Origin: a virus | Reading direction: 5' to 3' (one strand) | IMG/VR virus record: IMGVR_UViG_3300042331_000061 | Span: 1 to 32,200 of that record | DNA length: 32,200 nt | Part shown: positions 1 through 32,200 of the stretch, in pieces | Layout of the letters: every line of letters starts with the position of its first letter | Numbering within the stretch: the stretch's first letter is position 1 | Made by a program: the position numbers and the translations under genes | Notes under the pieces: model-generated | What the model was told of the DNA's origin: nothing | Database searches by the model: none | Seen by the model: the letters and a program-made list of their open reading frames with translations, nothing else

Positions 1-56
1 TTGCAGGGGCCGTGATCGGCTACTGGCTGTGCAAGAGCAAGAAGCTGAACTTCTGA
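1..56 (+). CDS. C-terminal end of an unknown small protein (partial)
   Basis: An open frame enters from the left edge and stops at a TGA at 54-56. The visible residues are AGAVIGYWLCKSKKLNF. A short hydrophobic stretch followed by a lysine-rich tail looks like the end of a membrane segment with positive residues on the cytoplasmic side. In T7 the gene before the capsid gene is the scaffold; this tail does not resemble a scaffold C-terminus, so an extra small gene probably lies between scaffold and capsid. Too little is visible to assign a function. Confidence 0.45.
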   Translation, partial: AGAVIGYWLCKSKKLNF

Positions 57-86
57 GAAGGACAGTTTCGACCAAGACAACCAAGG

Positions 87-112
87 CCGGCTCCGGGGAA
101 ACCCGGGGTCGG
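87..112 (+). terminator. GAAA-loop hairpin upstream of the capsid gene
   Basis: An 11-bp stem (two G-U pairs) closes on a GAAA tetraloop, with inner arms CCGGG and CCCGG. No U-run follows, so it is not a classical intrinsic terminator; it may be an mRNA processing or stabilising structure. A near copy lies just after the capsid gene at 1365-1394. A smaller stem (five C, loop TGC, five G) lies at 190-202. Confidence 0.5.
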
Positions 113-280
113 TGATTCAACGCTTCCCCCATGTTCCGGCAGGACATGGTGGATGAGGTCCGGGGACTGACCACCCGCATCCGCTGAGGCCCCCTGCGGG
201 GGACACCCTCGCGTCGATGCCGGCGGCAACACGGGCTGACCCGTACTGCCAACGCAATCACGACACAAGGAGCCATCACA

Positions 281-1339
281 ATGGCTAATGAATTTGACTT
301 CACAGGGAGCCGGCAGGGCGCGAACAACGCCGGTGCCGACAAGCGCGAGCTGTTCCTCAAGGTGTTCAGCGGAGAGGTCCTCTCCAACTACGAGACCAAG
401 CTCGTCCTGACGCCCCTCCTCCGCAGCCGCACCATCGCGGTCGGCAAGTCCGCCACGTTCCCGATCTACGGCAAGGCGACCGCCAAGTGGCACACGCCCG
501 GCCAGAACATCCTCGAGGCCGCCTCGGGCTACCTGAGCGACTTCAAGTTCGGTGAGCGGGTCATCAACCTCGACAACATGCTGACGGCGAACACGCTGAT
601 CCATGACGTCGATGAGCTGATGAACCATTGGGACGTCCGTGGTCCCATCGCCACCGAGCTCGGCTACTCGCTGGCCCGTGCGATGGACGGCATGGCGATG
701 CGTACGATGATCGCCGCAAGCCGGTCCACGAACCCGATCTCGAACACCTCGGGCAACAACACGGCCCTGGCTGGCGAGACCATCACCACCGGCACCGCCG
801 GCTCGGTGACGGGTGCCCAGATCGTCGATTCGCTGTTCTCCGCCCAGGAGAAGCTCGACAACAAGGATGTCCCGGAGCAGGGCCGTTTCTGCATCCTGCG
901 TCCCGAGCAGTACGGTGCCATCATGGCCGCCGCGGCTGACCGCGCCGTTCGCTTCTCGAGCGACTACGGATCGGGTGCCGGCGACGTGTCCAAGGGCACG
1001 GCCTCCGGTATCGAGATCGCCGGGTTCAAGGTGCTCAAGAGCAACCTGTTCCCCCGTGACGTCGGCAGCGAGTCGTCCGATGCCCTGTACGCCAACACCA
1101 ACATCGCCAACGACGTGTTCGGCGGCGACGGTGTGGGCTACGGCCTCGGTGCGGCGAACATCGACTACTGGGGTGTCTGCGGCCACGCGGACGCGGTCGG
1201 TGTGCTCAAGAAGCTCGACGTCTCGACCGAGATGGAGCGCAAGATCGAGTACCAGGGCACCCTCTGCGTCTCGAAGATCATGGCCGGCTTCGGCGTCCTC
1301 CGTCCGGAGTGCGCCATCGGGTTCAAGTGGACCGCCTGA
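281..1339 (+). CDS. Major capsid protein (T7 gp10-like)
   Basis: The 352-aa product fits the T7 gp10A family (345 aa) and builds the icosahedral shell with the HK97-type fold. Features typical of the family are the N-terminal helix with LFLKVFSGEVLSNYE, the central SATFPIYGKATAKWH segment, and the C-terminal CVSKIMAGFGVLRPECA. The ATG is preceded by a good ribosome site (AAGGAG, 6 nt before the start). The gene stands apart from its neighbours, between two matching hairpins, which fits separate high-level expression. The next genes are tail tubular A and B, as in T7. I see no slippery site or extended frame for a 10B-type frameshift product. Confidence 0.95.
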   Translation: MANEFDFTGSRQGANNAGADKRELFLKVFSGEVLSNYETKLVLTPLLRSRTIAVGKSATFPIYGKATAKWHTPGQNILEAASGYLSDFKFGERVINLDNMLTANTLIHDVDELMNHWDVRGPIATELGYSLARAMDGMAMRTMIAASRSTNPISNTSGNNTALAGETITTGTAGSVTGAQIVDSLFSAQEKLDNKDVPEQGRFCILRPEQYGAIMAAAADRAVRFSSDYGSGAGDVSKGTASGIEIAGFKVLKSNLFPRDVGSESSDALYANTNIANDVFGGDGVGYGLGAANIDYWGVCGHADAVGVLKKLDVSTEMERKIEYQGTLCVSKIMAGFGVLRPECAIGFKWTA

Positions 1340-1364
1340 TAGCGGCCTGACTACCTAACCAATA

Positions 1365-1394
1365 CCGCCTGTCCGGGGAAACCCGGGCAGGTGG
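1365..1394 (+). terminator. GAAA-loop hairpin downstream of the capsid gene
   Basis: A stem of about 13 bp with two G-U pairs closes on the same GAAA loop and the same inner arms (CCGGG, CCCGG) as the hairpin at 87-112, and both are followed by a GATTC. In T7 the main late terminator follows gene 10 at this position, so attenuation of transcription after the capsid gene is plausible. There is no clear U-run. Confidence 0.55.
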
Positions 1395-1415
1395 ATTCCT
1401 CCTTCCCTCCTCCCG

Positions 1416-1444
1416 GCCTCCCGGGGGTTCGTCCCCCGGGGGGC
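1416..1444 (+). terminator. Strong GC hairpin before tail tubular A
   Basis: A 12-bp stem (one G-U pair) with a TTCGT loop; the inner arms are CCCGGGGG and CCCCCGGG. It ends 14 nt before the next start codon, next to the weak ribosome site AGGAA. It could terminate capsid transcripts together with the hairpin at 1365-1394, or limit translation of the tail gene relative to capsid. Confidence 0.5.
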
Positions 1445-1458
1445 TATCTAGGAACACC

Positions 1459-2025
1459 ATGATCGAAACCTCACGGCTCCAGGCGGTCAACACGATGCTC
1501 ACCTGCATCGGGGAATCGCCCGTGTCCAACCTCACGGATGCGGCGACCGCAGACGTCGCCATCGCCCAGCTCATCCTCGACGAGGTCTGCCGTGACCTGA
1601 TGACCCGGTCGTGGTCCTGGAACACCCTCAAGAAGCAGTCGCTCCAGCCAGACGTCACCAACAAGATCGCCGTGCCTGCCACATGGGTCCGCGTGGATCA
1701 CCCGACCAAGGACCTTGCCCGCAAGGGTGGCTGGCTCTACGACCGCGAGAACGAGACCGACACCTTCACGGAGACCGTCACGGAGCTCGAGGCCGTGGTC
1801 CTCCTCGACTGGGACGAGATGCCCGAGGCTGCCCGGCGGTACTGCATGATCCGTGCAGGCAGGACCTTGGCTGCCCGCATGGTCACCAGCGAGAAGGCCG
1901 TGGCATTCACGGAGCGCGACGAGATGCAGGCTTGGATGACCCTCCGTGAGTTCGAGTCGGAACAGGCTGATTACAACATCTTCAACAACCAGGACGTCGC
2001 CTACAACCTCCGCCGATTCGCCTGA
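1459..2025 (+). CDS. Tail tubular protein A (T7 gp11-like)
   Basis: The 188-aa product matches the length (T7 gp11, 196 aa) and pattern of the adaptor ring joining portal to nozzle. The N-terminal LQAVNTMLTCIGESPVSNL and the C-terminal NIFNNQDVAYNLRRFA are typical of the family. ATG start with AGGAA upstream. Its stop overlaps the next start by one base (TGATG), so it is translationally coupled to tail tubular B. Confidence 0.93.
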   Translation: MIETSRLQAVNTMLTCIGESPVSNLTDAATADVAIAQLILDEVCRDLMTRSWSWNTLKKQSLQPDVTNKIAVPATWVRVDHPTKDLARKGGWLYDRENETDTFTETVTELEAVVLLDWDEMPEAARRYCMIRAGRTLAARMVTSEKAVAFTERDEMQAWMTLREFESEQADYNIFNNQDVAYNLRRFA

Positions 2026-4424
2026 TGCTCGTATCCATCCCGGTATCGAACCTCATCCAGGGGGTCTCCCAGCAGCCCCCGCAGATGCGGCTCCCCTCGC
2101 AGCTCCAGGAGCAGGTCAACGGCTACCCCTCGCTGACCGATGGGCTGACCAAGAGGCCCCCGACGAACCACGTCGCCCAGCTTGCGGCCAACGCAGACAC
2201 CCAGTTCATCCACTTCATCAACCGGGACTCGGTGGAGCGGTACGTCGTCCGGCTGACCAGCAACAGCCTGAAGGTGTTCACCCTCGACGGGGTGGAGAAG
2301 AACGTCTACAACGCCCTCACGGGGACCACGGCGTTCACGGTGCCCACCTACCTGAGCACCCCGGCTGACATCCGTGCCATCACGGTGGCTGACTTCACCT
2401 TCCTGGTGAACCGGAACACCGCGGTCGCCATGTCAACGGCGGTTGGGACTACCTCGGATGCCATCACCCAGGAAGCCCTCATCACGATCATCCAGGCCGC
2501 GTACAACGTGACCTACACGGTGACGATCAAGGAGGGTGGGGACACCTTCACCTACACCCACACCACCGCTGCTTCGGGGACCCTGAGCACCGAGGCAATC
2601 GCCGCTGACCTTGCCTCCAAGATCAACGCCGGGACCAACCCAGCCGCTCCGGCAAACGCCCACAAGATCACGGCAACCGTCTATGGATCCGTGATCCACC
2701 TGAGTCAGGCCGTCGAGAACCCGGCAATCACCTTCACGCTCAAGGTCTCCGACACGGTCGGCAGCACCTACATGGTCTGCGCCAAGGGCAGGGTCGGTCG
2801 TCTCGCAGACCTCCCCAAGGAAGCCAAGCATGGCTTCAAGATCGAGATCGCGGCAGACGTCGAGGATCCCGAGGCATTCGGCTACTTCGTCAAGTTCACC
2901 GCCAACGACGGCGTGGGAGGCACGGGCATCTGGGAGGAGACGGTCGGGTTCAACACCAAGACCACCCTCGACGACTCCAAGATGCCCTACGTCCTGGTCC
3001 GCAGGGCTGACGGGGAGTTCGCCTGCTACAAGCCCGCATGGGACATCAGGACCGCCGGGGATGCCACGACCGCCCCGGAGCCGTCCTTCGTCGGTCGCAA
3101 GATCAAGGACGTGTTCCTCTTCCGGAACCGCCTCGGGTTCATCGCGGACGACAAGGTCATCCTGAGCGAGGCAGGGCAGTACTTCAACTTCTTCCGGACC
3201 TCCACCACGATGGTCCTTCCCTCGGATCCCATCGACGTGTCCGTGGGCCACTCCAAGGCAGCCTCGCTCGAGGCGGCGATTCCCTGGGACGAGCGCCTGA
3301 TCCTGTTCTCGACGCTGACACAGTTCAGCCTCGGTTCCGGCACGGGCCTCGCACTCACCCCGGAGACCGTCGAGGTCCTCCCGACCACCGAGTACGAGAA
3401 CGCATCCGACCTGTGCCGCCCGGAGCCATCGGGACGCTCGATGCTCTTCGTGCAGCGCCGAGGTTCCTACTCGGGCATCCGGGAGTACGTCCGCACCTCG
3501 ATGGACGAGAAGTACGAGGGCATCGACATCACGGCCAACGTGCCCGCATACCTCGAGGGAACCCCGAGGCAGATCGCCATCTCCACCCACGACGGCACCG
3601 GGTTCCTGCGGACCTCCACGGGCTTCTACAACTACAAGTGGTTCGTCAACGGGAACGAGAAGATCCAGTCCGCCTGGAGCAAGTGGGACATCGGCACGGG
3701 TGCCGTGGTGCAGGGCATGGAGTGGTTCGACCAGACCCTCTACGTCGTGGTCACCCGGGCATCCAAGACCTACCTCGAGAAGATCGACTTCTCCGCCCGC
3801 TTCGCTGACGCCCCCCTCTCATGGGGTGTCCACCTCGACCGCCGGCTGAAGGTCGTCGCCACGACCACCGGGGCTGCCGCAGGGACCACGAAGGTCCCCC
3901 TGACCGGCAAGGGCATCGACTACACGGGCCTCAGCCCGCAGGTCCTCGTCGTCACCCAGGTCACCGGGGGCAAGTGGACGGTGGTTCCGGCACTCGTCGA
4001 GAGCACCTCGGCCACCGAGATCGTCATCACGGGATCCTTCGACGGCAAGGACGTGTGGGTGGGGGTCCCCTACACGATGTCGTTCACCTTCAGCCGCCCA
4101 TACGTCCGCCAGGGGGACGTCCCGGTGGTCGATGGCCGCCTCCAGCTCACCTACGGAAAGGTGTCCTACGAGGAGACGGGCCACTTCACGGTCGGGGTCA
4201 CCCCCAAGTACCGGGCCGCCTACTCCTACCCGTTCAACGGCGGGATCCTCGGTGCAGACCTGGTGCAGGGAACCGCGTTCCTCGCCACGGACACCTTCAG
4301 GTTCCCCATCCATTGCCGTGCCGAGGATGCCTCGGTCTCCGTCAGCAGTTCCTCCTTCCTCCCATGCCGCTTCCAGAGCGCGGTCATGGAGGGCTCCTTC
4401 ACCCCGAGAAACAGGCAGATATGA
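2025..4424 (+). CDS. Tail tubular protein B (T7 gp12-like nozzle)
   Basis: The 799-aa length is almost that of T7 gp12 (794 aa), which forms the hexameric nozzle of the short tail. The N-terminus SNLIQGVSQQPPQMRLPSQ is the family signature, followed by VNGYPSLTDGLTKRPPT. FLFRNRLGFIADDKVILSEA, near residues 365-384, is another conserved block. It starts inside the stop of tail tubular A and its own stop overlaps the next start (ATGA). Confidence 0.95.
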   Translation: MLVSIPVSNLIQGVSQQPPQMRLPSQLQEQVNGYPSLTDGLTKRPPTNHVAQLAANADTQFIHFINRDSVERYVVRLTSNSLKVFTLDGVEKNVYNALTGTTAFTVPTYLSTPADIRAITVADFTFLVNRNTAVAMSTAVGTTSDAITQEALITIIQAAYNVTYTVTIKEGGDTFTYTHTTAASGTLSTEAIAADLASKINAGTNPAAPANAHKITATVYGSVIHLSQAVENPAITFTLKVSDTVGSTYMVCAKGRVGRLADLPKEAKHGFKIEIAADVEDPEAFGYFVKFTANDGVGGTGIWEETVGFNTKTTLDDSKMPYVLVRRADGEFACYKPAWDIRTAGDATTAPEPSFVGRKIKDVFLFRNRLGFIADDKVILSEAGQYFNFFRTSTTMVLPSDPIDVSVGHSKAASLEAAIPWDERLILFSTLTQFSLGSGTGLALTPETVEVLPTTEYENASDLCRPEPSGRSMLFVQRRGSYSGIREYVRTSMDEKYEGIDITANVPAYLEGTPRQIAISTHDGTGFLRTSTGFYNYKWFVNGNEKIQSAWSKWDIGTGAVVQGMEWFDQTLYVVVTRASKTYLEKIDFSARFADAPLSWGVHLDRRLKVVATTTGAAAGTTKVPLTGKGIDYTGLSPQVLVVTQVTGGKWTVVPALVESTSATEIVITGSFDGKDVWVGVPYTMSFTFSRPYVRQGDVPVVDGRLQLTYGKVSYEETGHFTVGVTPKYRAAYSYPFNGGILGADLVQGTAFLATDTFRFPIHCRAEDASVSVSSSSFLPCRFQSAVMEGSFTPRNRQI

Positions 4425-4891
4425 ACCCCCATGTGCGTCCCTCGCTCGAGACCGACTGCGAGTGGATCGCGGCCAACCTCCGGGAAGCCGACAGAAGGGA
4501 ATGCGACCTGTGGGGGCTTGATCCGCTGCATTCGCTGCGGACGGGCCTTGCGTACTCGCTGCAACCGATGTCCATCGTTGGTGCTTCGGGGAAGCCATGC
4601 GCCATGTTCGGGGTCACCTTCGGGGAAGCCCCCGACGCGACCATCTGGCTCCTAGGCACGGACGAGATGTTCGACCTGCGGATCTCGTTCCTCCGCAGGA
4701 CGAGCATCTGGCTCGACCATGTCTGCAAGCCCCTGCGCCACGACGGCACCGGGAGCATCACGGGGGTCGGCAACTGGGTCGATCTCCGCAACACCAAGCA
4801 CACCGCATGGCTGACCTGGGCAGGCTTCAAGAAGGTTGCCTCCCGGGTCACCAACGACATCGACATCGCGTACTTCAGAAAGGCACTCTGA
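4421..4891 (+). CDS. Internal virion protein A (T7 gp13-like, GNAT-fold)
   Basis: A 156-aa protein in the gp13 position. The N-terminal ADRRECDLWGLDPLHSLR and the following CAMFGVTFGEAPDATIWLLG resemble phage GNAT-like proteins of the DUF2833/gp13 type. In T7, gp13 is needed for assembly of infectious virions and is a minor component. The ATG start at the ATGA overlap with the tail tubular B stop is preferred to the long upstream extension, which is a shadow of the tail gene. Acetyltransferase activity is not shown by any motif I can see. Confidence 0.8.
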   Translation: MNPHVRPSLETDCEWIAANLREADRRECDLWGLDPLHSLRTGLAYSLQPMSIVGASGKPCAMFGVTFGEAPDATIWLLGTDEMFDLRISFLRRTSIWLDHVCKPLRHDGTGSITGVGNWVDLRNTKHTAWLTWAGFKKVASRVTNDIDIAYFRKAL

Positions 4892-4894
4892 GCA

Positions 4895-5602
4895 ATGTGT
4901 CTCCCGTTCCTAGCCCCCATCGGCGCAGCCATCGGAGCATCCGCTGCCAACGCCGCAGTCGTGGGAACGCTTGCAAGCTTCTCCCTCGCGGCCACCGCTG
5001 CCAGCGCCGGGCTGTCCTTCGCCGGCCAGAAGCAGGCCGCGGATGCCCAGGAGTACCAGTACAAGGAGGGTCAGCGTCTCGCCAACGAGAACCTGATGCT
5101 CCAGTATCAGCAGATGGCGGTACGGCAGCGGGAGGAGCAGATCGCCAAGAGCCAGCAGGTGCAGCAGATCACGGCTGAGGCGCGGAACGCCTTCTCCACC
5201 ATCGCCACCGAGGCCGGCGAGGCAGGCATCCAGGGGAACACCGTCAACATCCTCATGGGTGAGTTCGAGCGGCAGCAGGGCGAGGCCCTCGCCAACCTGA
5301 ACCTCAACTACGACTTCAGGAACCGGCAGCTCCAGCTCGAGCAACTCGGGATGCGTGGGCAGGCCGAGGCAGCCATGATCCGCGCCTACCCGACCCAGGG
5401 CCAGCCGAGCATCTTCAGCCCCCTCCTCCAGGTTGGTGCGGGTGCCCTGAACACCGTCAACATGTATGGCAACCTCGACCGCATGGGACAGACCGGCGGG
5501 TCCAACGTCATCGGACCCTACTCGTCCATCTCGTCGAGGCAGTCGTTCACCAACTCGCTCCCGTCCTACTACCGGGTTCCCGGCATGGGTCGCTGGTACT
5601 AA
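4895..5602 (+). CDS. Internal virion protein B (T7 gp14-like ejection protein)
   Basis: The 235-aa product (T7 gp14, 196 aa) sits between the gp13-like and gp15-like genes. It has a small-residue-rich hydrophobic N-terminus (about residues 6-42) that could insert in a membrane, then a long Gln/Glu-rich helix (about 48-150). In T7, gp14 is ejected first and forms the outer-membrane pore of the DNA-ejection channel. The C-terminus is Ser/Tyr/Gly-rich. The ribosome site AAAGG lies in the end of the preceding gene. Confidence 0.88.
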   Translation: MCLPFLAPIGAAIGASAANAAVVGTLASFSLAATAASAGLSFAGQKQAADAQEYQYKEGQRLANENLMLQYQQMAVRQREEQIAKSQQVQQITAEARNAFSTIATEAGEAGIQGNTVNILMGEFERQQGEALANLNLNYDFRNRQLQLEQLGMRGQAEAAMIRAYPTQGQPSIFSPLLQVGAGALNTVNMYGNLDRMGQTGGSNVIGPYSSISSRQSFTNSLPSYYRVPGMGRWY

Positions 5603-8026
5603 ATGGCAAAGTCGATCACCCCGAACGACCTCACGCAGGTCGCCATCCAGCCGTCAGCGTCCCCCATCGCGCTCAACGTCCTCCCGGCACCCGGGCAGCG
5701 TCTCGCGGGGAACACCCTCCAGCAGGTCGGTGAGTCCCTCGCAGCCTTCAGCCCCGCCCTCCAAGGGATGCTGGCGCAGCGCGTGGAGGAGGACAAGCGG
5801 CAGCTTGCGGCGATGGGTGCCGCCGTTGACTTCTCCAAGGCGTTCGACGTTCCGATGGACGCCTCCCCCGTGGAGCGCCAGGCTGCCCTCAACGACCTCT
5901 TCAAGAAGGCCATCGCCAAGCAGGGTGGCCCAGACTCCGCGAACCCGTTCTTCCTGATCGCCGCGAGGCAGAACTTCGGTCGTGCCGTGGGCCTTCGCTA
6001 CCGCAACGCCCTCGCATCCCTCCAGGCAGAGGCGACCAACCCCGACTCCCCTGCGGCATTCGGGGACATCGCCCGGAAGGCCGCGGAGATGGCCGGGGCA
6101 TCCGAGGCGACCAAGGACGTCTACGGTGCCTCCGGGTTCGCCTCCGTCGCGCAGGAGGTCAACGCCGAGATGAGCATCCGCTTCCAGGAGGAGCTCAGGA
6201 AACGGCAGGAGTTCGTCAGCACGGAGCGGGCGCAGAACGGCATCGCGGATGCCCTCAAGGTCGCCGCGTCCAACCCGGAGGGATTCAAGATGGAGTCCCC
6301 GGTGGGGCAGGCGATGCAGCAGATCATCGACTCCTACCAGCTCACCACGACCGATCCGGAAACCTCCCGGAGGATGGTCATCGGTGCCTTCCAGAACGCC
6401 ATGAGGTCGGCACGGGACGAGTCGGATGCCGAGGAGATGGCGAATGCCCTCGGCACCGCATCCTTCGGGAAGGCCGCCATCCGGGACAACGTCGCCCTCT
6501 ACGCCCGCATCCTGACCATCAAGGACGAGAGGATCCGGGAGATCGAGGCAGAGGAGATCAAGAAGGACCGGGTGTTCCGCCAGCAGGTCACCAAGGGTGT
6601 CCGTGACATCTACGGGATGGGCCTCGCGGACGAGGTATCCGCCCAGATCCTCGCGGGCAACGACGACCAGGCACAGGTCATCCTCGAGAAGAAGATCGAC
6701 GAGTGGCGGACCAAGAACCCTGACCTCGACCCGACCATCGCCAACATGGTCCGCTTCGAGGTGCAGAAGGACCTGTCTGGCATGACGGCCTCCGTGGGCA
6801 CCCAGCGCAACGCCATGAACGCCCGCCTGTTCGAGCAGGGCTTCGACCTGGTCGATGAAGGCATCCTCAGCTCCGCAGACTCCCTGCGTGGATGGATGCA
6901 GGACCGTGGGCTGACCATCGACCAGCAGATGAACCTCAAGCGGTACTTTGACGCCAACGTCGGGGTGGTCCGCACGGCTGCATCCTCCTATGCCTCCCAG
7001 AAGGGCAAGGAGATCCAGCAGCGGATCCTGACCGGCATGGCCTCCGGAGGGATGCTCCCGGTCAACCCCCAGACGATGCAGCCCATGATCGGGCCCGAGC
7101 AGCTCGACCAGGCGCAGACCCTCGAGGAGTCGTGGCGTGACGGGGCCTTCAAGGAGGTCCAGCGGTTCGTCCGCGGAGAAGCCAAGGACCCTGCCTCGGG
7201 GATGACCTACGAGCAGATCAAGCGGGAGAGCGGCACCGAGGCCGCCAACCGCAGCATCAGCGGGGTCCTCGACTCCTACTACGACTCCCGGATCAAGTCC
7301 TACAACGAGGTCCAGCGGGCCAACAAGGCTGCGGCGGATGCAGGGGTCAAGGTCGGCAAGGCGGAGCCCACGCCGACTCAGGCGTTCACGCAGGACCAGG
7401 CGCTCCTCGTCAAGGGATCCGTGGACACCCTGGCACAGTCCTTCGAGTCCGTCCCGATGAACGTGGAGCAGCAGGAAGAGGCCGTCAAGGTTGGGCTCGA
7501 CCAGGAGATCACCGACATCTACGAGATCGGTCGGAACTTCAGCGTGGTCCCGCAGACCTTCCGCGGACGTGCCACGGTTGACGAGAGGCTCCTCGCCAAG
7601 AGGCTGTCGGAGCAGTTCAAGGTGGCCTCCACGCAGGGTGTCGCCAAGGCGGTCCGCATGGGATTCCTCCTCAACGACAGCATCGAGTTCACCCCTGACT
7701 CCGTCCTCCAGCAATACGGTCGGGTGCGTCGATCCCTGCTATCCGGGCTCTCCCCGAAGGAAATCCTCGCCAACGAAACCTATGAGGGTCTCCCGGTCTT
7801 CGGGACCGTCCTCCCTGCCCGTGGGCAGGCCCTCGAGTTCTCCTTCTCCGTGCCTTGCTTCCGGAACAGGTCCGAGATGGCAAGCGCCGACACCGTCAAC
7901 AAGGTCATGGATGCCCTCGGGCTCCCCCAGGACCGTGCCCTGCGCGAGGCGTGGGTGGCACGGCAGGCGACCCTCCTCCGACTCTCCGAGACCGTCCAGC
8001 GAATGAACACCGGCGGACGTCTCTGA
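5603..8026 (+). CDS. Internal virion protein C (T7 gp15-like ejection protein)
   Basis: An 807-aa, largely helical protein (T7 gp15, 747 aa) in the gp15 position. The N-terminal region (PAPGQRLAGNTLQQVGESLA) and the absence of transmembrane segments fit the periplasmic tunnel component of the T7 ejectosome. The ATG directly follows the upstream TAA stop. Assignment rests on position, size and composition more than on a unique motif. Confidence 0.85.
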   Translation: MAKSITPNDLTQVAIQPSASPIALNVLPAPGQRLAGNTLQQVGESLAAFSPALQGMLAQRVEEDKRQLAAMGAAVDFSKAFDVPMDASPVERQAALNDLFKKAIAKQGGPDSANPFFLIAARQNFGRAVGLRYRNALASLQAEATNPDSPAAFGDIARKAAEMAGASEATKDVYGASGFASVAQEVNAEMSIRFQEELRKRQEFVSTERAQNGIADALKVAASNPEGFKMESPVGQAMQQIIDSYQLTTTDPETSRRMVIGAFQNAMRSARDESDAEEMANALGTASFGKAAIRDNVALYARILTIKDERIREIEAEEIKKDRVFRQQVTKGVRDIYGMGLADEVSAQILAGNDDQAQVILEKKIDEWRTKNPDLDPTIANMVRFEVQKDLSGMTASVGTQRNAMNARLFEQGFDLVDEGILSSADSLRGWMQDRGLTIDQQMNLKRYFDANVGVVRTAASSYASQKGKEIQQRILTGMASGGMLPVNPQTMQPMIGPEQLDQAQTLEESWRDGAFKEVQRFVRGEAKDPASGMTYEQIKRESGTEAANRSISGVLDSYYDSRIKSYNEVQRANKAAADAGVKVGKAEPTPTQAFTQDQALLVKGSVDTLAQSFESVPMNVEQQEEAVKVGLDQEITDIYEIGRNFSVVPQTFRGRATVDERLLAKRLSEQFKVASTQGVAKAVRMGFLLNDSIEFTPDSVLQQYGRVRRSLLSGLSPKEILANETYEGLPVFGTVLPARGQALEFSFSVPCFRNRSEMASADTVNKVMDALGLPQDRALREAWVARQATLLRLSETVQRMNTGGRL

Positions 8027-8039
8027 ACGAACCACACAC

Positions 8040-11000
8040 ATGCAAGACAACCAGGAATCCGGGCACTTCTCCCAGGAGGAGCTCGATGCCATCGTCAGCG
8101 GTGGCGTCACCCCCAAGCTCCCCACGGACTTCGGTACGCCTCCGCAGGAGGAACCCGAGCGTCCCATCTGGGACACCGCCGATGCCGTCATGGCCGTTCC
8201 CCGTGGTGTCGTCGGGTTCGGCAAGAGCGTCTGGAACCTGGCCGACTGGGCATCCTTTGACCTGCTCCCCGACTGGCACACGAACCCCCTCGGGACCTCA
8301 AAGTCAACCGTGGGTGGCTTCGTCGAGGGCATCTCCCAGATTGCCGCCGGGTTCGGTGCGGGCGGTCTTGCCCTCAAGGCTGCCACGAAGATCCCCGGTG
8401 CAGTCGGTGCTGCCTCGGCATGGCTGAGTGGAGCGGGTGGAGGGGCTGCCGGGGTGGTCCGTGGCGGACTCACCAAGGGTGCCATCGCTGACTTCATCTC
8501 GTTCGAGGGCAACGCAGGACGACTCTCCGACCTCCTCGTCGAGACCGACAACCCGGCCCTGAACAACGCGGTCACCCAGTACCTCGCCACCGACATGGAG
8601 GACGGGGAACTCGAGGGTCGCCTCAAGAACGCCCTCGAAGGCGCTGTCCTCGGCGTGGCCCTCGAAGGCGTCATCGCCGGAATCAAGGGTTCCGCCAAGG
8701 CGGTCAAGACCTACCGGGCGGCCAAGGCTGTCGGGGCATCGGAGGAGGCAGCGGTCAAGGCAGCCACGGATGTCGCGGGGGCTGAACTGAAGGAAGCGGA
8801 GGAACTGCTGTCGCGGGCAGAGGATGAGGCGGTGATGGCTTCCCCAGACTCGGTCGCACGGAGCATGGACGAGGTCACCCCTGATCCTGCACCTGCGGCC
8901 ACCGATGCATCCACGGATGCCGCTGCTGCCTCAGACGCACCCGGGGTGACCACACGCGGCTCAGGAGGCCCGAACTACGGCGTGGACCGTGCAAGGAAGC
9001 TCAAGACACCCGCAGCATCCTCAGCCGCCGTCAGGGAACTCGAGGACCTCATCAACACCGGGGCCGGCGTGGAGTCGGTCGCGGCCAAGATCGAGGAACT
9101 CCGGGCAGCACGGGTCATCAACCTCCGCCCGGTTACCAAGGACGGATCCCCGGGTGCCTACGCGGAAGCCCTCATCGCCATCAATCAGGCAGAGGGCAAC
9201 CTGGACTCGTTCGGGCCGGCATCCCCGAAGGGTTCCAACAAGCTGGCGCAGCAGCAGGCTGCGGCCAACGTCAACGCCGCCATCGAGAGCGGTGGCCTCA
9301 ACGCCGCCGAGGTCAACAAGGTCATGGCCGATGGCGTGGCCTCTGCCGTGGAACTGAACCGGAGGCTCCCGTTCCTCCTCGGCCTTGAGTCGGCCATGAG
9401 GTACGAGGCATTGCAGGCACTCCGCTCGGGACGGGCCGACACCGACCAGATGATCCAGGTGTTCACCTCGGTCGCCGGGGCATCCCGCCGGGTGAAGAGC
9501 TACCTCGGCAAGAACCTCCAGATGATCCAAGCGTTCGGTGACTGGGAGAGCATCATGCGCTCCTACGAACAGCTGAACCCCAGCCAGCAGGCCGCACTCC
9601 AGGAGCGGTACGCGGATGTCCTCGAGCTCCTCGTCGTGGATCCCCAGACCGGGCGCGAGGCTGCCCGAGTGCTCACCGACAAGATCACCTCCAAGGGATT
9701 CAGGATCGGTGCGGAGATGTTCCGCAACTCCATCCTGAGCGGCCCGAAGACCCTCATCGTCAACGTCGCTAGCGCCCTCGAGGCCCTGTTCCTCCCTCTT
9801 GAGCGCAGCGCAGGCCGGATGCTTGCGGGGCAGGGGACTCAGGCTGCCAAGGAACTCTCGACGATGGCCCGGTACATGGGAGAGTCCCGTGACGCCTTCC
9901 AGGCCCTCAAGCTGTCCCTCAAGGAAGAGGGAGACTCCATCACCCTCGGTCGCGGCAACACCCAGTTCGGTGAGTTCCAGCCGCAGCGGGCCATCTCGAG
10001 CAAGAACTTCGCACGGCTGAACGCCTTCGACCCTGCCACGGGAGGATCCGCAAGGACCGTCCCGGGTCTCGCCGTGGACTTCGTTGGTCAGGTCGTTGGC
10101 CTCCCCATGCGGTTCATGGGCTCCTCCGACGAGTTCTTCACGACGCTCATGGCACGGGCAGAGTCGGACGTCGTCCTCCGCCGCATCGTCGCGCAGGACC
10201 GCAAGCTCCCCATGACCTCCGTTCAGGTGTCCACGGAGGTCGAGCGTCTGAAGAAGCTTCTCTTCGTGGACGGTCAGCTCTACACCCGCAGGACCACCCT
10301 CGAGCGTGGCATGAGGCTGGCCCGGGACAAGTACCTCCCCGCTGCGTTCCGCGAGACCCTCGAGGAGTCCGTGGCAGCCGCCAAGGGCCTCGATGCCAAG
10401 GATCCCGCCGTGCAGGCCGAGGTGTCCCGGCTCTACTCGCAGGCCGTCGAGGGTGGCAAGGTCAAGGCCGTGGGCGACCTCCGCAAGTCCAAGGACTCCG
10501 ATGTCCTCCTCAAGAGCCTCGACGCCGCCGGCAGGAAGTCACGGGCCAACCCGATGTTCATCCCGGAGGTCCAGCGGTTCGTGGACCAGAACTGGGATGC
10601 CTACGTCGATGAGGACTTCATGGGGGCCGGCCTCGGGGCCAACCTACAGGGACAGACCGGGCAGGACTACAAGATCCTCCAGAAGGCGTCGTCTGAGATC
10701 GAGCGTCGTGTCCGCGAGGCAACCTGGAAGCGCGAGTACGACGACATGGCCGAGTCATCGGTCTACGGCACCCGCCTCGTCGGCAACATCGGCAAGGCAA
10801 CCGCAAGTGCCGTCAGCCACGTCCCGGCCCTCCAGCTGGTGGTGCCGTTCATCCGCACCCCAACGAACCTCCTGGCGTTCGTCACCGACCGAAACCCGGT
10901 GGGACGCCTGTACGACTGGGTGCAGGCTGCCCGTGCCGGGGACAAGGAGGCCGTTGCCGAGGCGACCGGAAGGCTTGCCACGGGCACCCTCCTCTACACC

Positions 11001-11969
11001 ACGGGCATCGCCCTTGCCGCCAACGGGATGGTCACGGGCAGGGGTCCCAAGGATCCTGAGCTCCGGAAGCAACTCCTCGCCTCCGGGTGGATGCCGTACT
11101 CCTTCCGCTTCGGGGACACCTACGTCTCCTACGGCAGGAACGACCCCATCGCCACCTTCCTCGGGCTGGTCGCGGACACCTTCGAGATCGCCTCGAACAC
11201 CTACGACCCGTCCCCGGAGGACCAGGATGCCGTCATGCAGATCGCCACGGCGGTCATCGGCTCGGTGGCGAACAACGTCACCAACAAGAGCTACCTCCGG
11301 GGCATCGTGACCACCCTCGGTGCGCTCACGGGCGACGAGAACGACTTCAAGAGGCTCCAGCGGCAGTACGCGGGTGCCATCGTCCCCAACGTCTTCGCCC
11401 AGGCAGAGACCTACGGCATGGACCCCGATGTCCGCGAGGTCCGCTCCATGATGGATGCCATCCGTGCTCGACTCCCCGGCTACGGGGATTCCGTGGACAA
11501 GGTCCGCAATGCCCTCGGGGAACCCCTCAAGGGCAACGAAGGATGGGGCAGCATGTTCCTCCCCGGGACCGCCTCGAGCCGCACCAAGGATCCCGTGAAG
11601 CGTGAACTGGCGGACAGCCTCATCTCGGTCGGGGCTCCCCGGAGCACCCTGCCGGGAGGCATCGACCTCCGTGCCATCAAGCTCAAGAACGGGCAGTCCG
11701 CCTATGACCGCCTCCAGGAACTCACGGGCCAGATGCGGATCAACGGCAAGTCGGTCAAGGACCAGCTCGCCTCCCTGATCCAGAGCCCCTTCTACCGGCA
11801 GCTGCCGCAGATGGGACAGGACAACCTCGACTCACCCCGCGTGTCCCTCGTCCGTGGATACGTCTCCAACTACCGCAGGGCTGCCATGCAGCAGCTCATG
11901 CAGGAATCCCCTGAACTCGCCAGGGCCGTGGCTCACAGCCGCGAGGTCAAGGCTTCCATGCTCCGCTGA
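8040..11969 (+). CDS. Internal virion protein D (T7 gp16-like ejection protein)
   Basis: The 1309-aa length is almost that of T7 gp16 (1318 aa). The block PALQLVVPFIRTPTNLLAF (about residues 926-944) is a hallmark of gp16-type proteins, followed by a hydrophobic segment (GTLLYTTGIALAANGMV). The region near residues 95-140 is Gly/Ala-rich and hydrophobic. I do not see the N-terminal lytic transglycosylase motif carried by T7 gp16, so peptidoglycan opening may be done by another virion protein. An Asp/Ala/Pro-rich linker lies near residues 280-300. In T7, gp16 forms the inner-membrane part of the DNA-translocating ejectosome. Confidence 0.9.
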   Translation: MQDNQESGHFSQEELDAIVSGGVTPKLPTDFGTPPQEEPERPIWDTADAVMAVPRGVVGFGKSVWNLADWASFDLLPDWHTNPLGTSKSTVGGFVEGISQIAAGFGAGGLALKAATKIPGAVGAASAWLSGAGGGAAGVVRGGLTKGAIADFISFEGNAGRLSDLLVETDNPALNNAVTQYLATDMEDGELEGRLKNALEGAVLGVALEGVIAGIKGSAKAVKTYRAAKAVGASEEAAVKAATDVAGAELKEAEELLSRAEDEAVMASPDSVARSMDEVTPDPAPAATDASTDAAAASDAPGVTTRGSGGPNYGVDRARKLKTPAASSAAVRELEDLINTGAGVESVAAKIEELRAARVINLRPVTKDGSPGAYAEALIAINQAEGNLDSFGPASPKGSNKLAQQQAAANVNAAIESGGLNAAEVNKVMADGVASAVELNRRLPFLLGLESAMRYEALQALRSGRADTDQMIQVFTSVAGASRRVKSYLGKNLQMIQAFGDWESIMRSYEQLNPSQQAALQERYADVLELLVVDPQTGREAARVLTDKITSKGFRIGAEMFRNSILSGPKTLIVNVASALEALFLPLERSAGRMLAGQGTQAAKELSTMARYMGESRDAFQALKLSLKEEGDSITLGRGNTQFGEFQPQRAISSKNFARLNAFDPATGGSARTVPGLAVDFVGQVVGLPMRFMGSSDEFFTTLMARAESDVVLRRIVAQDRKLPMTSVQVSTEVERLKKLLFVDGQLYTRRTTLERGMRLARDKYLPAAFRETLEESVAAAKGLDAKDPAVQAEVSRLYSQAVEGGKVKAVGDLRKSKDSDVLLKSLDAAGRKSRANPMFIPEVQRFVDQNWDAYVDEDFMGAGLGANLQGQTGQDYKILQKASSEIERRVREATWKREYDDMAESSVYGTRLVGNIGKATASAVSHVPALQLVVPFIRTPTNLLAFVTDRNPVGRLYDWVQAARAGDKEAVAEATGRLATGTLLYTTGIALAANGMVTGRGPKDPELRKQLLASGWMPYSFRFGDTYVSYGRNDPIATFLGLVADTFEIASNTYDPSPEDQDAVMQIATAVIGSVANNVTNKSYLRGIVTTLGALTGDENDFKRLQRQYAGAIVPNVFAQAETYGMDPDVREVRSMMDAIRARLPGYGDSVDKVRNALGEPLKGNEGWGSMFLPGTASSRTKDPVKRELADSLISVGAPRSTLPGGIDLRAIKLKNGQSAYDRLQELTGQMRINGKSVKDQLASLIQSPFYRQLPQMGQDNLDSPRVSLVRGYVSNYRRAAMQQLMQESPELARAVAHSREVKASMLR

Positions 11970-11980
11970 GAACCACAACA

Positions 11981-13285
11981 ATGCCATACGCAAGCGTCAC
12001 CTTCCCTGCCTCCGCAGGCCAGACCGTGTTCGGTCCCGTCACGTTCCCCGGCGGGGCCGCACTCCAGTCCTCGCACATCAAGGCATATGTCAACGGGAGC
12101 CTGGTGAGCGCCACCGTATCAGGCAGCCTCAGCGCACCCACGGTGACCCTGGCATCCGGGGCTCCGGCAGGTGCCAATGTCCGGATCGAGCGCCAGACCC
12201 CGACCACGGCTGCCCTGCGTCTCGTTGACTTCGAGGATGGAGACGTCCTCACGGCATCCGACCTCGACACGGCGATGCTCAACAACCTCTACGTCGCCCA
12301 GGAGGCCAACGACGTGGGGTCCAACGGGCTGCCCCTGGACCCCGTGAACAACGTGTGGAACGCAGGGGGACGCAAGATCGTCGGTGGGGTGAACCCAAGC
12401 GCCTCCACGGACTTCGCCACCAAGGGCTACGTCGATTCCGTGGCGTTCGGGCCGTCCTCGGGGACCGTGACCAGCGTGGGCCTGACGATGCCCAGCATCT
12501 TCGACGTCGGCAACTCGCCCATCACCACCTCCGGGAACCTCAACGTCTCCTTCCCGAAGGTTGACCAGAGCAAGGTGCTTGCGGCACCATCGAACGCCGC
12601 CGGGATCCCTGACTTCCGGGTCTTGGCCGCAGCGGACATCCCGAGCCTGACCGCGTCCAAGATCACGGACTTCAACACGGCTGTCCGCACGAACCGCCTC
12701 GACCAGATGACGACCCCGACCGGGTCCGTGAGCATGGGCAGCCAGCTCATCACGTCCCTCCTTACCCCGGTCAATGCCTCCGATGCAGCCACCAAGGGCT
12801 ACGTCGATTCCAAGGGGTTCATGGATTGGACCCCGAACGCCATCACTCCGACCATCGTGGCGAACACTACGGTTCAGGTTGAGTGCCGGCTGACGAACTC
12901 GGTGAACTCTCGACTCAACACGATCAACTGGACGAGCGCATCCGGCGCGTTCAACGGGGGGAGTGGGCAGAACTGGTTCCGGATCAACAACAACACCGGG
13001 CAGACAGTCACGCTGCTCCTGATGCACAGCACGATCCAATGGGACCTCGCTGGGTTCAACCAATGCGCCAACCCAAGCCCCGTCCCGTTCCCGTGGTCAA
13101 CCCTGGACACCGTCAACTACACGAACGCCGGTGGGTTGATTACGTTGACGAACGGGTCATTCCACTACTTCAAGAGCCTGAATCCGCTCGGTAGTGAGTG
13201 GGGAAACTCCCCGTACAACAACTTCGCGCAGGGTGTTGCGGGGACCCGGGCATCCTGGGTCCTGTGGTTCCTCCGGTTGAGCTGA
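11981..13285 (+). CDS. Tail fibre protein (T7 gp17-like N-terminus)
   Basis: A 434-aa protein. The N-terminal 100 or so residues (YASVTFPASAGQTVFG ... FEDGDVLTASDLDTAMLN) match the T7 tail-fibre attachment domain that docks on the tail nozzle. Two ATKGYVDS blocks, encoded by an identical 18-base or longer DNA repeat near 12417 and 12788, form collagen-like fibre repeats common in phage fibres. The C-terminal third (after about residue 285) is Asn/Thr/Trp-rich and probably the receptor-binding tip. No chaperone or endosialidase motif is visible. Confidence 0.9.
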   Translation: MPYASVTFPASAGQTVFGPVTFPGGAALQSSHIKAYVNGSLVSATVSGSLSAPTVTLASGAPAGANVRIERQTPTTAALRLVDFEDGDVLTASDLDTAMLNNLYVAQEANDVGSNGLPLDPVNNVWNAGGRKIVGGVNPSASTDFATKGYVDSVAFGPSSGTVTSVGLTMPSIFDVGNSPITTSGNLNVSFPKVDQSKVLAAPSNAAGIPDFRVLAAADIPSLTASKITDFNTAVRTNRLDQMTTPTGSVSMGSQLITSLLTPVNASDAATKGYVDSKGFMDWTPNAITPTIVANTTVQVECRLTNSVNSRLNTINWTSASGAFNGGSGQNWFRINNNTGQTVTLLLMHSTIQWDLAGFNQCANPSPVPFPWSTLDTVNYTNAGGLITLTNGSFHYFKSLNPLGSEWGNSPYNNFAQGVAGTRASWVLWFLRLS

Positions 13286-13287
13286 AC

Positions 13288-13503
13288 ATGACTCAACCAC
13301 ACCACGACGAGCTATTCCTCGCCATCGGTCGCCTCGAGGGCAAGGTCGATTCCCTGCTCTCCATGCAGGGCCACCAGCAGGAGCAGATCAAGGATCACGA
13401 CAACCGCCTGCGGGAACTCGAACACGCCCGCTCGTTCATCATCGGGGGAGCCGGGGCAGTCTCGGCTGCCGTGTCCCTCCTCATCCACCTCTTCTCAAAG
13501 TAA
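13288..13503 (+). CDS. Holin/XhlA-like small membrane protein
   Basis: A 71-aa protein. The N-terminal half is a coiled coil beginning LAIGRLEGKVDSLLSMQGHQ, followed by one hydrophobic segment (FIIGGAGAVSAAVSLLIHLF) and a terminal lysine. This coiled-coil-plus-one-TM layout is seen in XhlA/hemolysin-like and holin-associated phage proteins. It sits between fibre and terminase genes, where many T7-like phages keep lysis genes (T7 17.5 holin, 18.5 Rz). A role in lysis is inferred; a tail-associated role is possible. Confidence 0.65.
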   Translation: MTQPHHDELFLAIGRLEGKVDSLLSMQGHQQEQIKDHDNRLRELEHARSFIIGGAGAVSAAVSLLIHLFSK

Positions 13504-13507
13504 CCAC

Positions 13508-13882
13508 ATGCAGACCGTCACCCTCGTCAACCAGGCGGCCAACGCCGCCATCACCGGCACCTCGACCGCCTACCGCCCCGTCGTCGGATACACCAGCGTC
13601 TTCGTCGCGGAGGTCAAGGCGACCGCTGCGGCGACCCCGACCACCACGGGAACCGTGGCCCTCCAGGGATCCCTCGATGGCGTGGACTGGGTCACCATCG
13701 ACTCCTTCGCGGTCTCCGCCATGACCCAGCCTGTCGGGGTCACCCCTGACTGGACCTCGACCGGCGGCTACCGCACCTACGTCAAGGTCGTCCAGGGCTT
13801 CCCGCTGATGCGCGTCTGCACCTCCGCGGGCATCGGCAGCAACGGCTCCCACACCCTGACCGCCTACGTCGCCAATGGCTGA
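13508..13882 (+). CDS. Unknown, possible virion decoration protein
   Basis: A 124-aa beta-rich protein with many Thr, Val, Ala and Gly and a segment VALQGSLDGVDWVTIDSFAV, which resembles jelly-roll or Ig-like structural proteins of phages. It begins 4 nt after the holin-like gene and overlaps the terminase small subunit by 8 nt. No enzyme motif. Its place in the late operon suggests a virion role; I cannot be more specific. Confidence 0.7.
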   Translation: MQTVTLVNQAANAAITGTSTAYRPVVGYTSVFVAEVKATAAATPTTTGTVALQGSLDGVDWVTIDSFAVSAMTQPVGVTPDWTSTGGYRTYVKVVQGFPLMRVCTSAGIGSNGSHTLTAYVANG

Positions 13883-14096
13883 CAAGCAGGTCCTCAAGGA
13901 CCTCCACTCCCTCCTCTGCGGGGAACTGGTGCGCCGGATCCAGTCCGGAGAAGCCACCCCGGCTGACCTCAACGTCGCCCGCCAGATGCTCAAGGACAAC
14001 TGCATCGACCAGGCGGCACTCGAGGGAACCCCCATGCTCCGGCTGGCGCAGAGCCTCCCGTTCGATTCCGAGGTGGAGCGAAAGTTCGGGACCTGA
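13875..14096 (+). CDS. Terminase small subunit (T7 gp18-like)
   Basis: A 73-aa helical protein (T7 gp18, 89 aa). The pattern LHSLLCGELVRRIQSGEATPADLN and then ARQMLKDNCI is typical of small terminase subunits in T7-like marine phages. It recognises concatemer DNA and loads the large subunit, whose gene begins 3 nt downstream. ATG start overlapping the preceding stop by 8 nt. Confidence 0.82.
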   Translation: MADKQVLKDLHSLLCGELVRRIQSGEATPADLNVARQMLKDNCIDQAALEGTPMLRLAQSLPFDSEVERKFGT

Positions 14097-14099
14097 CGC

Positions 14100-15791
14100 T
14101 TGCAGGACAACCTTGACCCGAGGCTGAAGGACTTCAGGAACGTCCTCTACCTCACCTGGAACGCCATCGGGCTCCCCGAGCCCACCAAGGTCCAGTACGA
14201 GATGGCCGACTGGGTCCAGAACGGTCCCCGCAGGCAGGTGCTCATGGCCTTCCGAGGGGTGGGCAAGAGCTGGATCACGTCCGCCTTCGTGATGCACCAG
14301 CTCATGCTGGACCCCTCGAAGCAGTTCCTCGTCGTGTCGGCATCCAAGCAGAGGGCTGACGAGTTCACCAACTTCTGCAAGAAGCTCATGGCGGCGGTGC
14401 CCCTGTTCCACCACCTGGCACCGAGGGATGCCCAGAGGAACTCCTCCATCGCCTTCGACGTGGCCCCGGCTCCCCCGAGCCATGCACCGAGCGTGAAGAG
14501 CCTCGGCGTCACGGGGCAGCTCACGGGCTCCCGTGCCGACTGCGTCATCCTCGACGACGTGGAGGTGTCCAACAACTCGGCCACCACCACCATGAGGGAG
14601 CAGCTCCAGGAGCGGATCAAGGAAGTGGATGCCATCATCAAGCCAGGGGGCAGGGTGGTGTTCCTCGGTACTCCCCAGACCGAGGAGTCCATCTACCACG
14701 TCCTGAACGAACGCGGCTACGAGTGCCGCATCTGGCCGGCCCTGTACCCCAAGGAAGAGGAGATCCAGTCCTACGGCGGAAGACTTGCCCCCTCGGTCAC
14801 GGAAGAGTGGTCCGAGTCGAGGGTCGGAGAGCCCACGGATCCCAAGAGGTTCTCGAAGGAGGACCTCCAGGAGCGGGCCCTGTCCTGGGGCAGGTCCGGG
14901 TTCCAGCTCCAGTTCATGCTCAGCACGTCATTGAGCGATGCCGAGCGGTATCCGTTGAGGCTCTCCGACCTCATTTCCTATGGAGGCGACCCGGAGCAGG
15001 GCCCGGAGCGGCTCGTCTGGTCAGGAGCATCGGACAGGGTCGAGGAAGACCTCCCGTCCGTGGGCTTCAAGGGAGACCGCTGGCACAGGCCGCAGGTCAT
15101 CTCCGAGAAGTTCCTGCCCTACACGGGCTCCGTCATGGCAATCGACCCCTCGGGACGTGGCGAGGACGAGACCGGCTACGCGGTCATCAAGATGCTCAAC
15201 GGATGGATGCACCTCACGGCAGCCGGCGGCCTCCGCGGCGGCTACACCCCGGAGAACCTCAAGGCACTCGCCAAGGTCGCCAGGGACCAGAAGGTCAACC
15301 GCATCCTCGTCGAGTCGAACTTCGGGGACGGGATGTTCACCCAGCTCCTCACCCCGTACCTCCGGGAGACATGGCCCTGCACCACCGAGGAGGTCCGCCA
15401 CTCCACCCAGAAGGAGAAGCGGATCATCGACACCCTCGAGCCCGTGATGAACCAGCACAGGCTGGTGGTGCAGCCCTCGGTCGTCAGGGCCGACTACGAG
15501 TCCACCAAGGGACTCCCCCCGGAGAAGCAGCTCTCCTACATGCTCTTCCACCAGCTCACCCGGATCACCCGGGACAGGGGAAGCCTCCGCCACGATGACC
15601 GCCTCGATGCCCTGAGCATGGCCGTGGGGTACTGGGCCAAGGCGGTCGCCGTGGACGTTGACCGCATGATCCGCGAGAGGAAGCAGAGGGACATGGACAA
15701 GGAAATCGAACGCTTCGAGGATGCCCACAGGCGCTCCTTCGGCGGCCCAAGGAACACAGGTCTCAACTGGATGGCAAAGAATCACCCATGA
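14100..15791 (+). CDS. Terminase large subunit (T7 gp19-like)
   Basis: The 563-aa packaging motor ATPase and nuclease (T7 gp19, 586 aa). The Walker A-type motif FRGVGKSW lies near residues 51-58, Walker B VILDDVE near 149-155, and the coupling motif FLGTPQTEESIYHVL follows. The C-terminal RNase H-like nuclease shows acidic residues in MAIDPSGRGED (about 345), VESNFGDG and HDDRLDAL (about 498). The best start is TTG, 3 nt after the small-subunit stop; the next in-frame Met would remove about 35 residues that look like family sequence. The stop overlaps the next gene (ATGA). Confidence 0.95.
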   Translation: MQDNLDPRLKDFRNVLYLTWNAIGLPEPTKVQYEMADWVQNGPRRQVLMAFRGVGKSWITSAFVMHQLMLDPSKQFLVVSASKQRADEFTNFCKKLMAAVPLFHHLAPRDAQRNSSIAFDVAPAPPSHAPSVKSLGVTGQLTGSRADCVILDDVEVSNNSATTTMREQLQERIKEVDAIIKPGGRVVFLGTPQTEESIYHVLNERGYECRIWPALYPKEEEIQSYGGRLAPSVTEEWSESRVGEPTDPKRFSKEDLQERALSWGRSGFQLQFMLSTSLSDAERYPLRLSDLISYGGDPEQGPERLVWSGASDRVEEDLPSVGFKGDRWHRPQVISEKFLPYTGSVMAIDPSGRGEDETGYAVIKMLNGWMHLTAAGGLRGGYTPENLKALAKVARDQKVNRILVESNFGDGMFTQLLTPYLRETWPCTTEEVRHSTQKEKRIIDTLEPVMNQHRLVVQPSVVRADYESTKGLPPEKQLSYMLFHQLTRITRDRGSLRHDDRLDALSMAVGYWAKAVAVDVDRMIRERKQRDMDKEIERFEDAHRRSFGGPRNTGLNWMAKNHP

Positions 15792-18553
15792 CTAGCTCGA
15801 ACCCGAACTCAAACCCAAACGCCAACGCGAACACCGGCGCGACTTTCCGCCCGTTCGCGGTCAACCGCAAGGGTTCCGTCAAGTTCATCCCGGCGAACTC
15901 GGTCGGGCTGTCAAAGCCATCCATCTCGCAGGCCCTCCAGACCGGCGGCGACCAGATCCAGGTCACCTGGGGTGACGGCGGCGGAGAGACCTACCGTCTC
16001 CAGGTCTCGACCAACGGCGGGACCTCCTTCAGCGACGTCACGACCACCTCGGGGCTCTCCTTCACCCACACCGGGCTCTCCTTTCCGGGCTCCTACACCT
16101 ACCGGGTCCGTTCGGAACTCGCGGGCGAGGTCAGCGACTACAGCGACAACGTCACGGAGACGATGGTTGACGTGCCGGCTGCCCCGGGCGGACTGACGGT
16201 CACCGGAGCCACCACCTCGTCCATCAGCCTGTCCTGGAACGACACCACCGACGAGTCCTCCTACCTGGTCGAGGTGTCCCCGGACGGCCTCGGCTCATGG
16301 ACCACCGCCGGCACCACGGCACAGAACGTCGTCACCTTCACCCACTCAGGGCTTGCCGAGAGCGTCCAGCGGTACTACCGCGTGTATGCCGTGAACAAGG
16401 CAGGGTCCGGCCTCGCCAGCTCCTCGGACAACACCTGGACCGTCCCGGCGACACCCACGGGTCTCACGGCAACGGCCACGTCCTCCTCACAGATCGACCT
16501 CAGCTGGACCGACGTGTCCACGGGGAACACCTCCTACAAGGTCGAGCGGTCCACGGACAACGTCAACTGGACCGAGATCGCCACGGGTCTCTCAGCGTCT
16601 GCCACGACCTACTCGGCAACCAGCCTGAGCGCCAGCACCCTGTACTACTTCAGGGTCCGTGCGGCCAATGCGGCCAGGAACTCGGCCTACTCCGGGACTG
16701 CCTCGGTAACGACCACGGCATCCACGACCGTCCCGAGCGCACCTTCGGGGTTCACGACCACCTCGAGCTTCGCGGACTCCGTCAGCCTCTCCTGGACCGA
16801 CAACTCGAGCGGTACGGGCCAGGAGACCGGCTTTGACATCGAGGTCTCCACCAACGCAGGCTCGACCTACTCGTCTGTCACCACGACCGCTCAGAACGCG
16901 ACCTCCTACTCGCACACGGGCAGGGTGGAGTCCACGACGTACCTCTACCGAATCCGGGCCACAAACTCGGCTGGAAGCTCGTCGTGGGTCGTCGGAGACA
17001 ACGTCACCACCCCGGCTGCCGTCCAGTCCTTCACGGCGACCGCGGCATCCTCCACGCAGATCAACCTGTCGTGGACGGACAAGTCAGGGGTCGAGACCGG
17101 GTTCCGCATCGAGCGGTCCACGGACAACACGAACTGGTCCCTGGTCACCACCACGGCTGCCAACGCGACCAGTTTCAGCAACACCGGACTGACCGCGTCC
17201 ACCCTCTACTACTACCGGATCCGTTCGGACTCCTACAACGGGACGAACAACTCGGCGTGGTACACGGCGAACGCGACCACGCAGAGCGGATCCCTGTCCC
17301 CCTCTTGGTCCCTTGACTTCAGCAGCGGCACCCCATCGGGCTACACGCTCACCCGCGCCAGCAGCGGCACGTTCATTGACTCCTCTGGCTACATCGCGTC
17401 TGCGTCCACGGACGTTGCCCGCCTCACCCACAACAGCAGCGGCACCCGGCTCGGGCTGCTGGTGGAGGAGAGCAGGACGAACCTCTGCCCGACCTCAGAA
17501 ACAACGGCAGGCGTTGCAAGCAACACCGCAGTCACGACCAGCAACACCGGACCTGCTCCTGACAATGCGAACACCGCCGAACTCATGTCGGAGGTTGTCG
17601 CAAACGGGACGCACCATTGCGGAACAAAGAACACGACGGCTAACGTTGACTTGGACTCTTTGTATGTGTACAGCGTGTTCCTCAAGCGGCCGGCAAGCAA
17701 CGCCACGCAGTATGCCGTTCTTACGTTCCTGTATGCAACGAGCGACCGGAGGTTCAGTCAGGTATTTGATCTGTCGGCAGGATCGACTTCGGGATGTGCA
17801 ACGCGATCCAGAAACACGCCTGTCGATACATCCAGCGGAATCGAGGCATACGCGAACGGTTGGTATCGATGCTGGGTCAGCCACCGTTCGCGCAGCACCA
17901 ACGAGGGAATCGGTCAGGGAATCGTGCAGTTCAGCGACAGCGCGACCCCGGGGACTTGGGTTGTTGATACTTACCCCTCGTACAACGTGACATCCGCGAA
18001 GGACATTCTGGTCTGGGGACACCAGATCGAAAAGGGAGCGACGCCTTCAGCATACATTTCAAATACGGGAACTGGATCAACGACCCGCAGCGCCGACCTC
18101 GCTCACGTGCTCGACTCGTCCATCACGTCGTGGGGCGACCCCGGTGCATTGGTCATCCACTTCTACCCGCCGGGTCAGGCAGGGACGCTGCTCTCCACCG
18201 ACGATGCCTCCACCGCACAGGTCGGCATCGAAGCAAGCAGCACCACGGCGGCGCGGGCGTTCTGGTCATCCGGCAGCACATCCACGGGCACCATCGGCAG
18301 CAGCGGGGTGCAGAAGGCCGTCCACTACTGGAACGGCTCTACGAGCAAGTTTGCGATCAATGGCTCAACCCCGGTCAGCGGCACCAACAACCTGACCATC
18401 GGTAACACCGACTTCGTGACGCTCGGTGCCGAGGCCACGGACAGCAGCGGGGTGCCCGGCACCTTCTCGCAGTACGCCAACTGCGTGATCCGCAAGGTCG
18501 AGTTCTACAGCGGCGCCCTGACCGACGCGAACCTCCAGACGATCACCACATGA
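15788..18553 (+). CDS. Multi-FN3 fibre/adhesin protein
   Basis: A 921-aa protein. After a low-complexity Asn/Ser N-terminus come five fibronectin type III repeats (about residues 43-127, 130-218, 220-311, 316-407 and 409-499), each with the SLSW or NLSW strand and the YYRVRA-like strand. Next is a RASSGTFIDSSGYI module (about 522-570) ending GLLVEESRTN, widespread in phage fibre and tail proteins, then a beta-rich region and a concanavalin/LamG-like end (about 770-921). FN3 domains on virions are thought to bind cell-surface carbohydrates weakly. The DNA for about residues 570-760 is less GC-biased than its flanks, suggesting module exchange. Confidence 0.85.
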   Translation: MTSSNPNSNPNANANTGATFRPFAVNRKGSVKFIPANSVGLSKPSISQALQTGGDQIQVTWGDGGGETYRLQVSTNGGTSFSDVTTTSGLSFTHTGLSFPGSYTYRVRSELAGEVSDYSDNVTETMVDVPAAPGGLTVTGATTSSISLSWNDTTDESSYLVEVSPDGLGSWTTAGTTAQNVVTFTHSGLAESVQRYYRVYAVNKAGSGLASSSDNTWTVPATPTGLTATATSSSQIDLSWTDVSTGNTSYKVERSTDNVNWTEIATGLSASATTYSATSLSASTLYYFRVRAANAARNSAYSGTASVTTTASTTVPSAPSGFTTTSSFADSVSLSWTDNSSGTGQETGFDIEVSTNAGSTYSSVTTTAQNATSYSHTGRVESTTYLYRIRATNSAGSSSWVVGDNVTTPAAVQSFTATAASSTQINLSWTDKSGVETGFRIERSTDNTNWSLVTTTAANATSFSNTGLTASTLYYYRIRSDSYNGTNNSAWYTANATTQSGSLSPSWSLDFSSGTPSGYTLTRASSGTFIDSSGYIASASTDVARLTHNSSGTRLGLLVEESRTNLCPTSETTAGVASNTAVTTSNTGPAPDNANTAELMSEVVANGTHHCGTKNTTANVDLDSLYVYSVFLKRPASNATQYAVLTFLYATSDRRFSQVFDLSAGSTSGCATRSRNTPVDTSSGIEAYANGWYRCWVSHRSRSTNEGIGQGIVQFSDSATPGTWVVDTYPSYNVTSAKDILVWGHQIEKGATPSAYISNTGTGSTTRSADLAHVLDSSITSWGDPGALVIHFYPPGQAGTLLSTDDASTAQVGIEASSTTAARAFWSSGSTSTGTIGSSGVQKAVHYWNGSTSKFAINGSTPVSGTNNLTIGNTDFVTLGAEATDSSGVPGTFSQYANCVIRKVEFYSGALTDANLQTITT

Positions 18554-18840
18554 CCTTCCACGACCATTGGCTCAAGGGCGACACCCGTCTCGACGTAGAG
18601 GGCACCCTCGCGGACGCCGGGATCAGCCTCCTGCCCACCCTCGTCTCCTCCTATGATCCCATCGGGGTCATCTCAAGGCCCACCGGGGAGCTCGACCCAG
18701 AGGGCAACCCGGTCATGGAGGACCTCCCCGGCTGGCATGCCAACCTCAGGCTCACGGTACCCCTGACGACCACCCAGGAGGTCATCCTGAGCCCCATCCT
18801 GATCCAGCCCCCGGCCAACCCGGCACGAACCTGGGCATGA
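18550..18840 (+). CDS. Conserved small late phage protein
   Basis: A 96-aa protein coupled to the FN3 gene by an ATGA overlap. The core SSYDPIGVISRPTGELDPEGNPVMEDLPGWHANLRL is cited here only by its key parts DPIGVI, PTG and GWHANLR, a pattern I associate with small proteins in phage fibre regions; their function is unknown to me. No membrane segment or catalytic motif. It is the last gene of the late block, and its stop is followed at once by a large inverted-repeat structure. Confidence 0.75.
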   Translation: MTFHDHWLKGDTRLDVEGTLADAGISLLPTLVSSYDPIGVISRPTGELDPEGNPVMEDLPGWHANLRLTVPLTTTQEVILSPILIQPPANPARTWA

Positions 18841-18966
18841 TCCCGGTTCGTTGACGGTTCCCCTTTAGAGGCGCTAGGAGGCTCCAGGATGCGTCCGGGC
18901 AGCCCAAGGCTACCCAGGTAGCCAAAGCCCCCACGGACGCCTCCTAGGCACCAAGGAACCCCGGGA
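18841..18966 (+). terminator. Nested multi-arm hairpin after the last late gene
   Basis: Starting directly after the stop codon, arms pair in nested order: TCCCGG with CCGGGA (outermost) or the alternative GGTTCC with GGAACC, then CTAGGAG with CTCCTAG (18874/18941), GCGTCCG with CGGACGC (18891/18934), GGGC with GCCC, and GGCTACC with GGTAGCC (18908/18917). A late-operon terminator is the simplest role, but the structure is far larger than one and has no U-run. Confidence 0.55.
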
Positions 18967-19402
18967 AACGGCCTTCAGGGAGACAGGGGAGCCAAGGACA
19001 CCCAGAGCTGCCTGAGGGCACCCTGAGGCACCTATGGAACACCCGTACCTTCGGAAGACCCGAAGGACGGATCCCCGCCCTGGGTCGGGACAAAGAACCC
19101 AGGTGCCATCTCTCCGCGGAGGCTCTGACAGCAGTTGGACAGGATCCAACGACTGCCATCCTCCTGTCCTTGATAGATATTCGGGTTACCTCTGGGCCGA
19201 CAGCCACAGACATCTCCTGAAGCCATCATCATGGGGACTTGGACAAGGGACTAGAGACAGAGTTACAAGGGTCTTGGAGCCATCTAAAGGCATCCAAAAG
19301 ACACCTCTGGATAAGACAAGGGTAGAGTTAGGGTACGGCTTGACGTAGGTTATCGGACACTTGAGAGCAAGACAGGGTAGACAACCCCGTTGGTAACTTA
19401 AG

Positions 19403-19419
19403 TCCTTGTGGCACAAGGA
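19403..19419. promoter_or_regulatory. 17-bp palindrome, operator-like
   Basis: A perfect 8-bp inverted repeat around one central base (TCCTTGTG, G, CACAAGGA). The size and symmetry fit a dimeric regulator such as the winged-helix protein at 25047, but it could equally be the stem of an RNA hairpin in this hairpin-rich stretch. Confidence 0.3.
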
Positions 19420-19678
19420 GTTAGGTGTTTCAGGGTATTCTGGATAGAAGGTGCTACAGTTATCCGGAAGTAGGTCATATACGATCCAGATAACCGAGGT
19501 GGGACGTTGTCCATGAAGTCCATCCCCCAAGGGATGTGAGGTTCTGTAGGTCCCCAGATCCAAGGGTCTAGGAATTGTCACAGGGTCCCATGTACGGCCC
19601 ATAGACACGTCCAGGGTGACCTGTCGATGAATCGGGGTTTCGTGGACATGGGAGGGTCCTGAGGGGAGACCCTGCTCG

Positions 19679-19963
19679 GTGTCGCCCTATGGACATATGG
19701 GAGACAAGTTCATCAGGATCCGAGGGCAGAGGTGGAAGCTCCGCTTCGTGCCCAACCTCGGGGATAAGGCCGGGGAATGCGACTACGGAGCCAGGGTGCT
19801 CCGGATCGCCTTGGGGCAGTCACAGGAGGAAGAGCTCGACACCGTGGTCCATGAGATCCTCCATGCGGCCTACCCGGACATCGAAGAGGCTGCCGTAGGG
19901 GAAACAGGGGAGGCAATAGCCAAAGTCCTCTGGAGGTTGGGCTGGAGGAAGGCCAAGGTTTGA
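19679..19963 (+). CDS. Small HExxH zinc-metallopeptidase-like protein
   Basis: A 94-aa protein with TVVHEILHAAYPD, i.e. an HExxH motif near residues 57-61, preceded by a strand pattern YGARVLRIAL typical of compact ImmA/IrrE- or SprT-like phage metallopeptidases. The third zinc ligand is not obvious; an Asp/Glu after the motif could serve. The GTG start is chosen because GAGGGGAG lies about 9 nt upstream; an ATG six codons later lacks a ribosome site. It is the first gene after the genome-end region, so it may enter the cell early. The substrate is unknown. Confidence 0.7.
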   Translation: MSPYGHMGDKFIRIRGQRWKLRFVPNLGDKAGECDYGARVLRIALGQSQEEELDTVVHEILHAAYPDIEEAAVGETGEAIAKVLWRLGWRKAKV

Positions 19964-20010
19964 CGCAAAATTGCGAAGTGGTCATCGCAGGGGCCGGCGT
20001 CGAGGTTCCC

Positions 20011-20152
20011 CCCGTGGGGTGCCGGTCCTGCCCGTGGGCGGTCCTGAGCTGCCCGTAGGGGCCCGTGGGCACCGTCCCGCGCCACATAGGCGAGGATCCG
20101 CCTACCCGTAGGTGCGCCGCACGAGATATGGTATCCGGTGCGTAGGTGCGCC
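20011..20152. repeat. CCCGTRGG repeat cluster
   Basis: CCCGTGGG or CCCGTAGG occurs at 20011, 20031, 20052, 20062 and 20105, spaced 20, 21, 10 and 43 bp, and a 12-base repeat CGTAGGTGCGCC occurs at 20107 and 20141. Spacing near whole helical turns suggests protein-binding sites or iterons. The cluster lies 200-300 bp before the early promoter. Confidence 0.5.
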
Positions 20153-20198
20153 TGCCGCCTGCGGTCACGCTGGGGAACGCGGAAGGATCGTCCGGAAT

Positions 20199-20240
20199 AT
20201 CCGGGGTAAGTTTCAGGGTTGCCTGAAATTTGCTCCGGAT
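20199..20240 (+). promoter_or_regulatory. Two-tier hairpin upstream of the early promoter
   Basis: Outer arms ATCCGG and CCGGAT, a 3x3 internal loop, then a 10-bp inner stem (AAGTTTCAGG with CCTGAAATTT, one G-U) on a GTTG loop. It may terminate upstream transcription or be a DNA-level control site. The motif ATCCGGAT recurs at 20266. Confidence 0.45.
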
Positions 20241-20316
20241 TTACGCGAACCTGGATCATCCATGTATCCGGATGAACGGATGGATAGATTGTCTCGGAAT
20301 CCTTGCAGTTTCCTAC

Positions 20317-20345
20317 TTGACGGACCGTCACGCATCCGATACTGT
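20317..20345 (+). promoter_or_regulatory. Sigma70-like early promoter
   Basis: TTGACG, a 17-bp spacer, then TACTGT. It is followed by a transcribed inverted repeat (20355-20375) and the first small gene of the accessory operon at 20408. Host RNA polymerase would be expected to read early genes before the phage polymerase is made. Confidence 0.65.
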
Positions 20346-20354
20346 CTCAATGTA

Positions 20355-20375
20355 GTGCCGGAGCGTAACCGGCAC
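20355..20375 (+). promoter_or_regulatory. Leader hairpin with AGCGTAA loop
   Basis: A perfect 7-bp stem (GTGCCGG with CCGGCAC) on the loop AGCGTAA. It lies just downstream of the early promoter in the 5' leader. The loop matches the second hairpins at 21859-21881 and 22917-22937 although the stems differ, so it is likely a member of the same element family. Confidence 0.5.
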
Positions 20376-20407
20376 ACACTTGGAACTAGACCGAAAGTAG
20401 GAAAGCA

Positions 20408-20593
20408 ATGCCGAGCTTCATTGTGATGGTTGATGGGTTCTCCGAGGATGAGCGCCGGAAGATTCAGGACGCTCAGACAACGTTGATAGCCGAGCGCATC
20501 GTGAGGAACGGTCGCGGTACTCCGTCGATGACGCTGGAGCAAGCGAAGGAATGGCTTGAATCGGCCAAGAGCGCGGAAGGGGGTGCCAAGTGA
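20408..20593 (+). CDS. Unknown 61-aa early protein
   Basis: First gene behind the early promoter, with a ribosome site AGGAAA. The short protein has a beta start (SFIVMVDGF), a charged helix (SEDERRKIQDAQTTLIAERIV) cited only by its ends SEDERR and AERIV, and a second helix TLEQAKEWLESAKS. It ends in EGGAK; the codons for that tail contain the ribosome site for the next gene, whose GTG overlaps this stop (GTGA). Function unknown; by position it may act with the antirestriction protein that follows. Confidence 0.7.
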   Translation: MPSFIVMVDGFSEDERRKIQDAQTTLIAERIVRNGRGTPSMTLEQAKEWLESAKSAEGGAK

Positions 20594-21543
20594 ACACCGT
20601 ACGGAAAGTCACGAACGATATCGCGGCGGAATTGACCGAGCGCGTAGCGCGTGTCCTGGAATCCGGGACGATCCCGTGGCGCAAGCCGTGGGATGCTCCA
20701 TGTTCAATCGGGAGGCATGTCTCCGTTTCATCCGGCAAGCTCTATAGGGGCGTGAATCAGATTCTTCTATCCATCGTCTCCGACGAGCGCAAGTATGTAG
20801 CGCCCTATTGGATGACCTACCGTCAAGCGGAGGAGCTTGGCGGTAATGTCCGCAAGGGAGAGAAGGGTACTACCGTCGTCTATTGGAAGATGCTCCGCGT
20901 CTCCGCGAAGGATGCCGAGACGGGAGAGGCGGGGACCAGGGTAGTCCCGATGCTCCGGAGCTTCACCGTGTTCAACGTGGCGCAAGTCGAGGCGCTTCCG
21001 GATCATGTCCGGGCGCAGTATTCAGCGCCGGAACGGAAGGAATCGACCGTAGCGCCCGATGAGGCTTCCGAGCGCGCCGATTCGGCCATTCTCGGCTACG
21101 TCGGGAAGGCCGGTATCGGCCTGGAGCATGGCTACGGTGGCGCGTACTACGTTCCGAAGCTCGATATGGTCCGGATGCCGGACCGTAGCGCGTTCGTGAG
21201 TGCGCCGCACTATACCGCCACACTCGCGCATGAAGTGATTCACGCTACCGGGCATCCCTCGCGCCTGGATCGACTGAAAGTAACCGGCGCTATCGCCGCG
21301 TTCGGATCGGTCGAATACTCGCGGGAGGAGCTGGTAGCCGAGCTGGGTGCGTCCATGTTGGCGGGCATTCTCGGATTCTCGACTCCGGACGTGGAGACGA
21401 ATCGAGACGCCTATATCCAGGGATGGGCGAAGTATCTCCGGAACGATCCCAGGGCGCTTGTGGTCGCATCGGGGAAGGCCCAGGATGCGGCGAACCTGGT
21501 GCTAGGCGCGGATGATGACCGCGATACCGTCACGGATGCATGA
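20590..21543 (+). CDS. ardC: ArdC-type antirestriction protein
   Basis: A 317-aa protein with the two-part ArdC layout: an N-terminal ssDNA-binding domain (about residues 1-120, containing SGTIPWRKPW and YRGVNQILL) and a C-terminal zincin-like domain with HEVIHATGH (about 214-222) and a downstream Glu in REELVAELGAS (about 246). In plasmids, ArdC protects incoming ssDNA against restriction. The GTG start overlaps the preceding stop and is served by GAAGGGGG. It takes the place that T7 gives to its early antirestriction gene 0.3. All the expected metal ligands are visible. Confidence 0.88.
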   Translation: MNTVRKVTNDIAAELTERVARVLESGTIPWRKPWDAPCSIGRHVSVSSGKLYRGVNQILLSIVSDERKYVAPYWMTYRQAEELGGNVRKGEKGTTVVYWKMLRVSAKDAETGEAGTRVVPMLRSFTVFNVAQVEALPDHVRAQYSAPERKESTVAPDEASERADSAILGYVGKAGIGLEHGYGGAYYVPKLDMVRMPDRSAFVSAPHYTATLAHEVIHATGHPSRLDRLKVTGAIAAFGSVEYSREELVAELGASMLAGILGFSTPDVETNRDAYIQGWAKYLRNDPRALVVASGKAQDAANLVLGADDDRDTVTDA

Positions 21544-21566
21544 TATCCTCGCATAAGGAACACCCA

Positions 21567-21815
21567 ATGATTCCCTGCCCATCGCTCACCATATCCGCCC
21601 GTATCGCCCGCATCGTCTCAATGGTTGACCGCGGCGATTGGAAGCATTCCCGCGTACCCGCGTATCGGATCCTTTCGGAATGCGAACGCTTGACCGAGGG
21701 CAACGCCGTTTCCCTCCTCACCGATTCCGAGCGCCAATGGCTTACCGGCGTCATCGTTTGGGTCTCCGAGACGCTTGAGGATGCCGCTAGGGGCGAGGGG
21801 GTCTACATGGAATGA
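21567..21815 (+). CDS. Unknown 82-aa early protein
   Basis: A small protein beginning IPCPSLTISARIARIVSM with a predicted helical centre (ILSECERL, TDSERQWLTGVIVWVSETL) and an acidic end. I choose the ATG with AAGGA 8 nt upstream; an earlier in-frame ATG at 21540 overlaps the antirestriction stop (ATGA) but has no ribosome site, and would add nine residues. The gene closes the first accessory cluster and is followed directly by a twin-hairpin element. Function unknown. Confidence 0.65.
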   Translation: MIPCPSLTISARIARIVSMVDRGDWKHSRVPAYRILSECERLTEGNAVSLLTDSERQWLTGVIVWVSETLEDAARGEGVYME

Positions 21816-21820
21816 GTTAG

Positions 21821-21895
21821 CGCCGCCCGAAACGGTGCCGGATTCATCCGGTGCCGTCGATCCGGAGCGTAATTCCGGATCCTGATGATGGGCAG
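21821..21895 (+). promoter_or_regulatory. Twin-hairpin leader element, copy 1
   Basis: It begins CGCCGCCCGAAACGGT. Hairpin A (21832-21857) pairs ACGGTGCCGGAT with ATCCGGTGCCGT. Hairpin B (21859-21881) pairs GATCCGGA with TCCGGATC around the loop GCGTAAT. It ends TGATGATGGGCAG. A second copy with the same flanks and loop but different stems lies at 22868-22952. It stands in the gap before a small-gene pair; a riboregulator, terminator/antiterminator or processing site is possible. Confidence 0.65.
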
Positions 21896-21927
21896 ACATT
21901 CCCAGCTTGAAGGAAGGTAGGTAAGTC

Positions 21928-22269
21928 ATGCGAATGTGGAAGCTCCCGAGCAATTACTCCGGCGCAAATTGGGAGGGGTACTACGTTTCCCTCAGTCAGC
22001 ATCGGGATTCCGATGCGGTCACGCGGTCAAACTTCCAGGCGGCCTGGGAGCGGTTGAAGGCAATTCGCGGTGTAACGGTGTTGCAGCAGCTTTGCATCGT
22101 CCGGGAGAACCATTGGGCCATCGGGTGGGTGGAATGGATCGCCATTCATGAATCCCTTACGGCCCATGTTGAGGAAGGGCACCGGATCTCGGCCAAGCTG
22201 GAGGATTACCCGGTGCTGGATGAGGAAGCCCTGAGCGCCCTGGAGTTTGAGGAAGGGGGCGTGTCGTGA
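21928..22269 (+). CDS. Conserved hypothetical 113-aa protein
   Basis: Key blocks are WKLPSNYSGANWEGYYVSLS and RSNFQAAWERL, then ENHWAIGWVEWIAIH and LEDYPVLDEEALSALEFEE. The WVEWIAIH and DYPVLDE patterns recall uncharacterised proteins of plasmids and phages; no function is known to me. Preceded by twin-hairpin copy 1 and a GGAAGGTAGG ribosome site. The stop is GTGA-coupled to the next gene, and the last codons (EEGG) double as its ribosome site. Confidence 0.75.
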   Translation: MRMWKLPSNYSGANWEGYYVSLSQHRDSDAVTRSNFQAAWERLKAIRGVTVLQQLCIVRENHWAIGWVEWIAIHESLTAHVEEGHRISAKLEDYPVLDEEALSALEFEEGGVS

Positions 22270-22862
22270 GGACCATCGAGATTCCCCTGCTTACCGCCCG
22301 TGAGCTATCCACGGCGGCCCTTGAACGTGCCATCGATGGCTGGCGGTCATCCTCCGATGTGATTCCGCACCAGGATGAAGTGATTGATTCCCTGAAGGCT
22401 TGCGTCCGGCATTCCCCTTTCCGGATGGCACGGTGGGAGATTGGTGCTAACTGCCATTCGTGGATGAAGGTTGAAGGGGATGACAACGTGCTGGACCTGA
22501 AGGGACCCCGTGCCCTGGCATGGTTGGAGAATCATTACCTGGGCACCCTCCGGATTCCCTGGCAGGGCAAGCGCCGTGAATCGGTGCGCCGGTACGGGTG
22601 GGCCTACCGCCCGGGGATGCTTGAACCATGTCCGTTCACCGGCGTCTGCTATGACGATGACTTCCTGGAGCATCTAATCAAGTGCCTGAAGGAAGGCGAT
22701 ACGGTCCGCGAGGCGTTTGAATCCCTCGCCGTGGTTGCCCAGCGGCTAATCGAGGCCGAGTTTGATTACCTGACTTCCCGGGATGGGTTCCTCGACATGG
22801 CCGAGGCGAACGGCTGGGAGTTCACCGAGGAAGGGAAGTGGTGGAGAGGGCCCCGAGGCTGA
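22266..22862 (+). CDS. Unknown 198-aa accessory protein
   Basis: GTG start overlapping the upstream stop and served by GGAAGGGGG. The protein is soluble and mixed alpha/beta. The end has VAQRLIEAEFDYLTSRDGF, then ANGWEFTEEGKW, a pattern seen in small phage and plasmid proteins of unknown role. No catalytic motif. It is probably made with the 113-aa neighbour as a two-gene unit between the two twin-hairpin elements. Confidence 0.72.
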   Translation: MRTIEIPLLTARELSTAALERAIDGWRSSSDVIPHQDEVIDSLKACVRHSPFRMARWEIGANCHSWMKVEGDDNVLDLKGPRALAWLENHYLGTLRIPWQGKRRESVRRYGWAYRPGMLEPCPFTGVCYDDDFLEHLIKCLKEGDTVREAFESLAVVAQRLIEAEFDYLTSRDGFLDMAEANGWEFTEEGKWWRGPRG

Positions 22863-22867
22863 CCTAC

Positions 22868-22952
22868 CGCCGCCCGAAACGGTCCCCAGGATCCCCAGCG
22901 GATCCCGGGGCCGTCCGGCGGGAGCGTCATTCCCGCCGCTGATGATGGGCAG
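22868..22952 (+). promoter_or_regulatory. Twin-hairpin leader element, copy 2
   Basis: It begins CGCCGCCCGAAACGGT as in copy 1. Hairpin A (22879-22914) pairs ACGG with CCGT, CCC with GGG and GGATCC with GGATCC. Hairpin B (22917-22937) pairs GGCGGGA with TCCCGCC around the loop GCGTCAT. It ends TGATGATGGGCAG. Stem sequences differ from copy 1 but pairing is kept, which points to a selected structure. It lies directly before a four-gene cluster. Confidence 0.65.
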
Positions 22953-22980
22953 TATTCCCCAGGAGAAAGTAGGAGACACT

Positions 22981-23187
22981 ATGAAGGCGATTATCTACGT
23001 CGAGGTGGACAACCGAGACAAGCTGGAGCGCGTTTGGGATTCCCTCCAGGCATCCGTGGAGTCCCGCGAGGTCTCGGGTTTCTTCACGCTGACCATTGAC
23101 GGCAAGGCTTGTCTCCAGGAGCCGCACCGGCGGGACCTGGACAAGCTGGCGGAAGTGCTGGAGGTTGCGGAAGGGGGTGCCAAGTGA
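22981..23187 (+). CDS. Unknown 68-aa accessory protein
   Basis: Begins KAIIYVEVDNRDKLERVWDS and ends EVAEGGAK. The ATG with GTAGGAG upstream is preferred to a long 5' extension that would read through the twin-hairpin element. Alternating strand and helix suggests a small alpha/beta fold. The 3' end carries the ribosome site and GTGA overlap for the next gene. Function unknown. Confidence 0.7.
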   Translation: MKAIIYVEVDNRDKLERVWDSLQASVESREVSGFFTLTIDGKACLQEPHRRDLDKLAEVLEVAEGGAK

Positions 23188-23441
23188 CCAACCAAGAACG
23201 CGCCGAACGTGCCGACGAAACGCTCGATAGGTACGCAACTGAATCGAGTTTCCTCCGTCCACGGGTTTACCACGGTCCGGACGAAACGAACGCCTTGCAA
23301 TCTCTTCTTACGGATTCCCTCCATCTATTCGGGACCGATGCCGTCGTTGAGGCTCTGCGATTGGCTCGGGTTGAGCATGAGTATGAGGAGGCCACCGCCG
23401 CTGCCGAGGGTCTTTGTTTGTATGAAGGGGGTGCCAAGTGA
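23184..23441 (+). CDS. Unknown 85-aa protein, paralogue of the next gene
   Basis: GTG start coupled to the upstream gene. The N-terminus (NQERAERADETLDRYA) and the C-terminal helix (DSLHLFGTDAVVEALRLARVEH) align with the following 74-aa protein (NEERARRADEAIAVYA; DAMHLLGRDAVRDSLRMAEIHH). The two look like a tandem duplication with divergence. No motif gives a function; similar short NEERA-type proteins are familiar from plasmids and phages. Confidence 0.7.
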   Translation: MTNQERAERADETLDRYATESSFLRPRVYHGPDETNALQSLLTDSLHLFGTDAVVEALRLARVEHEYEEATAAAEGLCLYEGGAK

Positions 23442-23662
23442 CTCGCAACGAAGAACGCGCACGAAGGGCCGACGAAGCCATTGCCGTCTATGCGTCGAGA
23501 TACAGCCCCCAGGAGAAGCCCGATCCGGATGCCTGGGAGGAAGTGCTGACCGACTTCATCACCGACGCGATGCACCTGCTGGGCAGGGATGCGGTCCGTG
23601 ATTCCCTCCGGATGGCCGAGATTCATCACCAGGCCGAGCTTGAGGAAGGGGGTGCCGAGTGA
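23438..23662 (+). CDS. Unknown 74-aa protein, paralogue of the previous gene
   Basis: GTG start at a GTGA overlap. Pattern: NEERARRADEAIAVYASR, a short Pro-rich link (QEKPDPDAW), then a helix with FITDAMHLLGRDAV. It lacks about ten central residues compared with its upstream paralogue. It ends EEGGAE, whose codons again make the ribosome site for the next gene. Function unknown. Confidence 0.7.
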   Translation: MTRNEERARRADEAIAVYASRYSPQEKPDPDAWEEVLTDFITDAMHLLGRDAVRDSLRMAEIHHQAELEEGGAE

Positions 23663-23892
23663 AGCTCATCTCCTCAGATTCCCGTGGGCTTGCCATCCAT
23701 GTCACCGGGGCGGAGTTGGATTCCCTCCTCTATCTCCTGGGGGAGGGTTGCGAACATCTCTACGCCATCTCGGGAGACGAGTTGGTTGACTCGGATACCC
23801 GGAGGAATGCGCGTACGATGATGCTCCGTGGGGAGCGCATGAGTGCGTCACTTGCGGAGATTCGGGATGACGCAAGGGCTTCCCTCCGATGA
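23659..23892 (+). CDS. Unknown 77-aa accessory protein
   Basis: GTG start at the GTGA overlap. The first half is strand-like and hydrophobic (KLISSDSRGLAIHVTGAELD, LLYLLGEG); the second is a charged helix (RRNARTMMLRGERM, SLAEIRDDARASLR). Last clear gene of the coupled cluster. No known domain recognised. Confidence 0.65.
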   Translation: MKLISSDSRGLAIHVTGAELDSLLYLLGEGCEHLYAISGDELVDSDTRRNARTMMLRGERMSASLAEIRDDARASLR

Positions 23893-23931
23893 GCAATTCC
23901 ACTCATCACCCTGAGTAACCTGGATCCACCG

Positions 23932-24030
23932 ATGGGCACCCTCCTCGCCGTCTATTCCCTCCCGGTTGTCCTGCTGATCCTCTTCGGCATCCTCGGGTGG
24001 ATCCTCGATCCTCCCGACACTCGCCCCTAG
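23932..24030 (+). CDS. Possible 32-aa single-pass membrane peptide
   Basis: A short frame encodes MGTLLAVYSLPVVLLILFGI and then LGWILDPPDTRP, i.e. one clear transmembrane segment. The ribosome site is weak (GGAT). Small membrane peptides are common in phage early regions, but so short a frame can occur by chance. It lies between the last coupled gene and a strong terminator. Confidence 0.4.
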   Translation: MGTLLAVYSLPVVLLILFGILGWILDPPDTRP

Positions 24031-24073
24031 CATCCGCAATTCCCGCGGGTACCATTCACCTACCTACTTTCTG

Positions 24074-24105
24074 CCCCCTCCCAGGATTACGCCCTGGCGA
24101 GGGGG
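24074..24105 (+). terminator. Terminator closing the accessory operon
   Basis: A 12-bp stem with one bulge: CCCCCTC and CCAGG pair with CCTGG and GAGGGGG around the loop ATTACGC, followed by the T-rich TATGTCTTTCTC. It ends the cluster that begins at 20408. Confidence 0.6.
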
Positions 24106-24158
24106 TATGTCTTTCTCGGCCTGGGTGTATTCCCGTATGCGTTTCGGGGGTGCCGTAG

Positions 24159-24413
24159 GTGAATTGGGGGAAAGTTCCTGATTCCCCTCTTGACTTGATG
24201 TCTCTATGTGGTGACAATTCCCCGCGCATGACCGTGTACGAGACGAAAGCGGTGCTGTACCGGCGGATTGCCGAGCTTGAACGCCTGGTGGATTCCCTCC
24301 GGGAGGCCCTCAATTCCCCCAAGGAGCGCAAGGATGCGGATGCAGGATCTTCAGGTGGATGTGGCGGTGGAGTATCTCCGGGCGAGGGCGAGGGCGGAAG
24401 CGGGAGCCCTTGA
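24159..24413 (+). CDS. Unknown small coiled-coil protein
   Basis: A frame of up to 84 aa. The central helix VLYRRIAELERLVDSLREAL is a good leucine-spaced coiled coil; the Gly/Ser-rich end lies inside the next gene and may be under little selection. The GTG start has GGGGG 8 nt upstream, in a context that resembles the GTGA junctions further left. An ATG at 24228 is an alternative and would be nearly leaderless behind the promoter at 24190. The long overlap with the next gene lowers confidence. Confidence 0.45.
   Translation: MNWGKVPDSPLDLMSLCGDNSPRMTVYETKAVLYRRIAELERLVDSLREALNSPKERKDADAGSSGGCGGGVSPGEGEGGSGSP
24190..24218 (+). promoter_or_regulatory. Sigma70-like promoter after the terminator
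   Basis: TTGACT, a 17-bp spacer, then GACAAT. It lies about 85 bp beyond the operon terminator and inside the 5' part of the preceding frame. It would restart transcription for the genes leading to the regulator and integrase. Confidence 0.5.
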
Positions 24414-24564
24414 CGTCCACCCCGACTCCATCATGCTGAACAAGGCGGCTGACCTCCTGGCTTCCCAGAAGGAAGCTCTTGCTTCCCTGCGTGAGCTGAA
24501 GGAAAGGATCGTTTCCCTCCAGCGCCAGGTTGCCGAGTACGAGTGCAGGGAGATCCAGGGATGA
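24334..24564 (+). CDS. Unknown 76-aa helical protein
   Basis: ATG with AAGGAG 7 nt upstream, the best ribosome site in this stretch. The protein is helical: VDVAVEYLRARARAEAGALD, then LNKAADLLASQKEALASLRE and a Lys/Arg/Glu helix to the end. Probably a small DNA- or protein-binding helper. The last codons (CAGGG) precede the next ATG, which overlaps the stop (ATGA). Confidence 0.6.
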   Translation: MRMQDLQVDVAVEYLRARARAEAGALDVHPDSIMLNKAADLLASQKEALASLRELKERIVSLQRQVAEYECREIQG

Positions 24565-24905
24565 TCCGGCGTCGTGTTGCTCGGCTGACCCGGGATTATG
24601 GGTTGGACCCGGAGGTACACAATTTGGAAGACGGCAGCAAGAAATGGCCTTGTGTTCGGGATCTGTACGGTTACAATTCCCCGGAGCGCCGGCTCGAGCG
24701 GCGGGTGATCCGGGGTTTGCTTGCCAACCCCTTCTCCCGGGAGTTCCGCTTGGTTCGGGGTGACCTGGAGCGTTCCTTGGGGTCCGGTTGGCGAGAGCTA
24801 GTGGACCGCAAGAGGCTTCGGGCCGTGCAGTACCTCGTCTGCGAGTCATGCGTGGGGGTGTCCCTGCGGCTCATGGGCGACACAATGATCGTGAGGGTCG
24901 CATGA
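24561..24905 (+). CDS. Unknown 114-aa basic protein
   Basis: Begins IRRRVARLTRDYGLDPEVHN and is rich in Arg, with a helix SPERRLERRVIRGLL and a C-terminal strand GVSLRLMGDTMIVRV. Coupled on both sides by ATGA overlaps. The charge suggests nucleic-acid contact, but no named domain is visible. Confidence 0.6.
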   Translation: MIRRRVARLTRDYGLDPEVHNLEDGSKKWPCVRDLYGYNSPERRLERRVIRGLLANPFSREFRLVRGDLERSLGSGWRELVDRKRLRAVQYLVCESCVGVSLRLMGDTMIVRVA

Positions 24906-25330
24906 GGATTCTCGTCTCTTCCCTTCGGTTCCGCTGGGTGCATCTCGACCTCGAGACTCTTCCCGGACCGCAACTGTACCTCAACATCTTCCGTAAGTGG
25001 GACTTCTTCATGGACTTGCGGATGTCTCGTCGGTATGATCGTCACCATGAGCACGAATGCCAAGAGGCTGCTGGGGGTGATCCGCGTCCTTCGCTCGGTG
25101 GATCCGGAGATGCCGCTCCTGTATGCGGGGATCTTCATGGAGGTGGGTGTGCGGAGTCCGCATCCCTACATGCTGAACGAGGTCCCGGAGACCTTCGGGG
25201 TGAGCAGGGCGACCGCCAGCCGTGCCCATGCCTACCTGTCGAGCTACCTGGTGAACACGGGGCTCACCAAGAGGCCGGGGCTTGGCCTGATCCGCAGCGA
25301 GGCAAGTCCCGAGAACCGGCGGTGTCTTGA
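24902..25330 (+). CDS. Doubtful frame, possibly a decayed small gene
   Basis: An ATGA-coupled ATG with GAGGG upstream opens a frame whose first 40-45 residues look real (RILVSSLRFRWVHLDLETL, then LYLNIFRKWDFFMDLRM). The rest is Gly/Pro/His-rich and lies out of frame over the regulator gene at 25047, as expected for a shadow. The original gene may have lost its stop, or only the first part is meaningful. The promoter at 25011 sits inside it. Confidence 0.35.
   Translation: MRILVSSLRFRWVHLDLETLPGPQLYLNIFRKWDFFMDLRMSRRYDRHHEHECQEAAGGDPRPSLGGSGDAAPVCGDLHGGGCAESASLHAERGPGDLRGEQGDRQPCPCLPVELPGEHGAHQEAGAWPDPQRGKSREPAVS
25011..25039 (+). promoter_or_regulatory. Sigma70-like promoter of the regulator gene
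   Basis: TGGACT, a 17-bp spacer, then TATGAT. Transcription would start about 7 nt after the -10 box, at or next to the ATG at 25047, giving a leaderless mRNA. No ribosome site precedes that ATG. Confidence 0.5.
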
Positions 25331-25397
25331 GCTGACCCTGACTGCCAAGGGGAAGGCCGTGTACGAGCAGGTGATGAACGCACTCGAAAGGAAGTAG
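25047..25397 (+). CDS. MarR-like winged-helix regulator
   Basis: A 116-aa protein. A helix (STNAKRLLGVIRVLRS), then PLLYAGIFMEVG, a helix-turn-helix-like PETFGVSRATASRAHAYLSS (about residues 50-69), a wing (LIRSEASPENRRCLELTLT) and the C-terminal dimer helix TAKGKAVYEQVMNALERK. This follows the MarR order, including the usual LTxKG just after the wing. In phages such a protein next to an integrase is a candidate lysogeny regulator, though MarR-type genes are not classical repressors. An ATG four codons earlier is possible; I prefer this one because it coincides with the expected transcript start. Confidence 0.7.
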   Translation: MSTNAKRLLGVIRVLRSVDPEMPLLYAGIFMEVGVRSPHPYMLNEVPETFGVSRATASRAHAYLSSYLVNTGLTKRPGLGLIRSEASPENRRCLELTLTAKGKAVYEQVMNALERK

Positions 25398-25406
25398 AGG
25401 AACGAC

Positions 25407-25952
25407 ATGAAGTGGATCGTGATGGCATGGCAGAGCTGTGATCGGCAGAAGATGGACATTCCAATTCCGGGCCTGACCAAGTACCTCCAGGACAGGTGGC
25501 CGTCATCCGCGCCGTTGGAGCGCAGGGACAGGTTCATGGCTGAGGTCGAGAAGGCCCTCGGTTGTGAGGAACCGTTTGAGATCGGGGACGACTGCATCAA
25601 GACGACGTTTCTGGATATCTATTCCCACACCGCGGTCTTCCCGGAGAGCAAGGCCCCGGTACTGGAGTACAACGACCGCGACGAGGACATGCCGTGGGTG
25701 TGGAAAGGCGACTCTTCCGAAAAGGACTGGAAGTATGGGGGGACGGTCTTCGAGGTGCAGGAGTGCTCCAACCTCGACGAGGCCCGCCGGGCTGCCAAGT
25801 CTCTCGACAAGGGGTGCGAGAAGGACGCTTCGGACAAGACGGACATCGAGGCTGAGGATGCCCTCACGCGCCTTGAGCGACATTGGGGCAACCTGATGGA
25901 CAAGGTCCCCGGCCTGCCGGTTCCACGCGAGTTCCCCGAGAAGGTGGCCTGA
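25407..25952 (+). CDS. Unknown 181-aa protein before the integrase
   Basis: ATG with GAGGAA upstream, 9 nt after the regulator stop, so probably in the same transcript. The protein is acidic with several Trp (KWIVMAWQSC, MPWVWKGDSSEKDWKYGG) and a C-terminal helix LTRLERHWGNLMDKV. Not recognised. Its position between regulator and integrase suggests an excisionase or control role, but it is longer than usual excisionases and shows no helix-turn-helix. Confidence 0.7.
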   Translation: MKWIVMAWQSCDRQKMDIPIPGLTKYLQDRWPSSAPLERRDRFMAEVEKALGCEEPFEIGDDCIKTTFLDIYSHTAVFPESKAPVLEYNDRDEDMPWVWKGDSSEKDWKYGGTVFEVQECSNLDEARRAAKSLDKGCEKDASDKTDIEAEDALTRLERHWGNLMDKVPGLPVPREFPEKVA

Positions 25953-25954
25953 CC

Positions 25955-27013
25955 ATGCCGGTGACCAAGCGCAACAACTCATGGCAGGCTTCTGTGATGC
26001 ACGGCGGCAAGCGTGTGCGCTACTCCTTCAGGACCGAGCAGGAGGCCCGGGTGTGGGAGAAGGAGGCGGAGCTTGCGGTGGTGAAGGGGATTTCCCCGCC
26101 GCCCAGGGAGATGGTCGAGACTCCCTCGGGGAAGGTCTCGAGGCCCCTGATCGAGCTCTATCGCCTGACCCACCAGACCCGTTGGGCGTCGTGCTGGAGC
26201 GATGCGATGACCGAGCTCGGGCTGCGGGTCACCAAGGAGCTCGGTGAGGACACCGACGTCTCCACCATCGACTTCGGGAGGATCGCGTCCTGGATCGGTG
26301 ACCTCCGCAAGGAGGGGCTGACGCAGGCGACGATCAACCGCAGGCTGTCCGCGCTGTCCACCATGCTCACGGTGGCGAGGCGGATGGGATGGATCTCGGA
26401 GAAGCCCCAGATCCCTCTCTCGAAGGAGGCCCGCACGGAGCGGCGCTACCTCACCTTCGAGGAGGAGCGGATGATCCTGGCGCAGCTCGAGGGCCGGCGC
26501 GAGTGGGGCCTGGTGGTGGTGGCTGCGGACACGGGGCTCCGCATCGGGGAGCTGGTCTCCCTGAAGTGGCGCTCGGTGAGGCCCGAGAGCGTGACGGTGG
26601 AGAAGTCAAAGAACGGGAGTGCCCGGACGGTCCCGCTGACCAAGCGGGCACGGGAGGTCATCATGGGGATTCCCCGGGATGGCGATGGCCCGTTCTGCGG
26701 GATGAACCCCCATGAGGCCAGCCGGCGGTTCAAGGCTGCTGCGGTGTCGGCGGGGATCCTGGACAAGGGTGTCGTGTTCCATTCCCTGCGGCACACCTGC
26801 GCCTCGAGGCTGGTGCAGGCGGGGGTGGACCTGATGCGTGTGAAGACCTGGATGGGGCACAAGGCGGTGGCAACGACCTTGATCTATGCCCACCTCGCTC
26901 CGCAGTCGCTATCGGACGTTGTGTCACGGTTGGATGAGTGCATCGGAGAGAAAATCTCCTGCGAAATCGGTGACACAATCTGTGGCAGAATTGGCACACT
27001 TTCGGCGGGGTGA
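25955..27013 (+). CDS. int: Tyrosine integrase
   Basis: A 352-aa site-specific recombinase. The N-terminus (NNSWQASVMHGGKRVRYSF and the following EQEARVWEKEAEL) is the arm-site-binding domain. A SAM-like core-binding domain follows (about 95-175; TQATINRRLSALSTML). The catalytic residues are visible: Arg in TGLRIGEL (about 194), Lys in EKSKNG, His-x-x-Arg in HSLRHTCAS (about 276-279), His in MGHKAV and the nucleophile Tyr in IYAHLAP (about 310). The 3' end contains one candidate arm site, and attP lies 24 nt beyond the stop. An intact enzyme is expected, so the phage is probably able to form lysogens. Confidence 0.95.
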   Translation: MPVTKRNNSWQASVMHGGKRVRYSFRTEQEARVWEKEAELAVVKGISPPPREMVETPSGKVSRPLIELYRLTHQTRWASCWSDAMTELGLRVTKELGEDTDVSTIDFGRIASWIGDLRKEGLTQATINRRLSALSTMLTVARRMGWISEKPQIPLSKEARTERRYLTFEEERMILAQLEGRREWGLVVVAADTGLRIGELVSLKWRSVRPESVTVEKSKNGSARTVPLTKRAREVIMGIPRDGDGPFCGMNPHEASRRFKAAAVSAGILDKGVVFHSLRHTCASRLVQAGVDLMRVKTWMGHKAVATTLIYAHLAPQSLSDVVSRLDECIGEKISCEIGDTICGRIGTLSAG

Positions 27014-27020
27014 TTGATAA
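26991..27020 (+). promoter_or_regulatory. Weak candidate promoter before the tRNA fragment
   Basis: TTGGCA, an 18-bp spacer, then TGATAA. The start would fall about 10 nt before the first base of the tRNA-Leu fragment. The -35 box coincides with an arm-type repeat, so the match may have another cause. Confidence 0.3.
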
Positions 27021-27036
27021 TACCCCTCACAAATCA

Positions 27037-27083
27037 GCCGGCGTGGCGAAATAGGCAGACGCAGCGGATTCAAAAGTCGGTGC
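27037..27083 (+). other. attP: attP: 5' half of tRNA-Leu(CAA) plus phage half-site
   Basis: Bases 27037-27075 read as the 5' half of a bacterial tRNA-Leu: acceptor strand GCCGGCG, T8-G9, D-arm with GCG ... GGCAGA ... CGC, anticodon strand GCGGA and loop TTCAAAA with anticodon CAA. The tRNA match stops exactly at the end of the loop: the next bases are GTCGG instead of the TCCGC needed to close the stem. The 8-base flanks GCAGCGGA (27061) and GTCGGTGC (27076) form an imperfect inverted repeat around the 7-base loop, the layout of core-type integrase sites. The integrase stop is just upstream. P-SSP7 is reported to carry a similar tRNA-Leu match downstream of its integrase. Confidence 0.85.
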
Positions 27084-27256
27084 GTAGTGTGTAACGGAAG
27101 CAAGACAGTTGCAGCGGAATGTGTGCTGGGAGGGCTCCGATGCGGAAATTGGCACACCCTGCCACTTCCGCTTCAGAGACATAGGCGGAGTCGTGACATC
27201 AATGTGACACGGGTTGTGCCAAACACGGCCAGGGAAGGCCGGGAACGGAACCAGGG

Positions 27257-29662
27257 ATGGGAAAGATCAGCCAGCGTGAGCTTGACCTCGAGTCCTACGA
27301 GAGGGGTCGAAGCCGCTACTACCGCAACGTCCGAAGGGCGATGGACAAGGGGGTGGAGAGCGAGAGCAACTGGGGTGCCCGGATGGTCGAGAGCGCCATC
27401 CTGCCGTTCTCGGACCGCCTCAAGACCGTCATGGAGACCGACACCGGGGTAGGGGCGGTGCTCCTGAAGAGCCTCGGGCTGGCCCCCGAGGTCATGGCGA
27501 TGATCGCCTTCCAGAGCCTCCTCGACGGGTGCTCCAAGAACAAGACCTTCACCCGGGGCTGCATCGAGGCGGCCAAGGCGGTGCAGGCGGAGGCCATCGC
27601 CAAGCTCCTCCGCAAGGAGAGTCCCGAGAAGTTCGAGACCTACAACATGTGGATCCACCTCCGGGGGACCCAGCGCAAGTCCAAGGACATCAAGCGGATC
27701 GCCTCCTACACCCACCCCGAGATCGTCGAGAAGTTCGCCTGGACCGACGAGGAGTCCCTCAAGGCCGGCTACGTCCTCGCCATGACCGCCTGCGAGGCCA
27801 CGGGCCTCCTCGAGCGGGTGACCTACAAGCGGTCCGCACGGCACACCGTCGCCGCCCTGGCGATGACCAAGGAGGCATGGGCCTACGCCCACAAGGCGAT
27901 GCGCCACGCAGAGACCCTGCGCCCCGTCAAGCTGCCGATGGTCGTGCCTCCCCGCAAGTGGGTCAACCCGGACGACGGCGGCTACGAGCAAGGCCTCGGT
28001 GACTCCCTCGTCCGTGGTTCCTCCAAGGTCGCCAAGGCAAGCCACACGAAGGAGGCGATGCCCCTGGTCTATGACGCCATCAACGTCATCCAGCACACCC
28101 CCTTCCGGGTGAACCAAGGCGTCCTCGCGGCTGCCCTCGCGCTCATGGAGAGCCGTTCGCCCATCGGTGACCTCGACGTCCATGAGGAGACGCCGATGCC
28201 CGAGCGACCGCCCGAGGCTGACCTGAAGACCCGCAACCTCGACCAGTTCCTCACCCTGCGGCGCTACTACATGGACTGCACCCGGATTGCCGAGAACAAC
28301 CGGAGGATCTCCTCGCGCCGCCTCGGGGTGATCCAGACCATCAACCTCGCCGTGAAGTTCGCCTCGGAGAAGGACCTGCGGTTCTTCCACGCGGCTGCCC
28401 TCGACTTCCGTGGGAGGTTCTACTGCCAGGCCACGGGCCTCTCCCACCAAGGCAACGACCTCCAGCGGGGCCTCATCGAGTTCGGCCTCGGGCACCCCGT
28501 GCCGCCCAAGAGCGAAGCCATGCAGGCGTGGCTCCGTCACGGTGCCGCCGTGCTCGGTAGGAAGGGCACCCTCGAGGAACGTGCCGGCGTCATGGCATCC
28601 ATGATCCGCTCCGGGGAGATCGACGCCATCGCCAAGGACCCGCTCTCCACGGTCCACCTCTGGGGCAAGGCCGACGAGCCCTTCTCCTACCTGGCGTGGT
28701 GCCTCGACATGCCCTTGGTCCGCGCCGGCAAGCCATCGCACCTGATGGTCGCCGTGGACGGCAGCTGCAACGGCCTCCAGGTCCTCAGCCTCCTCCTGAA
28801 GGACGAGGTCGGTGCCGCCGCGGTCAACGTCATTCCCTCCGACCGCCCGAGCGACATCTACCAGATGGTCGCGGACCGGACGATGGACCGCATCCGGGAT
28901 GCGGCGAGGCTCGGGGAGAACTTCGCCCGCGAGTGGGAGGCACTCGGGGTCAGCCGCTCGATGGTGAAGCGCCCGGTCATGTGCTTGCCGTACTCGATCA
29001 GCCAGCGGTCAGCGATGCTCTACCTGAAGGAGGCGTACCTCGAGAACCACCGGGACGGCCCGTGGATGGACCCGAGCAAGCCCTGCGGGTTCCTCATCCG
29101 GAAGGTGTGGCCGAGCATCGGGGAGATCGTGGTGAAGGGCACCCAGTTCCTCGCTTGGGCACGGAAGGCAGGGCAGGTCATCGTCAATGCCGGCATCCAC
29201 CCCATGTGGGTGACCCCGGACGGCTTCACGGTGCAGCAGTCCTACTACTCCTACGAGCCCTCGAAGGTGAAGACCACCCTCGGGAAGCAGGCGCACATCT
29301 GGCAGATCCGGAACCAGACCGCACGGATCGACCGCAGGAAGCATGTCAACGGGATCGTCCCGAACCTCGTCCACAGCCTCGACGCCACGGCTGCACGGAT
29401 GACGGCGAGACGCCTGGTCAAGGCCAAGATCCCGGACATGGCGTTCGTCCACGACTCATACCTCGTCCACGCCGCGTTCCACCCGGTGCTTGCCCGTGAG
29501 CTGCGCGAGGCATGGATCGACACGTTCGAGGGTGACCCCCTGAAGGACTGGATGCGGCAGATCGAGGCGCAGCTTCCGAAGGGGTTCACGCTCCCGGAGC
29601 CCCCGGGCTACGGCAACCTCGACATCACGCAGCTGCGGAACTCGAAGTATTTCTTTGCTTGA
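27257..29662 (+). CDS. T7-type single-subunit RNA polymerase
   Basis: An 801-aa polymerase (T7, 883 aa), shorter in the N-terminal promoter-binding part. Seen motifs: DFRGRFY, then GNDLQRGLIEF; catalytic Asp in VDGSCNGLQ (about 501); Lys and Tyr of the O-helix in VKRPVMCLPYS (about 570 and 579); NGIVPNLVHSLDATA; and His-Asp of motif C in FVHDSYL (about 731-732). It ends KYFFA, comparable to the FAFA foot of the T7 enzyme. All catalytic residues are present. No strong ribosome site is visible before the ATG. It would transcribe middle and late genes from phage promoters I could not define. Confidence 0.96.
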   Translation: MGKISQRELDLESYERGRSRYYRNVRRAMDKGVESESNWGARMVESAILPFSDRLKTVMETDTGVGAVLLKSLGLAPEVMAMIAFQSLLDGCSKNKTFTRGCIEAAKAVQAEAIAKLLRKESPEKFETYNMWIHLRGTQRKSKDIKRIASYTHPEIVEKFAWTDEESLKAGYVLAMTACEATGLLERVTYKRSARHTVAALAMTKEAWAYAHKAMRHAETLRPVKLPMVVPPRKWVNPDDGGYEQGLGDSLVRGSSKVAKASHTKEAMPLVYDAINVIQHTPFRVNQGVLAAALALMESRSPIGDLDVHEETPMPERPPEADLKTRNLDQFLTLRRYYMDCTRIAENNRRISSRRLGVIQTINLAVKFASEKDLRFFHAAALDFRGRFYCQATGLSHQGNDLQRGLIEFGLGHPVPPKSEAMQAWLRHGAAVLGRKGTLEERAGVMASMIRSGEIDAIAKDPLSTVHLWGKADEPFSYLAWCLDMPLVRAGKPSHLMVAVDGSCNGLQVLSLLLKDEVGAAAVNVIPSDRPSDIYQMVADRTMDRIRDAARLGENFAREWEALGVSRSMVKRPVMCLPYSISQRSAMLYLKEAYLENHRDGPWMDPSKPCGFLIRKVWPSIGEIVVKGTQFLAWARKAGQVIVNAGIHPMWVTPDGFTVQQSYYSYEPSKVKTTLGKQAHIWQIRNQTARIDRRKHVNGIVPNLVHSLDATAARMTARRLVKAKIPDMAFVHDSYLVHAAFHPVLARELREAWIDTFEGDPLKDWMRQIEAQLPKGFTLPEPPGYGNLDITQLRNSKYFFA

Positions 29663-29676
29663 CCCAATGTCACGGA

Positions 29677-29704
29677 TTGCGGACACTCAACCAAGCGGTA
29701 CAAT
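29677..29704 (+). promoter_or_regulatory. Sigma70-like promoter before the SSB gene
   Basis: TTGCGG, a 16-bp spacer, then TACAAT, lying 36 nt before the SSB start with AAGGAAGGAAGGAA as ribosome site. Could instead be, or overlap, a promoter for the phage polymerase; the bases CGGACACT here recur at 19354. Confidence 0.45.
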
Positions 29705-29740
29705 GGGAAACATCCCCCAACCAAGGAAGGAAGGAACAGA

Positions 29741-30376
29741 ATGAAGAGAGCATTTCAGCAGGTCACGACCCCAGCAGGCATCCTCCAGTACCCGGCGCTC
29801 ATTGAGCCGGACACCCGGTTCGACGCCTCCGGGGTCTTCAAGACCAACATCGTGATCCCCGCCGGCGAGGGAGCCGACGACCTCGAGGAGACCCTGATGA
29901 ACGCCCGGACCGCATGGCTTTCCTCATGCGCCAAGGAGTCCGGCGGCAAGAAGGTCAAGGTCAACGAGGCGCTCCCCTGCACCCGGGACGACGAGAACAA
30001 CCTGGTCGTCAAGGCCAAGCTCCCGTTCCAGGTGAACACCAAGAGCGGCAAGAGCTGGCAGCAGAAGCCCGCGCTGTTCGACGCCAAGGGTCAGAAGGTT
30101 GACACGACCAACCTCCGGATCGGCAGCGGCACCCGTGCCCGCCTCGCGCTCGAGATCAGCACCTACAACCAGCCGGCGACCGGGGCCGGGATCAGCCTCC
30201 GCCTGCGCGGGGTGCAGCTCATCGAGGTCGTGGAGCCCAAGGGCAGCAGCGCCGGCGACTTCGGGTTCGGCACCGAGGATGGGTTCGTCTCGGAGACCTT
30301 CGACAACTTCGAGGATGACCCCAAGCCGGTCAAGGCCGCTGCGGGTGGCAAGAAGGTCAAGGCCCAGGACTTCTGA
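29741..30376 (+). CDS. Single-stranded DNA-binding protein (T7 gp2.5-like)
   Basis: A 211-aa protein (T7 gp2.5, 232 aa) in the gp2.5 position behind the polymerase. The OB-fold region runs from about TPAGILQYPALIEPDTRF to GISLRLRGVQLIEVVE. The acidic stretch (SETFDNFEDDP) is followed by a basic tail ending DF; T7 gp2.5 also ends in Phe, which contacts the replication proteins. The strong ribosome site fits the large amounts needed. Its stop overlaps the next ATG by one base. Confidence 0.9.
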   Translation: MKRAFQQVTTPAGILQYPALIEPDTRFDASGVFKTNIVIPAGEGADDLEETLMNARTAWLSSCAKESGGKKVKVNEALPCTRDDENNLVVKAKLPFQVNTKSGKSWQQKPALFDAKGQKVDTTNLRIGSGTRARLALEISTYNQPATGAGISLRLRGVQLIEVVEPKGSSAGDFGFGTEDGFVSETFDNFEDDPKPVKAAAGGKKVKAQDF

Positions 30377-30759
30377 TGCCCAACAACCGGGAGCGAGGGA
30401 AGCGCGGGGAGCGGGATGCCCGGGATGCGATACGCAAGTGCTGGGGAATCCAGTCTGCGTACCGGGCAGCCCAATCCTCCGGTTCCCTCTCCGCTGACCT
30501 CGGAGGCACCGGAGACATCCATTGCGAGGTGAAGCTCAGGAAGTCCATCGCGGTCTACGACTTCATCGAGCAGGCAATCCGCGACTGCAAGAACAAGGTT
30601 CCCGTCGTGCTGATGCGCCGGGACAGGAGCGACTGGCTCCTGATGATGAGGCTCGAGGACACACAAAGGTTCATCCATGCACTACAGCAACTCCTACAAG
30701 ACCGTCCTGAACCCGCAGCTCGTCCCAGCCGACCCGGAGAAGCCGACGTTCTCGGTTGA
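30376..30759 (+). CDS. Resolvase-like PD-(D/E)xK endonuclease
   Basis: A 127-aa protein. Motif order: RERGKRGERDARDAIRKCWG, then SSGSLSADLGGTGDIHCEVK, where Asp of the GGTGD block and Glu-x-Lys of CEVK form the nuclease core, followed by AVYDFIEQAIRDCKNKVPVV. This resembles Holliday-junction-resolvase-type phage nucleases more than T7 endonuclease I, whose slot it occupies between SSB and primase. It would clear branched replication intermediates before packaging. The last 27 codons overlap the next gene. Confidence 0.82.
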   Translation: MPNNRERGKRGERDARDAIRKCWGIQSAYRAAQSSGSLSADLGGTGDIHCEVKLRKSIAVYDFIEQAIRDCKNKVPVVLMRRDRSDWLLMMRLEDTQRFIHALQQLLQDRPEPAARPSRPGEADVLG

Positions 30760-30937
30760 CGGGGACTCCCTGGTCATCACCTCGGGCGACATCCGGATGA
30801 CCCTGACGAACAGCGAAGCCTGCTCCCTGAGCTCCTTCATCGAGCGTCACCTCGGGAAGTCCTGGTTCAACTCGTTCCTGCACAAGACCGAGACTCCGAC
30901 TCCAAAGTCAACCCGCTGCTACGCGGTGGAGGCATGA
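30677..30937 (+). CDS. Unknown 86-aa protein
   Basis: ATG with AAAGG 9 nt upstream, inside the nuclease gene (83-nt overlap). The central part (FSVDGDSLVITSGDIRMTLT) is beta-rich and followed by ACSLSSFIERHLGKSWFN. Function unknown. Coupled to the next gene, whose GTG directly follows this stop. Confidence 0.65.
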   Translation: MHYSNSYKTVLNPQLVPADPEKPTFSVDGDSLVITSGDIRMTLTNSEACSLSSFIERHLGKSWFNSFLHKTETPTPKSTRCYAVEA

Positions 30938-31192
30938 GTGAAGGTCAAGTACGACGGGCAAGGAACGCTCGTCACCGTCTCCTTCTACATGCGTGAGGAA
31001 GACCACCCCTGGGATGCCGGGGTGACGATCCGGAGGACTCGGGCAGGGAAGCCTGGGGTCGGATCGAAGGTGGACGAGAAGTGGCTTCCGGTCCGCAGGT
31101 CGGACGCGATTGACCTCTTGCCCCTCATGGGGCAGAACGTCAACGCCGTCTGGTCCCACGGCGAGGCAACCGCAGTCGTCTTCACCGCATGA
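30938..31192 (+). CDS. Unknown 84-aa protein
   Basis: The GTG start follows the upstream TGA without a gap. The protein is basic and beta-rich (KVKYDGQGTLVTVSFYMREE; VDEKWLPVRRSDAIDLLPLM). No recognised domain. Its stop overlaps the primase-helicase start (ATGA). Confidence 0.65.
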   Translation: MKVKYDGQGTLVTVSFYMREEDHPWDAGVTIRRTRAGKPGVGSKVDEKWLPVRRSDAIDLLPLMGQNVNAVWSHGEATAVVFTA

Positions 31193-32200
31193 CGGAGTCG
31201 TCTCGCTTCATCCGCCATGAGCCTTGCCCGAGCTGTGGATCGAGGAACAACCTCGCCCGCTACTCGGACGGCCATGCCTACTGCTTCGGGTGCCAGCACC
31301 ATGAGCGGGGCGAGGGTGTTGAACCGCAGCAGGAGAGAGTAGGAAGGATCCCAGGGATGATCGAAGTGGAATACGCAGCCCTCGAGAAGCGTGGGCTGAC
31401 CGAGGAGACCTGCCGGCTCTGGAACTACGGCATCGGGGAGCACCACGGGAACCCCGTGCAGGTCGCGCTCTACCGGGATGCCTCTGGAGAGGTCGTGGCG
31501 CAGAAGCTCCGCACCGCGGACAAGCAGTTCAGGATCCTCGGGGATGCCTCGCGGATGGTCCTGTTCGGCCAGCACCGATTCTCCGGGCAGGGCCGGATGG
31601 TCGTGGTGACCGAGGGCGAGATCGACGCCATGAGCCTGAGCCAGGTGCAGGAGCACAAGTGGCCCGTGGTCAGCGTCCCCAACGGTGCCCAGTCGGCACC
31701 CAAGGCCATCGCCAAGAGCCTCGACTGGCTCGAAGGATTCGACCGCGTGGTCTTCGCGTTCGACATGGACGAGCCCGGGCAGAAGGCGGCGAAGGAGTGC
31801 GCCAAGGTCCTCAGCCCCGGCAAGGCGTTCATCGCGCAACTGCCTGCCAAGGATGCCAACGACTGCATCCGAAGCGGCAAGGCGAAGGAGCTGGTGAACG
31901 CCACCTGGATCGCCCCCGCCTACCGCCCGGACGGCATCGTGGCGGCACAGGACATCTGGGAACGCATCGAGTCCTTCGACGCATCCCCGGGCATCGCCTA
32001 CCCCTGGGCACCCCTGACCCAGATGCTCCACGGGATCCGCCCGGGTGAGCTCGTCACGGTCACCGCAGGGACCGGGGTGGGCAAGAGCCAGTTCTGCCGT
32101 GAGCTGGCCTACCACCTCATCAAGAGCGGAACCCCGGTCGGCTACATCGCCCTCGAGGAATCCGTGGCCCGGACCGCCATCGGCCTGATGAGCCTCGAGG
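31189..32200 (+). CDS. Primase-helicase (T7 gp4-like), C-terminus cut by window edge
   Basis: An open frame of 337 codons continues past the right edge. Domains in order: a zinc ribbon with Cys 13, 16, 32 and 35 (CPSC, CFGC); a primase/Toprim domain with VTEGEIDAMS (about 140-148) and FDMDEPG (about 192-198); and the start of the RecA-like helicase with Walker A GTGVGKS (about 295-301). The full-length layout, including the zinc ribbon that reads the primer template, matches T7 gp4A. ATG overlaps the preceding stop. It unwinds DNA and makes primers for the phage polymerase, whose gene should follow outside the window. Confidence 0.95.
   Translation, partial: MTESSRFIRHEPCPSCGSRNNLARYSDGHAYCFGCQHHERGEGVEPQQERVGRIPGMIEVEYAALEKRGLTEETCRLWNYGIGEHHGNPVQVALYRDASGEVVAQKLRTADKQFRILGDASRMVLFGQHRFSGQGRMVVVTEGEIDAMSLSQVQEHKWPVVSVPNGAQSAPKAIAKSLDWLEGFDRVVFAFDMDEPGQKAAKECAKVLSPGKAFIAQLPAKDANDCIRSGKAKELVNATWIAPAYRPDGIVAAQDIWERIESFDASPGIAYPWAPLTQMLHGIRPGELVTVTAGTGVGKSQFCRELAYHLIKSGTPVGYIALEESVARTAIGLMSLE

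Follow-up and report, generated by a model that had tools for sequence, protein, structure and literature searches.

A conserved structured RNA in the likely concatemer-junction region of an uncultivated T7-like phage lineage

The window analysed here, a 32,200-base virus record, has genes that run from the major capsid protein and tail proteins through a T7-type terminase large subunit, a tail gene and a small gene to a stretch at 18841-19678. This stretch is followed by a small gene for an HExxH protein, an ArdC-type anti-restriction gene, early genes and an integrase, the order continuing past the integrase with a T7-type RNA polymerase at 27257-29662, SSB and a helicase/primase. The window thus follows the T7 map through the point where its ends join, the late end meeting the early end at 18841-19678. 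The features of the locus outside its central RNA domain are:

14100..15791, + strand: T7-type terminase large subunit (phrog_38, PF22530)
18841..19696, no strand assigned: gene-free late/early junction region, with no conserved frame, between the terminase/tail and early blocks
18867..18952, + strand: 5' block D1, a predicted long hairpin with conserved sequence and little covariation (fold z -3.2)
19399..19423, no strand assigned: TAAGTCCTT..ACAAGGAGTTA, an imperfect palindrome that occurs once in the window (fold z -4.1)
19665..19677, no strand assigned: invariant 13-mer GGAGACCCTGCTC, about 20 nt 5' of the start of the next gene and identical in 37 loci
19697..19963, + strand: small HExxH (metallopeptidase-like) gene, from the alignment of homologues
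20317..20345, + strand: possible host-type early promoter TTGACG-17-TACTGT, seen by eye only, the promoter scan being silent

For the HExxH gene, a comparison of starts makes the ATG at 19697 more likely than the GTG at 19679. Its product had no match in Pfam, and neither a search for the protein in phages and GTDB genomes nor a DNA search with the region in annotated phages returned anything. Just 3' of the tyrosine integrase, at 27037-27075, 39 nt resemble a tRNA-Leu gene in its 5' half and are the likely attP core. As this tRNA-Leu-like stretch adjoins the integrase, a temperate phage that uses a tRNA-Leu gene for integration is probable, and an attP inside 18841-19678 is ruled out on the same ground; an exact 36-nt pattern from 27037-27075, used for a host search in GTDB genomes, gave 0 matches. 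Two further sets of hairpins were seen elsewhere in the window. Early hairpins at 20360, 21864 and 22921 have a common loop, GGAGCGTMA, on differing stems, two of them being followed by TGATGATGGGCAG, and may represent a recurring element for the processing of RNA or for regulation. The 16-mer TCCGGGGAAACCCGGG, identical at 92-107 and 1372-1387 on either side of the major capsid gene, forms a hairpin with a GAAA-type loop and possibly represents terminators or processing sites.

The initial annotation had described 18841-19678 as lacking credible genes and as differing in composition from the late genes, and both observations stand. The paper ORFs of 66-140 aa found there have frames that are broken in relatives, most indels among which are not multiples of 3; further, the GC content falls to 0.48-0.55 and the GC skew changes sign at ~19240, just 3' of the RNA domain described below. 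This flip fits a seam between two genome ends, without being proof of one. Folding of the stretch lies below dinucleotide shuffles on both strands, in keeping with its proposed structured character (z = -4.6 on the + strand and -3.7 on the - strand with 20 shuffles; -4.1 and -2.7 with 10), while 838-nt control windows from the same genome mostly gave z of about -1.5 to +1, with some near -3. On the minus strand the running mean of the 120-nt z-scores reaches its minimum for the whole window at 18841-19678, and several parts of the stretch are unremarkable by fold z on 120-nt windows. The count of at least eleven inverted repeats with hardly any spacer survives as a modest excess of stems (eight perfect stems of at least 6 bp against 4.0 expected, with 9 of 200 shuffles reaching as many, and four of at least 7 bp against 1.1, with 4 of 200), the packing having been overstated. 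A second gene-free stretch at 19964-20407, which contains the promoter noted by eye, folds more strongly than 18841-19678 (z -5.6 on the + strand and -4.0 on the - strand).

Relatives were gathered by terminase and small-gene searches and fall into three groups: group 1, about 12 distinct homologues of the gene-free stretch; group 2, six more distant contigs (L098-L103); and group 3 (L133-L139), in which the terminase lies directly upstream of a gap of ~360-420 nt. BLAST from the window matched group 1 and, beyond it, gave only a short reverse-strand match in L133. The gap is longest, at ~1,120 nt, in L082, where an insertion of ~450 nt with its own ORFs (~1180-1640) lies between the RNA domain and the invariant 13-mer. 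In L091 a match to the Rfam type II hammerhead ribozyme (5848-5919, + strand; 37.9 bits against a gathering score of 37) was seen ~2.3 kb 3' of the junction. Candidates from DNA patterns were set aside: L195, L196, L198, L200, L204, L206, L207, L209, L210 and L213 were judged to be chance since they have no adjoining gene homologue and no model match, and L179, L183, L186 and L188 are likewise unconvincing.

Within the gene-free stretch, one domain of about 150 nt, here called the core, combines the following elements:

19029..19180, + strand: conserved structured RNA domain (core), defined by covariation, the covariance model R1 and wobble bias
19031..19037, + strand: CCTATGG heptamer at the core start, conserved in groups 1-3 and of the type found in the arrays of relatives
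19043..19070, + strand: hairpin hpA (19043-19046 with 19067-19070; 19048-19054 with 19060-19066)
19079..19103, + strand: hairpin P1 (19079-19085 with 19097-19103)
19112..19121, + strand: short hairpin P2 (19112-19115 with 19118-19121), 100% paired
19129..19155, + strand: hairpin P3 (19129-19131 with 19153-19155; 19134-19138 with 19146-19150)
19139..19167, + strand: pseudoknot between the P3 loop at 19139-19144 (ACAGGA) and 19162-19167 (TCCTGT)

The core was tested on MAFFT alignments built without structure. Both partners have changed at 13 of the 36 pairs of the domain, and 91% of cells are paired, a percentage biased towards the window, from whose sequence the tested structure was drawn by eye; in the control, with partners slid by 1-3 columns, 39-45% were paired and 1-3 such pairs appeared. 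The compensatory changes are not explained by the by-eye choice of structure alone. They are most pronounced in P1, where each of the seven pairs shows changes in both partners and pairing is kept in 77 of 77 cells from 11 sequences including one group 2 member. P3 shows such changes at four of its eight pairs, part of it being misaligned by MAFFT, and hpA at three of 11, this hairpin being absent or replaced in L092-L096. P2 gives little covariation evidence because it is nearly invariant, and the pseudoknot is 100% paired, with variation at two pairs, by G-U only. The alignment of homologues that had been proposed for the stretch thus yielded compensatory pairing beyond controls in 19029-19180 only; a sliding consensus fold over the rest of the gene-free stretch indicated weak covariation.

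The wobbles in the core helices, 16 G-U versus one A-C when read on the + strand, identify the + strand as the RNA strand. Further, the covariance model R1, built on group 1, recovers L098, L100, L101, L102 and L103 (E ~1e-5), in each case on the + strand and in the corresponding position. In group 2 a P3-like hairpin has the loop GTGG with CCAC just 3' of it, giving the same pseudoknot topology as in group 1 with another sequence. R1 has no match in group 3, where two hairpins come after CCTATGG, the first of them varying with compensation. Additionally, the junction of L133-L137 (e.g., L137:2350-2441) holds the series CCAAGG...CCTTGG...CCAAGG, in which two mutually exclusive pairings are possible and whose segments are invariant in four distinct aligned sequences. 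In the group 2 contig L099 the core has been lost while the HExxH gene is kept, which means that the core is not strictly needed. Taken together, the alignments make it very likely that a conserved + strand RNA is encoded at 19029-19180. It is previously undescribed: a covariance-model search for GOLLD and ROOL, the large ornate phage RNAs to which the initial annotation had pointed, matched neither of them nor any other Rfam 15 family. Neither the window nor the junctions of nine relatives gave a match at the gathering score, and the weak matches in the region (best E 0.5-4) belong to unrelated families. The T7 genome likewise gave no match to the core RNA model.

Of the other conserved elements, the palindrome at 19399-19423 is kept in most group 1 relatives, being absent in L082 and partly so in L095; it was rejected as a T7-type phage promoter, there being a single copy in the window and no recurrence upstream of genes. 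The 13-mer GGAGACCCTGCTC is not coding, as it falls in different frames among relatives, and a reading as Shine-Dalgarno plus start was discarded because these frames vary and the true start lies further 3'.

The placing of 18841-19678 between the terminase-side late end and the early genes is that of a T7-type concatemer junction. The expectation that terminal repeats of T7-like phages sit here agrees with the gene order and, additionally, with circular assemblies and heptamer arrays of relatives. The assemblies of two relatives are circular and enclose the junction, G009 having an exact end overlap of 127 nt and G007 one of 212 nt at 99%; such circles could alternatively stem from lysogenic cyclisation, given that the phage has an integrase. 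The heptamers CCTAAGG/CCTATGG occur in one or two copies in the window, while L099 carries 16 copies of CCTAWRG against ~0.5 in shuffles and L101-L103 carry 5-8, all on the + strand, 3' of the core and 5' of the next gene; the arrays are weak in L094-L096. None of the contigs inspected for a terminal repeat ends inside the region, and the genome ends or terminal repeat may lie in the gene-free 19964-20407 instead. Nevertheless, gene order, assemblies and arrays together argue with good confidence for 18841-19696 as a T7-type concatemer-junction region, within which a direct terminal repeat would be expected. The region sits like such a junction region and probably works like one. The initial alternative of a terminal repeat or a large structured RNA is therefore to be recast: the junction position and the RNA were both recovered, the latter at ~150 nt rather than 840, and the two are compatible and not alternatives. 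That a junction region and a conserved RNA are indeed present together is fairly probable.

As regards function, late transcripts of the phage polymerase would run rightward through the junction, including the core at 19029-19180. The core RNA, with hpA, the covarying P1, the short P2 and P3 with its loop pseudoknot, would fold on the nascent + strand and could act in cis while the late side of the junction is being transcribed. There the fold would most likely pause the polymerase and mark the junction for the terminase, a pause that might be likened to that of the T7 polymerase-lysozyme complex at the junction. Such a role in cis, whether in the maturation of ends or in pausing of the polymerase, is put forward tentatively, its chances being somewhat short of even.

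The main rivals to a cis mechanism are a small RNA acting in trans and a leader of the HExxH gene. In the first, the core would be a free-standing phage regulatory RNA directed at host or phage targets and encoded at the junction by chance. The compactness of the domain, which includes a pseudoknot of its own, its covariation and its strand bias would suit this, as would the lack of a demonstrated conserved function tied to the adjoining sequence, but the core occupies one and the same place in every relative that has it and no promoter or terminator was recognised around it, which leaves this explanation rather unlikely. The second, a 5' UTR element regulating the gene at 19697, draws on the position of the core directly upstream on the gene's strand and on the HExxH gene always lying 3' of the core in both group 1 and group 2. 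It is quite doubtful in view of the ~500 nt between the core and the start codon, the retention of the gene without the core in L099, and L034, which has a T7-type terminase and the HExxH gene with only ~170 nt before the latter and lacks the region; most other homologues of the gene also occur in contexts without it.

It is improbable that the stretch is only structure-prone DNA, with hairpins or palindromes as sites at which DNA is cut, replication starts or proteins bind, and no functional RNA: folding below shuffles on both strands, the single-copy palindrome and the invariant 13-mer would accord with this, but the 16:1 ratio of G-U to A-C in the helices suits a + strand RNA and not duplex DNA, and the pseudoknot topology recurs in group 2 with a different sequence. 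A GOLLD- or ROOL-like RNA filling the whole 840 nt is scarcely credible, since the similar size and the folding energy below shuffles are set against the absence of an Rfam match by gathering score or E-value, covariation confined to the core, and a gap ranging from ~360-420 nt in group 3 to ~1,120 nt in L082.

Returning to the cis role, the completion of the left repeat before packaging in T7-type phages is described as still not fully understood (PMC3350473), and a conserved RNA fold at the site of this completion would offer a concrete, testable element. A more specific form is a long shot: an RNA cofactor or signal, encoded by the lineage at its concatemer junction, through which the terminase or the phage polymerase would locate the genome ends and cut them. 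If true, it would give end maturation a step that depends on RNA, of a kind not known from T7-like phages. Independently of this, uncultivated T7-like phages gain a structured RNA that is well supported and has no counterpart in Rfam 15.

Among known systems, the pRNA of phi29 is a small structured phage RNA that functions in packaging. The core resembles it as a small structured phage RNA positionally tied to the genome end, but phi29 is another type of phage with another motor and the core has no Rfam match; a packaging role for the core RNA is conjecture. GOLLD and ROOL are RNA cages that measure 600-800 nt or longer and often lie close to tRNA islands (PMC12286853). They share with the core the character of structured phage RNAs without a coding role and differ from it in size and in being matched by Rfam models.

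The cyanophage P-SSP7 was likewise assembled as a circle through the junction, with a 728-bp stretch there, before end sequencing found a terminal repeat of 206 bp (PMC3350473). Its ends were thus placed by sequencing, whereas the present junction is a placement from assembled sequence, and the text consulted reports no RNA at its junction. The Pseudomonas phage LUZ100 (OP329100), among the closest isolates by terminase at ~55% identity, shares the T7-type terminase, temperate features, and a terminal repeat (244 bp) located after the terminase and before the first host promoters; no structured RNA is described there in the text consulted.

T7 itself (NC_001604) has a 160-bp terminal repeat with CCTAAAG arrays, 11 copies lying in the first 340 bases and five near the right end, on one strand throughout; arrays of this kind are not universal among T7-type junctions. 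Its junction shares with the present one the place between late and early genes, the poverty in genes, the one-strand heptamer arrays (here in relatives) and folding below shuffles; the supposition that T7-like terminal regions are poor in stems does not hold, T7's own junction having z ~ -3. The present lineage differs from T7 in its conserved RNA domain and in an additional gene ahead of the likely early promoter, and its novelty lies in a T7-type junction that bears an undescribed conserved RNA.
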